A DNA stretch of 64,000 bases from Kitasatospora setae KM-6054 (GTDB lineage Bacteria > Actinomycetota > Actinomycetes > Streptomycetales > Streptomycetaceae): the NCBI RefSeq assembly GCF_000269985.1, contig NC_016109.1, forward strand, positions 496,001 to 560,000. Reading direction: 5' to 3'. This document shows positions 1 to 64,000 of this stretch, one piece after another; the first letter of the stretch is position 1; each line of letters opens with the position of its first letter. Position numbers and translations under genes: made by a program. Under the pieces are notes generated by a model. It worked only from the letters and a program-made list of their open reading frames with translations, was not told where the DNA came from and ran no database searches.

Positions 1-442
1 GCTTGTAGTCGCGGTGCACGACACCGGCCCGGTGCGCGGCGGCCAGGCCGAGCAGCGACCCCTTGAGGACGGCCAGGGCCGCCTCTGGACCGGTGCCGCC
101 CTCGGCGCGCAGCAGGTCGCGGAGCGAGACGCCCTCGACGAGCTCCATCACGATGGCGGCGCCGTGCGGGCTCTCGACGTACTCGTAGAGGCGGGTGACG
201 TGCGGGCTGTCGAGGGCGGCGAGCAGTTCGGCCTCGCCCCGGAAGGCGGCCTGGTCGGGGTGGTCACCGAGCAGGTACTTGACGGCGACGGGGGTGCCGG
301 TGGCGAGGTGGCGGGCGAGGACGACGCGGCCGGACGCTCCGGCGCCCAGTTCGCGTCCGTGCGCGTAGTCGGGGAGTTCCCAGCGGGCGTCCCGCGCGGG
401 TCGGTCGGCCGGTCCGCCGTCCGGTTGTCGGTCGTTCGTCAC
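1..442 (-). CDS. Ser/Thr protein kinase, N-terminal part (cut by window edge)
   Basis: Hanks-type (PknB-like) kinase that would phosphorylate Ser/Thr of unknown targets. The 147 visible codons show the glycine-rich loop GAGASGRV (residues 33-40), the ATP-binding lysine in VAVKYL (K55), a hinge region with IVMELVEG, and the beginning of the catalytic loop, VVHRDYK, at the window edge. The rest of the kinase domain and any sensor tail lie outside. The start is the GTG at 442, preceded by a short purine-rich stretch; no better in-frame start was seen. HRDYK instead of the usual HRDLK is common in actinobacterial kinases. Family call is firm, substrate unknown. Confidence 0.9.
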   Translation of the reverse strand, partial: MTNDRQPDGGPADRPARDARWELPDYAHGRELGAGASGRVVLARHLATGTPVAVKYLLGDHPDQAAFRGEAELLAALDSPHVTRLYEYVESPHGAAIVMELVEGVSLRDLLRAEGGTGPEAALAVLKGSLLGLAAAHRAGVVHRDYK

Positions 443-706
443 CTTGTCCACCCCCGGCGTCCCCGTGCTGCGCGGGGCGCCCCGTCCGTCGCCTGCGGGC
501 CGGCGCGGGTGCGCGGCCACCGGGAGTGACGCGCCCCCGACCGGGCGGGTTCCGGTACGGGGGCGGGGAAAGGTCACGATTCGGCTGTTTCGCACACTGA
601 TCGTCGGGGTTCCCCGGAAACCCGCCGGGGCGGGTCGCCAGCGGGCCCGGGTCGTCAGCGGGCACTGATCGTCAGCACGCCCGGGGCACCGCCGGGCCCG
701 GGTTCG

Positions 707-1015
707 TCACCAGGCGCTGTCGGGCGGCGGCGCGCCGCGCCGGCGGGCCGAATCGGCGGCCTCGGCGGCGGCGGAGCCGTGGTGGATCAGCTGCTGGCCG
801 AGGGCGGTGAGGGCGCGTCCGACGGCGAGTTCGTCGCCGATCGCCGGGTCGGCCGGGTCCTGGCGGCTGCGGTGCGCCTCGGCCTCGACCTCGATCAGGT
901 TCAGGCCGGTGTCGAGGACGGCGTGCGCCTGGGTGAGGTCGCCGACCTCGACCACCCGGAGCCGGACCGACCACTCGCTGCTGTGCGGTTCGGGGGCCGC
1001 CGCGTGCCCGCTCAC
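707..1015 (-). CDS. DUF1876 (dsRBD-fold-like) protein
   Basis: Small protein of 102 residues resembling the actinobacterial DUF1876 family, described as a dsRBD-like fold of unknown role. Family-like features are the N-terminal SEWSVRLRVVEVGDLTQAHA strand region, a central DPADPAIGDELAVGRAL segment and a following helix ending in LGQQLIHHG. The GTG start at 1015 is chosen because it sits in a GTGA overlap with the stop of the upstream small gene, which indicates translational coupling. A longer in-frame reading back to 1078 would run inside that upstream gene. Function unknown. Confidence 0.75.
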   Translation of the reverse strand: MSGHAAAPEPHSSEWSVRLRVVEVGDLTQAHAVLDTGLNLIEVEAEAHRSRQDPADPAIGDELAVGRALTALGQQLIHHGSAAAEAADSARRRGAPPPDSAW

Positions 1016-1185
1016 CGCCACTCCTCCTGCTGCGGGGGGTCCGCGATCCGGTCGCCCTCCGCCTGGGACTCCTCCCACGCGTGCATGGTCTGGTAGGAGG
1101 TGATGCCCTCCTCCGGGTCGGCGGCGCGGACGTCGTCCTCGTCCCGCCGGGCCTTCTCGTCGAGCCTGTCGCTCATCTCGGACAT
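1012..1185 (-). CDS. Small acidic hypothetical protein coupled to DUF1876 gene
   Basis: A 57-residue charged protein beginning MSEMSDRLDEKARRDEDD and ending QQEEWR. I do not recognise it. A GAGGAG ribosome site lies about 7 bases before the ATG at 1185, and a second ATG at 1176 is possible. Its TGA overlaps the GTG of the next gene by four bases (GTGA), so the two form a transcriptional and probably translational unit. No membrane segment or signal peptide; rich in Asp, Glu and Arg with likely helix. Too short to be found by ordinary length cut-offs, but start, ribosome site and overlap all agree. Confidence 0.7.
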   Translation of the reverse strand: MSEMSDRLDEKARRDEDDVRAADPEEGITSYQTMHAWEESQAEGDRIADPPQQEEWR

Positions 1186-1243
1186 CCCGGGCTCCTCGCT
1201 CTGGCCCCCGTTCTCTCCTTCCAGCGTGCCCCCGCGCGCGGTC

Positions 1244-1756
1244 TCAGTCGAGTTCGGCCAGCAGGTCGGGGTTGACCAGCCCGACGACCGTCCGGACGTC
1301 CGCCGCCGCGACGGCGGGCCACAGCACGGCGCGGGCCGCCCGGTAGCGCTCGGCCAGCCGTTCCCGGTCCGCGGCGGGGAGCAGCGCGGCGCGGTCGGCG
1401 CGGGAGTTGTGCGCGTTGTCGGCGATCTTGACCAGCGTGGCGGCGTGGTCGGTGGCCACGTCCAGCAGCATCGTCCGGTAGTCGGTCCCCGGCCGCCGGG
1501 TCACCCGCCGGACGGTCGCCACCACCGCGGCGGGGATGCCGGCGGCCAGCAGTTCCCCGGCGGTGAGCGGGGTGTCCTCCAGCACGTCGTGCAGCAGCGC
1601 GGCCATCCGCAGGCCGGTGCCGAACGGCGCGACCCCGGCGGCGACCGCGCGCACGTGCTCCACGTACGGGACGCCGATCCGGTCGTACTGGCCGGCGTGC
1701 GCGCGGGCCGCGAGGGCGTCCACCTCGTCGAGGGTCAGGAACGGCGTGCTGCTCAT
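1244..1756 (-). CDS. HD-domain phosphohydrolase (HD_4, RelA/SpoT-hydrolase-like)
   Basis: A 170-residue cytosolic protein with the HD metal-binding signature: an upstream His in YVEHVRAVA, the HD pair in AALLHDVLEDT, and a distal Asp in KIADNAHNSR. This order is that of the HD_4 family, which includes stand-alone hydrolases related to the (p)ppGpp hydrolase half of RelA/SpoT. No synthetase domain is present, so if it acts on alarmones it would be hydrolase-only; this is family inference. ATG at 1756 follows a GGGGAG. It is divergent from the kinase-like gene at 1937, with a short 14-bp repeat array between them. Confidence 0.8.
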   Translation of the reverse strand: MSSTPFLTLDEVDALAARAHAGQYDRIGVPYVEHVRAVAAGVAPFGTGLRMAALLHDVLEDTPLTAGELLAAGIPAAVVATVRRVTRRPGTDYRTMLLDVATDHAATLVKIADNAHNSRADRAALLPAADRERLAERYRAARAVLWPAVAAADVRTVVGLVNPDLLAELD

Positions 1757-1780
1757 CCGGTGTCTCCCCTTCTCCACTCC

Positions 1781-1850
1781 GCCCGGAGTGCTCCGTCCGT
1801 AGTGCTCTGCTCGTGGCACCTTGCCCGTAGTGCTTCGCCCGGAGTGTTCC
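1781..1850. repeat. Short array of 14-bp direct repeats in a divergent promoter region
   Basis: Five consecutive 14-bp units starting at 1781, 1795, 1809, 1823 and 1837. Four read close to GCCCGKAGTGYTYC (for example GCCCGGAGTGCTCC at 1781 and GCCCGGAGTGTTCC at 1837); the middle one is degenerate. The array sits between the starts of the HD gene (minus) and the kinase-like gene (plus), where a promoter or operator is expected. Period 14 is not a multiple of three and no convincing gene crosses it. Confidence 0.65.
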
Positions 1851-1936
1851 ACGCGACGTGCCCCTCCCGTTCCGGCGGGGCGGCTCCCGGGGCGTCGCGA
1901 CGTATAGTCCGGTTGACCGAAGGGAGGGATCGTCCG

Positions 1937-2569
1937 GTGCGGGTGACCCCGATCTCCCCGGAGCGGCTGGTCGAGTTGCTCGCGGGGCGGATCCACGAAC
2001 TGGCCGACGACGACCGGCGGCTGCGGGTCGCGTTCGACGGCGCGGCCGCCACCCGGCCCGGCGAGCTGGCTGACGCCCTGGTGGAGCCGTTGCGGCTGCT
2101 GGGCCGGCCGGTGCGGCGGGTGTCGGCGGACGACTTCCTGCGCCCGGCGTCGGTGCGCTTCGAGTACGGCAAGCAGGACGCCGACGCCTTCCACGACCTG
2201 TGGCTGGACCAGGGCGCGCTGCTCCGCGAGGTCCTCGACCCGCTCGAACCGGGCGGTGACGGCCGCGTCCTGCCCACCTTCTGGGACCGGACGGCCGACC
2301 GCGCGACCCGGGCCCGGTACGTGGAACTCCCGCCGCGCGGCGTGCTGCTGCTGGACGGCCCGCTCCTGCTCGGCCGCTGGCTGCCGTTCGAACTGGCGGT
2401 GCACCTCGACCAGTCCGCCGCCGCACTGGCCCGCCGCACCCCGGAGGCCGAGCACTGGACGCTGCCCGCGTTCGAGCGCTACCGCGCCGAGACCGAACCG
2501 GGCGCGCTGGCCGACCTGACGGTGCGGGTCGAGGACCCCCGGCACCCGGCCTTGGTCGAGCGGGACTGA
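1937..2569 (+). CDS. Uridine-kinase-like protein with altered P-loop
   Basis: A 210-residue protein resembling the uridine/phosphoribulokinase-like NTPases of streptomycetes. It has the expected order: a beta strand plus loop (VAFDGAAATRPGELA), a DDF motif (VSADDFLRPA), a Walker-B-like strand (GVLLLDGPLLL), and a late Arg/Tyr-rich lid region (FERYRAETEPG). The P-loop does not contain GKS/T: where GxxGxGKS is expected it reads DGAAATRPG. It may bind a nucleotide weakly or not be a kinase at all. GTG at 1937 lies about 10 bases after GGGAGGG. Single gene, convergent with the nei-like gene. Confidence 0.65.
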   Translation: MRVTPISPERLVELLAGRIHELADDDRRLRVAFDGAAATRPGELADALVEPLRLLGRPVRRVSADDFLRPASVRFEYGKQDADAFHDLWLDQGALLREVLDPLEPGGDGRVLPTFWDRTADRATRARYVELPPRGVLLLDGPLLLGRWLPFELAVHLDQSAAALARRTPEAEHWTLPAFERYRAETEPGALADLTVRVEDPRHPALVERD

Positions 2570-2599
2570 CCTCGGGGAACGGGGAGGGGCGCGGGCCGG

Positions 2600-3391
2600 T
2601 CAACCGGTCGGCGCCGGGCCGTGCTGGCAGCGCGGGCACCAGTACGCGGCGCGCTCCCGGTCGTGCTTGGCGGTGCGGATCGGCGTGCCGCAGCGCAGGC
2701 AGGGGCGGCGGGCCCGGCCGTACACCCAGTTCCGGTGGCCGGGTCGGGGGTCGCCGGTGGTGACGTGGCCGGGCCGCAGCCGGTTGGCGTCCAGCAGCTG
2801 CCGGGCGCCGTCCAGCAGTTCGTCCGGGTCCGGCAGGTCACCGACCGGCAGCCAGGGGGTGACGCCGGCCAGGAAGGGCAGTTCGTTGGCGTACACGTTG
2901 CCGATCCCGGCCAGGACGTGCTGGTCGAGCAGGGCCGCGCCGAGCGGGCGCCGCGGGTCGGCGAGCAGCCGGCGGCGCGCCTCCGCGGCGTCCCAGTCCG
3001 GGCCGAGCAGGTCGGGGCCGAGGTGGCCGACCACCCGGTGCTCCTCGGCGGTGCGCAGCAACTGGACCACCGGCAGCCGGTAGCCGACGGCGGTGCCGTT
3101 CCCGGTGCCGAGGACCACCCGGATCTGGAACGCGGGGCCGCTGCGCCAGCGCTCGCCGGGCTGGAAGGTCTGCCAGCGACCGTCCATCCGCAGATGGGTG
3201 TGGAGCGTCACGCCGCCCTCGAACCTGGTCAGCAGGTGCTTGCCGCGCGGCACCGTCTCCAGCACCCGGCGCCCCGTCAGGTCGGCGGTGGCGTGGGCCG
3301 GGACGCGGAAGTCCGACGCCGTCAGCGGGTGACCGGAGAGGGCCCGGTTCAGCTGGGTGGCGACGAGGTAGATGCTGTCTCCTTCGGGCAC
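2600..3391 (-). CDS. nei: Nei/Fpg-family DNA glycosylase (endonuclease VIII-like)
   Basis: Base-excision repair glycosylase/AP lyase that removes oxidised bases. The 263-residue protein starts with the catalytic Pro2-Glu3 (PEGD), as in all Fpg/Nei enzymes. It has the H2TH region (DQHVLAGIGNVYANELPF), and ends with a C4 zinc finger, CLRCG then WCPRC, carrying the Arg-containing loop. The GTG at 3391 is the right start because it places Pro at residue 2 and has GGAGG five bases upstream; the ATGs further up would bury the catalytic proline. Overall order fits the actinobacterial Nei2 type better than MutM, though this distinction is by eye. Confidence 0.9.
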   Translation of the reverse strand: MPEGDSIYLVATQLNRALSGHPLTASDFRVPAHATADLTGRRVLETVPRGKHLLTRFEGGVTLHTHLRMDGRWQTFQPGERWRSGPAFQIRVVLGTGNGTAVGYRLPVVQLLRTAEEHRVVGHLGPDLLGPDWDAAEARRRLLADPRRPLGAALLDQHVLAGIGNVYANELPFLAGVTPWLPVGDLPDPDELLDGARQLLDANRLRPGHVTTGDPRPGHRNWVYGRARRPCLRCGTPIRTAKHDRERAAYWCPRCQHGPAPTG

Positions 3392-3506
3392 GCCCTCCAT
3401 CATGCCGCCCGCCGCCGACACCGCTCCGAGCACCCTCCCGCCCGGTTGCCGCCGTCACGCGCTGCTCCGGCAGTTGCCCCGCCACTGCCCCCGCGCTCTG
3501 CCGTCG

Positions 3507-3522
3507 CGCTCCGCTCGGAGCG
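3507..3522. promoter_or_regulatory. Perfect inverted repeat in divergent intergenic region
   Basis: CGCTCCG-CT-CGGAGCG, two perfect 7-base arms, between the nei-like gene (minus) and the hydrolase gene (plus), about 45 bases before the latter. Could be an operator; no regulator is encoded beside it. Confidence 0.3.
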
Positions 3523-3566
3523 GAAATCCCTGGTCAGAAGCGTTTTCGTGCTCTACGGTCGGCGGA

Positions 3567-4328
3567 ATGACGATCACTCACGAGGTGGCTGGAAGCGGCC
3601 CCGCGGTAGTCCTGCTGCACTCCTCCGTCTGCGACCGGCGGATGTGGGACGGGCAGTGGGACGCCCTGCGCGAGGCCGGGTACCGCGTACTGCGGTGCGA
3701 TTTCCGCGGTTTCGGGGAGACCCCCTGCGCGGACCGCCCGTACGACAACCTGACCGACCTGGCGGAGCTGCTGGACGGGCTCGGCATCGAACGGGCCGCC
3801 CTGGTCGGCTCCTCCTTCGGCGGCCGGATCGCCCTGCAGTTCGCCGCCCTGCACCCCGGCCGGGTCGGCTCGCTGACCCTGTTCTGCCCCGGCAGCCCCG
3901 ACCACCGGCCGAGCGCCGAACTGGAGGCGCTGGACGACCTGGAGGTCGACCTGGTCGAGTCCGGCCGGCTGGACGAGGCGGTCGAGCTGATGGTGCGGAC
4001 CTGGCTCGGACCGGACGCGGACGAGGCGACCCGGGCGAAGGTCCGGGTGATGCAGCGCAACGCGTACGAGGTGCAGCTCGCGCCCGAGACCGAGATCTCC
4101 CCGACCCGGGTCGAGGTCGACCTGCGAGCGGCCGTGGCACCCACCCTGGTGTACTCCGGCGCGCACGACCTGGACGACTTCCGGCGGATCGCGGCCGACC
4201 TGGCCGCCCTGCTGCCGGACGCCGAGCACCGCGAACTCCCCTGGGCCGGCCACCTGCCCCCGCTGGAGCGCCCCGCGGAGACCGCCGAGCTGCTGCTGAC
4301 CCGGCTCGCCGAGGTCGCCGGGCGGTAG
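3567..4328 (+). CDS. Alpha/beta hydrolase
   Basis: A 253-residue alpha/beta-hydrolase fold enzyme. Visible features: oxyanion HG-type turn (VVLLHSSVCD), the nucleophile elbow GSSFGG, an acid after strand 6-7 (YSGAHDLDD), and the catalytic His in AGHLPPLE. Length and order fit the core fold with a small lid (residues about 130-185). Substrate cannot be told. ATG at 3567 gives a protein beginning MTITHEVAGSG, typical for this group; ribosome site is weak. It stands alone, divergent from the DNA glycosylase gene. Confidence 0.85.
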   Translation: MTITHEVAGSGPAVVLLHSSVCDRRMWDGQWDALREAGYRVLRCDFRGFGETPCADRPYDNLTDLAELLDGLGIERAALVGSSFGGRIALQFAALHPGRVGSLTLFCPGSPDHRPSAELEALDDLEVDLVESGRLDEAVELMVRTWLGPDADEATRAKVRVMQRNAYEVQLAPETEISPTRVEVDLRAAVAPTLVYSGAHDLDDFRRIAADLAALLPDAEHRELPWAGHLPPLERPAETAELLLTRLAEVAGR

Positions 4329-4665
4329 GGGCCGCCTGCGCTGCCCTCCCGCTTCCCTGCGCTTCCCTGCGCGTCTCTTCAGGTCTCTCCACGCTCGCCC
4401 TGGGTTCACTCTCCCGGGTGAATCCGGCTGGCCGGTCGGGCTGCCGCGAGAACTCGGCACCCGGCCGGCCAGACCGTTTTCCGGTGCGCGCAGACCGATC
4501 CGCAGCGAGGAGAAACGGTTCGCCATCAACGGGCCACCACGCACTCCTCTTCGAACGGACGGTGCGCGTGGTTCGAAAAAGCCCGTGCACACGATCGACC
4601 ACTCTGATGTGATGCCGCCTGATCAACCTCTCCCGAGAGGCCGCAGCGACCTTCTGGACGGCACC
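4329..4665. other. Intergenic region with inverted repeats
   Basis: No gene found. It holds a stem CTGGCCGG...CCGGCCAG near 4428-4475 that could end the hydrolase transcript. Further on, TTCGAAC (4550-4556) and GTTCGAA (4571-4577) form inverted 7-base arms about 90 bases before the next gene and are a possible operator. Confidence 0.4.
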
Positions 4666-5550
4666 ATGCGCGACACGAACAGCAACAACACTCCCGACTC
4701 CGGGCCGGAGGCCGTCCTGGCCCGGCTCGAAACCTACTACGACGCGGTTCCCCGGTTCTCCGCGACGACCGAGGAGCACGGCCCCTTCACCCTCTTCGTC
4801 CGCACCGGGCAGGGCTGGCACTACTACGGGCGGCCCGCGCTGAACGGCCCCGGCACCTTCACGGCGGAGGACGTCGAGCGCGTCCGCGCCCGCCAGCGCG
4901 AACTCGGCGCTCCCGAGAGCTTCGAGTGGGTGCACGAGACCACGCCGGGCCTGCGCACCGCCGTCGAAGCCGCCGGTCTCAAGGTGCACGAGCACCCACT
5001 GCTGGTGCTCGACCTCGACGCCCCGCCGACCACCACCGCCTCGGCCACCACCCCGGCCGCGGCGGACGGCGACCCCGAGGTCCGGGTGCTCGGCGCCGAC
5101 GACCCCCTGCTGGCCGGCGCCGTCACGCTCCCGCACCTGGCCTTCGCCGAGGCCGGCACCGGGATCGGCGCGGCCGGGCCCGAACAGCTCGTCGAGGCAC
5201 TGAAGGATCCGGGGACGGACGCCGCGGTGTCCCGGATGGCCGGACGAATAACGGCCGGGCGCACGGTCCTCACCGCGGCCGTCGGCCCGGACGGATCCCC
5301 CGTCGCCTCCGGCTGCCACCAACCGGTCGGCGAGGTCAGCGAGATCGTCGCGGTGGCCACCCTGCCGGCCCTGCGCCGCCGGGGCCTGGCCCGCCGGGTC
5401 ACCACGCACCTGGTCGAACACGCCCGCACCTCCGGAGTGCGGACGGTGTTCCTCTCCGCCAGCGACGACGCGGTGGCCCGGATCTACGAGAGCGTGGGCT
5501 TCCGCCGAATAGCCACCGCCCTGATCGCCGAACCGCCCGCCGCCGACTGA
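4666..5550 (+). CDS. GNAT-family N-acetyltransferase
   Basis: A 294-residue protein whose C-terminal half is a GNAT acyltransferase: strand IVAVATLPALRRRGLARRV contains the acetyl-CoA-binding R/Q-x-x-G-x-A signature (RRRGLA), followed by a helix and the ARIYESVGFRR motif. The N-terminal 130 residues form a second, degenerate GNAT-like lobe with WHYYGRP and GLRTAVEAAGL, typical of two-domain actinobacterial GNATs. The lobes are joined by a Thr/Ala-rich linker. Start is uncertain: ATG at 4666 gives MRDTNSNN, while an ATG at 4612 would add 18 residues; neither has a clear ribosome site. Substrate unknown. Confidence 0.75.
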   Translation: MRDTNSNNTPDSGPEAVLARLETYYDAVPRFSATTEEHGPFTLFVRTGQGWHYYGRPALNGPGTFTAEDVERVRARQRELGAPESFEWVHETTPGLRTAVEAAGLKVHEHPLLVLDLDAPPTTTASATTPAAADGDPEVRVLGADDPLLAGAVTLPHLAFAEAGTGIGAAGPEQLVEALKDPGTDAAVSRMAGRITAGRTVLTAAVGPDGSPVASGCHQPVGEVSEIVAVATLPALRRRGLARRVTTHLVEHARTSGVRTVFLSASDDAVARIYESVGFRRIATALIAEPPAAD

Positions 5551-5886
5551 CCGGCCAACCTCAAACCGGCCGGCCGACCGGCCGGACCGCACCGCCGCCC
5601 GGCCGGACCGCACCGCCGCCCGGCCGGACCCGCTGCCTGGCCAGGAGGATCGTGGATCGGCGGTCCCTTCAAGCACCGACCCCGGCGAACCGGGCCCGGG
5701 CCCCGGTGACGCGTCGGGGACGGAAGGGCGTCAACTGGCAGGAGCACCAATGGACATCGAGGAGGTCGAGCACGCGTTCTGGTGTTAGAACCGGCGTCCA
5801 GCGGGCACATGTGTTGCTACCTGGGAGCAGGGTCGCACCGGCGGGGAAGGCCGGGGCGTGCCTGCCTTGCGGCGCGGAGGTGGTTG
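5551..5886. other. Intergenic region with 21-bp tandem repeat
   Basis: Contains 2.4 copies of a 21-bp unit (GCCGGACCGCACCGCCGCCC plus G) from 5581 to about 5631, and a very short open frame at 5750 described separately. No larger gene is convincing here. Confidence 0.5.
5750..5788 (+). CDS. Possible 12-residue micro-ORF
   Basis: An ATG eight bases after AGGAG (GGCAGGAGCACCAATG) opens the peptide MDIEEVEHAFWC before TAG. The ribosome site is better than that of many real genes here, but the frame is tiny. It could be a regulatory upstream peptide for the DUF3040 gene, the stump of a lost gene, or chance. Confidence 0.2.
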   Translation: MDIEEVEHAFWC

Positions 5887-6213
5887 ATGGACGGACCCGC
5901 ACTCTCCCCGCGTGAGCTACTGATCCTCCAGCAGATCGAGAGCGAGCTGGGGAGCGATCAGGAGCTGGAGCGCGAGCTGCGCACGATGCGGCCGGCGAGG
6001 CTGGCACGACTACGACGGACGCTGGTGGCGCGTCCGTGGATCGTGGTCGCGGTGATCTCGTGCTGCCTGGCCGTCTCGTTCGGGCTGCTGGCACTGGCGG
6101 TGGTGTTGAACCAACCGGTCCTGCTGCTGGCCGTGGTGATCGGCTGGGCGGTGGTACTGGTGATGCTGACGGTGGTCGCGACCCACCTGCGCCGGCGCGG
6201 GCGGATCCGCTAG
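5887..6213 (+). CDS. DUF3040-like small membrane protein
   Basis: A 108-residue protein with a soluble N-terminus (LSPRELLILQQIESEL) like the DUF3040 family, followed by two hydrophobic segments (about residues 52-72 and 77-97) and a basic tail RRRGRIR. ATG at 5887 has GGAGG seven bases upstream, which fixes the start; the longer reading from 5782 lacks one. Two-pass inner-membrane protein with both ends probably inside. Function unknown. Confidence 0.7.
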   Translation: MDGPALSPRELLILQQIESELGSDQELERELRTMRPARLARLRRTLVARPWIVVAVISCCLAVSFGLLALAVVLNQPVLLLAVVIGWAVVLVMLTVVATHLRRRGRIR

Positions 6214-6412
6214 GACCGGCCCGCGGCCGAGCCCGGGGGGCTCTGCTGGCAGGACCCCGGGCCGGGCATCTGAACGGTGGACGACACGAACACGAACGTG
6301 GACGTGGACGACGCAGGCAACGCGGAAGGACGGAACGGCGAGGAGGCGGGCGGCGCGAGCGGCTGGAACGACGGATGGGAGGACGGGGCGGGCGACGGGT
6401 GGAGCAGCGGGG

Positions 6413-7273
6413 TCATACGCCGGGCAGGCCGGTCTCCAGGTCGTCCAGGGCGTGCGAGCAGATGCAGTCGCGGGCGGCGGGCAGCGACTCCAGGGCCTTG
6501 AACAGGACGGTGCGCAGGCGGTCGACGTTGCGGGCGAAGACCTCCAGCACCTCGGCGTGGGTGACGCCCTCGCCGGTCTCGACGCCGGCGTCCAGGTCGG
6601 TCACCAGGGCCAACGAGGTGTAGCAGAGGCCGAGTTCGCGGGCCAGGACGGCCTCCGGGTGGCCGGTCATGCCGACCACGGACCAGCCGTTGGCGGTGAA
6701 CCAGCGCGACTCCGCCCGGGTGGAGAAGCGCGGGCCCTCGACCACCACCAGGGTGCCGCCGTCGACGGGCTCCCAGGCGAGGTCGCGGGCGGCCGCCAGG
6801 GCGGCGGCGCGGCCGTCCGGGCAGTAGGGGTCGGCCATGGAGATGTGGACCACCTCGGGCAGCGACCCGTCGGGCAGGATCCGGCCGTCGTAGTAGGTCT
6901 GCGCCCGTCCGGAGGTGCGGTCGACGAACTGGTCGGGCACCAGCAGTGTCCCGGGCCCGTACTCGGGGCGCAGGCCGCCGACGGCGCACGGTCCGAACAC
7001 CTGGCGGACGCCGAGTGCGTGCAGGGCCCACACGTTGGCGCGGTAGTTGATGCGGTGCGGCGGCAGTCGGTGGCCCCGGCCGTGCCGAGGTAGGAAGGCG
7101 ACCCGCCGTCCGGCCACCTCGCCGACGAACAGGGCGTCGGAAGGCGGTCCGTAGGGAGTCTCGACGTGCACTTCGGTGACGTCGTCGAGCAGGGCGTAGA
7201 GACCGGATCCGCCGATGACGCCGAGGTCGGCGTTCGGGGTGCCGTCGGTGCGGGGCGGGTGGACGTCGGCCAT
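6413..7273 (-). CDS. mtnP: S-methyl-5'-thioadenosine phosphorylase
   Basis: Phosphorolysis of methylthioadenosine to adenine and methylthioribose-1-phosphate in the methionine salvage pathway. The 286-residue protein has the phosphate-binding GGSGLY loop near the start, the FLPRHGRGH and PPHRINYRANVWAL segments, and the purine-binding region (VVEGPRFSTRAESRWF ... VGMTGHPEAVLARELGLCY). The family often has MTxxPE at this last site; here it is MTGHPE, and the residue change could affect base preference between adenine and guanine/inosine. ATG at 7273. No other salvage genes are adjacent. Confidence 0.9.
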   Translation of the reverse strand: MADVHPPRTDGTPNADLGVIGGSGLYALLDDVTEVHVETPYGPPSDALFVGEVAGRRVAFLPRHGRGHRLPPHRINYRANVWALHALGVRQVFGPCAVGGLRPEYGPGTLLVPDQFVDRTSGRAQTYYDGRILPDGSLPEVVHISMADPYCPDGRAAALAAARDLAWEPVDGGTLVVVEGPRFSTRAESRWFTANGWSVVGMTGHPEAVLARELGLCYTSLALVTDLDAGVETGEGVTHAEVLEVFARNVDRLRTVLFKALESLPAARDCICSHALDDLETGLPGV

Positions 7274-7699
7274 GGCTCTCCCTCGGCTCTGTCTTTCGGT
7301 CGGTCGCGGTCCCGGGCACCCGGCCCGGCCCGGACTGGGCCGGACTGCGCCGGGCGGAGCGGGTCCGGGTGGGCCCGATCCGGTGTGGTCCGGTCGGGTC
7401 CGGCCCGGTCGGGTCCGCGGTGCGCGGGATCGGCGCGCGAGCGGAAGGGCCCGGCCGCGCGCCGCGGGCACGCTCCCACCCTACGAGCAGTCAGCTCCAG
7501 CGTCCCGTACCGGCGATCGCGGTGCGCCGCCCTTCCGGCGCCCGCGCCCCGCCGGAGCCGGTCCCGGCCCGCGCGTCCCGGGCCGGGCCGCCCCGGCACG
7601 GGGTCCGCGTACAGTGGGCAGCCCCGGGCGCGGAGCCGAACGGTTGGGGTGGACGACCGCGCCGGGTGACGGCGAACGACTACGGCCAGGGACGGTGTG
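7274..7699. other. GC-rich intergenic region
   Basis: No gene supported. It is low-complexity, with several runs of CCGGTCGGGTCCG between about 7380 and 7420. Promoters of the two divergent flanking genes must lie here but none is recognisable. Confidence 0.4.
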
Positions 7700-8458
7700 A
7701 TGAGCGGGCGGGCGGCGGTGCACTCCGGCGGCGCGGTGGCGGAGGCGCATCGGTCGCTGGTCTGGCGGGCGTTGCCGGAGGCGCCGGACGCGGCGGTGTT
7801 GGTGCTGCACGGTGGCAAGGAGTTCGGCGCCGCGCCGCCGTCGGCCCTGAACCTGCCGGGGCTGCGGATGCTGCCGTTCGCGAAGGCGGTGCGACGCGGC
7901 GCGGTGGCGGCGGACGGGCGGTCACTGGCGGTGGGCACGGTGCGCTACCGGTGTCGGGGCTGGAACGGCGACCGCGCGGACGCGGCCCGGGACGCGGAAG
8001 CGGCGCTGTCCGACCTGGTCGAGCGGCTGGGGCCGGTGCCGACGGTGCTGATCGGTCACTCGATGGGCGGCCGGGCGGCGCTGCGGGCAGCGGCCCACCC
8101 CTGCGTGCGGGGCGTGGTGGCGCTGGCGCCGTGGTGCCCCCGGGACGAGCCGACCGCGCACCTGCGGGACCGCTCGGTACTGATGCTGCACGGCGACCGG
8201 GACAAGATCACCCCACCCGACGACACCGACCTGTTCGCGCTGCGGGCCCGGGGCGACGGCGCGCGGGTGGCCGGCTACCGGGTGCTGGGCAGCGGTCACA
8301 CCCTGATGCGGCGGGCCGGCGACTGGCACCGCGCCGCCGCCGCTCTCTCCCTGGCCCTGCTCGGCCTGGCCCCCCTCCCCGAGGAGGTCGACACCGCCCT
8401 CGCCCTGCACGGCCGGAACCCGGAGGGCCTGCACATCCCGCTGCCCGGCCGCCGCTGA
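7700..8458 (+). CDS. Alpha/beta hydrolase (dienelactone-hydrolase-like)
   Basis: A 252-residue alpha/beta hydrolase with LHGGKE near the start, the nucleophile elbow GHSMGG, the acid in LHGDRDKITPP and the His in GSGHTLMR. The GDRD...GSGHT ending is typical of small esterases and dienelactone-hydrolase-like proteins. The ATG at 7700 follows an in-frame GTG at 7697; either may initiate after AGGGACG. Substrate unknown; single gene. Confidence 0.8.
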   Translation: MSGRAAVHSGGAVAEAHRSLVWRALPEAPDAAVLVLHGGKEFGAAPPSALNLPGLRMLPFAKAVRRGAVAADGRSLAVGTVRYRCRGWNGDRADAARDAEAALSDLVERLGPVPTVLIGHSMGGRAALRAAAHPCVRGVVALAPWCPRDEPTAHLRDRSVLMLHGDRDKITPPDDTDLFALRARGDGARVAGYRVLGSGHTLMRRAGDWHRAAAALSLALLGLAPLPEEVDTALALHGRNPEGLHIPLPGRR

Positions 8459-8526
8459 CTCCGACCGGCCGCCGACCACGTCCGGCGCCGACGCCAGAGC
8501 CGGCCCCGGCCCGCAAACGCCGGGCG

Positions 8527-8552
8527 CCGGGCGCCGGGCGCCCGGCGCCCGG
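8527..8552. terminator. Perfect 13-bp-arm palindrome, likely terminator
   Basis: CCGGGCGCCGGGC directly followed by its reverse complement, 68 bases after the hydrolase stop. Very stable, without a T-run, as usual for GC-rich actinobacteria. Confidence 0.45.
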
Positions 8553-8700
8553 TCGGTGCTCGGTGCACGGCCGGCGACGGGTGGGTGATCATCCGGTGAC
8601 AGGTGGTGCGGATCAGGCTTCCGGGTCGCCTCGGGCGGGTAGGGAGCGCACACTCCGGTGGAGGGAGACGTCCGCCAATCGACTGAGGGAGGACCCGCCC

Positions 8701-9243
8701 ATGGGGATCAGCCTGACCACTGATCGGCTCGTCGTCCGGGACTGGACACCGGACGACGCCGACGACGCGCTGGCCGTGTACGGCTCCACGGACGTCGCCC
8801 GTTGGCTGACGCCCGTGATGGACCAGGTCGTCGACGCCGAGGCGATGCGCTCGGTGCTGCGCGGCTGGGTGGAGGAGCAGTCCGCGCTGCTGCCGCCGCG
8901 CGGGCGGTGGGCGGTGGAGCGCCGCGAGGACGGGAAGGTGATCGGCGGCCTGGGGATCCGTCCACTGCCGCCGTACGACGAGGACCTGGAGATCACCTGG
9001 CAGCTCTCCCCGCTGGCCTGGGGGCAGGGCTACGCGACGGAGGCGGGCCTGGCGCTGCTGCGCTGGGTGTTCACCCAGGACATCGAGGAGGTCTTCGCGG
9101 TGGCCCGGCCCAAGAACGACCGGGCGCACGCGGTGGCGAAGCGGCTGGGGATGCGCTGGGTCGGCGAGACCACCAAGTACTACGACCTGAACCTCCAGGT
9201 GTACCGGATCCGCCCGGCCGACCTGCCCGACAACCGCCCCTGA
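8701..9243 (+). CDS. GNAT acetyltransferase (RimJ/RimL-like)
   Basis: A 180-residue acetyltransferase of the Acetyltransf_3 type that modifies protein N-termini or small amines. It begins with ISLTTDRLVVRDWTPDD, has EITWQLSPLAWGQGYATEA carrying the acetyl-CoA loop (Q/G-x-G-x-A) and the PKNDRAHAVAKRLGM motif typical of the family. ATG at 8701 with GGGAGGAC upstream. Transcribed alone; convergent with the serine hydrolase gene across a strong hairpin. Confidence 0.85.
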   Translation: MGISLTTDRLVVRDWTPDDADDALAVYGSTDVARWLTPVMDQVVDAEAMRSVLRGWVEEQSALLPPRGRWAVERREDGKVIGGLGIRPLPPYDEDLEITWQLSPLAWGQGYATEAGLALLRWVFTQDIEEVFAVARPKNDRAHAVAKRLGMRWVGETTKYYDLNLQVYRIRPADLPDNRP

Positions 9244-9257
9244 TCGCCCCTGATCGC

Positions 9258-9296
9258 CCCCGACCGGACCTGGCCCGGTGCCGGATCCGGTCGGGG
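9258..9296. terminator. Bidirectional terminator hairpin
   Basis: CCCCGACCGGA (9258-9268) pairs with TCCGGTCGGGG (9286-9296). It lies between the convergent ends of the acetyltransferase and the serine hydrolase genes. Confidence 0.6.
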
Positions 9297-9343
9297 TGTC
9301 GTCCGAACAGGCCGGCCCGGGCCGGAGCCGGCCCGCCGACGGG

Positions 9344-10564
9344 TCACTTCTCGGCGGGCAGCTCGTACACGTGGCCGGGGGTGGCGAGGGAGGTGACGGC
9401 CTCGGCGAACAGGGTGGAGGGTTCGCTGCCCTCGTGGATGATGTCGGTGTTCAGCAGGACGACCAGGGTGGCGTCCTGTTCGGGCAGGTAGAGGGTGACG
9501 CTCTCGTAGCCGGGCAGGGAGCCGTTGTGGCCGACCCAGCCGCCGACCCGGAACAGGCCGAGGCCGTAGCCCGCGCCGTCGCCGAAGCCGGGGACGGGCC
9601 GGAACTTCTCGCGTTCGGCCTGGGTGGCGGGGCTGAGCAGGGTGCCGGTGGCCAGGGTCTTCGCCCAGCGGTGCAGGTCGTGCAGGTCGGAGATCATCGC
9701 GCCGGCCGCCCAGCCCCAGGAGGGGTTCCAGTGGGTGGAGTCGGTGGTGGAGCCGTCCAGGGTCTGGTCGGTGTAGCCGTGCGCGTAGGGGCGGGGCAGT
9801 TCGGCGGCGCGCGGGAAGAGCGTGTGGTTCAGGCGGGCGGGCCCGGTGACGTTGCGGTGGATGAAGTCGCGCAGCGGCATCCGGCCGAGCTTCTCGACCA
9901 GCAGGCCGAGCAGCACGGTGTTGGTGTTCGAGTACTGGTAGTCGGTGCCGGGCGGGAAGACGTTGTCGTGCTTGAAGGCGTACGAGAGCAGTTCCTGCGG
10001 GCTGAACGGCCGTTCGGGGTCGGTGAGCAGGGCCTGCACGAAGTCGTCGTCGAAGGTGTACGAGTACAGTCCGCTGCGCATCTCGGCGAGTTGGCGGATG
10101 GTGATGTGCGCGCCGTCGGGGACGCCGTCGAGGTACTTGCCGATCGGGTCGTCGAGGCCGAGCAGGCCGCGGTCGACGAGTTCGAGCACCGCGGTGACGG
10201 TGAAGGTCTTGGTCTCGCTGCCGATCCGCAGGTTCAGGTTGGGGGTCATCGGCTGTCCGGTGGCGCGGTCGGCGACGCCGTCGGCGTGGACGTACGTGCC
10301 GCGTCCCGGCAGCCAGAGTCCGACGATCACACCGGGCGTGCCGGTGCGTTCCCGGACGTCGGCGATCGCCGCGTCCAGCCGGGCCGCGAGGGCGGGGTCG
10401 AGCGGGCAGTCCTCGTCCGCCGGCGGGTGCACGGGGCGGTGCGCGGGCTTCAGCGCGGGGCGGGCGAACGGGGCGCCGGAGTCGGCGGCGGCCGGGGCGG
10501 CGGGGACGAGGGTGCTCAGGGCGAGCAGGGCTACGGCGAGTCGGCGGGCGCGGGGACGGCGCAT
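9344..10564 (-). CDS. Secreted serine hydrolase, beta-lactamase/DD-peptidase family
   Basis: A 406-residue exported serine hydrolase of the class C beta-lactamase / D-Ala-D-Ala carboxypeptidase group. Signal peptide at residues 1-27 (MRRPRARR then a hydrophobic core ending APAAA). Catalytic motifs are SETK (S116, K119), YSN (211-213) and HNG in GWVGHNGSLPG replacing KTG. ATG at 10564 is preferred; the ATG at 10573 is only two bases from the GGGAG. Likely acts outside the membrane on peptidoglycan peptides or D-amino-acid peptides. It resembles the tandem pair at 41.8-44.3 kb in overall design. Confidence 0.85.
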   Translation of the reverse strand: MRRPRARRLAVALLALSTLVPAAPAAADSGAPFARPALKPAHRPVHPPADEDCPLDPALAARLDAAIADVRERTGTPGVIVGLWLPGRGTYVHADGVADRATGQPMTPNLNLRIGSETKTFTVTAVLELVDRGLLGLDDPIGKYLDGVPDGAHITIRQLAEMRSGLYSYTFDDDFVQALLTDPERPFSPQELLSYAFKHDNVFPPGTDYQYSNTNTVLLGLLVEKLGRMPLRDFIHRNVTGPARLNHTLFPRAAELPRPYAHGYTDQTLDGSTTDSTHWNPSWGWAAGAMISDLHDLHRWAKTLATGTLLSPATQAEREKFRPVPGFGDGAGYGLGLFRVGGWVGHNGSLPGYESVTLYLPEQDATLVVLLNTDIIHEGSEPSTLFAEAVTSLATPGHVYELPAEK

Positions 10565-10686
10565 GACGGGCATCTCTCCCGAGGGGGTGCGGACGTTTCC
10601 GCACAGGTCACCATCCGGGCGACCCCGGCGCGCCCCGCCGCCCGCCCGCGCCGCGCGATTCCACCCGTGCGGCGGGCCACCGGCCC

Positions 10687-10711
10687 GTCTGCTGACAGCA
10701 CGTCAGCAGAC
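10687..10711. terminator. Inverted repeat, 10-base perfect arms
   Basis: GTCTGCTGAC and GTCAGCAGAC around a 5-base loop, 33 bases beyond the stop of the AhpD-like gene. A terminator fits best; an operator for the serine hydrolase gene downstream is the alternative. Confidence 0.5.
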
Positions 10712-10743
10712 CGCCGCCACCCGGACGTTCGGCCGGCGGCCGC

Positions 10744-11229
10744 TCAACGGGCCGGACGGACCGGGTGCTTGCTCAGGATCGACACCCGGTTGAACGCGTT
10801 GATGGCGATCGCCACCCAGATCACCGCCGAGATCTCCGGGTCGCCGAACACCTCCCGGGCCTGCGCGTACGCCGCCTCCTGGGCGGCGGCGTCGGCGGGG
10901 TGGGTGGTCGCCTCGGCCAGCGCGAGGGCGGCGCGCTCGCGCGCGTCGAACACCGCGGCGTCCCGCCAGGCGGCCAGCACGCCGAGCCGCTGCACGCTCT
11001 CGCCCTCCTTGAGCGCGGCCTTGGTGTGCACGTCCAGGCAGTAGGCGCAGCCGTTGAGCTGCGAGACCCGCAGGTTGACCAGCTCGACCAGGCGGCGGTC
11101 GAGCCCGGCGTCGGCAGCGGCCTGCCGGACGGCCTCGGCGGTGCCCACCATGGCCCGGAAGGCCTGCGGGGTCTGCTTGTCGACGTAGACCCGGCCGGTC
11201 GTGGTCGCCACCTCGGTCACCTCGGTCAC
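10744..11229 (-). CDS. Carboxymuconolactone decarboxylase / AhpD-like protein
   Basis: A 161-residue protein with the AhpD-type redox motif CAYCLDVH (Cys-x-x-Cys-x-x-x-His), so probably a thiol peroxidase or disulfide reductase partner rather than a true decarboxylase. The rest follows the CMD fold, with LVELVNLRVSQLNG before the motif and IAINAFNRVS near the end. GTG at 11229 lies after GAGGAG; a second GTG nine bases later is possible because the start repeats VTEVTEV. It is divergent from the pirin gene, and the pair suggests a joint oxidative-stress response. Confidence 0.85.
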   Translation of the reverse strand: MTEVTEVATTTGRVYVDKQTPQAFRAMVGTAEAVRQAAADAGLDRRLVELVNLRVSQLNGCAYCLDVHTKAALKEGESVQRLGVLAAWRDAAVFDARERAALALAEATTHPADAAAQEAAYAQAREVFGDPEISAVIWVAIAINAFNRVSILSKHPVRPAR

Positions 11230-11356
11230 CTGGACTCTCCTCGCACGCGCGTGGTGCGCGCTGGTGTTGGTCGGACGCTCCGGTCCATGATAGTTGAAGA
11301 TGTAACGATCTGCTGGACGTGTCCGCCGGCCCCGGCGGCACGGGAGGGAGCACCAG

Positions 11357-12358
11357 ATGAGCACCACCGAGAACGGGCCGGTCCCCACGACCGACCCCGC
11401 CGCCACCGCGAACACCCCCACCGTAGAGGGCGCCCCGGCCGCCCGGACCGGCGGGGCCGAGGTCCTGCCCCCGCGGGACGTCCCGCTCGGCGGCCCGCGC
11501 GCGATGACCGTCCGCCGCACCCTCCCCCAGCGCGAGCGCACCCTGATCGGCGCCTGGTGCTTCGTCGACCACTACGGTCCGGACGACGTCGCCACCACCG
11601 GCGGCATGGATGTCGCCCCGCACCCGCACATCGGCCTGCAGACCGTCAGCTGGCTGTTCAGCGGCGAGATCGAGCACCGCGACAGCCTCGGCGTGCACGC
11701 CTTCGTCCGCCCCGGCGAGCTCAACCTGATGACGGCCGGGCAGGGCATCGCGCACTCCGAGACCTCCACCGCCGCCACCACCGTCCTGCACGGCGTCCAG
11801 CTCTGGGTCGCCCTCCCCGACGCCCACCGGCACACCGCCCGCGACTTCCACCACCACGTACCCTCCCCCGTCCCGCTGCCCGGCGGCGGCGAGGCCCGGG
11901 TCTTCCTCGGCACCCTGGCCGGCGACACCTCCCCCGTCCCCACCTTCACCCCCCTGCTCGGCGCCGAACTGACCCTCCCCGCCGGCGCCACCACCACCCT
12001 GGACGTCGACCCCGCCTTCGAGCACGGCCTCCTCGTCGACCAGGGCGACGTCCTCTTCGCCGACACCCCCCTGCACTCCGCCGACCTCGGCCACCTCCCG
12101 CCCGGCCGCACCACCCTCACCGTCACCAACACCTCCGCCGCCCCCGCCCGCCTCGTCCTCCTCGGCGGACCGCCCTTCGGCGAGGACATCGTCATGTGGT
12201 GGAACTTCATCGGCCGCACCGGCGAGGAGATCGTCCAGGCCCGGCTCGACTGGGAGAAGGGGACCCGGTTCGGCGAAGTGCAGGGCTACCCGGGCGACCG
12301 CCTGCCCGCGCCGGAACTACCGAACGTCGCCCTCAAGGCGCGCGGAAACCGCCACTGA
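11357..12358 (+). CDS. Pirin-family protein
   Basis: A 333-residue two-cupin protein of the pirin family (metal-binding; some members are quercetinases or redox-sensitive regulators). The metal ligands are visible in the N-terminal cupin: HPHIG, the following EIEHRDSLG and QGIAHSE. The second half has the pirin C-domain with LLGGPPFGEDIVMWWNFIGR. About 35 residues of Thr/Ala/Pro-rich sequence precede the domain. ATG at 11357 follows GGGAGGGAGC. The sequence AGTTGAAGATGTAAC in the divergent gap (about 11292-11306) is a weak inverted repeat that may be a control site. Confidence 0.9.
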   Translation: MSTTENGPVPTTDPAATANTPTVEGAPAARTGGAEVLPPRDVPLGGPRAMTVRRTLPQRERTLIGAWCFVDHYGPDDVATTGGMDVAPHPHIGLQTVSWLFSGEIEHRDSLGVHAFVRPGELNLMTAGQGIAHSETSTAATTVLHGVQLWVALPDAHRHTARDFHHHVPSPVPLPGGGEARVFLGTLAGDTSPVPTFTPLLGAELTLPAGATTTLDVDPAFEHGLLVDQGDVLFADTPLHSADLGHLPPGRTTLTVTNTSAAPARLVLLGGPPFGEDIVMWWNFIGRTGEEIVQARLDWEKGTRFGEVQGYPGDRLPAPELPNVALKARGNRH

Positions 12359-12430
12359 ACTGCACATGCGCCACCGCTCGGCGGTCGCGGCGAGCAGCCT
12401 CGGCGAGATCGCCCGCGACCGCCTTCGGCC

Positions 12431-12434
12431 CTAG
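12431..12434. repeat. Target-site duplication CTAG (left)
   Basis: 4-bp direct repeat with 16143-16146; CTAG-like 4-bp targets are typical of the IS701 family. Confidence 0.85.
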
Positions 12435-13838
12435 TACTGCAACAGTGCTTACCCTGACGAGGCTTCAGCTCTTGGGCTGTGGCCTCGTCTCTTGTAATGG
12501 CTGGTCCGGGCCTGTTGTTGGCGTCTGCGGCGCCATCGGGACCAGTGCAGGACGTGGCCTATGCTGCGGCGGACAGGCCGGGTGAGCTGCGTGATCAGCC
12601 GGCGGATCTCGGGGAGGGTGAGGGGTACCAGGTCTGGCGTTCGAGCGGGTCCGGCCCCTTTTCGAGCTGCTGGGCCCGCACGACGGTGAGGTAGGCGTGG
12701 GCGGCCATGGCCAGGGTGATGTGCCGGTACCAGCCCGGGTGGCGGCGGACCTGGTAGTCGTCGAGGCCGCACTGGCCTTTCGCGGTCTGGAAGCACTCCT
12801 CGATCGCCCAACGGGCGCCCGCGACGGCGATCAACTCGTTGAGTGTGGCCTCGGCCGGCGCGTAGGCGATGTAGTAGGCGACCTTCGTGGGATCGCTGAT
12901 GCTGCGGCGGGCCAGGACCCAGTGCCTGCGGTCAGGACGGTGCCAGGGGCGGACCTCCACGCGAGCCCAGTCGTAGATCCGCAGGCCGTGGGCGCCCTCG
13001 CCGCAGGAGCGGCGCTTCCACCTCTGCCGGGGCAGGTCGGCGACCAGGTCGTGCAGCCGATGGTCCATGGCCTGCCAGGTGACGACGGTGTCGTGGCTGG
13101 TGGTGGCCATGACGTGGAAGACGTCGGCCTGCTCGAGTTCGTAGCGCCAGCCCTTGCTGTAGCCGTAGCCGGCATCCGCGGTCACCCAGCGGAACGGGAT
13201 CTTGTCGTCGATCGCGCGGCGGACCATCGCCCGTGCGAGCTGGACCTTGGTGGCGAACTCGACCTCGTCGCCGATCCCGGCCGTTCGGCAGCGCACGCGG
13301 TCGTCGGTCCAGGACTTCGGCAGGTAGAGCGCCCGGTCGATCAACGTCCGGCCCAGCTCGCTGGAGTAGGCGAGGAAGACTCCGACCTGGCAGTTCTCGG
13401 TCCGCCCCGCGGTGCCGGAGTACTGCCGCTGGACGCCGGCTGACCGCACGCCCTTCTTCAGGAAGCCGGTGTCGTCCACGATCAGCACGCCGCAGGGATC
13501 CGCCAGGTGCTCGACGACGTACTCGCGCACGTCGTCGAGCACCCCGTCCGCGTCCCAGTCGATGCGGTTCAGCAGCCTCTGGATCCGGTCCGGCCCGCCA
13601 TGGCCGGCCTCCTCCGCCACCGTCCAGCCGTTCTTGCGCTCCAACGGCGCCAGCAGGCCCCGCATGTAGGCCAGTGCCGACTCGCGCGACTCGCTCCGCG
13701 CGAACCGGTGAGCAAACCGCTCGTGCAGGTCGGCCAGCCCGTCCGACCAGCGACGAGCATCGACCTCGGATATGTCTCCACCCATGAACCGCCCAACGAG
13801 CGAACCCAACAACCGTCACGGTAAGCACCGTTGCAGTA
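12435..13838 (-). mobile_element. IS701-family insertion sequence, copy A
   Basis: 1404 bp with terminal inverted repeats starting TACTGCAAC: TACTGCAACAGTGCTTACCC at the left end and TACTGCAACGGTGCTTACCG (complement) at the right end, differing at two positions. The transposase reads leftward. The right-hand CTAG is shared with copy B. Confidence 0.9.
12595..13785 (-). CDS. IS701-family transposase, copy A
   Basis: A 396-residue DDE transposase of the IS701 family. Catalytic residues sit in LIVDDTGFLKKG (first Asp), WVTADAGYGYSKGWR (second Asp) and RWAIEECFQTAKG (Glu, with the Y/W-rich context of IS4-related groups). The ATG at 13785 (MGGDISEVDARRWSDGL) is preferred; an in-frame TTG at 13812 would start nine codons earlier. 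The frame is intact and its product is identical to copy B, so both copies could be active. Confidence 0.9.
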   Translation of the reverse strand: MGGDISEVDARRWSDGLADLHERFAHRFARSESRESALAYMRGLLAPLERKNGWTVAEEAGHGGPDRIQRLLNRIDWDADGVLDDVREYVVEHLADPCGVLIVDDTGFLKKGVRSAGVQRQYSGTAGRTENCQVGVFLAYSSELGRTLIDRALYLPKSWTDDRVRCRTAGIGDEVEFATKVQLARAMVRRAIDDKIPFRWVTADAGYGYSKGWRYELEQADVFHVMATTSHDTVVTWQAMDHRLHDLVADLPRQRWKRRSCGEGAHGLRIYDWARVEVRPWHRPDRRHWVLARRSISDPTKVAYYIAYAPAEATLNELIAVAGARWAIEECFQTAKGQCGLDDYQVRRHPGWYRHITLAMAAHAYLTVVRAQQLEKGPDPLERQTWYPSPSPRSAG

Positions 13839-13841
13839 CTA

Positions 13842-14735
13842 GGCAGTGTCGTCAAAGTGATCTTGGGTAATGGATCATGGTGAGGTGATACGTCGCCATG
13901 AACTTTCCGATGCCGAGTGGGGTCTGGTGGAGCCGCTGCTTCCCAGGCCCGGCACAGGTCGCCCACGCCTGGACGACCGAACGGTACTGAACGGGATCGT
14001 GTGGAAGTTCCGGACCGGGGTGGCCTGGCGGGATGTGCCATCGCGATACGGGTCTTGGGCCACCCTGCACACCCGCTTTCGGCGCTGGGCCGAGGACGGA
14101 ACCTTCGACCGGATGCTGCGGGCCGCGCGGGCGAAGGCGGACGCGGCCGGCGACATCGACTGGCTCGTGTCGGTCGACTCCACCGTCGTGCGGGCCCACC
14201 AGAGCGCCGCCGGCGCGCGAAAAGGGGGACCCGAAACCAGGCGCTCGGCCGCTCCCGGGGCGGGCTGACCAGCAAACTCCACCTGGCCGTCGACGCCCTC
14301 GGCCGACCACTGGCCATGGTCCTGACCGGCGGGAACACCAACGACTGCACCCAGTTCACCGCCGTCATGAACGCGATACGAGTGCCCCGGATCGGACCAG
14401 GACGGCCCCGAACCCGTCCCGACCACGTCCTGGGCGACAAGGGCTACAGCTCCAAGGCGATCCGAACCTGGCTGCGACAGCACGGCATCGGCCACACCAT
14501 CCCCGAGCGAGCCGACCAGATCGCCAACCGCCTGCGGCGCGGCAGCCGTGGCGGTCGCCCAACCGCGTTCAACCGCCGGCTTTACAAGCACCGCAACGTC
14601 GTCGAACGCTGCTTCAACCACCTGAAGCAGTGGCGAGGCCTCGCCAGCAGGTACGACAAGACCGCCGTGTCCTACCAAGCCGCAGCCACCCTCGCCTCAC
14701 TCCTCATGTGGGCCTGACCCTTTGACGACACTTCC
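13842..14735 (+). mobile_element. IS5-family (IS427-like) insertion sequence
   Basis: 894 bp bounded by inverted repeats GGCAGTGTCGTCAAAG and GGAAGTGTCGTCAAAG (complement of the right end). Flanked by a TA duplication (13840-13841 and 14736-14737) within the CTAG shared by the two IS701-type copies, so it arrived after at least the first of them. Confidence 0.9.
13870..14717 (+). CDS. IS5-family transposase, two frames joined by -1 frameshift
   Basis: The first frame (ATG 13870 to a stop near 14268) encodes the N-terminal part up to VDSTVVRAHQSAAGARK; the second continues from about 14224 to 14717 in the -1 frame (RGTRNQALGRSRGGLTSKLH onward). The DDE triad is split: first Asp in VSVDSTVV (frame one), second Asp in LGDKGYSS and Glu in NVVERCFNHLK (frame two). 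AAAA followed by GGGGG at 14220-14228 is a plausible slippery site, as known for IS427-group elements. Neither half is functional alone. Frameshifting, rather than mutation, is inferred from the position of the run. Confidence 0.8.
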
Positions 14736-14738
14736 TAG

Positions 14739-16142
14739 TACTGCAACGGTGCTTACCGTGACGGTTGTTGGGTTCGCTCGTTGGGCGGTTCATGGGTGGA
14801 GACATATCCGAGGTCGATGCTCGTCGCTGGTCGGACGGGCTGGCCGACCTGCACGAGCGGTTTGCTCACCGGTTCGCGCGGAGCGAGTCGCGCGAGTCGG
14901 CACTGGCCTACATGCGGGGCCTGCTGGCGCCGTTGGAGCGCAAGAACGGCTGGACGGTGGCGGAGGAGGCCGGCCATGGCGGGCCGGACCGGATCCAGAG
15001 GCTGCTGAACCGCATCGACTGGGACGCGGACGGGGTGCTCGACGACGTGCGCGAGTACGTCGTCGAGCACCTGGCGGATCCCTGCGGCGTGCTGATCGTG
15101 GACGACACCGGCTTCCTGAAGAAGGGCGTGCGGTCAGCCGGCGTCCAGCGGCAGTACTCCGGCACCGCGGGGCGGACCGAGAACTGCCAGGTCGGAGTCT
15201 TCCTCGCCTACTCCAGCGAGCTGGGCCGGACGTTGATCGACCGGGCGCTCTACCTGCCGAAGTCCTGGACCGACGACCGCGTGCGCTGCCGAACGGCCGG
15301 GATCGGCGACGAGGTCGAGTTCGCCACCAAGGTCCAGCTCGCACGGGCGATGGTCCGCCGCGCGATCGACGACAAGATCCCGTTCCGCTGGGTGACCGCG
15401 GATGCCGGCTACGGCTACAGCAAGGGCTGGCGCTACGAACTCGAGCAGGCCGACGTCTTCCACGTCATGGCCACCACCAGCCACGACACCGTCGTCACCT
15501 GGCAGGCCATGGACCATCGGCTGCACGACCTGGTCGCCGACCTGCCCCGGCAGAGGTGGAAGCGCCGCTCCTGCGGCGAGGGCGCCCACGGCCTGCGGAT
15601 CTACGACTGGGCTCGCGTGGAGGTCCGCCCCTGGCACCGTCCTGACCGCAGGCACTGGGTCCTGGCCCGCCGCAGCATCAGCGATCCCACGAAGGTCGCC
15701 TACTACATCGCCTACGCGCCGGCCGAGGCCACACTCAACGAGTTGATCGCCGTCGCGGGCGCCCGTTGGGCGATCGAGGAGTGCTTCCAGACCGCGAAAG
15801 GCCAGTGCGGCCTCGACGACTACCAGGTCCGCCGCCACCCGGGCTGGTACCGGCACATCACCCTGGCCATGGCCGCCCACGCCTACCTCACCGTCGTGCG
15901 GGCCCAGCAGCTCGAAAAGGGGCCGGACCCGCTCGAACGCCAGACCTGGTACCCCTCACCCTCCCCGAGATCCGCCGGCTGATCACGCAGCTCACCCGGC
16001 CTGTCCGCCGCAGCATAGGCCACGTCCTGCACTGGTCCCGATGGCGCCGCAGACGCCAACAACAGGCCCGGACCAGCCATTACAAGAGACGAGGCCACAG
16101 CCCAAGAGCTGAAGCCTCGTCAGGGTAAGCACTGTTGCAGTA
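14739..16142 (+). mobile_element. IS701-family insertion sequence, copy B
   Basis: 1404 bp, inverted relative to copy A, with the same terminal repeats (TACTGCAAC...). Its right end abuts CTAG at 16143, which belongs to the stop codon of the MFS gene. Coding region identical in translation to copy A. Confidence 0.9.
14792..15982 (+). CDS. IS701-family transposase, copy B
   Basis: Identical at the protein level to the transposase of copy A (396 residues from the ATG at 14792), with intact DDE residues in VDDTGF, TADAGYGY and AIEECFQTAKG. Perfect identity implies a very recent duplication or gene conversion between the copies. It is transcribed toward the MFS gene, whose 3' end is 160 bases beyond this stop, so read-through could make antisense RNA to that gene. 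Confidence 0.9.
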   Translation: MGGDISEVDARRWSDGLADLHERFAHRFARSESRESALAYMRGLLAPLERKNGWTVAEEAGHGGPDRIQRLLNRIDWDADGVLDDVREYVVEHLADPCGVLIVDDTGFLKKGVRSAGVQRQYSGTAGRTENCQVGVFLAYSSELGRTLIDRALYLPKSWTDDRVRCRTAGIGDEVEFATKVQLARAMVRRAIDDKIPFRWVTADAGYGYSKGWRYELEQADVFHVMATTSHDTVVTWQAMDHRLHDLVADLPRQRWKRRSCGEGAHGLRIYDWARVEVRPWHRPDRRHWVLARRSISDPTKVAYYIAYAPAEATLNELIAVAGARWAIEECFQTAKGQCGLDDYQVRRHPGWYRHITLAMAAHAYLTVVRAQQLEKGPDPLERQTWYPSPSPRSAG

Positions 16143-16146
16143 CTAG
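16143..16146. repeat. Target-site duplication CTAG (right), overlapping MFS stop codon
   Basis: Direct repeat of 12431-12434. On the minus strand bases 16145-16143 are TAG, the stop codon of the MFS transporter. Confidence 0.85.
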
Positions 16147-17624
16147 GTCGGGGTGCCGGCTGACGCCTCGTTCGAGGCGGTGAGCGTGTCGGGGCGGGGA
16201 TCGGCGAAGTGCTGCGGGGCCGCGGGTCCGGGCTCCGCGGGTTTGGACCTGGTCAGCCACAGACCGGTGAGCACGGCGCTGGTCGTGGTGACGGCGCCGG
16301 CGGCGAGGAAGGCGTCGTCGAGGCAGGTCTCGAAGGAGGCGCCGCCGGACTGCCGGGTGCGGACGACGGCTCCGAGCAGTGCCACGCCGAGTACCGCGCC
16401 GATCTGCCGGGTGGTGCTGCTGATGCCCGACGCGAGGCCGCCCTCCTGGGGGCTGACCGATTGGACGGCAGCTCCGGTCAACGGGGACAGGGTCAGGCCG
16501 AAGCCGATGCCGACGACTGCCAGCCGCCACCACACGTTCCCGTAACCGGTGTCGGCGTGCACCGTGCCGAGCGCCAGCAGTCCCGGGCCCGCCAGGGCAA
16601 GGCCGGTGGTGACCACGGCGCGGAAGCCGTACCGGGCGGCGAGCCGGCCCGCGTACGGGCTGACCAGCACCATGGCGAGGGTGGTGGGCAGGGTCTGCAG
16701 GCCGGCGTGCAGGACCGAGCTGCCCTGGACCGACACGAAGAACTGGGAGAAGAAGAACGTCGAGCCCATGAGCGCGAACCCCACCACGCCCATCGCGGTG
16801 TTGGACACGGTGAACAGCCGTTGCCGGAACAGCCGCAGCGGCAGCATCGGAGCGGAAGCGCGCGCCTCGACGGTGACGAAGGCGGCGAGGAGGACCGCCG
16901 CGGCGGCGAAGCTCCCCGGGACCGTCGGCGACAGCCAGCCACGGGCACCGCCCTCGATCAGCCCGTAGGTCAGCGCCCCCACGCCCAGCGCGGAGAGCAC
17001 CGTGCCGGGAACGTCGATCGCGGGGGCACCCGGGTTGCGGGACTCGTCGAGGTGGCGCAGGCCGACCAGCAGGAGGACCACGCCGACGGGCAGGTTGACC
17101 AGGAAGATCGCGGGCCAGCCGAAGGTGTCCGTCAGCACGCCGCCGGCCACCGGGCCCACGGCCAGGCCGATGCCGCTGAGGCCGGCCCACAGCCCGATCG
17201 CTCTGATCCGCTCCTGCGGCACGGGGTGGGCGGAGACGAGCAGGACCAGCGAGGCAGGGCTCAGGGCTGCGGCCCCGGCACCCTGGAGGACTCGGCCGGC
17301 GACCAGCCAGCCGAGCGAGGGCGCGAGGCTGCACAGTACGGAGGCGGCGGTGAACACCGCCACGCCGATCAGGTACACCCGCTTGCGGCCGAACCGGTCG
17401 ACGAAGACGCCGCCGGACAGCAGCAGCATGGCGACCAGCAGGACGTACGCGTCGACGATCCACTGCAGACCGGTCAGCTGGGTGTGCAGCCGTTGCTGCA
17501 TGTCGGGCAGCGCCGCTCCGACGACCGTGTTGTCGAGCAGGACCATGAACTGGCCCAGGCAAGTCACCGTGAGCAGCGCGGCCCGGTTCGGTCGCCTGTT
17601 CGTGTTCGCACGCGCTTCCGTCAA
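16143..17624 (-). CDS. MFS drug exporter, DHA2 (EmrB/QacA) family
   Basis: A 493-residue inner-membrane proton antiporter with 14 predicted membrane segments. Motifs: the N-terminal CLGQFMVLLDNTVVGAALP (motif D1), DRFGRKRVYLIG in loop 2-3, and the antiporter motif GLAVGPVAGG in segment 5. Start is the TTG at 17624, fixed by a near-perfect AAGGAGG five bases upstream. Divergent from a TetR gene with two operator-like sites in the gap, so it is very likely repressed by that TetR and induced by its substrate. The IS nest is inserted exactly at its stop codon without changing the protein. Confidence 0.9.
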   Translation of the reverse strand: MTEARANTNRRPNRAALLTVTCLGQFMVLLDNTVVGAALPDMQQRLHTQLTGLQWIVDAYVLLVAMLLLSGGVFVDRFGRKRVYLIGVAVFTAASVLCSLAPSLGWLVAGRVLQGAGAAALSPASLVLLVSAHPVPQERIRAIGLWAGLSGIGLAVGPVAGGVLTDTFGWPAIFLVNLPVGVVLLLVGLRHLDESRNPGAPAIDVPGTVLSALGVGALTYGLIEGGARGWLSPTVPGSFAAAAVLLAAFVTVEARASAPMLPLRLFRQRLFTVSNTAMGVVGFALMGSTFFFSQFFVSVQGSSVLHAGLQTLPTTLAMVLVSPYAGRLAARYGFRAVVTTGLALAGPGLLALGTVHADTGYGNVWWRLAVVGIGFGLTLSPLTGAAVQSVSPQEGGLASGISSTTRQIGAVLGVALLGAVVRTRQSGGASFETCLDDAFLAAGAVTTTSAVLTGLWLTRSKPAEPGPAAPQHFADPRPDTLTASNEASAGTPT

Positions 17625-17692
17625 GGGTCCTCCTTTCGATCGTTGCCCGCATCCGGCCGGATGCGACGCGGGCGCCGGTGCATCCCGGCTGA

Positions 17693-17765
17693 CTAAAGCA
17701 GTCAGTGGCTGCGTTAGAGGACCCTAGGGCGCCCGCGCCGCAAAAGCAACCAACGACTGCGTTAA
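17693..17765. promoter_or_regulatory. Two TetR operator copies in the MFS/tetR divergent promoter
   Basis: Two 23-bp sites align base for base: 17695-17717 and 17743-17765, both AAAGCA, then a variable six bases, then GRCTGCGTTAR. The first is a near-perfect palindrome (CTAAAGCAG...CTGCGTTAG, 17693-17717). Spacing start-to-start is 48 bp. The second lies just before the tetR start, the first nearer the MFS promoter, so one regulator could control both genes. Confidence 0.65.
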
Positions 17766-17774
17766 GGTGGCGGG

Positions 17775-18365
17775 GTGAACGAGCGACAGCAAGCCCGGCG
17801 CCCCGGCGGGCGCAGCGCCCGCGTCGGTGCCCAGGTGCACCAGGCCGTCACCGAGCTGATCGGCGAGCGCGGCTACGGGAACTTCACCGTCGGCGAGGTC
17901 GCGGCCCGCGCGGGCGTGGCGGACAGCAGCATCTACCGCCGGTGGGGAAGCCTGGAGGCCCTGCTCACCGACGTGGCGCTCACCCGCCTCAACGCGCGGT
18001 CACCGATGCCCGACACCGGGACGCTGGCCGGCGACCTGCGCACCTACGCGGCCCAGGTGGCCCGCGAGATCACCGGACCCGACGGCCCGGCGGTGCTGCA
18101 CCTGGCCATCGCCCTGTCCGGCAGCGGCGAGCAGGGCGTGCGGGCGGGCCAGGAGCTCCGCGCCGAGCGCACCCGGCAACTGCAGTCCGTCCTCGACCGG
18201 GCCCGCGAACGCGGCGAGGACGCGCCCGACGTGCTCGAGCTGCTGGACCACGTCCTGGCCCCGATGTACGTCCGGGTCCTGTTCGGCATGGTCCCGCTCG
18301 CCCCGGAGTACGTCGACGGACTGGTCGACCGGCTGCTGTTGACCCACGGAATGGATCAAGGCTAG
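17775..18365 (+). CDS. TetR-family repressor of the adjacent exporter
   Basis: A 196-residue TetR regulator. The N-terminal helix-turn-helix is FTVGEVAARAGVADSSIYRRWGS (residues about 36-58, key turn GVADSSIYRRW). The C-terminal domain follows the TetR_C type with DHVLAPMYVRVLFG near the end, a dimerisation helix. GTG at 17775. It almost certainly controls itself and the divergent DHA2 exporter through the two matching sites between them. The ligand is unknown. Confidence 0.9.
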   Translation: MNERQQARRPGGRSARVGAQVHQAVTELIGERGYGNFTVGEVAARAGVADSSIYRRWGSLEALLTDVALTRLNARSPMPDTGTLAGDLRTYAAQVAREITGPDGPAVLHLAIALSGSGEQGVRAGQELRAERTRQLQSVLDRARERGEDAPDVLELLDHVLAPMYVRVLFGMVPLAPEYVDGLVDRLLLTHGMDQG

Positions 18366-18443
18366 GGTCCACGGCAGCATCGCGTGTCGGTCACCGGCTG
18401 GGTGAGACATGGAGGTGTCGGGACATGCCTTCGGAGGCATTCC

Positions 18444-18833
18444 TTGTCAGTCGACCTGAACCACACGATCGTCCACGCCCGGGACAACCGGGAGTCCGCT
18501 GAGTTCTTCGCGGACCTGCTGAACCTCGAGATCACCGCCGAGTGGGGCCCGTTCATCGCGGTCGCCCTGGGTAACGGCGTCACGCTGGACTTCGCCGCCG
18601 TCCCCGCGGACAGCATCACCCCCCAGCACTACGCCTTCCTGGTCTCCGAGGAGGAGTTCGACGCGGCGTACGCGCGGATCGAACAGCGCGGCGTGGAGCA
18701 CTACGCCGACCCCCGGCGGCAGCAGCCCGGCACGGTCAACCACAACGACGGTGGTCGCGGCGTGTACTTCATGGACCCGGCGGGCCACGCCATGGAACTC
18801 ATCACCGTGCCGTACGGCGGCTGGCCCTCGTAA
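18444..18833 (+). CDS. VOC-family (glyoxalase-fold) protein
   Basis: A 129-residue single-domain vicinal-oxygen-chelate protein. It begins SVDLNHTIVHARDNRESAEFF, the typical first beta-alpha unit with a metal His, has the central HYAFLVSEEEFD strand, and ends with GVYFMDPAGHAMELIT, carrying the second His and Glu ligands. Members include dioxygenases and antibiotic-binding proteins. Start is the TTG at 18444 because GGAGG lies six bases upstream; the ATGs further up have no ribosome site. Follows tetR in the same direction and may be part of the same resistance unit. Confidence 0.8.
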   Translation: MSVDLNHTIVHARDNRESAEFFADLLNLEITAEWGPFIAVALGNGVTLDFAAVPADSITPQHYAFLVSEEEFDAAYARIEQRGVEHYADPRRQQPGTVNHNDGGRGVYFMDPAGHAMELITVPYGGWPS

Positions 18834-18879
18834 CCACGAGCACCGAGGACCACAGCGCCGGCCGGCGATTCCCGGGGAC

Positions 18880-19221
18880 CGCTGCGACACGTGGCCGGCT
18901 GCCTCGTCGGCCACCGGGTGAAGCAGGTGATCCGCCTCCAGCATCGCCTCGAAGGCTGCCGATTCCAGGTCGGGACAGGAAACCCCGGAGGCCGGCGCCA
19001 GTCGAACCCGCGTGCGATCTCGCCTTCGCGGACGGTCGGGTAGTGCGTCCAGGTCGGGTCGGTGGTCATCGCGTCGAGGTCGGCGCGGGTGATCTCGGGT
19101 TCCAGCCGCTTGTGTCCGTAGCGGCAGTGGATCCACACGTGCCGGCGGCAGCTGGTCGGCAGCCAGTCGCGCTGGGCTCGGCACTTGGTGCAGCAGATCC
19201 GTCCAGGACCGGGCCGAGGGG
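18880..19221 (-). pseudogene. Decayed gene with Cys-rich start
   Basis: On the minus strand an open stretch without a proper start reads ICCTKCRAQRDWLPTSC, then HVWIHCRYGHKRLEPEITRA and a conserved-looking TWTHYPTVREGEIARGFDWRR. It then loses its sense; recognisable sequence seems to continue in another frame (CPDLESAAFEAMLEADHLL). The paired Cys suggest a small zinc-binding protein. I do not recognise the family. Best read as a truncated and frameshifted remnant. Confidence 0.4.
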
Positions 19222-19440
19222 AAGCTGGTCCCGGAAGGGCTCGGGGAGGAGTTTCCGCGGGGCGGCCTGGGCTGGGTCGACGGCGGCTACCTCGATGTCG
19301 TCGACGCCGGCCTGATCGGCTGGGCCGCGGTGCACGAGGGCTACGAGCGCAAGACCGCGCACCCGGAGGTGATGATCATCGGTGATGCCGAAGTGTCCCG
19401 CGGAGCCGACCGGGCCGAGGGCGGGGGACGGGACTCGGGG
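19201..19440 (+). pseudogene. Gene remnant of unknown origin
   Basis: Plus-strand frame with protein-like composition, including LGWVDGGYLDVVDAGLIGWA and KTAHPEVMIIGDAEVSRG, but no start or ribosome site and no upstream domain. It runs into the 3' end of the MmyB-type gene. Together with the remnant next to it, this marks a scar between two regulator/exporter pairs. Confidence 0.3.
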
Positions 19441-19448
19441 CGGTGGGG

Positions 19449-20339
19449 TCAGGCGCCGGTGGCAGCCCTGTCGGCGGAGTCGTCGCGGGAGGTCCAGGCC
19501 GGAGCGGCGCCGACCAGGGAGTCGAGGCGTTCCAGGCGTTGGGCGGTGGCGGTGTCGGTGGGCGTCATGACGACGATCCGGGCGTCCCGGGCCCGGTCCA
19601 GCCACAGGCTCTGGAACTGGACGTCGAGGGTGCCGACGCGCGGTGACTGGTAGCGGCGCAGCTGGGTGCGGTCGCCCACGACCTCGTACGACTCCCAGTG
19701 CCGCACGAAGTCCGGCGACTCCTGGCGCAGCCGGGTGATCAGGGCGTTCCAGCGGGGGTCGTCGCGGTGTTCGGGCTGGCGGGTGCGGAGCTTCGCGGTG
19801 ATCTCGCGCAGGACGGTGTCCTCGTCGAGCAGGCTGTTGCGCCAGCTCGGTTCGGTGAACATCAGCCAGGCGCAGTTGCGTTCCTCGACCGGGTACGCGT
19901 CCAGGTCGGCGAACAGGTAGCGGTAGGTGCGGTTGGCCGCGACCAGGTCGTAGCAGTCGGTCTGCACGGCGGCCGGGTACGGCAGCAGTTTGGCCAGCAG
20001 GGCGGTCTGTTCGGGGCGCAGGTCCACCGGCGGTCCCGGTTCGGTGGCCGCGCCGCGGCCCGCGAGCACCATCAGGTGCCGGTGCTCGGCGGGGTCCAGG
20101 CGCAGGACGCGCGCGACCGCGTCCAGGACCTGGTCGGACGCGTTCTTGGCCCGGCCCTGTTCGAGCCAGGTGTACCAGGTGACCCCGACGCCGGCGAGCT
20201 GCGCGACCTCCTCGCGCCGCAGGCCGGGTGTGCGGCGGCGGCCGGCCGCGGGCAGGCCCACGTCGCCGGGGGTGAGGCGGGCGCGGCGGGCGCGCAGGAA
20301 GGCGCCGAGGGCGCTGCGGTCGGATGTCGAGGAGGTCAC
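19449..20339 (-). CDS. MmyB-type helix-turn-helix regulator
   Basis: A 296-residue XRE-family regulator with a C-terminal MmyB-like ligand-binding domain. The N-terminal HTH reads TPGLRREEVAQLAGVGVTWY then TWLEQGRAKNAS, a hallmark of this group. The C-terminal half has DCYDLVAANRTYRYLF, RNCAWLMFTEPSWRN and the later FQSLWLDRARDARIVVMTP motifs; homologues bind fatty-acid-like ligands. Start GTG at 20339. Divergent from an MFS gene, the usual arrangement for this family, and a 14-base palindrome lies in between. Confidence 0.9.
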   Translation of the reverse strand: MTSSTSDRSALGAFLRARRARLTPGDVGLPAAGRRRTPGLRREEVAQLAGVGVTWYTWLEQGRAKNASDQVLDAVARVLRLDPAEHRHLMVLAGRGAATEPGPPVDLRPEQTALLAKLLPYPAAVQTDCYDLVAANRTYRYLFADLDAYPVEERNCAWLMFTEPSWRNSLLDEDTVLREITAKLRTRQPEHRDDPRWNALITRLRQESPDFVRHWESYEVVGDRTQLRRYQSPRVGTLDVQFQSLWLDRARDARIVVMTPTDTATAQRLERLDSLVGAAPAWTSRDDSADRAATGA

Positions 20340-20402
20340 CGCACCAGTGTCGCGGCTCGCGGCGGGTGGATCCAGGTGGCGCCGGTACCCGTATCGGCAG
20401 GC

Positions 20403-20416
20403 TCCTGGTACCAGGA
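20403..20416. promoter_or_regulatory. Palindrome TCCTGGTACCAGGA, likely operator
   Basis: Perfect 14-base palindrome 25 bases before the MFS start and 64 bases from the regulator start. A likely binding site for the MmyB-type regulator. Confidence 0.5.
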
Positions 20417-20441
20417 TGACGCGGGGCGCAGGGTCGTGGCC

Positions 20442-21932
20442 ATGACCGCACAGACCGTTTCCCTGACCCGTCCCGTGGTGCCGCGCCCGGCGCGCGCCCT
20501 CACCGGCGGCGGCCTCGCCGTCCTGCTGCTCGCCTACCTGCCCGTGAACATGACGTTCGGGTCGGTCAACCTGCTCGAACCCGCGATCACCGCGGACCTC
20601 GGGGTGGGCGTGTCGGGCGGGCAGCTCGTGCTGTCCGCGTACACCACCGCGTTCGCCGCGACGCTCGTCGTCGCGGGGCGTCTGGGCGACCGGTTCGGGC
20701 GGCGCCGGCTGCTCGCGGCCGGGGTCGGCGCGTTCGGCGCGGCCTCGGTACTGGCCGCGCTCGCGCCGGACCTCGTCGTCCTGGTGGTGCTGCGCGCCGT
20801 GCTGGGTGCCGCCGCCGGGCTGTTCACCCCGCAGGTGCTGTCCACCATCCAGTCCACGGCGCCCGGGCGGCTGCGGGCGCTGGGCGTCACGCTGTTCGCC
20901 GCCGTCAGCGGCATCGCCACCGTCACCGGCCAGCTCCTGGCGGGCGCGGTGGCGCAGGCGGCCGGCGAGCACTGGGGCTGGCGGCTGGTCCAGGTGCTCA
21001 CCGGGGCGCTGGGCGCGGCGGCGCTGGTCGCCCTGCGCACCGTGCCCGAGTCGCGCTCGACGGCCCCGCTGGCGCTCGACCTGCGCGGGGCCGCGCTGCT
21101 CGGCACCGGCCTGCTCCTCGTCGTGGTACCGCTGACCCTCGGCACCTCCGCGGGCGGCCCGGCCCCGGTGTCCGTGATGCTGGCCGCGGGCGCCGCGGTG
21201 CTCGCCGTCTTCGCCCGCTCGCAGCGCGCCGCCGAACGCCGCGGCGAACTGCCCGTCGTGCCGCCGAGCGTGCTGCGCACGCCGGCCGTGCGCCGGGGCC
21301 TGGTGATGACGCTGCTGTTCTTCGTCGGCTACGGGGCCTTCCTGTACGAGTTCTCGGCGCTCGCCCAGAGCGCGTTCGGCGTGGACGCCTGGGGCACCGT
21401 CCTGCTGTTGCTCGGTTTCGGCGCGGCGTTCGTCGTCACCGCTCTCGTCCTGCCGGCCGTGGAACGCCGCACCGGGCGCTGGACGACGACGGGCGCGGCC
21501 GTCGGGCAGGCGGCCGTGCTCCTGGGGCTCGCCCTCGCCGTGGACGGCACCCGCGACGGGGCCCCGGCGGCCCTGCAGCCGTTGCTGGTGCTGCTCGGCG
21601 TCACCCAGGCCCTGATGTACGGCCCGGTCCTGCGCACGGTCCTGTCGCGCACCCCGACCTGGGCGGCGGGCGTCGCCGGCGGGCTCTTCACCACGCTGCA
21701 GCAACTCGGCCTCGGCCTGGGTGTGGCGCTCCTGGGCGGGCTCTTCCACGCCGTGGCCACCGCGACGGCGGGCGGCGGCGGTGCCGGTGGCGGGCTGTCC
21801 CGCGGTTTCGCCGTCGCCGTGACCGTGCAGGCCGTGCTGGCCCTGGCGTTCGCCTTCCTGGCGGCCCGGATCGCCCGAGCCGGGGAGGGGATCGGGGACG
21901 GGGTGCAGGCGCGCGGGCTGAGCGGACGGTGA
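20442..21932 (+). CDS. MFS transporter, DHA2-like
   Basis: A 496-residue multi-pass inner-membrane exporter. It shows LPVNMTFGSVNLLEPAIT in the first segment, the loop 2-3 motif GRLGDRFGRRRLLAAG, and about 14 hydrophobic segments; a Gly-rich loop (TAGGGGAGGG) precedes the last one. ATG at 20442. Divergent from the MmyB-type gene, which probably represses it. Substrate unknown; such pairs usually export drugs or metabolic intermediates. Confidence 0.85.
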   Translation: MTAQTVSLTRPVVPRPARALTGGGLAVLLLAYLPVNMTFGSVNLLEPAITADLGVGVSGGQLVLSAYTTAFAATLVVAGRLGDRFGRRRLLAAGVGAFGAASVLAALAPDLVVLVVLRAVLGAAAGLFTPQVLSTIQSTAPGRLRALGVTLFAAVSGIATVTGQLLAGAVAQAAGEHWGWRLVQVLTGALGAAALVALRTVPESRSTAPLALDLRGAALLGTGLLLVVVPLTLGTSAGGPAPVSVMLAAGAAVLAVFARSQRAAERRGELPVVPPSVLRTPAVRRGLVMTLLFFVGYGAFLYEFSALAQSAFGVDAWGTVLLLLGFGAAFVVTALVLPAVERRTGRWTTTGAAVGQAAVLLGLALAVDGTRDGAPAALQPLLVLLGVTQALMYGPVLRTVLSRTPTWAAGVAGGLFTTLQQLGLGLGVALLGGLFHAVATATAGGGGAGGGLSRGFAVAVTVQAVLALAFAFLAARIARAGEGIGDGVQARGLSGR

Positions 21933-21933
21933 G

Positions 21934-22092
21934 GAGAAGCCCAAGAACGCCACCCACTGGTCGACCCGCTCCATGGCCGCCGCCACCGGCATGTCCCAGT
22001 CCGCGATCTCGCCGATCTGGCGCGCGTTCGCCCTCGCCCCGCACCGCGCCGAGACCTTCGAGCTCAGCACCGACCCCCTGTTCATCGACAGC
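21934..22092 (+). pseudogene. IS630-family transposase fragment
   Basis: About 53 codons matching the HTH/linker part of IS630-type transposases: EEKPKNATHWSTRSMAAATG, then MSQSAISPIWRAFALAPHRA and ETFELSTDPLFIDS. In the family this region ends at the start of the catalytic domain; here the sequence then becomes unrelated. No start, no DDE domain, no terminal repeats found. A relic abutting the MFS stop. Confidence 0.75.
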
Positions 22093-22149
22093 GCCGCAGC
22101 CACGACTACGCCCGCTCCGGCACCGCCACCCTCTTCCCTCTTCGCGCTT

Positions 22150-22555
22150 CGCGGCGCCCCGGGCGGCCTGCCGTCCGGGCCCGTTCGCCGCCGCGACCGC
22201 CGTGTCGGCGATCATCGACCCGGCCCGGCGGGAGCGGTCGGTGCCGGTGTGGCAGCAGCCGCACGCGGCCGCCCTGCGCGGTCCGGCCGGCGGTCCGGAA
22301 CCCGGCCGGGACCCCGGCGCCCCGGCCGTCCACCGCGACCTCACCGCACTGACCCCGCGCGAACTGGAGGTGCTGGCCCTGCTCGGCCGCGGCCTGTCCA
22401 CCACCGAGCTGGCCGGTGAACTGACCCTCAGCGAGGCGACGGTGAAGACGCACGTGGCCCGGATCTTCGCCAAGCTCGGCCTGCGCGACCGCGCCCAGGC
22501 CGTCGTCGTGGCCTACGAGACGGGGCTGGTCGCACCGGGCGACCGGTCCGGGTAG
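22150..22555 (+). pseudogene. Truncated LuxR-type regulator (HTH domain only)
   Basis: The last 75 codons encode a complete LuxR/NarL helix-turn-helix: LTALTPRELEVLALLGRGLS then ELTLSEATVKTHVARIFAKL. About 45 further upstream codons (VSAIIDPARRERSVPVWQQP) resemble the linker that follows a receiver domain, but the receiver itself is missing and replaced by the IS630 remnant. Probably a response regulator truncated by a transposition event. A GTG near 22201 could start a small HTH protein, but no ribosome site supports it. Confidence 0.6.
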
Positions 22556-22709
22556 CACGGCGGCGAGCGGCCCGTCTCCCGTCTCCCGGAACGGGACGGG
22601 GGCCTGTCCGACGGAGTGCGCGCGCCGGTAATGGCGAGCGGTGGCGGCGTGCTCTCGGCTTTACTGACCCGGAACCGGCCTGTCCGATCACCCTCACCCG
22701 GAGCGCCAC

Positions 22710-23660
22710 TTGACCGTCGAGACCGACCCGCTGTTCGATCCGTTCTCCCGGGCCAGGGCGGACGGGGTCGAACGCACCTCCACCCGTGTCCTGCTCACCG
22801 ACCCGGCCGGCCGGGTCCTGCTGCTGCGTCGGACGGCCGGCGCGCCGCAGGGCGGGCGGTGGGAGCTGCCGGGCGGTGGGACGGAGCCGGGCGAGGACGT
22901 CGTCGCGGCCGGGCTGCGCGAGTTGGGCGAGGAGACCGGCCTCACCGGGGTCCGGGTCACCGCCCGCCTCGGGCACGCCGACTATCCGAACACCCGGGGC
23001 GCCGTCACCCGCGCCTTCGTGGTCGCCGCCCAGCTGGACCGCCCTCGGGAGGTGCGGCTGTCGCCCGAACACGACGCGTACCGCTGGGTCCTGCCCGCCG
23101 GGTTGCCGCGGCCGGTCGCCGCCCACGAGGCGGAGCTGATCCGCCGGCACAGCGCGCCGCCGCCCGTGCTGCCCGGGCACCGGCCGCTGCCCGTGTACCT
23201 GCCGACGATCCCCGCAGCGCCGATGTGGGGCTCGGTCTTCTTCACCGCCGAGGGCGGCGCGGCCGTGCTGCTGCGCGCCACCGACCCGGCCAAGGGTCTG
23301 CAATGGGCGGGCGGGGACGTGGAGTTCGGCGATCCGAGCCCGCTGCACACCGCGGTGCGCGAGTGCTGGGAGGAGACCGGCATCCTCCTGGAGCCCGACC
23401 CGGAGCGGCTGCCGCTGCTGGCCACCGTGTTCGAGCAGCCGCGGGGCGGCTGGCCGGCGAAGGTCGGATTCGCTTTCCACGGCGGCGAGTTGTCCGCCGA
23501 ACGGCTGGCCGCGATCCGGCTCGATCCGGCCGAGCACACCGAGGTCGTCCTGCTGGCCCGCGACGAACTGGCCGCCCGTACCGACCCCCGCCGCGCCCGG
23601 CTCACCCGCGCCGCCCTGGACGCGGTCCGCACCGGCGTGCCCGCCTACGTCGTCTGCTGA
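22710..23660 (+). CDS. Tandem Nudix-domain protein
   Basis: A 316-residue protein with two Nudix folds. The first (residues about 22-150) has a perfect Nudix box, GGGTEPGEDVVAAGLRELGE followed by ETGL (G-x5-E-x7-REUxEExGU), so it should hydrolyse a nucleoside diphosphate derivative. The second (about 165-300) keeps RECWEETGI but has Pro where the first box Glu belongs (FGDPSPLHTAV), so it may be non-catalytic. Start is the TTG at 22710 after CGGAG. Single gene, followed by the FolC-like gene 109 bases on. Confidence 0.8.
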   Translation: MTVETDPLFDPFSRARADGVERTSTRVLLTDPAGRVLLLRRTAGAPQGGRWELPGGGTEPGEDVVAAGLRELGEETGLTGVRVTARLGHADYPNTRGAVTRAFVVAAQLDRPREVRLSPEHDAYRWVLPAGLPRPVAAHEAELIRRHSAPPPVLPGHRPLPVYLPTIPAAPMWGSVFFTAEGGAAVLLRATDPAKGLQWAGGDVEFGDPSPLHTAVRECWEETGILLEPDPERLPLLATVFEQPRGGWPAKVGFAFHGGELSAERLAAIRLDPAEHTEVVLLARDELAARTDPRRARLTRAALDAVRTGVPAYVVC

Positions 23661-23769
23661 GCCCGGACGCCCGCTCCCGTACCCGCTCCCGCGCTCGCGG
23701 GGCTCATCCGTTCGGAGGATCACGGCCGTTGCCGCCCCGCTCGGGCGGGGGCGGTGAGAGCATGGGGCC

Positions 23770-25128
23770 GTGGATTACCAGCAGTGTGCGGAGCACCTCG
23801 CCGGACTGTACGCACTCGCTCCCGCCGAGCGGGTGGCGAGACGCCGGAACCTCCCCGGGCTGCTCGACGCGCTCGGCCGCCCGCAGGACGGGCTGCGCGG
23901 GGCGATGGTGATCGGCACCAACGGGAAGGGCTCCACGGCCGCCTTCGCGGTCTCGGCGCTGTCCGCGGCCGGGGAGCGGATCGGCAGCATGCCGAGCCCG
24001 CACCTGCAGGAGCCGCGGGAGCGGATCCGGGTCGACGGGCGGCCGATCGGCCGGGACGCGTACGCGGCGGCCTACCGCGAGGTGCTGGCGGTGATCGGCG
24101 AGCACGGGCTGCCGGTGGGCGCCGGTGCGATGTGCGCCGCGGTCGCCGCCGCGCACTTCCGCCAGGCCGGTGTGACCCGGGTGGTGGCCGAGGCGAGCAT
24201 CGGGGGACGCGGCGCGGCGGTCCGCTTCCTGGACCTCGACGTCAAGGTGGTCACCGGCGTCGGCCTGGACCACGCCGGCGTCCTCGGCGACACGCTGGGC
24301 CGGATCGCCGCCGCCAAGGCCAGTGCGGTGCGCGACGGCGAGCACCTCGTGCTGGGGCGGCTGGACCCGCAGGCGCAGGCCGGCGTCGGGGAGGTGCTGG
24401 CCGAGCGCAGCGGCCTGACCTGCTGGCAGGTCGACCGGGAGATCCGGTACGCCGACCGGCCCGACGGGGCCCTGGACGTCAGCACGCCGCTCGGTGAGCA
24501 CCGCGCCCTGCCCTGCCCGCTGCCCGGCGTCCACCAGCACCACAACCTGGCCCTCGGCCTGGCCACCGCCGCCGCGCTCGCCGACCGCGGCCACGCCGAC
24601 CTGCCGTCCGACCGGCTGCTGCGCCCGGCCCTGGCCGCCACCCGCTGGCCCGGCCGCCTCGAACTGCTCACCGACGCCCGGCTGGACGGCTGGCGCGGCC
24701 GGGTGCTGCTGGACGGCGCCACCAACCCGCAGGGGGTGGCCACCGTGATGCCCGAGATCGAACGCCTCGCCACGGCGGCCCCCGGCGCCGCTCGCGGCGC
24801 CGACACCCGCGCCGGGGCCGACGCCCCGTCGACCGCCGTCGTCTTCGCCGCGATGCGCGACAAGGACGTCCCGGAGATGCTCGCCCCGCTGCCCGCGCCG
24901 TGGCCGCTGGTCCTGACCCGGACCGGCTCCCCCGACGCCGCCGAGCCCGACGCCCTGCGCACCCGGCTGCCCGCCGCCCGGCGGGACCGCGTCCACACCG
25001 CGCCCGACACCGCCAGCGCGCTGCGCCGGGCCGCCGAACTGGTGGGCCCCGGCGGGCTGATCGTGGTGTTCGGCTCGCTCCGGCTGGTGGGCGAGAGCCG
25101 CACCGCGCTCGGCCTGGCCCCGGCCTGA
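23770..25128 (+). CDS. FolC-like Mur ligase (folylpolyglutamate synthase family)
   Basis: A 452-residue ATP-dependent ligase of the Mur family. FolC features are the P-loop GTNGKGSTAA, the SPHLQEPRERIRVDG segment (Omega loop), EASIGGRG, and the hinge TRWPGRLELL with LDGATNPQG. These fit folylpolyglutamate/dihydrofolate synthase, which adds glutamate to folates. The lack of the family's usual tail lysine region could not be judged by eye, so a specialised glutamyl ligase is possible. GTG at 23770. No folate genes are adjacent. Confidence 0.8.
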   Translation: MDYQQCAEHLAGLYALAPAERVARRRNLPGLLDALGRPQDGLRGAMVIGTNGKGSTAAFAVSALSAAGERIGSMPSPHLQEPRERIRVDGRPIGRDAYAAAYREVLAVIGEHGLPVGAGAMCAAVAAAHFRQAGVTRVVAEASIGGRGAAVRFLDLDVKVVTGVGLDHAGVLGDTLGRIAAAKASAVRDGEHLVLGRLDPQAQAGVGEVLAERSGLTCWQVDREIRYADRPDGALDVSTPLGEHRALPCPLPGVHQHHNLALGLATAAALADRGHADLPSDRLLRPALAATRWPGRLELLTDARLDGWRGRVLLDGATNPQGVATVMPEIERLATAAPGAARGADTRAGADAPSTAVVFAAMRDKDVPEMLAPLPAPWPLVLTRTGSPDAAEPDALRTRLPAARRDRVHTAPDTASALRRAAELVGPGGLIVVFGSLRLVGESRTALGLAPA

Positions 25129-25151
25129 GCGCGGCGGGCCGGAGCCACCGG

Positions 25152-25199
25152 CGCCCCCGCTGCGGGGCGTCCGTCGACGGCCGCACCGCAGCGGGGGCG
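25152..25199. terminator. Bidirectional terminator hairpin, 14-bp stem
   Basis: CGCCCCCGCTGCGG (25152-25165) pairs perfectly with CCGCAGCGGGGGCG (25186-25199) between the convergent folC-like and protease genes. Confidence 0.7.
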
Positions 25200-25206
25200 G
25201 GGTGGG

Positions 25207-26769
25207 TCAGCTGGTCTGGACGGCGGTGTCGTCGATCACGAAGGAGGTCTGCAGCGAGGCGTCCTCGACCGCGTTGAACTTCACCGTGACGCTCTGCCCG
25301 GCGTAGGCCGACAGGTCGACGCTCTTCTGGGTGTAGCCGGTGGCCGCGTTGACGTTGGAGTGGGTGGCGACCGTGGTGCCGTTGACGGTGACGGTGAGCT
25401 TGTCGTAGACGGTGCTGCCGGTCTCGGCGGTGTCGATGTGCAGCCAGTAGCTGAGGGTGGCCTTGCAGCCGGCCGGGATGGTGACGGTCTGCGAGAGGCT
25501 GTCGGTGTGGGCGGAGCCGTAGCCGTCCAGCCAGGCCTTCCAGGTGCCGCCGTGCGCGGCCTGGCCGGAGGAGTTGTCGACCGCGCCGGAGGAGGCGGTC
25601 CAGGGGCTGGCGGTTCCGGTCTCGAAGCCGGGGTTGCCGAGCAGCTGGGCCGAGGTGCAGCCGGTGCCGCCGCCGCTGGTGACGGTCCAGGTGAAGGAGG
25701 CGGTGCCGGTCTTGTTGGCGGCGTCCTTGGCGGTGACGGTGACGTTGTAGGTGCCGGCGGCGGTGGCGGTGCCGCTGATCAGGCCGGTGGAGGCGTTGAT
25801 CGACAGGCCGGTGGGCAGCCCGGTGGCGGTGTAGCCGAGCGGCGCGGTGCCGCCGCTGGCCTGGATCTGCAGGCTGGCGGCGCCGTTCAGCGCGGTCGAC
25901 TGGTTGCCGGGGCTGGTGACGGTGACGGCGGTGCCGGCCGGCTTGGTCAGCAGGCAGCCGCTGACGTTCAGGTCGATGACCCGGCCGGTGCCCAGGCAGG
26001 TGGTGAACCAGTAGGTCTGCTCGCCGTAGCTCTGGCCCTTGGTGGCGGTCGTGGTGCCGTCCGCGGCGACCTCGCACGGGTTGTTGAGGGTGCACATGGC
26101 GCCGTCGTCGTTGCCGGTGTTGTTGATGCCGACGACCTTGCGGCTGGCCGCGTCGACGATCGGCGACCCGGAGGTGCCGTGCGTGGTGTTGCAGCCCGCG
26201 CTGTAGCGCAGCGAGTCGCGCCAGGTCCACTGGTCCTCGCGCAGGGTTCCGACGAACCCGTTGACGGAGCAGTTCCAGACCTGCTTCCAGTACGAGGAGG
26301 GTATGTACATGGCGGAGCCGTCGACCGGGTGGGTGTCGCTGATGGTCAGCGCGGTCGCGCCGTACTTGGAGGTGACGGCCGCGAAGGTGTCGGTGAGCTG
26401 GTAGAGCGCGACGTCGGTGCCGGTCATCGTCGCGTACAGCACCTTGTCGGCCTGGACGGTGCCGAGCGAGTTCCCGGCGGAGTCCAGCAGGGTGCCGCTG
26501 CGGCTGGCGCTGGTGTTCTGGATGACCTGGCCGGCCGTCGGCATGGTCGGCAGGCAGTGGCCGTTGGTGAGCATCATGGCCCGGTCGGTGTCGACCGAGC
26601 TCGGGTAGCGGACCAGCGAGGCGGAGCAGTTGCTCAGCGCGATGGTGGAGGTCAGGTCACCTGCCTGGACGGCCTGCGCGGGGGTGGCACCGAGGGTCAG
26701 GGCGCCCGCGACGACCGCGCCCGCGCCGAGTGCGGCGGCGGACCTCCTGGCGGCGAGTCTCTTGAACAT
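25207..26769 (-). CDS. Secreted trypsin-like serine protease with Ig-like and C-terminal beta domains
   Basis: A 520-residue exported protease. Signal peptide 1-33 (RR-containing n-region, ending TPAQA). Catalytic triad: His71 in LTNGHC, Asp119 in [11 protein letters not shown], Ser200 in HGTSGSPIV. After the protease domain (to about residue 275) come a He_PIG-type Ig-like domain (LTVTSP...; key [19 protein letters not shown]) and a C-terminal jelly-roll-like domain ([10 protein letters not shown] ... [17 protein letters not shown]) often found in secreted streptomycete hydrolases. ATG at 26769 with AAGGAG five bases before. Extracellular protein turnover is the likely role. Confidence 0.9.
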
Positions 26770-27203
26770 GGCTCTCCTTGTGGGGGATTGCGAGCGTACG
26801 ACCGGTCGGCGCACGCCCGCGCCGGACGAAAATGCCATGGCCACTTCAATCTGGTCAACAGTGCCGACGGAACTCGCGGACGGATCGCTCCGGCCCGGAC
26901 GCCCTCCTGATTCCCCGTCAACCCCCGTCCGTTCGAACACCGTTCCGCCGGAGACGATCCGCGACGACCCGGGGCGGCGCGCAGCGCACCGCCGGTCGGG
27001 TGATCGTGCTGGGCCGCACGGGTGGCCGGGGCGGGTTCGGGCCGGAGCGCGCGCGGCGGCGGTGGAGAGTTCGTATCGGCCGACCCGCCGGACGGCGCGT
27101 CCGCGGGGGTGCGACAACGCCCCGACCGCGCCGCCGGCACGAACCCGAATCACCGGCACCGCCCTACCCGGGGCGGCGCCCCATGAGGAACCAAGGAGTC
27201 GAC
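26770..27203. other. Divergent promoter region, protease/chaplin
   Basis: No gene supported. Both promoters must lie here. On the minus strand TTGACC about 90 bases before the protease start is a candidate -35, without a convincing -10. Confidence 0.4.
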
Positions 27204-27446
27204 ATGTCCCGCACCCGCAAGTACTTCGCCGTCGTCGCGCTGGCCGCCACCGCCGTCCTCGGCACCGCCGGAATGGCCTCCGCGTCCGCCGGTGCCCAGG
27301 GCGTGGCCGTCGGTTCGCCCGGCGTCCTCTCCGGCAACCTGATCCAGATCCCCGTGCACATCCCGGTCAACGTGTGCGGCAACAGCGTCGGCGTGATCAG
27401 CGCGCTGAACCCGGCGTTCGGCAACTCCTGCGCCAACATCGGCTGA
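27204..27446 (+). CDS. Short chaplin (aerial-hypha surface protein)
   Basis: Secreted hydrophobic amyloid-forming protein that coats aerial structures of streptomycetes. The 80-residue precursor has a signal peptide ([20 protein letters not shown], cleaved near ASA at about 27) and one chaplin domain with the signature [20 protein letters not shown] and the partner Cys in FGNSCANIG, which form the domain's disulfide. ATG at 27204 after AAGGAG. One domain and no sorting signal make it a short chaplin of the ChpE-H class; presence of both Cys speaks against ChpE. Confidence 0.95.
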
Positions 27447-27510
27447 CCGGACCACCGTTGACGGGCCCGCGCGGACGCACCGACGCGCCGGCGGCCCGTC
27501 CGCAGGACGC

Positions 27511-27538
27511 GGGCCCCTCCCGTTCCCGGGAGGGGCCC
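27511..27538. terminator. Bidirectional terminator, 12-bp perfect stem
   Basis: GGGCCCCTCCCG, loop TTCC, CGGGAGGGGCCC, between the convergent chaplin and hydrolase genes. Confidence 0.8.
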
Positions 27539-27560
27539 GTACGCGTGGGGCGAGGCGGCG

Positions 27561-28370
27561 TCAGCGCGCCGGCTCGCTGGCGAACTCCGCCTCCTCCAGC
27601 AGCAGTTCGGCCAGCTGCTCCGGCGCGGTGACCATGCAGTCGTGACCGCTGCGCAGCTCCCGCACCCGGGACGGGGCGCCGTTGGGCTGGCGGGCGGGGA
27701 CGGGACGGCGGACGGCGCCGGGCGGCAGGGCGCCGACGCAGTGGATGTGCGTGCGGGGGACGGCCGCCGCGGCCGGGTTGGCCAGGCCGACCGGCTGGCG
27801 GAAGCAGCGCGCCGACTCGTCCGAGAGCAGGGTGCGCAGCCAGGCCGCGTCCGCCGGGTCGGTGACCCCGAACAGGCCGACGGGCGCGGGCTGTTCGGGC
27901 AGCGGCGGGATCCGCCAGGGGGTGCCGGTGGTGGCGGCGAGTTCGAGCAGGTGCCGGGTCGCGGGCATGACGTCGAGCACGCTCTCGCCGTCGACCGGGA
28001 CCATGGCGTCGAGGTAGACCAGCGCGGCGAGCCGCTCCGGAACGCGGTCGGCCACCGCCGAGACCACCATGCCCGCGTAGCTGTGGCCGACCAGCACCAC
28101 GTCGGTGAGGTCCTCGTCGAGCAGCAGGCCGACGACGTCGGCGGTGTGGGTGTCGAGGCCCACCTCCGGGCCGAGCAGGTGGGCCCGCTCGCCGTGGCCG
28201 GTGAGCGAGGGGGCGAGCACCCGGTGCCCGGCCCGGGCCAGCAGGGGCGCCACGCGCTCCCAGACGCGCCCGCTGTGCCAGGCTCCGTGGACCAGGACGT
28301 AGGTCGCCGCTCGCGAAGTGGCGCTGGCAGTGGTGGTGGTGCCGGTGGTGGTACCGGTGTCGATGGTCAT
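27561..28370 (-). CDS. Alpha/beta hydrolase of the HxlR-linked type
   Basis: A 269-residue alpha/beta hydrolase close to esterases with the start AATYVLVHGAWHSGRVWE. It has the nucleophile elbow VGHSYAGMV, a cap region rich in Leu/Ala, and the catalytic His in LRSGHDCMVTAP. ATG at 28370. A Thr-rich leader (TTTGTTTT) precedes the fold. Divergent from an HxlR regulator whose palindromic site overlaps the promoters, so it is probably switched on by a reactive electrophile or oxidant; substrate unknown. Confidence 0.85.
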   Translation of the reverse strand: MTIDTGTTTGTTTTASATSRAATYVLVHGAWHSGRVWERVAPLLARAGHRVLAPSLTGHGERAHLLGPEVGLDTHTADVVGLLLDEDLTDVVLVGHSYAGMVVSAVADRVPERLAALVYLDAMVPVDGESVLDVMPATRHLLELAATTGTPWRIPPLPEQPAPVGLFGVTDPADAAWLRTLLSDESARCFRQPVGLANPAAAAVPRTHIHCVGALPPGAVRRPVPARQPNGAPSRVRELRSGHDCMVTAPEQLAELLLEEAEFASEPAR

Positions 28371-28392
28371 GGCACAGGACGCTAGTGAGCCC

Positions 28393-28414
28393 ACGGGTAC
28401 CTCCGGGTACCCGT
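28393..28414. promoter_or_regulatory. HxlR-type operator
   Basis: ACGGGTACC, four bases, GGTACCCGT: perfect 9-base arms with two GTAC cores, 20 bases from the hxlR start and 23 from the hydrolase start. GTAC-containing palindromes are known HxlR-family sites. Confidence 0.65.
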
Positions 28415-28433
28415 GCTTGCTACCCTCCGGCCC

Positions 28434-28862
28434 ATGCGCGACTCCGCGGGAGACGTCTTCCTCGCCGACTGCCCGGCCCGGCTGGCCATCGAGATCGTCA
28501 CCGGCAAGTGGGCGGCCGTGGTGCTGTTCGCCCTCAGCCGCGGCCCGTGCCGGCACGGCGAACTCGTCGACCTGATCGGCGGCGTCTCGCGCAAGGTCCT
28601 CACCCAGACGCTGCGCCGCCTGCAGGGCTACGGCCTGGTCGAACGCCACCCGCCCGCCGGGGCTCCGCCCCGGGTCGAGTACGCCCTGACCGAGCTCGGC
28701 CTGACCCTGGTCGGACCGATCGCCGCCCTGACCGACTGGGCGCGGACGCACGGGGCGGCCGTCGCCGACTTCCAGGAGGAGACCGAACGGGAGGAGACCG
28801 GACGGGAGGAAGCCGAACAGGGGGAGGCCGAGCTCGGAGGCGGGGTCACCCGGCCGCGGTGA
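28434..28862 (+). CDS. HxlR-family transcriptional regulator
   Basis: A 142-residue winged-helix regulator. Family signatures are CPARLAIEIVTGKWAAVVLF, RHGELVDLIGGVSRKVLTQT (recognition helix) and GYGLVERHP. The single Cys near residue 13 and Cys at CRHG may act as redox sensors, as in related HxlR proteins. The tail is Glu-rich with repeats (EETEREETGREEAEQGEAE). ATG at 28434. Divergent from its likely target, the alpha/beta hydrolase. Its 3' end overlaps the convergent monooxygenase gene by 17 bases. Confidence 0.9.
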   Translation: MRDSAGDVFLADCPARLAIEIVTGKWAAVVLFALSRGPCRHGELVDLIGGVSRKVLTQTLRRLQGYGLVERHPPAGAPPRVEYALTELGLTLVGPIAALTDWARTHGAAVADFQEETEREETGREEAEQGEAELGGGVTRPR

Positions 28863-29139
28863 ACACGTGCTCGGCGGGCGGGCCGAGCAGGAGGCCGGGG
28901 CCGGCGGCGAGGGCCTCGGTGAGGTGCGGGCTGGCGAGGTGGGCGTCGAAGGCGGCGCGGTCCTCCCACTCCTCGAAGACCAGCCAGGCGCTCGGATCCT
29001 CGGGGTGGACGTACGCCTGGTAGCTGATGTTGCCGGCCTCGGCCCGCGAGGGGGCGACCAGCGACAACGCCTGCGCACGGACCTGCTGTTCGGCGCCGGG
29101 GGCGGCCTTGAGCAGGGCGATCACGGTGACCTTGGACAT
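28846..29139 (-). CDS. Antibiotic-biosynthesis-monooxygenase (ABM) domain protein
   Basis: A 97-residue ferredoxin-like ABM-fold protein (quinol monooxygenase YgiN type), usually dimeric. It reads VTVIALLKAAPGAEQQV, then SRAEAGNISYQAYVHPEDP and FEEWEDRAAFDAHLASPH, the classic family order. ATG at 29139. Tail-to-tail overlap with hxlR means mutual antisense at the ends. A role in quinone or electrophile detoxification together with the neighbouring hydrolase is plausible but inferred. Confidence 0.85.
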   Translation of the reverse strand: MSKVTVIALLKAAPGAEQQVRAQALSLVAPSRAEAGNISYQAYVHPEDPSAWLVFEEWEDRAAFDAHLASPHLTEALAAGPGLLLGPPAEHVFTAAG

Positions 29140-29422
29140 GGTGGGGAACCGCTCCGTTCGACGCGGGCTTCCGGGCGCTGCGAGTCTACGTGCGGCCGCC
29201 GACAACTCCCGCCCGGCGGCGGCGCGTTGGGCCCCGGCATCGGCGCCCGACATCGACACCAGGCCGGGCCAGTACACGAACTCCTCGTCGCGGTGGCGGA
29301 CTTCGGCGGGGCCCGGTCGCCGGCGAGAGAACGGGCGACCGGCCGGCCGCGGGGCGGCGGGCACGGGATCGACACACATCGAGTCCGTTCGTGGCCGGTG
29401 TCGTTCGCTAACATGCGCATCC

Positions 29423-31210
29423 ATGACAACGCATGGGGGGACCGGCGGGTCGGGGTTCGACCTGGCCGGTAGCGGGGCCGAGCCGCTGGCGGCGGAGGAT
29501 CCGCGGGCGATCGGGCCGGTGCCGCTGCTGGGGCGGCTCGGGGCGGGCGGCATGGGCCGGGTGTACCTCGGGGTGGTCGGGGACCGGTACGCGGCGGTGA
29601 AGCAGGTGCTGCCGCAGTTCGTCGAGGACCCGGACTACCGCCGGCACTTCGGCCACGAGCTCGACAACCTGGCACGGCTGCCGGAGGAGGCCACCGCGCC
29701 GCTGCTCGCCGCCGACCGCGAGGCGCGGCCGCCGTGGCTGGCCACCGCGTACGTGCCCGGCCTGACCCTGGACCGGGTGCTCGCCGTGCACGGCGGGCCG
29801 CTGGACACGGCGCGGGTGTGGCTGCTGCTGCGCGAGACGGCGGCCAGCCTGCGGGCGGTGCACGCGCTGGACATGATCCACCGGGACCTGAAGCCCTCGA
29901 ACGTCATGCTGACCGCCCGCGGCGCCACCCTGATCGACTTCGGCATCGCCCGGGCCGCCGACCAGAGCCGGCTCACCCGGACCGGCATGGTGCTCGGTAC
30001 GCCCGCCTACATGGCGCCCGAACAGGCCAACGGCGACCGCGAGTTCACCTCCGCCGTGGACGTCTTCGCGCTCGGCGCGCTGCTGGCCTACGCCGCCACC
30101 GGGCGGCCGCCGTTCGGCGAGGGCTCGGGGGTGGACATGCTCTACCGGGTCATCCACACCGAGCCCGACCTGGACGCGCTGCGCGAGCTCTCCCCCGTCC
30201 TCGCCGAGACCGTCGCGGCCTGCCTGGACAAGAACCCGGCCGGCCGGCCGAGCGCCGACCGCCTGGTCCGGCTCGCCGCCCAGCACGGCCCGGCGCCCGC
30301 CGAGCGGGCCGGCTGGCCCGAGCCGGTGCTGGGCACCCTGCTGGCCAGGTCGGCCTTCGCCGAGCAGCCCGCCCCGGCGGCCGACCCGGCAGCGGACGGC
30401 GCGGCCGAACCGCTCCCGCCGGACGGGGCGCCGACGAAGGTCCTGCGGGTCACCGGCCCGCCGCCGGAGCCCGGGCGCCGCTGGCACCGGCGGCTCGTCC
30501 CGTTCGTCGTCCCGGTGCTGCTGGTCGCCGGCGGGACCGCCGCCGTGCAACTGCTGCCGTTCGGCGGGCCGCCCCAGCAGTCGCAGGGCCAGGGACAGGG
30601 CCAGGGACAGGGCCAGGACGCGTCGTCGCCCGGCCTGGCCGGGACACCGGGCGGGACGCCGGGCGGCGGGGCGGCGTCCGGCCCGACGCCGGCCGCCGAT
30701 CCGGACCGGAGCCCGAACCAGGACCAGGGCCCGACGCCGTCCACCCCGCCGACCGACTCCCCGGCGCAGAGCAGCGCCGACCCGGACCGGAAGTCGACAC
30801 CGTCCGCGCCGAAGTCGACGGCCCCGGCGGCGAAGCCGACCACTCCCCCGGCGAACCCGGCGAACCCGGTGAACCCGGCGACCCCCGCGAAGTCGTCGGC
30901 CCCGGCGCGGGCGTACGGTCCGCGCTGCGTGTTCACCACCGCGGCGAGCTGCACCAGCGACGACCCGACGGTGGAGCTGACCTCGTCCGGCGGGTGGACG
31001 GACTGCACGTTCACCTTCACCACCGACTGGGGCGACGGCAACACCACCTACACCGACACCAACGGCACCGGCTCCGCCGACGTGCGCAAGACGTACGCCA
31101 CGCACCGCTACGCCGCGCCCGGCACCTACCGGATCAACGTCCGGGCGGTCACCGACTCCGGTTTCTGCCTGGCGACGGGGGCGAGCCTGACCTTCACCCT
31201 CACTCCCTGA
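29423..31210 (+). CDS. Membrane Ser/Thr kinase with extracellular PKD-like domain
   Basis: A 595-residue receptor-type Hanks kinase. Kinase domain residues 35-300: GAGGMGRVY loop, Lys60 in AAVKQV, catalytic HRDLKPSN (Asp155), DFG (172-174) and GTPAYMAPEQ. One membrane helix near 357-380 (LVPFVVPVLLVAGG). Outside follow a GQGQGQ run, a long Pro/Ser/Thr/Ala-rich stalk and a C-terminal PKD-like beta domain (TDWGDGNTTYTDTNGTG, HRYAAPGTYRINV) with paired Cys. ATG at 29423 has no ribosome site; initiation may be leaderless. The 3' end overlaps the convergent desulfurase gene by 11 bases. Confidence 0.9.
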   Translation: MTTHGGTGGSGFDLAGSGAEPLAAEDPRAIGPVPLLGRLGAGGMGRVYLGVVGDRYAAVKQVLPQFVEDPDYRRHFGHELDNLARLPEEATAPLLAADREARPPWLATAYVPGLTLDRVLAVHGGPLDTARVWLLLRETAASLRAVHALDMIHRDLKPSNVMLTARGATLIDFGIARAADQSRLTRTGMVLGTPAYMAPEQANGDREFTSAVDVFALGALLAYAATGRPPFGEGSGVDMLYRVIHTEPDLDALRELSPVLAETVAACLDKNPAGRPSADRLVRLAAQHGPAPAERAGWPEPVLGTLLARSAFAEQPAPAADPAADGAAEPLPPDGAPTKVLRVTGPPPEPGRRWHRRLVPFVVPVLLVAGGTAAVQLLPFGGPPQQSQGQGQGQGQGQDASSPGLAGTPGGTPGGGAASGPTPAADPDRSPNQDQGPTPSTPPTDSPAQSSADPDRKSTPSAPKSTAPAAKPTTPPANPANPVNPATPAKSSAPARAYGPRCVFTTAASCTSDDPTVELTSSGGWTDCTFTFTTDWGDGNTTYTDTNGTGSADVRKTYATHRYAAPGTYRINVRAVTDSGFCLATGASLTFTLTP

Positions 31211-32612
31211 GCGGTTCCTCCCCGGCGGCGATCCGGTGCAGGGCGGCGGCCAGCCGGTCGACTTCCTGGTGGTTGTTGTAGAGCGCCGGCGAGGCGCGCA
31301 CGGCGGCGGTCAACCCGTAGGCGGCGAGGGCGGGTTGGGCGCAGTGGTGGCCGGCCCGGACGGCGATGCCGAGCCGGTCGAGGGCGTGGGCGACGTCGAG
31401 CGGGTCGGTGCCGTCGAGGACGAAGGTGAGGACGCCGATCCGGCCGGGCGGGCCGCCGACCAGGCGCAGGCCGGGGACGGCGGCCAGCGCGGTGGCGGCG
31501 TGGGCGGTGAGGCGTTCCTCGTGGGCGGTGGCGGCGGCGCGGTCGAGGCCGCGGAGGTAGCGCAGCGCGGCGGCGAGTCCGGCGGCGCCGGAGATGTGGC
31601 CGGTGCCGGCCTCCAGCCGGTGCGGCAGCGGCGCGTAGGTGGTGCGGTCGAAGCCGACCGATTCGATCATGTTGCCGCCGCCCTGCCAGGGTGGCATGGC
31701 CTCCAGCAGCGGGCGCTTGCCGTAGAGGACGCCGATGCCGGTCGGGGCGAAGACCTTGTGGCCGGAGAAGGCGTAGAAGTCGACGTCCGACTCGGTGACG
31801 TCGACCGGGAAGTGGCTGACCGCCTGGGCGCCGTCGACCAGGACGACGGCGCCGTGGCGGTGGGCGAGGGCGGTCATCTCGGCGACCGGCGGGACGGTGC
31901 CCAGCACGTTGGAGGCGTGGGTGAGGGCGACCAGCCGGGTGCGCGGGCCGAGCAGGTCGCGGTAGGCGTCCTGGTCGATCCGGCCGTCGGGGAGCAGCGG
32001 GACGGGGCGGACCCGGGCCCGGCGTTCGGCGGCGATCAGCTGCCAGGGCACCAGGTTGGAGTGGTGCTCGGCGGCGGTGACCAGGATCTCGTCGCCGGTG
32101 CCGAGGTTGGCCCGGCCCCAGGACTGGGCGACCAGGTTGACCGCCTCGGTGGTGCCCCGGACGAACACCACCTGGGCCGGGTCGGGCGCGCCGAGCAGCC
32201 GGGCGGCCTCCGCCCGACCGTCCTCGTACGCCTCGGTGGCCTCCCGGGCCAGGGTGTGCGCGCCGCGGTGGACGTTGGAGGCGCCGGCCGTGCAGTACCG
32301 GGCGACGGCCTCGGCGACCTGCCGGGGCTTGAGCGTGGTGGCGCCGTTGTCGAGCCAGGCCAGCGGGTGCCCGTTGACCTCGCGGTGCAGCTGCGGGAAG
32401 TCGCGCCGGACCGCCTCGACGTCGAAGAGGAGGGCGGACGGGGCGACGGCGGGAGCGGGGACGACGGCCGGGGCGGCGGGGAGCCAGTAGCGGGTGCCGG
32501 GTTCGGCGTGCGCGAGCGCGGCGGGCACCGGCACGCCGTACGGGCCGGGGCCGGAGCCGGGGCCTGGGTGGCGGTGGGGGCGGAGCGCGGCGGGGGTGTC
32601 AGGAGTAGTCAT
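31200..32612 (-). CDS. SufS-type cysteine desulfurase, probable encapsulin cargo
   Basis: PLP enzyme releasing sulfur from cysteine as an enzyme persulfide. The 470-residue protein has an extra N-terminal region of about 60 residues rich in Pro, Ala and Gly (PHRHPGPGSGPGPYGVPVP), then the class V aminotransferase fold: the AEHHSN motif, PLP lysine Lys286 in FSGHKVF and the catalytic Cys424 in AGHHCAQP. The disordered tail is what cargo-loading domains of family 2 encapsulin desulfurases look like. Its ATG overlaps the shell gene by 14 bases, so the two are co-translated. The SufS core seems complete and no SUF cluster is nearby. Confidence 0.9.
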   Translation of the reverse strand: MTTPDTPAALRPHRHPGPGSGPGPYGVPVPAALAHAEPGTRYWLPAAPAVVPAPAVAPSALLFDVEAVRRDFPQLHREVNGHPLAWLDNGATTLKPRQVAEAVARYCTAGASNVHRGAHTLAREATEAYEDGRAEAARLLGAPDPAQVVFVRGTTEAVNLVAQSWGRANLGTGDEILVTAAEHHSNLVPWQLIAAERRARVRPVPLLPDGRIDQDAYRDLLGPRTRLVALTHASNVLGTVPPVAEMTALAHRHGAVVLVDGAQAVSHFPVDVTESDVDFYAFSGHKVFAPTGIGVLYGKRPLLEAMPPWQGGGNMIESVGFDRTTYAPLPHRLEAGTGHISGAAGLAAALRYLRGLDRAAATAHEERLTAHAATALAAVPGLRLVGGPPGRIGVLTFVLDGTDPLDVAHALDRLGIAVRAGHHCAQPALAAYGLTAAVRASPALYNNHQEVDRLAAALHRIAAGEEPLRE

Positions 32613-33822
32613 GGTAGTGCGCCACCTCGACGTCCTGGAGCACCGCGATCGCGTCGTCGACCAGCGCCGCGACGGAGAAGTAGCCGGTCACCAGGTAGGA
32701 GGTGATGGCCTGCCGGTCGACGCCCATCGGGCGGACCGAGAGGCCGGGCTCGGCCTCGTCGGGGACCTTGGCGGGGCGCAGGCCGACCACGCCCTGCCGG
32801 TCCTCGCCGACCCGCATCAGCAGGATGTTGGTGGTGCCGGGCGCGGAGTCGGCGGTGCCGCGCAGGTCGAGCGTGTCGGAAGGCAGCAGCGGGACGCCGC
32901 GCCAGGTCAGGAAGGGGCTGCCGAAGAGTTCGACGATCTGCGGGGGCACGCCGCGGCGGGTGCACTCGCGGCCGAACGCGGCGATGGCGCGGGGGTGGGC
33001 GAGGAAGAAGGCGGGCTGCTTCCAGACCCGGGTGTGCACCTTGAGCACGGTCTGCGCGATGCTCAGTTCGTACGCGCGGGGGCTCTCCTCGTAGTCGACG
33101 AAGGTCTCCGGCAGGTAGGGCTCGCCGTGGTGGCCCGAGGTGAGGTCGAGCGGGTGCTCGGGGGCGGTGCGGCCGGCGGCGGTGGCGGCCGCGTCGAAGG
33201 CGTCGAGCCGGGCGCGCAGCGCGGGTTCGCGGTCGGCGAGTTCGAGCAGCATCCGGCGGTCCAGGGTGAGGACGGTGCAGGGGCTGGCGGCGGTGACCCG
33301 GTAGGGCATCGGGCGGCCGGCGGCCCAGGCGGCGGCGTCGAAGTAGTCGCCGTCGCCGAGGACTTCGAGCAGGGCGTCGGCGCCGTGGGCGCCGGTGGCG
33401 CGCTTCTCGGCGCGGCCGTGGGCCAGGACGTGCAGGCGGTCGGCGGGGGCGTCCTGGGCGACGATCGGCTGCCCGGCGGGGATCTCGTGCTCGGTGAAGG
33501 CGTCCGCGAGGGCGGCCAGCACGGGGCCGTCGAGCTGGCTGAGCAGCGGGAGTTCGCGCAGGTCCTCGGCGATCACCCGCCACCGGCCGTCGCCGTCCTG
33601 GTAGCTGCTGACCAGGCCGTCGCCGAGGATGAAGCCGCGCCGGCGGTTGACCCGGTAGACGCCGGCCTCCAACTCGACCCAGGGCAGGGCGCGCAGCAGG
33701 TAGCGCGGGGTGATGCCGAGCATCTGCGGGGCGGTCTTGGTGGTGGTCGCCAGGTTGCGGGCGGCGGAGGTGCTCAGGCTCCGCGGGCCCTGCCGGTGCT
33801 GCTGGTCGGGGCCGGTCGTCAT
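32599..33822 (-). CDS. Family 2B-type encapsulin shell protein with cyclic-nucleotide-binding insert
   Basis: A 407-residue HK97-fold capsid-like protein forming a protein nanocompartment. Residues 1-85 carry the N-arm and LGITPRYLLRALPWVELEAG, common in these shells; 88-210 form a cNMP-binding-like domain (DAPADRLHVLAHGRAEK, GDGDYFDAAAWAAG); 225-407 contain the rest of the HK97 fold (PETFVDYEESPRAYELSIAQ ... TNILLMRVGEDRQGVVGL). The insert defines family 2B; family 2A lacks it. ATG at 33822, with GAGGG just upstream. The overlapping desulfurase gene is the evident cargo. Whether the insert binds a nucleotide is unknown; the canonical phosphate-binding Arg was not evident. Confidence 0.9.
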   Translation of the reverse strand: MTTGPDQQHRQGPRSLSTSAARNLATTTKTAPQMLGITPRYLLRALPWVELEAGVYRVNRRRGFILGDGLVSSYQDGDGRWRVIAEDLRELPLLSQLDGPVLAALADAFTEHEIPAGQPIVAQDAPADRLHVLAHGRAEKRATGAHGADALLEVLGDGDYFDAAAWAAGRPMPYRVTAASPCTVLTLDRRMLLELADREPALRARLDAFDAAATAAGRTAPEHPLDLTSGHHGEPYLPETFVDYEESPRAYELSIAQTVLKVHTRVWKQPAFFLAHPRAIAAFGRECTRRGVPPQIVELFGSPFLTWRGVPLLPSDTLDLRGTADSAPGTTNILLMRVGEDRQGVVGLRPAKVPDEAEPGLSVRPMGVDRQAITSYLVTGYFSVAALVDDAIAVLQDVEVAHYHDYS

Positions 33823-33839
33823 GCTGGCCCTCGTCTTCC

Positions 33840-33894
33840 GTGCGGGTCGCGTGCGGGTCGCGTGCGGGTCGCGTGCGGCTTGCCTGCGGGTTCC
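33840..33894. repeat. Five 11-bp direct repeats upstream of the shell gene
   Basis: Units at 33840, 33851 and 33862 are identical (GTGCGGGTCGC); 33873 (GTGCGGCTTGC) and 33884 (CTGCGGGTTCC) are degenerate. They lie 18-72 bases before the shell start, so inside the 5' leader or promoter. An 11-bp period equals one DNA helix turn. Confidence 0.7.
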
Positions 33895-34021
33895 GTCCGG
33901 GGCCGCGCCGGGGTGTCCGGCGGCCGCTTTCGTCCGTACCGGTTGTATCGGCGCGACGGAGCACGGCGGCGCAGCACCGAACAGGTGAACTCCCTTGTCC
34001 AAAAAGACTTCTGACGGTGCG

Positions 34022-35392
34022 TCAGGCAGCGGTCTCGGGCGCCAGGACGGCGCTGAAGTGCCGCAGGTGCGGGGGCTGCCGGACGATCCGGTAGCCGCCG
34101 AGGCGGTCGGCGCGGGCGGCCGCGGCGGCGGCGGTGCGGACGACGTGCTCCAGGTGGCTGCGGGTGTAGACGCGGCGGGGCAGGGCGAGGCGCAGCAGCT
34201 CGCGGCGGGCGGGGGTGTCGGGGCCCCCGGCCGGGTCGGGGCGGCCGAAGGTGAGGGAGCCCATCTCGGCGCAGCGGACGCCGCCCGCACGGTAGAGCTC
34301 GCAGGCGAGCGAGACGGCGGGCAGGCTGCGGGCGGGCAGGTGCGGGAGGAGCGCGGCGGCGTCGAGGTAGACGGCGTGGCAGCCGGGCGGGGTGAGGACG
34401 GGCACTCCGGCGTCCTGGAGGGCGCGGGCGAACCAGGCGGTGGTGGACTCGCGGTCGGCGAGGTAGTCCGGGTCGGTGGCCTCGGCGAGGCCGGTGGCGA
34501 GGGCTTCGAGGTCGCGGCCGGAGAGTCCGCCGTAGCTGGTGTAGCCCTCGGTGGCGATCAGCAGGTTGCGGCAGCGTTCGGCGAGTTCGTCGTCCTGGAG
34601 GGTGAGGAAGCCGCCGATGTTGCCGAAGGCGTCCTTCTTCATGCTGCACCAGGAGCCGTCGGCGAGCCGGAACAGTTCGCGGGCCACCTCGGCGGCGCTG
34701 CGGCCGGCGGCGGCCGGGTCGCGGCGGGTGACCAGGTGGGCGTTCTCGGCGAACCGGGCGGCGTCCAGGAAGAACGGGACGCCGGCGGCGCGGGCGCGGG
34801 CGGCGACCTCGCGGGCGTGCGCGGGCGAGACGGGGTGGCCGCCGCCGGCGTTGTCGGTGACGGTGAGGACGACCAGGGCGGCAGGCGGCCCGGGGTGGCC
34901 GGGGGCGAGGTGGGCGGCGAGCCGGTCGAGGTCGAGGTTGCCCTTGAACGGGTGCGGGGCGTCGTCCCGGGCCTCGGGGCCGGGCAGGTCGACGGGGTCG
35001 CCGCCGGCCAGCAGGACGTTGGCGATGGTGGTGTCGAAGTGCCCGTTGGCGAGGGTGACCCGGCCGGCGACGGGCAGCGACTGGAACAGGATCCGCTCCG
35101 CCGCCCGCCCCTGGTGCACCGGCAGGACGTGCCGGTGGCCGGTGAGTTCGCGCACCGCGTCCTCGAAGCGGCGGTACGAGCGGGCGCCGGCGTACGACTC
35201 GTCGCCGTTCATCAGCGCGCTCCACTGGCGGGCCGACATCGCGCCGGTTCCGGAGTCGGTCAGCAGGTCGATGGTGACCTCCGCCGCGTCCAGCCGGAAC
35301 AGGTTGTACCCGGCGGCGGCCAGGCCGGCCGCCCGCTGACCGGGCGTCAGGAAGGGAATCGGTTCGACGGCCTTGATCCGGTAGGGCTCCAC
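34022..35392 (-). CDS. Tryptophanase/tyrosine phenol-lyase-like beta-eliminating lyase
   Basis: A 456-residue PLP lyase of the beta-eliminating lyase family. It starts EPYRIKAVEPIPFLT like tryptophanases and has DLLTDSGTGAMS, HQGRAAERILF, TVTDNAGGGHPVSP and SMKKDAFGNIGGF, where the second Lys of KK is the likely PLP lysine. Products would be indole or phenol (or sulfide from cysteine), pyruvate and ammonia; specificity cannot be read. GTG at 35392 follows GGGAGG. It points the same way as the shell and desulfurase genes, 200 bases upstream of the shell start, and may belong to the same sulfur/amino-acid unit. Confidence 0.85.
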   Translation of the reverse strand: MEPYRIKAVEPIPFLTPGQRAAGLAAAGYNLFRLDAAEVTIDLLTDSGTGAMSARQWSALMNGDESYAGARSYRRFEDAVRELTGHRHVLPVHQGRAAERILFQSLPVAGRVTLANGHFDTTIANVLLAGGDPVDLPGPEARDDAPHPFKGNLDLDRLAAHLAPGHPGPPAALVVLTVTDNAGGGHPVSPAHAREVAARARAAGVPFFLDAARFAENAHLVTRRDPAAAGRSAAEVARELFRLADGSWCSMKKDAFGNIGGFLTLQDDELAERCRNLLIATEGYTSYGGLSGRDLEALATGLAEATDPDYLADRESTTAWFARALQDAGVPVLTPPGCHAVYLDAAALLPHLPARSLPAVSLACELYRAGGVRCAEMGSLTFGRPDPAGGPDTPARRELLRLALPRRVYTRSHLEHVVRTAAAAAARADRLGGYRIVRQPPHLRHFSAVLAPETAA

Positions 35393-35632
35393 GGCTTCCT
35401 CCCACGGTGCTCCGCACGCCGCTGCGGCGGTGCGGGGTTCTGGTTCGCTCCTGCCTTGGAGTTCGGCACCGACGCACCGCAGGTGGCGGTGCGTCCGGGG
35501 GAATCCGGTGGAATCCGCCGGTCCGGGGGCGGGGGTTCAACATCCGCGTGCGGGCCACGGGCGGCGGGGCGCATAGCATCGGACGGCCGGCGCCTGTCGG
35601 GCGGCCGGCGCCCCCGTCCAGGAGGAACCGTG

Positions 35633-36664
35633 ATGCGACTCGACCTCGCCGCCACCGCCCTGCCCGCCGAATCGCCCGGACTGGCCAGGCTGGCCGAGGA
35701 GGCCGGGGCCGACCGGATCTCGCTGGCGGAGACCTCGCACGACCCGTTCCTGCAACTGGCCCGGGCGGCCGACCGGACCGGGCGGATCGGGCTGGCCACC
35801 GGGGTCGCGGTCGCGCTGGCCCGGACCCCGATGCTGCTCGCGTACCAGGCGTGGGGGCTGCACGAGAGCTCCGGCAGGCGGGCCGCGATCGGGCTCGGCA
35901 CCCAGATCAAGCCGCACGTGGTGCGCCGGTTCGGCATGCCGTGGGACCGGCCGGCCGACCGGATGCGGGAGTACGTGGCGGCGGTCCGGGCGGTCTGGCA
36001 CAGCTGGCAGACCGGCGAACGGCTGGCGTTCCGGGGCGAGTTCTACCGGCACACGCTGATGACCCCGGTGTTCGCGCCCGACCCGCTGCCGTACGGCCCG
36101 CCGCCGCTGCTGCTGGCCGGCGTCGGACCGCTGATGACCGCCGCCGCCGGGGCCGTCGCCGACGGCTTCCTGGCGCACCCGTTCTGCACGCCCCGACACC
36201 TGGCCGAACGGGTGCTGCCCGGCGTGCGGGCCGCCCGGGCGGCGGCGGAGGCGGCCGGCGAGCCGTGGACCGCCCGCCCGTTCGAGGTGGTCGCCAACGT
36301 GCTGGTGGCCACCGGCCGCGACGAGCCCGAGTACCTGGCCAACCTGCGGCTGGTCCGCGAGCGGCTGGCCTTCTACGCCTCCACCCCCGCCTACCGCCCG
36401 GTCCTGGAGACCCACGGCTGGGGCGGCCTCCAGGAGGAACTGCACCGGCTCTCCACCCGGGGCCGCTGGCAGGAGATGGGCGAGGCGCTGGACGACACCG
36501 TGCTGCGCGCCTTCGCCGTCACCGGCACCCCCGCCGAGGCCGCCCGCGAACTCCTCGACCGCTACGGCCCGTTGGCCGACCGCCTCTGCCTGACCGTCCC
36601 CGACGGCACCGACCCGACCCCGCTGCTGCACACCCTCACGGCGGCCCGCGCACTCACCCGCTGA
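35633..36664 (+). CDS. F420-dependent LLM-class oxidoreductase
   Basis: A 343-residue TIM-barrel oxidoreductase of the luciferase-like group (TIGR03617-like). Signs are SLAETSHDPFLQLARAADRT, the GLATGVAVALARTPMLLAYQ segment, RRAAIGLGTQIKPHV and LLAGVGPLMTAAAG, all parts of the cofactor-binding face. Probably uses F420. GTG at 35630 and ATG at 35633 are both well placed after AGGAGG; the ATG is used here. Monocistronic, divergent from the lyase gene. Confidence 0.85.
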   Translation: MRLDLAATALPAESPGLARLAEEAGADRISLAETSHDPFLQLARAADRTGRIGLATGVAVALARTPMLLAYQAWGLHESSGRRAAIGLGTQIKPHVVRRFGMPWDRPADRMREYVAAVRAVWHSWQTGERLAFRGEFYRHTLMTPVFAPDPLPYGPPPLLLAGVGPLMTAAAGAVADGFLAHPFCTPRHLAERVLPGVRAARAAAEAAGEPWTARPFEVVANVLVATGRDEPEYLANLRLVRERLAFYASTPAYRPVLETHGWGGLQEELHRLSTRGRWQEMGEALDDTVLRAFAVTGTPAEAARELLDRYGPLADRLCLTVPDGTDPTPLLHTLTAARALTR

Positions 36665-36724
36665 GCCCGGGCCGTCCCCCGGCTCGGCGCCGGGCCGGCC
36701 GGAGGTGGCGAGCGGCGAGCGGGT

Positions 36725-37333
36725 TCAGCGGGCCGGGCGCCACATGGTGGTGACGACGTGGCCGGTGGCGGTGGTGATCTCCGTGCGCGGGACGAAGCCG
36801 AGGCTGCGGTAGCGGGCCAGGTTGGCCGGGTTGGAGGACTCCAGGTAGGCCGGGGCGCCGAGGGCGTCGATCCGCTCCAGGCCGCGGGCGAGCAGGGCCG
36901 TGCCGAGGCCCTTGCCGCGGTGGTCGCGGTGGACGCCGAGCAGGGTGAGGTAGAAGCAGGGCACGCCGGGGTGGGCGGCTTCCAGCTGGTCGTAGACGGC
37001 CAGGATCGCCCGGGCCGCCTCCTCCCCCGCCGCCTCGGTGAGCAGCCCGGGCAGCAGCTCGGCCTCCCGGGCGGTGAGTTCGGTGCCGCCCGGCGGGATC
37101 CACACGGCGACGGCCTCCGCGCCGGGGGTGACCCGGGTCCAGGGGTAGCGCAGCGCGGAGGCCGCGTACAGCCGCCACATCACGGCGGCCTGCTCGGCGC
37201 GCCGGGCCGGGTCGGGAAAGGCCGGGCCCCAGAGCGGGTCGTGGAAGAACGCGCTGGTCAGGGTGGAGACCATGGCGTCGAGGTCGGCGGGGGTGGCGGT
37301 CCGGTCGGGGCCGGACGGGTTGCTGCTGGTCAC
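36725..37333 (-). CDS. GNAT acetyltransferase
   Basis: A 202-residue GNAT with FYLTLLGVHRDHRGKGLGTA (strand 4 plus the acetyl-CoA loop RGKGLG) and PAYLESSNPANLARYRSLGF at the end. The N-terminal half contains AFFHDPLWGPAFPD, typical of a group of actinobacterial GNATs of unknown substrate. GTG at 37333; no strong ribosome site. Confidence 0.8.
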   Translation of the reverse strand: MTSSNPSGPDRTATPADLDAMVSTLTSAFFHDPLWGPAFPDPARRAEQAAVMWRLYAASALRYPWTRVTPGAEAVAVWIPPGGTELTAREAELLPGLLTEAAGEEAARAILAVYDQLEAAHPGVPCFYLTLLGVHRDHRGKGLGTALLARGLERIDALGAPAYLESSNPANLARYRSLGFVPRTEITTATGHVVTTMWRPAR

Positions 37334-37403
37334 CGTCGCACGGTAGCCGGACGGGGCGGCCGGGCGCTCGACGGAATCCGTGGCGGGCCCGGCCGCCCGG
37401 TCG

Positions 37404-37425
37404 ATTCTCAGAGGATTCTCAGAGG
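37404..37425. repeat. Perfect 11-bp direct repeat upstream of doxX
   Basis: ATTCTCAGAGG twice without spacer, about 135 bases before the DoxX gene and 71 from the GNAT start. Unusual AT content for this DNA; could be an OmpR/PhoP-type binding site. Confidence 0.5.
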
Positions 37426-37559
37426 TTTCCGCACTTGGCGGGAGAGCTGACCCCACGTCAGAATTGTCGGCGTCCCTTCAGCCCGGACGGCGTCCCCCCT
37501 CCCCGTCGCCGGAAGCTCCCCCGCATCCGTTCGAGGTCACTTTCCCACGAGGAGTCGTC

Positions 37560-37994
37560 ATGTCCGAAGAGCTCTCCCGGCTCGCCGAGCGCGCCCGTCC
37601 CACCGTCCTCGGCCTGGCCCGGATCGTGGTGTCGCTGCTGTTCGCCTGCCACGGGGCGGCGACCCTGTTCGGCGTCCTGGGCGGAGCGTACGGCAAGGCG
37701 CCGCAGGTCGGCGAGTGGCCCGGCTGGTGGGCGGCGCTGATCCAGCTGGTGGGCGGCGCCCTGGTGCTGGTCGGGCTGGCCGTGCGGCCGGCGGCGCTGC
37801 TGTGCTCGGGGTCGATGGCGTACGCGTACTTCAGCGTGCACCAGGAGAACGCGCTGTGGCCGATCCAGAACGGGGGCGAGGCGTCCGTGATGTTCTGCTG
37901 GGCGTTCCTGCTGTTCGCCGTGGTCGGACCGGGCGGACTCGCCCTGGGCGTGCTGCTCCGGCGGCCGGCCCGGCCGCAGCCCGCCACCGCCTGA
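37560..37994 (+). CDS. DoxX-family membrane protein
   Basis: A 144-residue four-helix inner-membrane protein. Segments at about residues 17-37 (VLGLARIVVSLLFACHG), 58-76, 82-98 and 109-130. The family is linked to thiol-redox and thiosulfate:quinone functions and to polymer degradation, but no activity can be assigned here. ATG at 37560 follows GAGGAG. GGAYGKAPQVGEWPGWWAAL between helices 1 and 2 is typical. Confidence 0.85.
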   Translation: MSEELSRLAERARPTVLGLARIVVSLLFACHGAATLFGVLGGAYGKAPQVGEWPGWWAALIQLVGGALVLVGLAVRPAALLCSGSMAYAYFSVHQENALWPIQNGGEASVMFCWAFLLFAVVGPGGLALGVLLRRPARPQPATA

Positions 37995-38095
37995 CCACTT
38001 GAGCGCCTGACTGCTTGACCACTTGACCGCATCCCGGCCCGCGTACGCCGCGCGCCGGGGTGCGGTCAGTCGGCGCGCGGTCAGCCGGCGCGCGG

Positions 38096-38884
38096 TTAGC
38101 CGGGGCTGGGCGCCAGTGCCCGCCGGCGGCCGCACCGGGGGCGGCCGGCACGCGGGCGGCCGGCCCGGTCGGGGGCCCGGATGAAGGTGAAGGCGAGCAG
38201 GAACAGCGCGGTCGCGGCGATCGAGTCCAGCCAGTAGTGGTTGGCCGTGCCGACTATCACCGTCAGGGTGATCAGCGGGTGCAGCAGCCACAGCCAGCGC
38301 CAGCGCGAGCGGGTGGCGGCGATCAGGCCGATCGCCACCATCAGCGCCCAGCCGAAGTGCAGCGAGGGCATCGCGGCGAACTGGTTGGAGAGGTGGTCGG
38401 CGTCGGGCGGGCCGTACACCGAGGGGCCGTAGAGCCGGGCGGTGTCCTGGAGCCCGGTGGACTCCAGCATCCGCGGCGGGGCCAGCGGGAAGGCGAACGG
38501 CAGCACCAGCGCGACCGAGGTGACGGCGGCCAGCACCCGGCGCGACCACAGGTAGTGCGCGGGGCGGCGGACGTACAGCCAGACCAGGAAGAGCACCGTC
38601 GCGGGGAAGTGCACCGTCGCGTAGTAGGTGTTCGCCAGGTGCACCACCGCGCCGCTGTGCAGCAGCAGCGACTGCACGCCGCCCTCGCCGGGGAGGTGGA
38701 CGGCCCGTTCCAGGCCCCAGACCCGGTCGGCGTTGTGGAAGGCAGCGGTGGTGTGGCCGATGGCCAGTCGGCGGCCGAATTTGTAGACCAGGAACAGCCC
38801 CAGCACCAGCAGCAGTTCCCGCACCAGCGGCGGCCGGGCCGCCGTCCCCTTCCGGGGTCCGGCCGGCTCCGTTCGGACGTGCAC
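38096..38884 (-). CDS. PAP2-type membrane phosphatase/phosphotransferase
   Basis: A 262-residue integral membrane protein of the PAP2_3 (inositolphosphotransferase-like) group. Six hydrophobic segments; active-site motifs are AMPSLHFGWALM (SxxxH-type C2) and GTANHYWLDSIA (His-x4-Asp C3), with a C1-like LAPPRMLE before them, so chemistry is on the outer face of the membrane. Substrate would be a lipid phosphate. GTG at 38884. The C-terminus is basic (RPRAGRPRCGRRR). Divergent from a TetR gene over two overlapping palindromes. Confidence 0.85.
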   Translation of the reverse strand: MHVRTEPAGPRKGTAARPPLVRELLLVLGLFLVYKFGRRLAIGHTTAAFHNADRVWGLERAVHLPGEGGVQSLLLHSGAVVHLANTYYATVHFPATVLFLVWLYVRRPAHYLWSRRVLAAVTSVALVLPFAFPLAPPRMLESTGLQDTARLYGPSVYGPPDADHLSNQFAAMPSLHFGWALMVAIGLIAATRSRWRWLWLLHPLITLTVIVGTANHYWLDSIAATALFLLAFTFIRAPDRAGRPRAGRPRCGRRRALAPSPG

Positions 38885-38933
38885 CGCTGCCCCCTCCGTG
38901 TCGGGCGCGCCGCTTGGACGGTGCCCGGGTGTG

Positions 38934-38970
38934 TCGATACGCTGACGTATCGATACGTGAACGTATCGAT
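38934..38970. promoter_or_regulatory. Two overlapping palindromic TetR operators
   Basis: First site 38934-38953: TCGATACG, CTGA, CGTATCGA. Second site 38949-38970: ATCGATACGT, GA, ACGTATCGAT. Both perfect and sharing five bases; the second lies 66 bases before the TetR start and the first 50 bases from the PAP2 start. Confidence 0.75.
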
Positions 38971-39035
38971 GGTTTATGCATCGTACATTCGCCCTTCACC
39001 GCACCGACCCCACGGGGATGCCATGACGCCACCGA

Positions 39036-39632
39036 GTGCCGCTCCGCCGGATCCCCCCCGCGTCCCGCTCGAAGATCAGCCCCGCGCGCGAGCGGGAGTT
39101 CTTCGAGGCGGTGCTGGACGAGGTCCGCACCCACGGCTACCAGGCCGTCACCATGGAGGGCGTGGCCGCCCGCACCCGGTGCGGCAAGTCGACGCTCTAC
39201 CGGCACTGGGGCGGCAAGGCCCGGCTCGTCGCGGCCGCCCTGCGGGCCGGACGGGAGCCGCGCTGCGCGGGCATCGACACCGGTTCGCTGGCCGGCGACC
39301 TGCGCCGGGTCGCCGCGGCCGCCGGCGCCTGGTCCGACCACGACACCAGCCTGCTCCAGGCCCTCGGCTACGCGGTGATGACCGACAGCGACCTGCGCGA
39401 CGCGGTCCGGGAGACCGTGATCGCCCCCGAGCTCGCGGCCCTGGAAGCCCTCCTGCGACGCGGCGTGCGCCGCGGCGAGGTGGCCGCCGACCACCCGGCC
39501 CTGGAGTTCGTCCCCGGCATGATCTTCGGCATGACCCGGATCCGCCCCCTGTTCTCCGACCGCCCCGCCGACGCCGCGTACCTGGCGCGCTACGTGGAGG
39601 CCGCCGTCCTGCCCGCCCTCGGCCTGACCTGA
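39036..39632 (+). CDS. TetR-family regulator
   Basis: A 198-residue TetR regulator with the HTH VTMEGVAARTRCGKSTLYRH (turn and recognition helix) and a C-terminal TetR_C_16/11-like domain (TSLLQALGYAVMTDSDLRDA ... FVPGMIFGMTRIRPLF). GTG at 39036 is used because an in-frame stop precedes it closely; ribosome site weak. Presumed to bind the two overlapping palindromes and control itself and the PAP2 gene. Confidence 0.85.
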   Translation: MPLRRIPPASRSKISPAREREFFEAVLDEVRTHGYQAVTMEGVAARTRCGKSTLYRHWGGKARLVAAALRAGREPRCAGIDTGSLAGDLRRVAAAAGAWSDHDTSLLQALGYAVMTDSDLRDAVRETVIAPELAALEALLRRGVRRGEVAADHPALEFVPGMIFGMTRIRPLFSDRPADAAYLARYVEAAVLPALGLT

Positions 39633-39642
39633 CCCGACCTGG

Positions 39643-39687
39643 CCTGACCCGCACCGGCCTGACCCGCACCGGCCTGACCCGCACCGG
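39643..39687. repeat. Three perfect 15-bp tandem repeats
   Basis: CCTGACCCGCACCGG at 39643, 39658 and 39673, immediately after the tetR stop, in a convergent gap. Confidence 0.75.
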
Positions 39688-39726
39688 CGCACGTCGACGG
39701 GCCCGGAGAGGCTCGCGGGCGCGGGG

Positions 39727-40548
39727 TCAGGCGTGCAGTTCGCCGTCGACGACGGTGACGGCGCGGCCGGTGAGCAAGGTGCGGGGGCCGCGCAGGCGGG
39801 TGCGGACCAGGCCGGTGCGGCGGCCGCCCTGGTGGCCGGTGAGGTCGTCGCGGCGCAGGCGGGCGGACCAGTACGGGGCGAGGGCGGTGTGGGCGCTGCC
39901 GGTGACCGGGTCCTCGTCGATGCCGTAGGCGGGGAAGAAGCAGCGCGAGACGAACTGGTAGGCGCCGTCGGGGTCCTCGGCGAGGGCGGTGGCGATGATG
40001 CCGCGGGCGGAGAGCGGCCGGGCGACCAGCGCGGCGAAGTCGGGGGCCAGTGCGCGGACGGTCCTCTCGTCGGCGAGTTCGACCAGCAGGTCGCCGACGT
40101 CGGCCGAGGTGTCCCGGACCGCGACCGGCTCGGCGCCGAGCGCCGCGGCCAGCCCGTCCGGCACCGCGACGGGGGTGAGGTCGGAGGTGGGGAAGTCCAT
40201 GGTGACCGCGCCGTCGGGCCCGGTCTCGGCGGTCAGGATCCCGCAGCGGGCGGTGAACCGGACCGGGCCGGTGGCCGTGCCGGTGGTGTGCAGGACGTGC
40301 GCGGTGGCCAGGGTGGCGTGGCCGCACATGTCCACCTCGGTGACGGGCGTGAACCAGCGCAGCGCCCAGTCCGCGTCCCCGCCGGGCGGCAGCGGGTGGG
40401 CGAAGGCCGTCTCGGAGAGGTTGACCTCGGCGGCCACCCGCTGCAGCCAGTCGTCCGCCGGGAAGCCGGCGGAGTCCAGCAGCACGACCGCGGCCGGGTT
40501 GCCGCCGAACGGGCGGTCGGTGAAGGCGTCGACGATTCGAATCCGCAT
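39727..40548 (-). CDS. PhzF-family isomerase
   Basis: A 273-residue PhzF/YddE-type isomerase with two matching diaminopimelate-epimerase-like halves. Active-site Glu is in VNLSETAFAHP; further signatures are the start MRIRIVDAFTDRPFGGNPAA, DMCGHATLATAHVL and IDEDPVTGSAHTAL. PhzF itself isomerises a phenazine precursor, but most relatives have unknown substrates and there are no phenazine genes here. ATG at 40548. The C-terminus is a little Arg-rich. Confidence 0.9.
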   Translation of the reverse strand: MRIRIVDAFTDRPFGGNPAAVVLLDSAGFPADDWLQRVAAEVNLSETAFAHPLPPGGDADWALRWFTPVTEVDMCGHATLATAHVLHTTGTATGPVRFTARCGILTAETGPDGAVTMDFPTSDLTPVAVPDGLAAALGAEPVAVRDTSADVGDLLVELADERTVRALAPDFAALVARPLSARGIIATALAEDPDGAYQFVSRCFFPAYGIDEDPVTGSAHTALAPYWSARLRRDDLTGHQGGRRTGLVRTRLRGPRTLLTGRAVTVVDGELHA

Positions 40549-40663
40549 GCCCCGGAAGGTACGGCAGCGACGGCCCGGCGGCCAAGGACTGACACCTGCG
40601 CCCGGGCGCTGCCCAGGCCACCGCCGCGTCCGGGGCACCGACGCGTCCGGGACGGCGCCGCGC

Positions 40664-41629
40664 TCAGAGCACCTTCGCCGCGAAGGCCAGCATCGCGGGG
40701 ACGTGGTGCGCGCCGCCGCCCTCGTGGCCGTTGTACGGGTAGACCGCGATCTCCTTCGGGCCGCGGTAGTGGTGGTAGGAGGCGAAGACGGTCTCCGGCG
40801 GGCACACCTCGTCCATCAGCGCGACCGAGTACAGCGCCGGGGCGGTGGCGCGGGCCGCGAAGTGCAGGCCGTCGACGTAGGCGAGGGTGGCGAAGACGGT
40901 CTCCACCTTGTCGCGGTGGACCTTGCAGAAGTCGGCGACCTCCTTGTACGGGAAGGCGTCGGTGATCTCGGTGGCGCGCCGGATGTGCTGGAGGAACGGC
41001 ACCTCAGCGACCACCCCGGCCAGGTCCGGCACCAGGCCCGCGACGGCCAGGGCCAGCCCGCCGCCCTGGCTGCTGCCCGCCACCAGCACCCGTTCCGGGT
41101 CGATCCCGGGGTGGGTGCGGACGGCGTCCACGGCGCGCACCGCGTCGGTGTAGAGCCGCCGGTAGTAGTAGGCGGCCGGGTCGAGCACGCCCCGGGTCAT
41201 CGAGCCGGGGTGGGCCGGGCCCGCGCTGGGCGCCTCGTCGGAGGTGTCGCCGACCGCCCACCCGCCGCCCTGCCCCCGGGTGTCCATCACCAGGTGCGCG
41301 TACCCCGCGCTCGCCCACAGCAGGTGCTCGTGCGCCAGGCCCCGGCCGCCGCCGTACCCGACGTAGCTCACCACCGCCGGCAGCGGCCCCCCGGCCCCGC
41401 GCGGACGCACCAGCCAGCCCTTGATCGGCTGCCCCGCGTACCCGGGGAAGGTGACGTCCTCGACCGTGACGGTGGCCAGTCCGGTCTCGACCGCGACGGT
41501 GTCCAGCCGGGCGGGGACGGCCCTGGCCTCGGCCAGGGTGCCCGCCCAGAAGGCGGCGAAGTCGTCGGGTTCGGTCCGGGCCGGCCGGTGTTCGCGCAGC
41601 TCGGACAGGTTCATCGAGAGGAAGGCCAT
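40664..41629 (-). CDS. Acetyl xylan esterase / cephalosporin C deacetylase (AXE1) family
   Basis: A 321-residue carbohydrate esterase 7-like hydrolase. It has the family opening FLSMNLSELREHRP, VSYVGYGGGRGLA (oxyanion region), MDTRGQGGGWAVGDTSD, the nucleophile elbow VAGSSQGGG, the acid in LMDEVCPPETVFASYH and the His in YPYNGHEGGG. No signal peptide, so it acts on small acetylated sugars or drugs inside the cell. ATG at 41629; a second ATG (MNLSEL) five codons on is possible. Confidence 0.9.
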   Translation of the reverse strand: MAFLSMNLSELREHRPARTEPDDFAAFWAGTLAEARAVPARLDTVAVETGLATVTVEDVTFPGYAGQPIKGWLVRPRGAGGPLPAVVSYVGYGGGRGLAHEHLLWASAGYAHLVMDTRGQGGGWAVGDTSDEAPSAGPAHPGSMTRGVLDPAAYYYRRLYTDAVRAVDAVRTHPGIDPERVLVAGSSQGGGLALAVAGLVPDLAGVVAEVPFLQHIRRATEITDAFPYKEVADFCKVHRDKVETVFATLAYVDGLHFAARATAPALYSVALMDEVCPPETVFASYHHYRGPKEIAVYPYNGHEGGGAHHVPAMLAFAAKVL

Positions 41630-41815
41630 GACCGGCGAGGATAGGCGCGGGGCGCGGCCCGGCCAATGCCGGGTGGCACCCCGCGCCGGAAAACCGGGCC
41701 GTGGCGGGGCCGTCGCCGTGAAAGTTACATCGGGCCCGGCCCCGCTCCTCCGATCCCCGCCCGCTTCCCGCTGCCCGGCCCGACCGGGTCCGGTCCGGCC
41801 GGGGCGCCGGCCGGG

Positions 41816-43027
41816 TCAGCGGCAGAGCGCCGCGTCGACCGCGTCGGTCACGTGCTCGGCGGCGGGCGGCTCCGGGACGGTGGTGACGGTGATGTTCGCG
41901 GCCCGGCCGTCCTCCGTGACGCCGCCCCGGCTCCGGTGGCCCGGGGCGGTGCCGCCGTGGCCCCAGACCAGTCCGCCGCAGCTCAGCGGCCTGCTCTGGA
42001 TCCCGAGGCCGTAGCGGACGCCGGGGCCGAGCAGCTCGGCGGGCACGGTGCTGCGCATCTGGGCGAGCTGGGCGGCGGGCAGCAGTCGGCCGCCGAGCAG
42101 CGCGCCGTAGAACGCGTTGAGGTCGCTGTTGGTCGACACCACGGCGCCCGCGGCCCAGGCCATCGACGAGTCCATCTCGGTGTAGTCGACCAGCCGCGCT
42201 CCCGAGGCGGGTTCGCCGGTGTCGCCGGTGTTCAGGTAGCCGTGCGGGTGGGGCTCGCGGAGGGCGGTCTCCCCGGTGGCGGGGAGGTAGGTGTGGCGCA
42301 GGCCGATCCGGTCGATGACCCGCCTGGTGACCTCCTCGGCGTAGGGGCGGCCGGTCACCTTCTGGATCAGCAGGCCGGCGACCAGGTAGTTGGTGTTGCT
42401 GTACCCCCAGCCGGTGCCGGGGGCGAACACCGCCCGCTGGGCCAGTGCCCCGTCGAGGAGTTCGCGCGGCTCGAAGTACCGGTACTGGATGGTGGTGAAG
42501 TCGAGCAGCGCCGGGGCGAGCATGTAGTCGGGCAGGCCGCTGGTGTGCTGGAGCAGTTGACGGACCGTGATGTTCCGGCCGTCGACGCCGTCGCCGCGCA
42601 GCAGGCCGGGCAGGTAGGTGTCGACGCTGGCGTCCAGGCCGACCCGGCCCTCCGCGACCAGTTGCAGGACCACGACGGCGGTGAACGCCTTGGTGTTGCT
42701 GCCGGCCCGGATCTGCCCGTCGACCGGGACCCCGGCCCCGGTCGCCAGGTCGCCGACGCCGGCGGTGTAGGTGCGGCTGCGGCCGTCCCGCCCCTTGACG
42801 GTGGCGAGGGCGGCGGGCATCCCGTCCGCCTTCACCAGCGCGTCGAGGCGCTGCTGCACGACGTCCGGGCGCGGTGCGGCGGCGGGCGCGGCTGAGGCTG
42901 AGGCTGAGGCTGAGGCTGAGGTCGGGACGAGGGCGGTCAGCGCGAGTCCGGCGGCGGCCGTGGCCGTCATCGCGTGCCGGACCGCGCGGATGCGGCGCGC
43001 CGTGCGGCGCGGGGGGTGTTCGTTCAT
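41816..43027 (-). CDS. Secreted serine hydrolase (DD-peptidase-like), paralogue 1
   Basis: A 403-residue exported hydrolase of the beta-lactamase/D-Ala-D-Ala carboxypeptidase group. Tat-like n-region (RRTARRIRAVRH) and a signal peptide ending in a SASASASAS run coded by a GCTGAG microsatellite (about 42890-42920). Active-site motifs: SNTK (S110, K113), YSN in GYSNTNY, and HGG in VWGHGGTAPG. ATG at 43027 with AAGGAG upstream. The next gene upstream encodes a close paralogue in the same direction; the two share near-identical stretches. Confidence 0.9.
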   Translation of the reverse strand: MNEHPPRRTARRIRAVRHAMTATAAAGLALTALVPTSASASASASAAPAAAPRPDVVQQRLDALVKADGMPAALATVKGRDGRSRTYTAGVGDLATGAGVPVDGQIRAGSNTKAFTAVVVLQLVAEGRVGLDASVDTYLPGLLRGDGVDGRNITVRQLLQHTSGLPDYMLAPALLDFTTIQYRYFEPRELLDGALAQRAVFAPGTGWGYSNTNYLVAGLLIQKVTGRPYAEEVTRRVIDRIGLRHTYLPATGETALREPHPHGYLNTGDTGEPASGARLVDYTEMDSSMAWAAGAVVSTNSDLNAFYGALLGGRLLPAAQLAQMRSTVPAELLGPGVRYGLGIQSRPLSCGGLVWGHGGTAPGHRSRGGVTEDGRAANITVTTVPEPPAAEHVTDAVDAALCR

Positions 43028-43083
43028 CGGGGCTCCTTCTTCGCTCTTCGCTGGCGGGGGGTGGTGCGAGCCGGTGCGGCCGG

Positions 43084-44322
43084 TCAGCCGCAGAGCGCCT
43101 CGTCCACGGCCTGGTCCGCGTGCTTGCCGACCTCCTCGCCGGCCGGGAACCCGGTCACGGCGATGCTCGCGGCGCGGCCGTCGTCGGTGGTGCCGCCGAA
43201 GGTCTCGTAGCCGGGGAGCGCCCCGCCGTGCCCCCAGGCGACCCCGCCGCAGGAGAGCGGGCGGCTGATCAGGCCGAGGCCGTAGCGGACGCCGGGGCCG
43301 AGCAGTTCGGCGGGCACGGTGCTGCGCATCTGGGCGAGCTGGGCGGCGGGCAGCAGTCGGCCGCCGAGCAGCGCGCCGTAGAAGGCGTTGAGGTCGCTGT
43401 TGGTGGACACCATCGCGCCGGCCGCCCAGCCCCAGGACGGGTCGAGCTTCGTGTAGTCGCGCAGCGATCCGTCGGCGGCCCGCAGGTAGCCCTTGGGGTG
43501 CGCCTCGCGGATCGTCGTCTCGCCGGGGGCGGGGAAGTAGGTGTGGCGCAGGCCGATCCGGTCGACGACCCGCTTGGTGATCTCCTCGCCGAGCGGGCGG
43601 CCGGTCACCTTCTGGATGATCAGGCCGGCGACCAGGTAGTTGGTGTTGTTGTACTCCCACCGGGCGCCGGGCGCGAAGTGGGCCTTCCGGGCCAGCGCGG
43701 CGTCGAGGAGTTCGCGCGGCTCGAAGTACCGTCCGGGGTCGGCGAGCACGCCCTCGGTGTCCACGTACTCGGGCAGGCCGCTGGTGTGCTGGAGCAGTTG
43801 ACGGACCGTGATGTTCCGGCCGTCGACGCCGTCGCCGCGCAGCAGGCCGGGCAGGTAGGTGTCGACGCTCGCGTCCAGGCCGACCCGGCCCTCCGCGACC
43901 AGCTGGAGGACCACGACGGCGGTGAACGCCTTGGTGTTGCTGCCGATCCGCACCTGCCCGTCCACCGGGACCTTGGCGCCGGTCACCGCGTCGCCGACGC
44001 CGGCCGTGTAGGTGCGGCTGCGGCCGTCCCGCCCCTTGACGGTGGCGAGGGCGCCGGGCACCCCGTCCGCCTTCACCAGCGCGTCGAGGCGCTGCCGGGT
44101 CGCGTCCGGCCGGGGCGCGGCCGAGGCCGAGCCCGGCGCCAGGACTCCGGCCACCACGGCGGCGGCCAGCGCGGCCACGGTCACCGCGGTGACGCCCCGG
44201 CCGGCCTCCCGGCCGGGGCGTCGGCCGGTGCGCCGATCGGTGCGTCGGCCGGTGGGCCGATCGGTTTGCCGGTCCTCGCGGAGGCGGTGGGCGCGGTGCG
44301 GGCGCAGTGCGTTCTCGTTCAC
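43084..44322 (-). CDS. Secreted serine hydrolase (DD-peptidase-like), paralogue 2
   Basis: A 412-residue close relative of the gene just downstream (56 bases between). Motifs: SNTK (S128, K131), YNN in EYNNTNY instead of YSN, and HGG in AWGHGGALPG. The n-region carries a repeated DRPTGRR/DRRTGRR sequence before a long hydrophobic signal core (VTAVTVAALAAAVVAGVLAP), so signal cleavage is less clear. GTG at 44322 with AAGGG upstream. Tandem duplicate; division of labour is unknown, but the Tyr-Asn-Asn change may alter activity. Confidence 0.9.
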   Translation of the reverse strand: MNENALRPHRAHRLREDRQTDRPTGRRTDRRTGRRPGREAGRGVTAVTVAALAAAVVAGVLAPGSASAAPRPDATRQRLDALVKADGVPGALATVKGRDGRSRTYTAGVGDAVTGAKVPVDGQVRIGSNTKAFTAVVVLQLVAEGRVGLDASVDTYLPGLLRGDGVDGRNITVRQLLQHTSGLPEYVDTEGVLADPGRYFEPRELLDAALARKAHFAPGARWEYNNTNYLVAGLIIQKVTGRPLGEEITKRVVDRIGLRHTYFPAPGETTIREAHPKGYLRAADGSLRDYTKLDPSWGWAAGAMVSTNSDLNAFYGALLGGRLLPAAQLAQMRSTVPAELLGPGVRYGLGLISRPLSCGGVAWGHGGALPGYETFGGTTDDGRAASIAVTGFPAGEEVGKHADQAVDEALCG

Positions 44323-44608
44323 GGGGAAACCCTTCTGGGGAGGGCGCCGGAGCTCTTCGCGGCGCCCTCCAAGAGGACCATCCGACGGACCGTCAATCCG
44401 TCCGCGCCGAGGACGAGAAGGCACCCGGGAACCCGCTCCGGGGCGACCCCCGTCCCGGGACCCTGCTCCCGGGACGACGAGCCCCGCCGGCACCGTGTAC
44501 CGAGCAGCGCGACCGGTCGTCGGGCGGTCGCGACATGGAGCAGAATGTGCGGCACCGCCCCCGGGGTGTGGGCGGCAGGCCATCGGCGGGGCGGGAGTAC
44601 CTGAGCAC

Positions 44609-45949
44609 ATGAGCACGGACATCGACGGGCACGGGGTCACGCCCGCCCGCCCACCGGGCGTTGCGGACCGCCCCGCACCGCACCTCCGGGTCCCGGACGT
44701 GACCCCCGCCCCACCGACGGGCGGTCCCAACCCGCCCCCGCGCCCGCCCTGGTGGGAAGAGAACGTCGGGGCGGGCCGCTGGGCCGGTGTCGAGGCCGAC
44801 CTGCTGGCGCTGCCGCGCTCCCGGCGGGCCGACCGCTCGCCGACCCCGCTGCAGATCCTCGGCGCGCGGCGGCGGGAGAGCAGCCACGAGCACTACCTGG
44901 CGTTCCTCCTCGATCCGCGGGAGGACCACGGCTTGGGCGCGGGCCTGCTGGCCGCCCTGCTGGAACTGGCGGGCCGCCCCGATCTGGCCGCCGACCCGCG
45001 CCTCGACCGCACCCGGCTGCACCGGCAGGTCTCCGGCGACGCCAGCCGGCCGGACCTGGTCGCCACCGGCCCCGCAGCTTCGGTGGTCGTCGAGTTGAAG
45101 ATCGACGCCCCGGAAGGCCACCGGCAGACGACCCGTCAGGCGGACGACTTCGCCGGTCTGGCGCAGTCGGCCGTGTTCGTCTACCTCACCCCGGACGGCA
45201 CCGCACCGGGCGACGGGCGCTTCCGCCCCGTCGCACAGCGCGACTTGGCCGGACGCCTGGCCCGGCTGCTCGCCCGGACCAGCACGGGGCCCGACGCCGC
45301 AGGACCCGACGGCGCAGGACCGGGCGCCGCGGGGCGCCGACATGCCGAGGACTACCTGAACGACCTGGAGGCCGTGGTGGGCATCAGCACCGACGACGAC
45401 GAGGACGCCCGTTTCTGGGCCACCCACCGCACCGCGCTGCTGGCCGCGCAGGCCGCGACCCGGCGGCTGCTGACGCGCCTTCCGGCACACACCGGCGTCG
45501 CGCTGGCCGCCCTCGCCGACGGCCTCGGGGCGGACCTCGTCGTCGGACACGTCGACTACACGACGTCCGGCGGCCACGCGGAGAGCGCCGTCGTCCTCAG
45601 CCGCCCCGGCTGGCTGGCCGACGGCGTCCCGCAGCTCGGCTTCGGCCTCGGGATCCGCCGCAGGAGCGGCGGCACCCAGGGCCCCGACCTGGACGGGGCG
45701 GCCCAGCACCCGTTCCACGGCATCTACTGCACCCACCCGGCAGTGCGCGCGGAACTCGGACGCCGCCTCGCCCACCGGGGCTGGGGAGGGCACTGGGCCT
45801 GGTGGCAGTACGCGGAGTTGACTCCGCAACCGGCGGGCACCGGCTTCCTCGACCACAACGCGGCGAACGTCGGTGCCGCGGTCCGCGACAGCTGGCTTGA
45901 TCACATCGCCGCGGTCGACGCGCTGTGGGCCGCGCGCCACACCCTCTGA
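44609..45949 (+). CDS. PD-(D/E)XK nuclease-superfamily protein
   Basis: A 446-residue protein with a PD-(D/E)XK_4-like nuclease fold at residues about 90-210: HEHYLAFLLDPREDHGLG near the first helix, and the catalytic-looking SRPDLVATGPAASVVVELKI (PD ... ELK). The N-terminal 50 residues are Pro-rich. The C-terminal half (WWQYAELTPQP, GIYCTHPAVRAELG) matches the unknown domain that follows this nuclease in other bacteria. Isolated gene; a role in defence or in nucleic-acid processing is possible, but no partner is encoded nearby. ATG at 44609, weak ribosome site. Confidence 0.75.
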   Translation: MSTDIDGHGVTPARPPGVADRPAPHLRVPDVTPAPPTGGPNPPPRPPWWEENVGAGRWAGVEADLLALPRSRRADRSPTPLQILGARRRESSHEHYLAFLLDPREDHGLGAGLLAALLELAGRPDLAADPRLDRTRLHRQVSGDASRPDLVATGPAASVVVELKIDAPEGHRQTTRQADDFAGLAQSAVFVYLTPDGTAPGDGRFRPVAQRDLAGRLARLLARTSTGPDAAGPDGAGPGAAGRRHAEDYLNDLEAVVGISTDDDEDARFWATHRTALLAAQAATRRLLTRLPAHTGVALAALADGLGADLVVGHVDYTTSGGHAESAVVLSRPGWLADGVPQLGFGLGIRRRSGGTQGPDLDGAAQHPFHGIYCTHPAVRAELGRRLAHRGWGGHWAWWQYAELTPQPAGTGFLDHNAANVGAAVRDSWLDHIAAVDALWAARHTL

Positions 45950-46349
45950 GCACGCACTTCACCGTTCGAGGCGCTGCGGCGGCAGGCCGGTGGCGGAGGT
46001 GCCCGGGCCGACGGCGGGGACGTCGGCGGCGCGGTGCCGCGGTCCACGCGCTGGGCACCGACGGCCCGATCCACGAGAACGACCAGCGCGCTCCGGGCAC
46101 GGGCAACCGGTCCGGCTGGACCCTCGCGCTCGGCACCCGTCGGTGGGGCTCGTCCGGTTCTGACCGGGACGGGCCGTGGGACCGGCACGGTCATGGACCG
46201 TGCCGGTCCGGGTCGGACGGACGTCGTCCCGGCCGGTGAGGCGGTGAGGCGGTAAGGCGGCGAGGCGCGCGGCCCCGCCGGGACCGAAGCGGCCCGCCGC
46301 CTCGCCGGCGGCCCCCGGAACGGGTGACGCCCGGTCACCCGGTGCCTCC
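45950..46349. other. Convergent intergenic region
   Basis: No gene supported. It contains the hairpin described next and a run of GGTGAGGC-like octamers at about 46235-46275. Confidence 0.5.
46179..46209. terminator. Bidirectional terminator, 14-bp perfect stem
   Basis: GGACCGGCACGGTC, loop ATG, GACCGTGCCGGTCC between the convergent nuclease-like and secreted-protein genes. Confidence 0.75.
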
Positions 46350-46808
46350 TCAGTCGACGCGGCGCCAGTTGATCCAGGAGCCGTTGTCGTTGCGGGTGAT
46401 CTCGTACAGGTGGCCGTCGGACCAGCGGGCGCTGAAGTCCAGGCTGCCGGAGCCGTCGGCGTACAGCCGGATCTCGCTCGTGAGGCTGCCCCCGAACGAG
46501 ACCCAGTCGCTGGGGACGCCGGACGGGCTGATCCACCGCGCCCACATGGCATTGTCGGTCCCGACCGCGAAGACGTGGTCGACGCCGTTGATGGTGCAGT
46601 AGAGCGGGTCGCCCAGGGCACCGCCGCACTTGACCGGGCCGCCGGCCACGTCGAGGGACCTCACCTCGATCTTGGTGGTGCTGCAGTGGACACGGGGGAA
46701 CTTCGCGGGGACGGCCGCCTGCGCCGTCGTGGCGCCGGCGACCGCGCCCCCCAGCGCCACGCTCAGGAATGCCATCGTGACGGCGGCGGTCCTCTTGATC
46801 CTCAACAC
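46350..46808 (-). CDS. Small secreted protein with lectin/propeller-like repeat
   Basis: A 152-residue exported protein: signal peptide MLRIKRTAAVTMAFLSVALG through ATTAQA (cleaved near residue 32), then a beta-rich domain with four Cys-free strands resembling PLL/tachylectin-type repeats (DHVFAVGTDNAMWARWIS, DWVSFGGSLTSEI). Three Cys in the early part (VHCS, VKCGG, LYCT) may form a disulfide. GTG at 46808 with GAGGAG six bases upstream. Could bind sugars on surfaces; I cannot place it in a named family with certainty. Confidence 0.7.
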   Translation of the reverse strand: MLRIKRTAAVTMAFLSVALGGAVAGATTAQAAVPAKFPRVHCSTTKIEVRSLDVAGGPVKCGGALGDPLYCTINGVDHVFAVGTDNAMWARWISPSGVPSDWVSFGGSLTSEIRLYADGSGSLDFSARWSDGHLYEITRNDNGSWINWRRVD

Positions 46809-47116
46809 CCGGGTCTCCTCGGTGGTGGTGGTCGAGCGCTACTGGCCCGTTCGACGTGCCCGCGTCCCCACCCGGTTCGGTCCCGTCCGCCGGGCCGCCC
46901 GATCCTGCCCCATCGGGCAACCGCGCCTACCCGTACGAACGCGCGCACCGGGAATGGTCGTCGCGGTCGAGGCCCCCGCGAGGACCGCCCCGGGAAGGCG
47001 CCGCACCGCGCGGCAGCGCACCGACACCGACACCGACACCGGCGCCACCGCCACCGCCACCGCCACCGCCACCGACCGGAACCCGAACGCCTGATACCGG
47101 CAAAACTGCCGGGGAC
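46809..47116. other. Intergenic region with hexanucleotide microsatellites
   Basis: Contains (ACCGAC)n at about 47020-47040 and (GCCACC)n at 47044-47076. No gene supported. The promoter of the secreted-protein gene must lie at its left end. Confidence 0.55.
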
Positions 47117-47797
47117 TCACCTCCTCGGACGGCCGGTCGGCAGGACCCGCCAGGCCGGTTCCAGCGGCAGGGCGCCGCCGCTCACCGACCGGAGGTCGTC
47201 CTCGGGGACGGCCCTGGCCCTCAGGGCCGGCAGGTGCCGGTCGGCGTAGCGGCGGTGGGCCGCCGGGTCGGACCACAGGGTCGCGACCAGGTGGCGGTCC
47301 TCCCCCAGCCGGACGACGACCCCCGCCAGCATGCCCCCGGCCGCCGCCATGCCGGGCGCCCACACCTCGCGCTGGACGTCGAGGAAGTGCCTCCCGCGAC
47401 CGGGCGCCAGCCGACAGTCCGCGACCCGCAGCAGCGCGGCCCGCTCCAGCGCCTGCGGCAGGCCGGCCGCGTCCCCCGGCATGTCGAGGACGACCTCGCC
47501 GGCGGCGGCGTCGATCGCGGTGTAGCCGGCCCCGCTGCCGGCCCGGCCGTGCCGCTCGTCCGCGCTCCGCCGACTGTCGGCGGCCACGGCGGCGTGCCGG
47601 TCGCGCATGAAGCGCAGGTAGGCGCCCTCGTCAGCCCACAGGCCCAGCAGCAGGGCGCCGCCGCCGTCCGGGTCCCAGCCGCCGACCTGCCCGAGCAGTC
47701 CGGGCTGGTCGCCGATCGCCGGCCAGGCGGCCTGTGCCGTGGCGAACCGCCCCCGCGCGGCCACCGGCACCCGGCACCCGATCCACTTGCCCCACAT
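47117..47797 (-). CDS. DUF4937-like two-domain ABM-fold protein
   Basis: A 226-residue protein made of two ferredoxin-like halves. The N-terminal half begins MWGKWIGCRVPVAARG, has GGWDPDGGGALLLGLW and ADEGAYLRFMRDRHAAV, as in DUF4937/YdbC-like proteins. The C-terminal half repeats the theme (REVWAPGMAAAGGMLAGVVV, SDPAAHRRYADRHL). ATG at 47797; the longer frame to 47926 has no ribosome site. Function unknown, probably a small cytosolic enzyme or stress protein. Confidence 0.75.
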   Translation of the reverse strand: MWGKWIGCRVPVAARGRFATAQAAWPAIGDQPGLLGQVGGWDPDGGGALLLGLWADEGAYLRFMRDRHAAVAADSRRSADERHGRAGSGAGYTAIDAAAGEVVLDMPGDAAGLPQALERAALLRVADCRLAPGRGRHFLDVQREVWAPGMAAAGGMLAGVVVRLGEDRHLVATLWSDPAAHRRYADRHLPALRARAVPEDDLRSVSGGALPLEPAWRVLPTGRPRR

Positions 47798-48222
47798 CCG
47801 CCGCCCGCCTCCCGATCGCCACCGGCCGCCACCCCGCCCACCCATGATCGACCGCCGCCCCCGAGCAGCGTCAATCCGCCCACGGACCCCACCGACCGGG
47901 ACCACCGACGTACGACCCTCTCCCACGGAAGCGGAAGCCGACCGGCACCGGCACCGGTATCAGTACGGGTCGGAACAGCCCCTCCGACAGCCGCTCGACT
48001 GCCCGTCCCCCCGGCCCTCCCAGCGTCCGATGACCGGTGAACGGCGGGCCAAAGTGGCCGGTTTCCGATCTGGCGGCGGGTACCGTCCACCGGTTCCCCT
48101 TGGTCATCCGCCCGTTCCGGAACGGGCGCCGGCCGACCGCCGGCAGCCCTCCGGACGGTCGGCCACACCGCCGGACGGGACGCCCCGCACCGGGCAAGCC
48201 GAGGAGAGGGAGCGAGCGGACG
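47798..48222. other. Divergent promoter region upstream of the cupin gene
   Basis: No gene supported. Holds a perfect 20-base palindrome CGCCCGTTCCGGAACGGGCG (48109-48128) and a second stem GGCCGACCG...CGGTCGGCC (48131-48139 / 48156-48164), both within 115 bases of the cupin start and possible operators or attenuator stems. Confidence 0.5.
48109..48128. promoter_or_regulatory. Perfect 20-base palindrome
   Basis: CGCCCGTTCCGGAACGGGCG, 94 bases before the cupin start; candidate operator. Confidence 0.45.
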
Positions 48223-49290
48223 ATGGAACGGACCACGGGGCAGCAGCCGACGCGGAGGCAGGAACCGGGGCCGGGGCGGGGAGCGGGGCCGGGGCGGGGA
48301 GCGGGGCCGGGGCGGGGAGCGGGGCAGCCTCCGAGCCGCGTGCTGACCGAGCTGACGGGCGACGCCGACGCGTTCGCCAAGGCCGTGGCGGAGGGCATCC
48401 CGCAGGTGTTCCGACCCACCGGGCGGCCCGCCGGACTGCCCGGGGTCGAGGAGTTGGAGACGGTACTGAACGGCGGCCTGCTGCGCGTCCCGTACGTGGA
48501 GATGGTGCGGGACGGCGCGGTCGTCGAGCCCGAACTCTTCTGCGCCACCCGCACGGTGGCCGGGCGGCGCGAGAGCGGCTGGGCGGACCCCGCCCGGATC
48601 TCCGCCCTGCTCGCCGAGGGCGCCACCCTGCTGCTGCCCCAACTCGACCAGTGGCACGCCGGGGTACGGGCCATGGCCACCGACATCGCCCTCCACCTGG
48701 GCCGTCGCACCGAGGCGTTCTGCTTCACCACGGGCGCGGGCCGCCGCGGCCTGGACGTGCACCGCGACGACGCGGACGTCCTGGTCGTCCAACTCGCCGG
48801 CGCGAAGGACTGGACCGTCCACGAGCCCCCCGCCGACGGCCACTGGCGCCCCGGCCTCGCCCCCGCCCCCGGACCGGTCGCCCTGCGCACGGCCCTCACC
48901 CCCGGCGAGATCCTCTACGTCCCGCGCGGCGCCCCGCACACGGCAACGGGCCACCGGGGCCTGTCGGTCCACCTGTCGTTCACCATCCGGGAGGCAACCA
49001 CCGGACGCCTGCACGCCGCCCTCGGCGAATTCCTGACCACACCCGGCCTGCCGACCGGTGACCTGCCCGAACGCCCGGACACGAGCGAGGTACTGGCCAC
49101 AGCCGCCGAGGTACTGCGACTCGGCCGCGAGCGCCTGGCCGCGCTGACCCCGGAGGAGCTGCTGCAGCTCGCCCGGGGGCCGCTGCCCGCCGGGGCGGCG
49201 GCTGCGCCGGGTGCGACGAGCCTGGCAGGGGCGGGGCTGGCGGGAGCGGGGCTGCTGGGGGTTGAGTGGGGCATGCGGGACACGGCATAG
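48223..49290 (+). CDS. Cupin_4 / JmjC-like dioxygenase
   Basis: A 355-residue Fe(II)/2-oxoglutarate-type oxygenase fold of the Cupin_4 group (relatives hydroxylate ribosomal proteins or peptides). Metal ligands: His180-x-Asp182 in LDVHRDDADV and His239 in PRGAPHTATG. A GRGAGP repeat from an 18-bp tandem (48268-48325) forms the N-terminus (residues 15-34); the C-terminus is a helical winged-helix-like region. ATG at 48223 after GAGGAGAGGG. It is the neighbour of the lanthipeptide genes and could act on the precursor, but the two are convergent and separated by the 14-bp repeat array, so the link is only positional. Confidence 0.75.
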   Translation: MERTTGQQPTRRQEPGPGRGAGPGRGAGPGRGAGQPPSRVLTELTGDADAFAKAVAEGIPQVFRPTGRPAGLPGVEELETVLNGGLLRVPYVEMVRDGAVVEPELFCATRTVAGRRESGWADPARISALLAEGATLLLPQLDQWHAGVRAMATDIALHLGRRTEAFCFTTGAGRRGLDVHRDDADVLVVQLAGAKDWTVHEPPADGHWRPGLAPAPGPVALRTALTPGEILYVPRGAPHTATGHRGLSVHLSFTIREATTGRLHAALGEFLTTPGLPTGDLPERPDTSEVLATAAEVLRLGRERLAALTPEELLQLARGPLPAGAAAAPGATSLAGAGLAGAGLLGVEWGMRDTA

Positions 49291-49614
49291 GTGACGCGTC
49301 ACGCATGCCGTGACATGCGTGACGTGGCAATACATGACGCGACATTGATGACACGTCACGCATGACGGGACATGTGTGACGTGACATCGATGCCTCATCA
49401 CACATGTCGCGACATGCATGACACGTCACGGGTGACGCGTCATCAATGCAGCGTCACCCGTGTCGCGACACGGATGACGTGCGATCCATGACGTGACACC
49501 GATGACGCAGCAACGTATGCCGCGACATCGATGACGAGGCATGCATGACGCGACACACGTGATGGCGCATGCGTGTCACAACACGCATGACGCGACACGC
49601 ACGACAGGGCGCGG
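49291..49614. repeat. Array of 23 degenerate 14-bp tandem repeats
   Basis: Starting directly after the cupin stop codon, the sequence divides without gaps into 23 units of 14 bp (two of 15 bp, at 49319 and 49502), consensus RTGACGCGACAYGC. Examples: GTGACGCGTCACGC (49291), ATGACGCGACACGC (49587), ATGACACGTCACGC (49348). The first four bases (RTGA/RTGC/RTGT) and CA at positions 10-11 are the most constant. AT content is higher than in neighbouring DNA. It lies between two convergent 3' ends (cupin and lanA), so it is not a promoter. Open frames crossing it are by-products of the repeat. Confidence 0.9.
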
Positions 49615-49710
49615 CGCCCCGGACCGCCCGAACGGCCCGTGGTACCGCGCCCGTCGTAGCCGTGCAGCAGCCGACTCAGCGCACCGGACCGATGGGCCCG
49701 GTCACGCCGG

Positions 49711-49842
49711 TCAGATACAGAACGGGCGGGTGCAGGAACCCTCACAGGAGAGGCTCACGGCGGCTTCCTCGTGCTCGGGGCTCTCGGCGGCAACGAGGTC
49801 CTGCACGTCGAGGTCGAACAGCTCCTGCATGTCGGTGGCCAT
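49711..49842 (-). CDS. Class I lanthipeptide precursor
   Basis: A 43-residue peptide: leader with the class I LanB-recognition motif FDLD (residues 9-12, in ELFDLDVQDL), an acidic spacer (ESPEHEEAA), and a short core ending SLSCEGSCTRPFCI. The core has three Cys (33, 37, 42) and Ser/Thr at 30, 32, 36 and 38, enough for up to three (methyl)lanthionine rings plus a dehydro residue. Likely leader cleavage near the AAV segment (27-29), giving a product of about 14-16 residues. ATG at 49842 with GAAGGGA upstream. Divergent from LanB. No protease, transporter or immunity gene is adjacent. Confidence 0.85.
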   Translation of the reverse strand: MATDMQELFDLDVQDLVAAESPEHEEAAVSLSCEGSCTRPFCI

Positions 49843-49892
49843 GGGGGCGTCCCTTCGTCGGTGCCGCGACTGGCCGCGGCGGGCTGCTGCGG

Positions 49893-49922
49893 ACGCTAGG
49901 CATCCTGCGTATGCATCGACAA
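49893..49922 (-). promoter_or_regulatory. Candidate promoter of the precursor gene
   Basis: Minus strand: TTGTCG (49922-49917), 18-base spacer, TAGCGT (49898-49893), about 45 bases before the precursor start. Matches a housekeeping-type promoter in spacing and partly in sequence. Confidence 0.4.
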
Positions 49923-49981
49923 GGAGTGCGCACGGATGAATGGACAAATTCAGCCAACTCTTGATGATCCTCCGTCAACCA

Positions 49982-50010
49982 TGGACAGTTCGGGGACGTC
50001 GGGATAGAAC
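49982..50010 (+). promoter_or_regulatory. Candidate promoter of the lanB-lanC operon
   Basis: TGGACA (49982-49987), 17-base spacer, TAGAAC (50005-50010), 134 bases before the lanB start. A 13-bp tandem repeat (ACCGCAGCACAGG at 50069 and 50082) lies in the leader. Confidence 0.4.
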
Positions 50011-50144
50011 GGTCCGGCCGGATCACCCGGCACACCAGCACCACGACTACGCAGCACGGCACCGCCGTACCGCAGCACAGGACCGCAGCACAGGACCGCA
50101 CGGCCGGACGAAAGCACGGCAGTACCAGGCACTCGGGGAGCACG

Positions 50145-53100
50145 GTGGGGAAGAAGTCGCACACGGCACACCAGGACGCGATCTTCACCGCCACCGGCCC
50201 CGTTCTGCTCCGTACTCCCGCGCTGCCCCTCCCGCCACGCCATCGCCGCGCCGAACCCGCAGCATCAGCCAGCCCCGCCGGCTCTGCCGACTCTGCCCAC
50301 TGGGGAAGCCCGGGAGGCGATCCGCTCGGCGAGCAGATCGGTGAGTGCTTCGCCGACCGGCTCGTCGAGGCCGCCGCCGATCCGGTGCTGCGCGAGGCGA
50401 TCGAGATCTCCAGCCCTTCGCTGGCCGACCTGCTGGAGCGGGCCGTCCCGGCCGTGGCGGCTCCCGAGGACGGACCTCGCGCCGCCGAACTCCATCTCGC
50501 CGAGCTCCGCCCCGCCGCGCTGCGGCGGGCGGCCGAGGCGGTCGGGCGGTACCGGTTGCGGATGGCGACCCGGGCGACGCCCTTCGGGTTGATGGCCGCC
50601 GTCGGGACGGCCCGCTTCGGGGCTCGGGCCGAGGTTGGTTGGGAGGGCGGCGAGCGCCGCGCGTTCCGTCCGGACCTGGGCTGGTTGCTGCCGTTGTTGG
50701 ACCGGCTGCGCACCGATCCGCAGGTGCTGGGGTCGCTGCTGCTGGCCGTGGACCAGCAGGCCGTGCTGCGCGGGGACCGACTCGTCCTGCCGTACCTGCC
50801 CGACCGCTCGACCCTGCCGGAGAGCACGGCGGAGGCCGTTCCCGGCGCCGGCCGGCCGGTCGCCGAGCGGACTGTCCGCGCGACGCCCGTCGTGCGTGCC
50901 GTCGTCCGGTTGGCCGAACGGCCTGTGTCGCACGCCGAGTTGCTGGCGGGGTTGGCCGCCGGGTTCCCGACCGCGCCCGCCGAGGCGATCGCGGGGCTGG
51001 TCCGCACGCTGGTCGCGCAGGGGTTCCTGCTCACCGACCTGGTGCCGCCGCCGCACAGCACCGACCTGCTGGGGCACGTCCTGGAGCGGCTGCCCGGCGA
51101 GCACCCGGTACGCGGCGAACTGGCGGCGGTTCGCGGCCTGTTGGCGCGGGCGGCGGGGTTGCCGCGGGGGCGGGCCACCGGTGTGCTGCGGGAGGCTCGG
51201 CGGCGGATGCTCCGACTCGGGCCCGCCGAGCGGCCGTTGCACGCGGACCTCGCGCTGGTGGGCGGGGTGGTGCTGCCCGAGCAGGTGCGGGTCGAGGTCG
51301 AGCAGGCCGCCGGTGTGCTGTGGCGGCTCTCCCCGCCGGTCGGCGCGCCCGAACATCTGCGCTCCTACCACGCGGAGTTCGTCGAGCGGTACGGCATCGA
51401 CAGTCCCGTCCCACTGGCCGAACTGCTCGACGCCGACACCGGTCTCGGCCCGCCCGCCGGCTACCGCCGCCCGGTCGGCCCGCGCGGCGCGGCGAACCCG
51501 GAGCCCGCCCGTGCCCGGACCGAGCGGGAGGCCGCCCGGAACCGGGTGCTGGCCGAACTGGTCGCGGGCGCACTGGTCGACCGCGAGCCCGGCGGTCCGC
51601 TGCCGGAGGTGGTCCTCGACGACGAACTGTTGGACCGACTGGCCCCGTTGGCGGAGGAGAGCGAGGAACAGGAGAGTCAGGCGGGCAGCGCCGCCGAGAC
51701 TCCGCCCGCCTCGCTGGAGCTGTACGCCGAGCTCGCCGCCGACTCGCTCGCCGAGCTGGACGCCGGGCGGTTCCGCCTGGTGCTCTCCCCCACCGCCGGC
51801 AGCGACCGGGCCGGAGCCACCTTCGGCCGCTTCGCCTCCCACCTCGCCAACTCCGGCTCCAACTCCGGCTCCGGCTCCGGCTCCGGCGGCTCCGACCCCG
51901 ACAGCTACGGCAACGACAGCTACGGCGACGACAACAGCAACGGCGGCGGCAGGCTGCTCGCCGAGGCAGCCGGAGCACTGCCCGATGATGACGAAGTCCT
52001 GTACGCGCACCTGGAGTTCACCCCGTACCGCCCCCGGCACGCGAACATCGCGCTCACCCCGCGCTGGCTCGGCCACCGGGTCGTCGTCAGCGCCTTTCCC
52101 GACCCGAGCGGCCCGGCCGTCCTCGCGTTGGACGACCTGGTCGTCGTGGCCGATGCCGAGCGCCTCGGCGTGTACTCCCGCGAACTCGGCCGGGAGGTGC
52201 GGGCGGACGCGCACCACGCGCTCAACCTCCGTACGGGTGCGCCGAACGCGGCCCGGTTCCTGCAAGAAACGGCGCTCGGCGGCCACCGCCCCTGGCAGCC
52301 CTGGGACTGGGGTGCGGCGGCGAGTTCCCCCGTGCTGCCGAGGGTCCGCCGGGGGCGGGTCGTCCTGGCGCCCGCGTCCTGGCGGCTGACCGCTCCTGTG
52401 CCCGACTCGGCAGCGCCGTACGGGGATTGGGCCGACGGCCTGGCCCGCTGGCGTCGGCGGTGGGGCGTTCCCGCCGCCGTGCGGCTGCTCAGCGGGGACC
52501 AGCGGATCAGTCTCGACCTGGACGATCCGTGGCACCGCCGCCTGCTGTACGGGCAGTGCCGGGCCGACCGGCCCACCGTCCTGCAGGAGGACCTGGGCGC
52601 CGGTTCGTCCGGCGGCTGGCTGCCCGGTCCGGACGGCGCGCACGCCGCCGAGATCGTCGTCCCGCTGCGCCCGGCCGGCACCGGCCCCACCGCGAAGGCC
52701 ACCGCCGCGAAAGCCACCACCGCGCAGGCCAGCGCGCAGGCCACCGCGCGGACCGGCGTACCGGCCCGCCGGGTGCTGCCCGCGCCGCACCCCCGTACGG
52801 TCGAACTCCCGGGCGGGGAATGGCTGTTCGCCCGGATCGGGGCCGTCGAAACGAGGCACGACGAGATCCTCGCCGACCGGCTGCCCGAGCTGCTGGCCCG
52901 GGTTCCCGGGCAGGTGGACCGCTGGTTCTTCGTCCGCTACCGGGATCCGGCGCCGCACCTGCGGCTGCGCTTCCACGGCGAACCGTCCGCGCTGACAGGC
53001 GAGTTGCTGCCCGCGCTGCACGACTGGGCGCACGGGCTGCGCCGGTCCGGGCTGGCCGCCGACCTGCGGCTGGAGGGGTACGCGCCCGAGGCCGACCGGT

Positions 53101-53696
53101 ACGGCGGACCGGAGGTGCTGGCCGACGCGGAGCGGGTCTTCCACGCCGACAGCCTGGTTGCGCTGGCCGCGCTGCGGCTGGTCCGGACGGCCCGGGGTAC
53201 GCCCGGTGAGCTGCTCGCCGCCGCCAACCTGACCGCCACCGCCCGGGACTTCCTGGCCGCCCGTCCCGTCCCGGTGCCGGTCGGGCCGTGGGTCGCCGCG
53301 ACCTATCCCAAGTCCGAGGCGCACCAACGGATTTTCCGCACCCAGCGGGCCGCCGCACTGCGCGCCATCGGCCCGGACGGCCCCGCCGCGCCCGCCGGCG
53401 GTCTGCTACCTGCCGACGCCGCCCTCGCCGGGGCGTGGCGGCTCCGCGCCGAGCGGCTCGCCGCGTACGCGCCCCGGCTCGCCGGCCCCGTCGCGGGGCC
53501 CGCGCTCGCCTCGCTCCTGCACATGGGCCACAACCGGCTGATCGGCATCGACCGGGAGGCCGAGCGCCGCGCCTACGCCCTCGCCCGCGGCGCCCTCGAA
53601 GCCCACCGGGCCCGCCATCGCACCACGACCACCACCACCACCACCGCACCGGCCCCCACCGCACCGGCCCCTGTCACCCCGGACGAGGAGCGATGA
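50145..53696 (+). CDS. Full-length LanB lantibiotic dehydratase
   Basis: Class I dehydratase that uses glutamyl-tRNA to glutamylate and eliminate Ser/Thr of the precursor. The 1183-residue protein has the Lant_dehydr_N/C regions (AVGRYRLRMATRATPFGLMA; YRPRHANIALTPRWLGHRVV; LNLRTGAPNAARFL) and a C-terminal SpaB_C elimination domain from about residue 890 (WLFARIG...DRWFFVRYRDPAPHLRLRF). Low-complexity inserts at about 565-602 (SGSGSGSGG, Asp/Asn/Tyr-rich), about 845-868 (AKATAAKATT) and the Thr-rich tail make it longer than NisB-type enzymes. GTG at 50145 after GGGGAG. Overlaps lanC by ATGA. Confidence 0.9.
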   Translation: MGKKSHTAHQDAIFTATGPVLLRTPALPLPPRHRRAEPAASASPAGSADSAHWGSPGGDPLGEQIGECFADRLVEAAADPVLREAIEISSPSLADLLERAVPAVAAPEDGPRAAELHLAELRPAALRRAAEAVGRYRLRMATRATPFGLMAAVGTARFGARAEVGWEGGERRAFRPDLGWLLPLLDRLRTDPQVLGSLLLAVDQQAVLRGDRLVLPYLPDRSTLPESTAEAVPGAGRPVAERTVRATPVVRAVVRLAERPVSHAELLAGLAAGFPTAPAEAIAGLVRTLVAQGFLLTDLVPPPHSTDLLGHVLERLPGEHPVRGELAAVRGLLARAAGLPRGRATGVLREARRRMLRLGPAERPLHADLALVGGVVLPEQVRVEVEQAAGVLWRLSPPVGAPEHLRSYHAEFVERYGIDSPVPLAELLDADTGLGPPAGYRRPVGPRGAANPEPARARTEREAARNRVLAELVAGALVDREPGGPLPEVVLDDELLDRLAPLAEESEEQESQAGSAAETPPASLELYAELAADSLAELDAGRFRLVLSPTAGSDRAGATFGRFASHLANSGSNSGSGSGSGGSDPDSYGNDSYGDDNSNGGGRLLAEAAGALPDDDEVLYAHLEFTPYRPRHANIALTPRWLGHRVVVSAFPDPSGPAVLALDDLVVVADAERLGVYSRELGREVRADAHHALNLRTGAPNAARFLQETALGGHRPWQPWDWGAAASSPVLPRVRRGRVVLAPASWRLTAPVPDSAAPYGDWADGLARWRRRWGVPAAVRLLSGDQRISLDLDDPWHRRLLYGQCRADRPTVLQEDLGAGSSGGWLPGPDGAHAAEIVVPLRPAGTGPTAKATAAKATTAQASAQATARTGVPARRVLPAPHPRTVELPGGEWLFARIGAVETRHDEILADRLPELLARVPGQVDRWFFVRYRDPAPHLRLRFHGEPSALTGELLPALHDWAHGLRRSGLAADLRLEGYAPEADRYGGPEVLADAERVFHADSLVALAALRLVRTARGTPGELLAAANLTATARDFLAARPVPVPVGPWVAATYPKSEAHQRIFRTQRAAALRAIGPDGPAAPAGGLLPADAALAGAWRLRAERLAAYAPRLAGPVAGPALASLLHMGHNRLIGIDREAERRAYALARGALEAHRARHRTTTTTTTTAPAPTAPAPVTPDEER

Positions 53697-54928
53697 CGCC
53701 CACCGAAGCGCTGCAGGCGGTCACCGCCCGACTGTCCCGCCCCGACGCCACCGCGACCACCGCCGACAGCGCCGGACTCGGGACCGGGCGCAGCGGCGCG
53801 GCGCTCGCCCTCGCCGTGCTGGCGGGGCCGGACCAGGAGGTGCGCCGGGCCGCGCACGGGCACCTCGCGGCGGCGGTGCGGGCGCCGGGCGCGATGCGGG
53901 GCGGTGGGCTCTACTCGGGCGCCGCCGCGGTGCTGTTCGCCGCCCGGGTGATGGCCCGGGGGCCGGGCGAGTACCGAGGTCTGGTGGACACCCTGACGCC
54001 CCGGGTCGCGGAGTCCGCCGCCGGACGGGCGGCCGCGCTGCGGGCCGACCTGGCGGCGGGGGCGGGGCTGCGGGCGCACACCTTCGACGCCGTCTCGGGC
54101 GCGGCCGGTCTGGGCCGGCTGCTGCTGGAGCTGGCGCCGGACGGCCCCGGCACGGCCGAGGTGCTGTCCGCGCTGGTCGAACTCGCCGCCCCGACGGACG
54201 GACCGCTGCCCCGCTGGTGGACCGCGGCCGCCCCCGACCCCGAGCCCGTGCCGGCTCCCGAACCCGTGCCGGCCCCCGGGCCCGGAGGTGGCCCGACACG
54301 CTCCCGGGGTCACCTCAACTTCGGTCTGGCGCACGGGATTCCGGGCCCGCTGGCGCTGCTCTCGCTGGCCGGGGCACGGAATGTCCGGGTGCCCGGTCAG
54401 GACGAGGCGGTCGAGGCGCTCGCGGATCGGCTCATCGCCCATCAACTGCCTTCCGGTGGCTGGCCGTTGACGCTGAGCATCGAGCAGGCGGAACGGAGAG
54501 CCGTACCGGCCGACCCGCCGGTCCGGGCGGCCTGGTGCTACGGCACGCCCGGTGCGGCGCGGGCACTGTTCCTGGCCGGACGGGCGCTGGGCCGCGCCGA
54601 CTGGCAGCAGGCCGCCGTCGCCGCACTCGACAACGCCCTGGCGGACAGCGGTAGTTGGAACCTGAACGGCCCGGGCCTCTGCCACGGCACCGGCGGCCTG
54701 CTGCGGATCGTCCAGCGGATGGCCGCGGACTCCGGCTCCGCCGCCCTGGCCGCCCGGCTGCCCGCCCTCGCCACGGCGACCGCCCGGGACCTCACCGCCG
54801 CCCTGGCCGCCGACGCCCCGGCCACCCTCCTGGAGGGCACCGCCGGCGCGGCCCTGGCGCTGCACGGCCACCTCAACTCCCCTGCGGGGGAAGGGACCGA
54901 CTGGGACGCCTGCCTGCTCCTGAGCTGA
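53693..54928 (+). CDS. LanC lanthionine cyclase
   Basis: Zinc enzyme that adds Cys thiols to dehydro residues to close the rings. The 411-residue protein has the zinc ligands Cys282 (AWCYGTPG) and Cys330-His331 (GLCHGTGG), and the catalytic-region His214 (NFGLAHGIPG). A Pro/Glu-rich linker (PEPVPAPEPVPAPG) interrupts the barrel near 185-200. Start ATG at 53693 overlaps the LanB stop (ATGA), indicating coupling. The operon ends here: no export ATPase, protease or regulator follows. Confidence 0.9.
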   Translation: MTPTEALQAVTARLSRPDATATTADSAGLGTGRSGAALALAVLAGPDQEVRRAAHGHLAAAVRAPGAMRGGGLYSGAAAVLFAARVMARGPGEYRGLVDTLTPRVAESAAGRAAALRADLAAGAGLRAHTFDAVSGAAGLGRLLLELAPDGPGTAEVLSALVELAAPTDGPLPRWWTAAAPDPEPVPAPEPVPAPGPGGGPTRSRGHLNFGLAHGIPGPLALLSLAGARNVRVPGQDEAVEALADRLIAHQLPSGGWPLTLSIEQAERRAVPADPPVRAAWCYGTPGAARALFLAGRALGRADWQQAAVAALDNALADSGSWNLNGPGLCHGTGGLLRIVQRMAADSGSAALAARLPALATATARDLTAALAADAPATLLEGTAGAALALHGHLNSPAGEGTDWDACLLLS

Positions 54929-55255
54929 GTCCGCCGACGCCCCGGGGCCGCCACCGGCCTCTCCTGTCCTGCCGGAAGGCGGAAACCTCAGGGCTTCGGT
55001 CCCCCGGGAAGGGCAGGAACTTTCGCGGCCGCCGAAGAGCGCCACCCTTACGCTTCCCCTCATCCGCAGGGTGACCGCGCGCTCCACCGGCCACCTCCCG
55101 CGGCACAGCGATCAAGTCGCTTGCACCACAGGCGAGTCCACCTTCCCTCCGGAGCCGGAACGCCGCTCGAACCCGGGGCGCGCGGTTTCAAGGCGTGCGG
55201 GGGCCGGGTCGGCGGGCGGCGCGGAAGCGGCCCGCCGGAACGCGCGGCTCCCCGG
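54929..55255. other. Convergent intergenic region after lanC
   Basis: No gene and no second precursor peptide found. TCCTGCC (about 54969) can pair with GGCAGGA (about 55014) across a 40-base loop; the hairpin is weak. Confidence 0.4.
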
Positions 55256-56044
55256 TCACTCCTCGATCCGGACCAGGGCGAGGGTGACGTTGTCCGGGCC
55301 GCCGGCCCGGATCGCGGCCCGCCAGAGGTCGACCAGGGCGCGCTGGTCGTCGCCCTGTGCGTCGCCGTCGGCCTCGGCGTCGGCCTCGGTGAGCAGGGCG
55401 GCCAGTTCCTCGGGGGCGACCGGGTCGGTGAGGCCGTCGGTGCACAGCAGGTAGCGGGCGCCGGGTTCGGCGGGCAGCCGGACGAGGTGCGGCCGGAAGT
55501 CCTCCGGGGCGGTGGCGCCGCCCACCGTCTGGGTGATCAGGTGGCTGGTGCGCCGGCCGGGGGCGGGCGGCGGGCTGTCGTCGGTGCTGAGCAGGCGCAG
55601 TCCGACGCCGTCGCCGCGGTCCGGGGTGATCGCGTAGACCTGGCTGTCGCCGACGTTGAACACGGTGACGTGCCCGTCCGCGAAGACCGCCCCGGCGACG
55701 GTGGTCGCCATGCCGGCCAGTGCGGGGTCGGCCTCGGACGCCTCCCGCAGGGCGGCGTGGCAGGCGTGCAGTTCGTCGGTGACGTCCTGTTCGCCGCGCA
55801 GGTGCGGCCCGGCCGCGGCGAGGTGGCGGACCGTGAGCGCGGAGGCGACGTCCCCCGCCGGGTGCCCGCCGAGGCCGTCCGCGACGGCGACCACCACCGG
55901 GGTCTCCCCGTACGGGAAGACCAGGCTCTGCGGGCTGTCGGTCGAGGTGGCGCACAGCGTCCACGGTCCGAGGACGAGGCTGTCCTCGTTGTGGTCGCGG
56001 ACCACTCCGTCATGGCTGAGCGCACTGACGACGACGTACGGCAA
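55256..56044 (-). CDS. PP2C-family protein phosphatase
   Basis: A 262-residue metal-dependent Ser/Thr phosphatase. Motifs: VRDHNEDSL (first metal Asp region), AVADGLGGHPAGDVAS, GMATTVAGAVF, VFNVGDSQVYAI and CTDGLTDPV, and the last Asp in GGPDNVTLALV. Counterpart to Hanks kinases such as the one at 29.4 kb. Start TTG at 56044 after AGGGAAG. No membrane segment, so it is soluble. Confidence 0.9.
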   Translation of the reverse strand: MPYVVVSALSHDGVVRDHNEDSLVLGPWTLCATSTDSPQSLVFPYGETPVVVAVADGLGGHPAGDVASALTVRHLAAAGPHLRGEQDVTDELHACHAALREASEADPALAGMATTVAGAVFADGHVTVFNVGDSQVYAITPDRGDGVGLRLLSTDDSPPPAPGRRTSHLITQTVGGATAPEDFRPHLVRLPAEPGARYLLCTDGLTDPVAPEELAALLTEADAEADGDAQGDDQRALVDLWRAAIRAGGPDNVTLALVRIEE

Positions 56045-56119
56045 CTTCCCTGCCCTTCACCGAGCCCCCGTGCGAGATCTGTCGCCGCCATTCTCCTCAC
56101 CCCGCCGCCCGGGCGTGTC

Positions 56120-56153
56120 GCGGGGCCCCGGCGGCGTACCGCCGGGGCCCCGC
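56120..56153. terminator. Terminator hairpin, 15-bp perfect stem
   Basis: GCGGGGCCCCGGCGG, loop CGTA, CCGCCGGGGCCCCGC, 12 bases after the csbD stop (minus strand) and before the phosphatase gene. Confidence 0.8.
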
Positions 56154-56164
56154 GGGGGAGGTGC

Positions 56165-56338
56165 TCAGTGCTTGAAGGCGTCCTTGGCCTTCTCGCCGGC
56201 CTGCTTGAGGTCGCCCTTGGCCTGCTCGGCCTTGCCCTCGGCCTCCATCCGCTCGTTGCCGACCGCCTTGCCGGCGGCCTCCTTCGCGGCGCCCTTGGCC
56301 TTCTCGGCGGCGTTCTGGATCTTGTCGCCCGTGCTCAT
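56165..56338 (-). CDS. CsbD-family stress protein
   Basis: A 57-residue, highly charged helical protein starting MSTGDKIQNAAEKAKGAAKE and repeating KAxxAKGD-like units (EGKAEQAKGDLKQAGEKAKD). CsbD proteins are general-stress proteins of unknown action, often under alternative sigma factor control. ATG at 56338 follows GGGAGG. Position beside an RsbW-like kinase, a STAS protein and SpoIIE-type phosphatase fits the stress regulon. Confidence 0.9.
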   Translation of the reverse strand: MSTGDKIQNAAEKAKGAAKEAAGKAVGNERMEAEGKAEQAKGDLKQAGEKAKDAFKH

Positions 56339-56428
56339 GGTGGCCTCCCGACCGTCGGTTCCGACACTGTCGACGTGCCGTATGCCCCGGTTCGCCGGAA
56401 AGATGCACCCGTTTCGGGGGCGTTCTCC

Positions 56429-56857
56429 CTACAGCGCGAAGGTGACCCGGATGCGCTTGCCGCCGACGGGCAGCGCTTCGACGTGGCAGCTGTCGGTGAG
56501 GGCCTGGACGATGGCCCAGCCGCGGCCGCCGGCGGCGGCCGGGTCGCGGTCGTGCAGGGGTTGGGCGACCGGGTGGCGGTCGTCGGCGTCCTCGACCTCG
56601 ACGACCAGCCTGGTCCCGCCGGGGCCGATCCGGGCGACGAAGCCGGTCAGGCCGCCGCCGTGGTGCACGGCGTTGGCGACGAGCTCGGTCACCGCGAGGT
56701 GCGCGTCGGCGAGCACCCGGCCGCCGGGGTGCCCGGCGGCCTCCAGCAGCCGGGTGAGGGCGGCGCGGGCCTGGCCCGCCGTCCGCACGGACGGGGGCGG
56801 CTGCCCTCCCGGGACGGCGGCCTCCGGGAGCGGCGGCCGTGCGTCGTGGTGGGGCAT
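56429..56857 (-). CDS. RsbW-like anti-sigma factor kinase (HATPase_c_2)
   Basis: A 142-residue GHKL ATPase of the anti-sigma/serine-kinase type. N box ADAHLAVTELVANAVHHGGG, followed by VVEVEDADDRHP (D box) and GGRGWAIVQALTDS (G box), as in RsbW/SpoIIAB and their streptomycete relatives. ATG at 56857. Would hold a sigma factor or a STAS protein; the STAS gene 161 bases upstream is the obvious partner. Confidence 0.9.
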   Translation of the reverse strand: MPHHDARPPLPEAAVPGGQPPPSVRTAGQARAALTRLLEAAGHPGGRVLADAHLAVTELVANAVHHGGGLTGFVARIGPGGTRLVVEVEDADDRHPVAQPLHDRDPAAAGGRGWAIVQALTDSCHVEALPVGGKRIRVTFAL

Positions 56858-57018
56858 GAACGACCTCGAATCGTCTTCGGCACCGGGTGTGCCGGCTGGC
56901 GAGGCCGGACGTGCGGCGGGATCGGGTGACGTGTGCCCCGAGGGGGCCGGATGATGCGGCCGGGACGGCGCGCGGTGGGACGGAACCGGAGTGGCGACGG
57001 AACCGGAGTGGCGCGCGG

Positions 57019-57390
57019 TCAGGCGGAATCGGGGCGGCGCGCGGCTCCGGCGGCGGCCCGGGCCTGCGGGAGGGTGTCGGCGACGGTGAAGTACCCGTCG
57101 GTGGCGGTGATCTCCAGCAGGCGCCGGAGCGCGGGCCCGAGCGGTCCGAGCAGGACCAGGGCGCCGCCGGCCTCCTCCGCGCGCTGCTGGGCCAGTACCA
57201 GGGTCCGCAGGGCGGAGGAGTCGGCGAAGGTGACCGCCGAGACGTCGAGGACGAGGAGGCCGGCGCTGCGGGCGGCGGCGGCCTCCACCTCGGCGGCGAC
57301 TTCGCGCTCGTTGTCGTGGTCGAGGTCTCCGCGCAGGTGCAGCACCGTCGGCTCGGGTGTCCCCGGGGTGTGGTCGGTCATGGCGGCCAT
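57019..57390 (-). CDS. STAS-domain anti-anti-sigma factor
   Basis: A 123-residue STAS protein. It reads VLHLRGDLDHDNEREVAAEV, then LLVLDVSAVTFADSSALRTL, where the Ser after AD is the regulatory phosphorylation site typical of SpoIIAA/RsbV, and VLLGPLGPALRRLLEI. Start is ATG at 57390 or 57381. Same direction as the RsbW-like gene downstream; the pair with the SpoIIE phosphatase opposite forms a partner-switching module. Confidence 0.85.
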   Translation of the reverse strand: MAAMTDHTPGTPEPTVLHLRGDLDHDNEREVAAEVEAAAARSAGLLVLDVSAVTFADSSALRTLVLAQQRAEEAGGALVLLGPLGPALRRLLEITATDGYFTVADTLPQARAAAGAARRPDSA

Positions 57391-57610
57391 GGTAAGCCGC
57401 GTCCGGCGGCTCCCGGTCGGCCCGGGTCCCCGTGGTCCTCCCGGGCGGGGAGCCGACGGGGAGCGGGCGGGGGGCGGGCGGCCGCCGGGAGGGTCGGGCG
57501 GGTTGCCCGGGCGGGGAGCGGGCAGCCGCAGGAGCCGGGGCGCGTACCCGGCACAATGGACGGCGGTACCGCGGTGGGCGGGGCCGAGGTCGGGCGGAGG
57601 GAGGGACCCG

Positions 57611-60600
57611 TTGGCGCGGGAGCGGTCGCGGGAGGTGTTCGGCGCCGATCCGGTGGTGGGCGCCGACCTGGCGCGGGTGGACTGGGCGGCGACGCCGCTG
57701 GGCGACCCGGCGCGCTGGCCGCAGAGCCTGCGTTCGGCGGTGGACACGATGCTGTCCTCGCGGTTCTCGATGTGGATGGCCTGGGGCCCGGAGCTGACGT
57801 TCCTCTGCAACGGCGCGTACCGGCGCGACACACTGGGCGGCAAGTACCCGTGGGCGCTGGGCCGCCCGTTCCGGGAGGTGTGGGCGGAGGTCTGGGCGGA
57901 CGCCCGGCCGCGGATCGAGCACGTGCTGACCGAGGGCGAGGCGACCTGGGACGAGGCGCTGCTGCTGTACCTGGAGCGGTCCGGCTACCCCGAGGAGACC
58001 TACCACACCTTCTCCTACAGCCCGTTGCGCGACGAGGCGGACGAGGTGGCGGGCGTGCTGTGCGTGGTCAGCGAGGACACCCAGCGGGTCGTCGCGGAGC
58101 GCCGGCTGGCGACGCTGCGCGACCTGGGGTCCGACCCGGGGGCGGTGCGCACCGAGGACGAGTTCCTGGCGTTCGGCGCCGGGCAGCTCGCCCGCAACCC
58201 GCACGACCTGCCCTTCACCCTGGTCTACCTGTTCGACGAGCGGGGCGGCGCCCGGCTGGCCGCGGCCTCCGGCGTGCCGGACGGGCACCCGGCCGCGCCC
58301 GCGCTGATCGGGCCCGGCCAGGAGGGGCCGTGGCCGGTCGCGGCGGTCCGCGGCGGCGCGCCCGCCTCCGTGGCGCTGCCGGCCCGGGGCGCGTTCGCCG
58401 ACCTGCCGCGCGGGGCCTGGGAGGTGCCGCCCCGGCAGGCCCGGGTGGTGCCGCTGAACGGTCCGGACGGCGGCGGGCCGAGCGGGTTCCTGGTCGTCGG
58501 CCTCAACCCGCACCGCCCGCCGGACGACGGCTGCCTCGACTTCGTCGGCCTGGTCGCGGACCGGCTGGCGGCGGGGGTCGCCAGCGCCCGCGGGCACGAG
58601 GCACAGCGGCGGCGGGCGGAGCAGCTGGCCGAGCTGGACCGGGCGAAGACCGTGTTCTTCTCGAACATCAGCCACGAGCTGCGCACCCCGCTGACGCTGA
58701 TCGCCGGCCCGGCCGAGGACCTGCGGCGACGGCTCGCGGACGCCGACCCGGACGTCCGGGAGGACGCGGAGACCATCCACCGCAACGCGCTGCGGCTGGG
58801 CCGGCTGGTGGACACCCTGCTGGACTTCTCCCGGATCGAGGCGGGCCGGATGCGGGCCCGGCCCCGGCCGGTGGACCTGGCGGCGGTCACCGCCGAGCTG
58901 GCGGCCGTGTTCCGTCCGGCGGTCCAGCGGGCCGGGCTGACCTTGGAGATCGACTGCCCGCCGCTGAGCGCCCCGGTCGCGGTGGACCCGGGGCTGTGGG
59001 AGAAGGTGGTCTTCAACCTGCTGGGCAACGCCCTGAAGTTCACCCCCGAGGGGACGGTGCGGGTGCGGGTGCGCGAGCGGGACGGGCGGGCCCTGGTCAG
59101 TGTCGAGGACACCGGGATCGGGGTCCCGGCCGCGGAGCTGCCGCGACTGTTCGACCGCTTCCACCGGGTCGAGGACGCCCGGGCGCGCTCGCACGAGGGC
59201 AGCGGGATCGGCCTGGCCCTGGCCAAGGAACTCGTCGAGCTGCACGACGGGACGATCACCGCCGCCTCCACCGCGGGCAGCGGCACCACCTTCACCGTCG
59301 ACCTGCCGCTGGCCGTCGGCCACTCCCCCGCCCCGGCGGAGCGCCCGGCCGCCGAGGCGGAGGCGTTCCTCCAGGAGGCCCTGCGCTGGGACGTCCTCCC
59401 GGACGAGCCCGGCACCGAGCCCGCGACGGCACCCGCGACGGACCCCGCGCCCGGCACGGCCGCGCACGTCCTGGTCGTCGACGACAACGCCGACATGCGC
59501 GACTACCTGGCCCGGGTCCTGCGCGGCGCGGGCCACCGGGTCACCGCGGTCGGCGACGGCGGCCGGGCGCTGGCCGTCCTGCGCGCGGCACCGCCCGGGT
59601 CGCCGCCCGGGTCGGGGGCGGGGTCGCCGCCCGAGCTGGTGATCAGCGACGTGATGATGCCCGGCGTGGACGGCCTGCAACTGGTCGCGGCGCTGCGCGC
59701 CGATCCGCGCACGGCGGCCCTGCCGGTGCTGCTGCTCTCGGCGCGGGCCGGGCGGGACGACGCCGTGGACGGTTTCGAGTCGGGGGCGGACGACTACCTG
59801 GTGAAGCCCTTCGCCACCGCCGACCTGCTGGTCCGGGTGCGCGCGGCGCTGCGGCTGGCGCGGCTGCGCGAGCGGCACTCGCGCTGGCAGGAGGCGCTGG
59901 TGGACTCGCTGCAGGACGCCTTCTTCGTCTGCGACGAGGACGGCGCGGTGGTCCGGGTCAACGCGGCGTTCGGCGCCGTGCTGGGCTACGGCCCGGAGGG
60001 GGTGCCCTACCCGGTGCCGCACCCGTGGTGGCCGGATCCGGCGGCCGACCCGGAGGGCCGGCGGCGGGCGACCGAGGCGCTGGCCGGCGCGCAGGAGAGC
60101 GGGCGCGGCAGCGCCACCGTGCCGGCCGTGCACCGGGACGGCCACCGGGTGTGGACGCACTCGACCTTCAACCGGGTGACGGACCCGGCGACCGGGCGCG
60201 CCGTCACGGTGGGCACCTTCCGGGACGTCACGACCGAGTACTACGCCGTCCAGCGGGAGAGCGCCATGGCGGCGCTGACCGACTGCCTGGCTCGGGCGGC
60301 CGGGGCCGAGGAGGCGCTGGCCGGCGCGCTGGCGGAGCTGCGCGGGCTGTGGCGGGCCGACCGGGTGCTGGCGGTGCGCTTCGACCGGGGTGGCGGTCGA
60401 CCCCGGCTGGTGGCCGCCGGACCGGGGCCGGACTGGGCGGGGTTGCCGGAGGAGCAGCGGGCGGCGCTGGCCGCGCTGGCCGACGCGCCGGCGCTCACTC
60501 CCGTCCCGGGGCCGTCGTGGACCGGTGTCCGGCTGGAGCACCCGGACGGGCCGCTGGCCCTGGCGGTGGAGCTGGGCGGGCACCGGCCGTTCACCCGGGA

Positions 60601-61378
60601 GGACGAGCTGCTGCTGGCGCTGCTGGGCGGGCGGCTCGCCCAGGGGCTGGGCCGGGCGCACCGGATCGACCAGCAGCGCGAGACGGCGATCGCCCTCCAG
60701 CACGCCATCCTGGGGCCGGCCCGGCTGCCGGAGGGTTTCGCGGCCCGGTACGAGCCGGCCACCCCGCCGTTGGAGGTGGGCGGCGACTGGTACGACACCG
60801 TGCCGCTGCCGGACGGCCGGATCGGCGTCATCGTGGGCGACTGCGTCGGGCGCGGGCTGGCCGCGGCGGGGGTGATGGGGCAGTTGCGCAGCGCCTGCCG
60901 GGCCCTGCTGCTCCAGGACCACAGCCCGTCCCGGACGCTGTCCGCGCTGGACGCGTTCGCGGCGGCGCTGCCCGGGGCGGTCTGCAGCACGGTGTTCTGC
61001 GGGGTCCTCGACCCCGCCTCCGGTGAGCTGCGCTACTCCAGCGCCGGGCACCCGCCGGGCGTGCTGGTCCTGGCGGACGGCGGCACGGAGCTGTTGGAGG
61101 GCGGCCGCGCCCTGCCGCTGGCCGTGCGGATCGGTCGGCCGCGCCCGGAGGCGGCGGCGGTCCTGCCGGGCGGCTCGACGCTGCTGCTGTACACGGACGG
61201 GCTGGTGGAGCGGCGGCGCGAAGGGCTGGCCGAGGGCATCGCGCGGGCCGGGCGCGCGGTGGTGTCGGGCGCGGGTCTGCCGACGGCCGAGCTGCCGGAC
61301 CACGTGACGGCCCGGCTGGCCCCGGCCGGCGGGTACGAGGACGACGTGGCCGTGCTGCTCTACCGGCGGCCGGCCTGA
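57611..61378 (+). CDS. Hybrid histidine kinase-receiver-PAS-GAF-SpoIIE phosphatase
   Basis: A 1255-residue soluble signal integrator. Order: PAS (about 40-155, with [20 protein letters not shown]), GAF-like (170-330), HisKA with phospho-His355 ([13 protein letters not shown]), HATPase ([22 protein letters not shown]), receiver (618-740, phospho-Asp680 in VISDVMMPG), PAS (760-877), GAF (880-1010), and PP2C/SpoIIE phosphatase (1017-1255; [31 protein letters not shown]). The phosphatase should dephosphorylate a STAS protein, probably the divergent one. Start TTG at 57611 after GGAGGGAGGG. One protein joins two-component signalling to partner switching. Confidence 0.9.
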
Positions 61379-61555
61379 CCGCCGCCGGCCTGGCCGCCGA
61401 CCCTCGTGAGCAGGGGTTTTGCCCCCGCTCGCGGCGGCTGGGGTAGCCTCGCCCGAGGCCCGGCGGCACCCCTGAACGGCTGGTTCCCGGTGGCCTGTGC
61501 GCTTTGTTCGGTTGCCCGGCCGCAGGGCGGGGTGTGGCAGGAGGCGGAGCTTTCG

Positions 61556-64000
61556 ATGGCTGGCTCGACGACGTCGCGGGACGCGCGGCAGGGAGCGGTG
61601 GCCGATCGGTCGACGATCGGTGAGGCCGAGCTCCGTTCGCTGTTGGCGGGGCTGACGGCGGTGCGGGACGGGAATTTCAGCACCAAGCTGGCCGGTACCT
61701 CGGACGGTCTGCTGGGTGAGATCGCGACCGTGTTCAACGGCATGGTGGACCAGCTGTCGCGGTTCACCTCCGAGGTGACCCGGGTGGCCCGCGAGGTCGG
61801 CACCGAGGGGCAGTTGGGCGGCCAGGCCGTGGTGCCGGGGGTGTCCGGCACCTGGGAGGACCTGACCGACTCGGTCAACGCGATGGCGGGCAACCTGACC
61901 ACCCAGGTCCGCGACATCGCGCAGGTCGCCACCGCGGTCGCCAAGGGCGACCTGTCGCAGAAGATCACCGTGGACGCCCGGGGCGAGATCCTGGAGCTGA
62001 AGAACACCGTCAACACGATGGTCGACCAGCTGAGTTCGTTCGCCGGCGAGGTCACCCGCGTCGCCCGCGAGGTCGGCACCGAGGGCATCCTCGGCGGCCA
62101 GGCGGACGTGAAGGGCGTCTCCGGGACGTGGCGCGACCTGACCGACTCGGTGAACTCGATGGCGGGCAACCTGACCGGCCAGGTCCGGGCGATCGCGCAG
62201 GTCGCCACCGCGGTGGCCGAGGGCGACCTGTCGCAGAAGATCACCGTGGACGCCCGGGGCGAGATCCTGGAGCTGAAGGACACCATCAACACGATGGTCG
62301 ACCAGCTGAGTTCGTTCGCCGGCGAGGTCACCCGCGTCGCCCGCGAGGTCGGTACCGAGGGCCGGCTCGGCGGCCAGGCGGACGTCCGCGACGTGTCCGG
62401 CACCTGGCGTGACCTGACCGAGTCGGTGAACGTGATGGCCGACAACCTGACCGCGCAGGTCCGGGCGATCGCGCAGGTCACGACGGCGGTCGCCAAGGGC
62501 GACCTGACGCAGAAGATCCGGGTGGACGCCCGGGGCGAGATCCTGGAGCTGAAGGAGACCATCAACACGATGGTCGACCAGCTCTCCGCGTTCGCCGACG
62601 AGGTGACCCGGGTGGCCCGCGAGGTCGGCACGGCCGGCAACCTGGGCGGGCAGGCGACCGTCCGGGGCGTCTCCGGCACCTGGAAGGACCTGACCGACAA
62701 CGTCAACGTGATGGCGTCCAACCTGACCGGCCAGGTCCGCTCGATCGCGCAGGTCGCCACCGCGGTGGCGCGCGGCGACCTCAGCCAGAAGATCACCGTC
62801 GAGGCGGAGGGCGAGGTCGCCGCGCTGGCCGGGGTGATCAACACGATGGTGGACACCCTGTCGGCGTTCGCGGACGAGGTGACCCGGGTAGCCCGCGAGG
62901 TCGGCACCGAGGGCATCCTCGGCGGCCAGGCCCGGGTGCCGAACGTCGCGGGCACCTGGAAGGACCTGACCGACAACGTCAACTTCATGGCGCACAACCT
63001 GACCTCGCAGGTCCGCAACATCGCGCAGGTCACCACCGCGGTCGCCAACGGCGACCTGACCCGGAAGATCGACGTCGACGCGCGCGGCGAGATCCTGGAG
63101 CTGAAGACCACCATCAACACGATGGTCGACCAGCTGAGCTCGTTCGCCGCCGAGGTGACCCGCGTCGCCCGCGAGGTCGGCAGTGAGGGCCGGCTCGGCG
63201 GCCAGGCCGAGGTGGAGGGCGTCTCCGGCACCTGGAAGCGCCTCACCGAGAACGTCAACGAGCTCGCCGGGAACCTCACCCGGCAGGTCCGCGCGATCGC
63301 CGAGGTGACCAGCGCGGTCGCCGCGGGCGACCTGACCCGCTCGATCACCGTCGACGCGTCCGGCGAGGTCGCCGACCTCAAGGACAACATCAACGCCATG
63401 GTCGGCTCGCTGCGCGAGACCACCCGCGCCAACGAGGAACAGGACTGGCTGAAGACCAACCTGGCCCGCTTCTCCGGCCTGCTGCAGGGCCGGCGCGACC
63501 TGGCCGTGGTCGCCGAGGCGGTGATGGACGAGCTCACCCCGCTGGTCGGCGCGCAGGTCGGCGCGTTCTACCTGGCCGAGGAGACCGACGGCGGGACGGT
63601 GCTGCGGCTGATCGGCTCGTACGCGTACCCGGACGGCGGGCGGCCCACCAGCTTCCGGCTGGGCGAGTCGTTCGTCGGGCAGGCCGCGCGCAGCCGGCGC
63701 ACCATCGCCGCGGACGCCCTCCCCGCGGGCTACCTGGCGGCCTCCTCCGGCCTGGGCCGGACCGAGGAGCTGTCGCTGCTGGTCGTCCCGATCGTGGTGG
63801 AGGACCAGGTGCTCGGCGTGATCGAGCTGGCCTCGATCCGGCCGTACCCGGCCGTGCACCGGGCCTTCCTGGACCAGCTGATGGAGACCGTCGGCGTCAA
63901 CCTGAACACGATCGTCGCCAACGCCCGCACCGACGAGCTGCTGGGCGAGTCGCAGCGGCTGACCTCCGAACTGCAGGCCCGCTCGCAGGAGTTGCAGGCC
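61556..64000 (+). CDS. Poly-HAMP signalling protein with GAF domain (N-terminal part)
   Basis: 815 codons are visible and open at the window edge. After about 25 residues come repeated 92-residue units, each two HAMP-like helical pairs ([39 protein letters not shown]), to about residue 620, then a GAF domain (about 640-785; [40 protein letters not shown]) and a coiled coil ([20 protein letters not shown]). No membrane segment, so a cytosolic sensor. In related proteins a histidine kinase and receivers follow. ATG at 61556 with CGGAG seven bases before. Confidence 0.9.
61742..63400 (+). repeat. Six 276-bp coding repeats (poly-HAMP)
   Basis: Period 276 bp (92 codons), marked by ATGGTNGACCAGCTG-like sequence near 61742, 62018, 62294, 62570, 62846 and 63122. 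Units are very similar at DNA level, some 20-40-bp blocks identical, so recombination between them and assembly errors are possible. Confidence 0.8.

Follow-up and report, generated by a model that had tools for sequence, protein, structure and literature searches.

Organisation of the locus

The window analysed, 64,000 nucleotides of DNA from Kitasatospora setae KM-6054, contains a compact group of four genes, in which an oxygenase gene on the plus strand (48340..49290) is convergent with a small minus-strand gene, lanA (49711..49842), which is in turn divergent from the plus-strand pair lanB (50145..53696) and lanC (53693..54928), overlapping by ATGA. A preliminary description of this DNA had recognised the 43-residue FDLD peptide and the divergent, full-length LanB and LanC, and both observations have been confirmed, the peptide by homologues in ten further genomes and the enzymes by Pfam matches; its view that the locus belongs to the class I lanthipeptides and specifies a short core is also supported. 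It had taken LanA, LanB and LanC as the whole unit, however, which is ruled out by a constant fourth member that it had missed, a JmjC_2 (PF08007) Fe(II)/2-oxoglutarate oxygenase of 316 aa encoded at 11 of 11 precursor loci.

The gap between the JmjC gene and lanA measures 420 bp here, as against 51-173 bp in the other ten cases, and holds a degenerate 14-bp tandem repeat array of about 22 copies (49292..49605, no strand) followed by a G+C-rich inverted repeat (49607..49652, no strand). The latter could possibly act as a two-way terminator for the convergent genes; it is weak in the window (z -1.7), but its counterparts in three relatives, all that were compared, are strong (z -7.3 to -8.5). 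Upstream of lanA, AAGGGA is found, as well as a minus-strand pattern, TTGTCG-18-TAGCGT (49893..49922), which is promoter-like; in the alignment of 10 loci, TTG and CCTAnCGTCC are invariant and the spacer is 17-19.

Among the called genes at 40-64 kb of the window, only those for JmjC, LanB and LanC have relatives at the other loci. The Pfam scan of the neighbours found neither a transporter nor a methyltransferase family. The earlier statement that no protease, transporter, immunity gene or regulator is adjacent holds for the shared unit, which lacks export, protease and immunity genes, but has to be qualified for the surroundings, which include two genes for PF00144 serine hydrolases (41.8-44.3 kb), one each for a PP2C phosphatase and a HATPase_c_2 protein (both within 55.3-56.9 kb), and a large one for a hybrid kinase/SpoIIE protein (57.6-61.4 kb). 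At one other locus, L030, an ABC transporter gene adjoins the JmjC gene.

The precursor peptide and its distribution

The minus-strand lanA gene, running from 49842 to 49711, encodes the precursor MATDMQELFDLDVQDLVAAESPEHEEAAVSLSCEGSCTRPFCI. With the host included, homologues are present in 10 of the 70 genomes of the genus and 11 of the 394 of the family (L008 and L023 represent one and the same stretch, which was counted once; the start at L030 was set at the upstream ATG). The JmjC gene lies beside lanA in all 11, and all four genes are visible at nine loci, the other two being broken by contig ends: the contig of L021 ends inside LanB, its LanC lying on another contig, and that of L022 retains only the LanB start. 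Thus, a conserved precursor beside homologous LanB/LanC pairs, the check proposed in the preliminary description, was found in ten further genomes, with LanC wherever the contig reaches it. The remaining flanking genes are common to two of the 11 loci at most.

The 11 precursors share the core consensus S-x-S-C-[ED]-G-S-C-x-R-P-x-C-I, with Ser30, Cys33, Gly35, Ser36, Cys37, Arg39, Pro40, Cys42 and Ile43 constant once one inserted residue in L029 is allowed for. For nine aligned precursors, mean dN is 0.13 and dS 0.36 (ratio 0.37; 0.29 for the core alone), and these values, together with the same-place homologues in ten genomes and the promoter-like pattern upstream, place the peptide beyond chance. 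Since T, F and H all occur at position 38 in the relatives, the Thr38-Cys42 ring suggested earlier is ruled out as a conserved feature.

No NCBIfam or Pfam family matched the precursor at E up to 1, no homologue was found in the PLSDB plasmids, and six core or leader strings had no match in the open-access papers searched. The SxxxCTP(G/S)C motif, given in the available text of PMC7268733 as the core motif of nisin/planosporicin-type lipid II binders, is missing in all 11 cores, which bears out the earlier view that the core is unlike these. The FxLD/methyltransferase type differs likewise, the precursor here having no NCBIfam match and the shared unit no methyltransferase.

The encoded enzymes

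LanB starts with GTG and contains both the glutamylation domain (PF04738 aligned over 1-649 of 649, 629 bits) and the elimination domain (PF14028 over 1-253 of 255, 163 bits) of a full-length class I dehydratase, its closest solved chain being 5ehk (E 5.7e-118). LanC is a separate cyclase gene (PF05147, E 2.8e-37, 128.5 bits), in which C282, C330 and H331, presumably the Cys/Cys/His metal ligands, do not vary among all 10 sequences aligned; they are also matched in the part of 8byk that aligns.

The JmjC frame is open from 48037, and the start at 48340, placed by alignment, is uncertain by a few codons. The longer frame matches JmjC_2 at E 1.8e-14 with 53.8 bits, the curated cut-off being 22. 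H141, D143 and H200, which we take to be the HxD...H metal triad, and K156, presumably the 2-oxoglutarate-binding lysine, are invariant in the 11 cassette proteins and in register with NO66 in the alignment; among 52 homologues, H141 and D143 occur in all, and K156 and H200 in 51. The AlphaFold model built from 52 sequences (pLDDT 89.4), which replaced an initial one from 11 sequences (pLDDT 74), shows order as far as approximately residue 290 and drops below pLDDT 50 at residues 297-316, at the end where ribosomal oxygenases carry a winged-helix domain. Its best solved match is NO66 (Z 23.9), which scores higher than YcfD, also among the solved relatives. The gene context points to LanA, instead of a ribosomal protein, as the substrate.

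The JmjC clade and precursors ending in Ile

The JmjC search, in which five first-look candidates were scored per genome, gave at least 70 places in at least 52 of the 394 genomes. The 61 loci considered here match within a 1e-60 limit; L065-L069, from the class search, matched less well and were left out, and no F/LxLD precursor emerged when they were inspected for the motif. A precursor was recognised at 51 of the 61 listed loci, by gene call or leader at L102, L111, L136, L064, L103 and L122, by leader at L123, L130 and L143, and by homology search or clustering at the others. None was found at L098, L104, L105, L113 (truncated by its contig end), L126, L127, L128, L129, L137 and L141. Clustered conserved short frames set aside by eye include carrier-protein-like ones (L123, L130, L143), LuxR-like and MGASGA.. 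ones (five loci each) and antisense or low-complexity frames; at L023, L026 and L103, an unlikely frame without terminal Ile is listed beside the true precursor.

Of these 51 precursors, 47 end in Ile; in the background, made up of 694 called genes of at least 130 aa and no short ones, 7 do. The association extends over several peptide types: the present lanthipeptide, type A (11/11); type B, with JmjC beside a P450 (19/19); type C, with tandem JmjC genes (7 of 10, the other three ending in Met); type D, a GG-leader peptide with a condensation-domain gene (6/6); type E, also with a GG-leader (2 of 3, the third ending in Leu); and type F, a FELD lanthipeptide (2/2). Across these types the penultimate residue varies (C, V, L, T) and the last is nearly fixed. 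A further short peptide, ..DTSWGG.C.LPLC.P[LE].., is conserved at five type C loci, with a shorter form at L061; none ends in Ile, and by eye it was not counted as the precursor. Three type D precursors (L123, L130, L143) were predicted and then found in new DNA by their leader only, and all end in CVI.

Among the LanC matches listed, the 13 precursors at loci with JmjC all end in Ile, versus none of the 29 F/LxLD candidates obtained from at least 40 loci without it; the candidates at L171 and L173 are doubtful, and L145, L176 and L179 show extra unlikely frames, none of them ending in Ile. As the rows are related, only the two lanthipeptide lineages were counted in the Fisher test (p = 0.002). 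The two JmjC types of these lineages fall in separate clades of a tree whose bootstrap has not settled and in which a stray non-JmjC row, L128_5043, forms a very long branch. The difference is also seen in a near-homologous set, where L103/L122 (..SWPFYCKTTI) have JmjC versus L162/L166 (..SWPYSC..SRC[RC]), which do not. The type B P450s share 38-40% identity with the P450s at 14 loci that lack JmjC and have AWYxWx-like precursors; 6 of these 14 atropopeptide-type precursors also end in Ile, which counts against the association.

Proposed pathway and alternatives

The best reading of the locus, with a probability of about 0.6, is that its four genes together direct the synthesis of a short class I lanthipeptide with oxidative tailoring. 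LanA would be made from its own promoter, LanB would bind the FDLD leader and dehydrate the core Ser residues, and LanC would link the three constant cysteines into thioether rings, the most probable pairing being Ser30-Cys33 together with Ser32 and/or Ser36 to Cys37 and Cys42. Before or after ring formation, we infer, JmjC would oxidise the C-terminal end of the peptide or a site close to it, the preferred target being the constant Ile43 and the preferred reaction hydroxylation, in keeping with the side-chain hydroxylation carried out by its known relatives. The leader would be removed, and the product exported, by enzymes encoded elsewhere. Weighing against this reading are the terminal Ile of the six JmjC-less P450 precursors, the ten JmjC loci without a precursor, the additional type C peptide and the relatedness of the rows.

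Three other accounts of the oxygenase have to be weighed. The constancy of Arg39-Pro40 in all 11 precursors, and YcfD being an arginine hydroxylase, would suit hydroxylation of Arg39, as by YcfD on ribosomal protein L16, Ile43 being constant for another cause such as ring packing; this is unlikely, because the sister precursors beside the clade have no common Arg-Pro near their end and mostly end in Ile, NO66, a histidine hydroxylase, outscores YcfD, and BipG and PbsQ, in the available text of their reports, acted on ornithine and not on arginine. The nearly fixed last residue after a variable one would agree with its oxidative removal, in which hydroxylation of the Ile alpha-carbon and cleavage would leave a C-terminal amide on Cys42, the Ile being sacrificial like the Gly in animal peptide amidation. 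We consider this improbable, given the side-chain chemistry of the relatives, and know of no JmjC_2 enzyme that removes a C-terminal residue in this manner.

That JmjC is a neighbour of unrelated role, beside a plain class I lanthipeptide, might be argued from the genome of L098, which has a JmjC of the same clade without the other three genes. This is very improbable, considering that JmjC adjoins lanA at 11 of 11 loci whose flanks are otherwise unshared, and that a separate grouping of JmjC with LanB and LanC exists in L103 and L122.

Beyond the locus, the clade may constitute a portable RiPP tailoring module that reads a C-terminal Ile and carries out the same oxidation (hydroxylation or oxidative end-cleavage), irrespective of the remainder of the peptide, across the two lanthipeptide types, the P450 (atropopeptide-like), double-JmjC secreted-peptide and GG-leader types. 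The three further type D precursors ending in CVI raised this reading from slightly under even odds to even. If true, it would provide an enzyme with which many peptide scaffolds could be tailored at the C-terminus. The sequence rule itself, a clade JmjC gene next to one for a short peptide with terminal Ile, has already led to those three precursors.

Comparison with known systems

In this minimal unit, a JmjC hydroxylase is combined with the machinery of class I lanthipeptides, and no description of such a combination was found in the open-access literature searched, itself weak evidence of absence; 'Jumonji' in PMC11450843 is a strain name. With nisin, microbisporicin and planosporicin the unit shares a full-length two-domain LanB, a LanC with metal ligands, the FDLD leader and a Ser/Cys core; it differs in the core of only about 14 residues without the lipid II-binder motif, in a shared unit without transporter, protease or immunity gene, and in the constant JmjC oxygenase and C-terminal Cys-Ile. 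An FDLD-like leader is also common to the FxLD-type lanthipeptides, to which another LanB/LanC locus of the host, L183, looks closer, in our judgement; their core is different.

As regards the atropopeptides (tryptorubin type, AWYIWY being the tryptorubin core), the link lies in the JmjC sister branch adjoining a P450 that resembles those of the JmjC-less loci; LanB and LanC are absent from them and their precursor is unrelated to LanA. NO66, MINA53 and YcfD/RoxA share with the present enzyme PF08007, the fold and the following helices, the metal triad and lysine being in the NO66 register; the present enzyme is shorter and encoded beside short peptide genes. Finally, a parallel is provided by the biphenomycin-type pathways, where, in the available text of PMC12707348 and PMC12257519, the JmjC/cupin Fe-2OG enzymes BipG, PbsQ and BpmG hydroxylate ornithine in a ribosomal precursor; there, however, the ornithine is made by an arginase and the partners are MNIO and radical SAM enzymes, in contrast to the LanB and LanC found here.

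Organisation and extent of the gene unit

The minus-strand precursor peptide and the divergent LanB and LanC genes of the preliminary description were all confirmed, with lanA at 49711-49842 (minus strand), LanB at 50145-53696 (plus strand, PF04738 and PF14028 domains both complete) and LanC at 53693-54928 (plus strand, PF05147 domain). By sequence comparison, the closest solved chain to LanB is a lantibiotic dehydratase, 5ehk, and LanC matches 8byk and NisC; its residues C282, C330 and H331 are invariant in 10/10 aligned sequences, one of them from L009, a locus without JmjC. The reading of the locus as these three genes alone overlooked a JmjC_2 (PF08007) oxygenase gene (48340-49290, 316 aa), which faces lanA from the side away from LanB at 11/11 loci, the order in the window being JmjC (+), lanA (-), lanB (+), lanC (+).

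The neighbourhood search for the precursor found homologues beside LanB in 10 of 70 genus genomes, the host counted, and in 11 of 394 family genomes, namely the same ten and one from another genus; one homologue stands in Streptomyces sp. NRRL WC-3742 (locus L008). Mean dN and dS among the nine gapless precursors are 0.13 and 0.36. The full four-gene set is visible at 9/11 loci: L021 stops within LanB, a LanC of matching type lying on a different contig of the same genome, and in L022 the contig breaks off after the first part of LanB. In compared stretches of mostly about 10 kb on each side, none of the remaining flanking genes is common to more than two loci, mainly the close pair L026/L027; the shared unit is therefore sharply bounded, and it appears to occupy many distinct genomic sites.

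Upstream of lanA, a promoter-like pattern (TTGTCG-18-TAGCGT) occupies 49893-49922; in an alignment of ten loci, which leaves out L022, TTG and CCTAnCGTCC are unvarying and the spacers measure 17-19. The gap separating the JmjC gene from lanA in the window contains a degenerate 14-bp tandem repeat of about 22 TGACGCGACACGCA-like units (49292-49605); at the ten other loci this gap measures 51-173 bp.

The precursor core

The aligned cores follow S-[LIVF]-S-C-[ED]-G-S-C-[TFH]-R-P-[FYWL]-C-I, that of locus L029 (SDLCVTGSCHRPYCI) deviating. The constant residues are Ser30, Cys33, Gly35, Ser36, Cys37, Arg39, Pro40, Cys42 and Ile43; Thr38 varies, which tells against the Thr38-Cys42 ring proposed earlier. 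With its three cysteines and no fewer than three Ser/Thr, every core could in principle form as many as three rings, the pairing not being readable from sequence.

The JmjC oxygenase and its clade

Among PDB sequences, a profile built from the 11 cassette enzymes matched NO66 (E 4e-16), MINA (5e-11) and YcfD (9e-6), and in the NO66 alignment the HxD motif, the second His and a Lys 15 residues past the first His are in register. The model predicted from 52 homologues (mean pLDDT 89.4) has NO66 (Z 23.9, rmsd 6.8 over 283), MINA53 (22.6) and YcfD (19.0) as top structural matches; an earlier, poorer model gave NO66 at Z 21.5, rmsd 2.5 over 203.

A family search at E up to 1e-60, scoring five candidates per genome, placed related JmjC genes in at least 70 places in at least 52 of 394 genomes. 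The cassette group stands apart, at 3e-149 or better in 12 genomes (the twelfth with a lone gene, L098) and all others at 4e-83 or worse. All 70 places fall within the 61 loci that were examined; at ten of these loci no precursor was found, and 47 of the 51 precursors, falling into six types, end in Ile. Of the 694 genes called at those loci with a length of at least 130 aa, 7 do so. In the JmjC tree the enzymes cluster largely by precursor type, A and F forming separate clades and L098 falling within A.

All type A (the cassette, 11/11) precursors end in Ile, as do those of type B (19/19), 27-residue peptides mostly ending HAWxLHVI, with a P450 at 19/19 loci; the precursor (e.g. MKMVKAIVKRFKKDEDLANHAWVLHVI), P450 and JmjC form a compact unit at L102 (8051-10574) and 18 related loci. 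Type C has two tandem JmjC genes (L061 8344-10609, L062 8246-10342, L063 9016-11279, also L132-L136, L139 and L140) and, near them, a small ORF, signal-peptide-like, whose C-terminus reads CxxCYPDV[IM] or similar (CEGCHPDVI in L134; 7 Ile, 3 Met of 10); this ORF is present in two or three copies at L132, L133 and L136 and possibly encodes an undescribed JmjC-modified secreted peptide. In the L062 pair (8249-10052), one enzyme has Met for the conserved lysine and the other Tyr for the second histidine, the sole such changes in 52 aligned rows.

Type D combines GG-leader peptides with a condensation-domain gene (Ile in 6/6), and type E has GG-leader peptides (2 Ile, 1 Leu). At L064 (10780-10887) and L125 (5792-5899), beside a JmjC gene, GG-type leaders are followed by just four residues (LEVI, ELVI), possibly as carrier peptides and not products; nearby genes appear luciferase-like by eye. 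Type F is a second lanthipeptide with LanB, LanC, JmjC and an ABC transporter (L103 4858-12663, L122 4154-11615), a FELD leader and a core ..ATGSWPFYCKTTI ending SWPFYCKTTI (Ile in 2/2). At L104, L105 and L129, a same-clade JmjC adjoins TfuA-like genes, with a YcaO gene too at L104 and L129; a precursor was looked for at these three loci and not found.

No transporter gene was called beside the unit in the window and, as noted earlier of the locus, the shared unit holds none that exports, cleaves or protects. An ABC transporter gene adjoins the JmjC of the most distant cassette, L030 (11270-13153), and others occur at both type F loci, with a C39 transporter at 4/6 type D loci (L100, L123, L130, L143); export is therefore linked in relatives, not in the window unit.

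Controls on the link between JmjC and a terminal isoleucine

The rule that a JmjC of this clade stands beside a short peptide ending in Ile was tried at L123, L130 and L143, which had C39 and condensation genes as in type D and at first no precursor. With DNA past the transporter fetched and a GG leader as sole search criterion, one peptide was found at each, ending HCVI, TCVI and SCVI.

LanC matches occurred in 192/394 family genomes, and 40 loci belonging neither to the cassette nor to L103 or L122 served as controls: the 39 best-ranked among the matches listed and the host's own second LanB/LanC locus, L183 (G000:C1:6584500-6603500), whose precursor ..LTNDGCNSTCATACVSCP is presumably of the known FxLD type. 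In the stretches fetched, a JmjC match was found at 0/40; a short F/LxLD ORF was present at 29, none Ile-ending, against 13/13 Ile-ending precursors at LanC loci with JmjC (Fisher p ~4e-11 counting rows, 0.002 counting only two JmjC lineages). The most telling comparison is that of L162 and L166, loci without JmjC whose precursors resemble the L103 and L122 ones as far as SWP and then end SRC[RC] instead of KTTI.

Other observations speak against the link, the first of them in part. At 14 JmjC-less loci with P450s 38-40% identical to those of type B, seven of the atropopeptide-like precursors end in Tyr, six in Ile and one in Val. A second conserved short peptide of type C (..DTSWGG.C.LPLC.P..), not Ile-ending, at five loci and in a shorter form at L061, also counts against it.

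Comparison with known systems

We take the JmjC protein to be a tailoring enzyme of LanA, with a predicted activity at or near the C-terminus; in the simplest version, it would hydroxylate Ile43. Searches of an open-access collection of papers yielded no description of a JmjC-lanthipeptide pairing. The accessible text of a 2020 lanthipeptide survey reports PF03171 oxygenases in lanthipeptide clusters and lacks the terms cupin and hydroxyl (PMC7268733), and the tailoring enzymes named in that of a 2024 survey of atropopeptides are others, without a JmjC among them (PMC11450843). A 2025 survey, in its accessible part, places bacterial homologues of RRE-JmjC fusions in RiPP-like contexts (PMC12710340). 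Finally, in the biphenomycin pathways, according to the accessible portions of two reports, the JmjC-like enzymes BipG, PbsQ and BpmG hydroxylate Orn of RiPP precursors (PMC12707348, PMC12257519).
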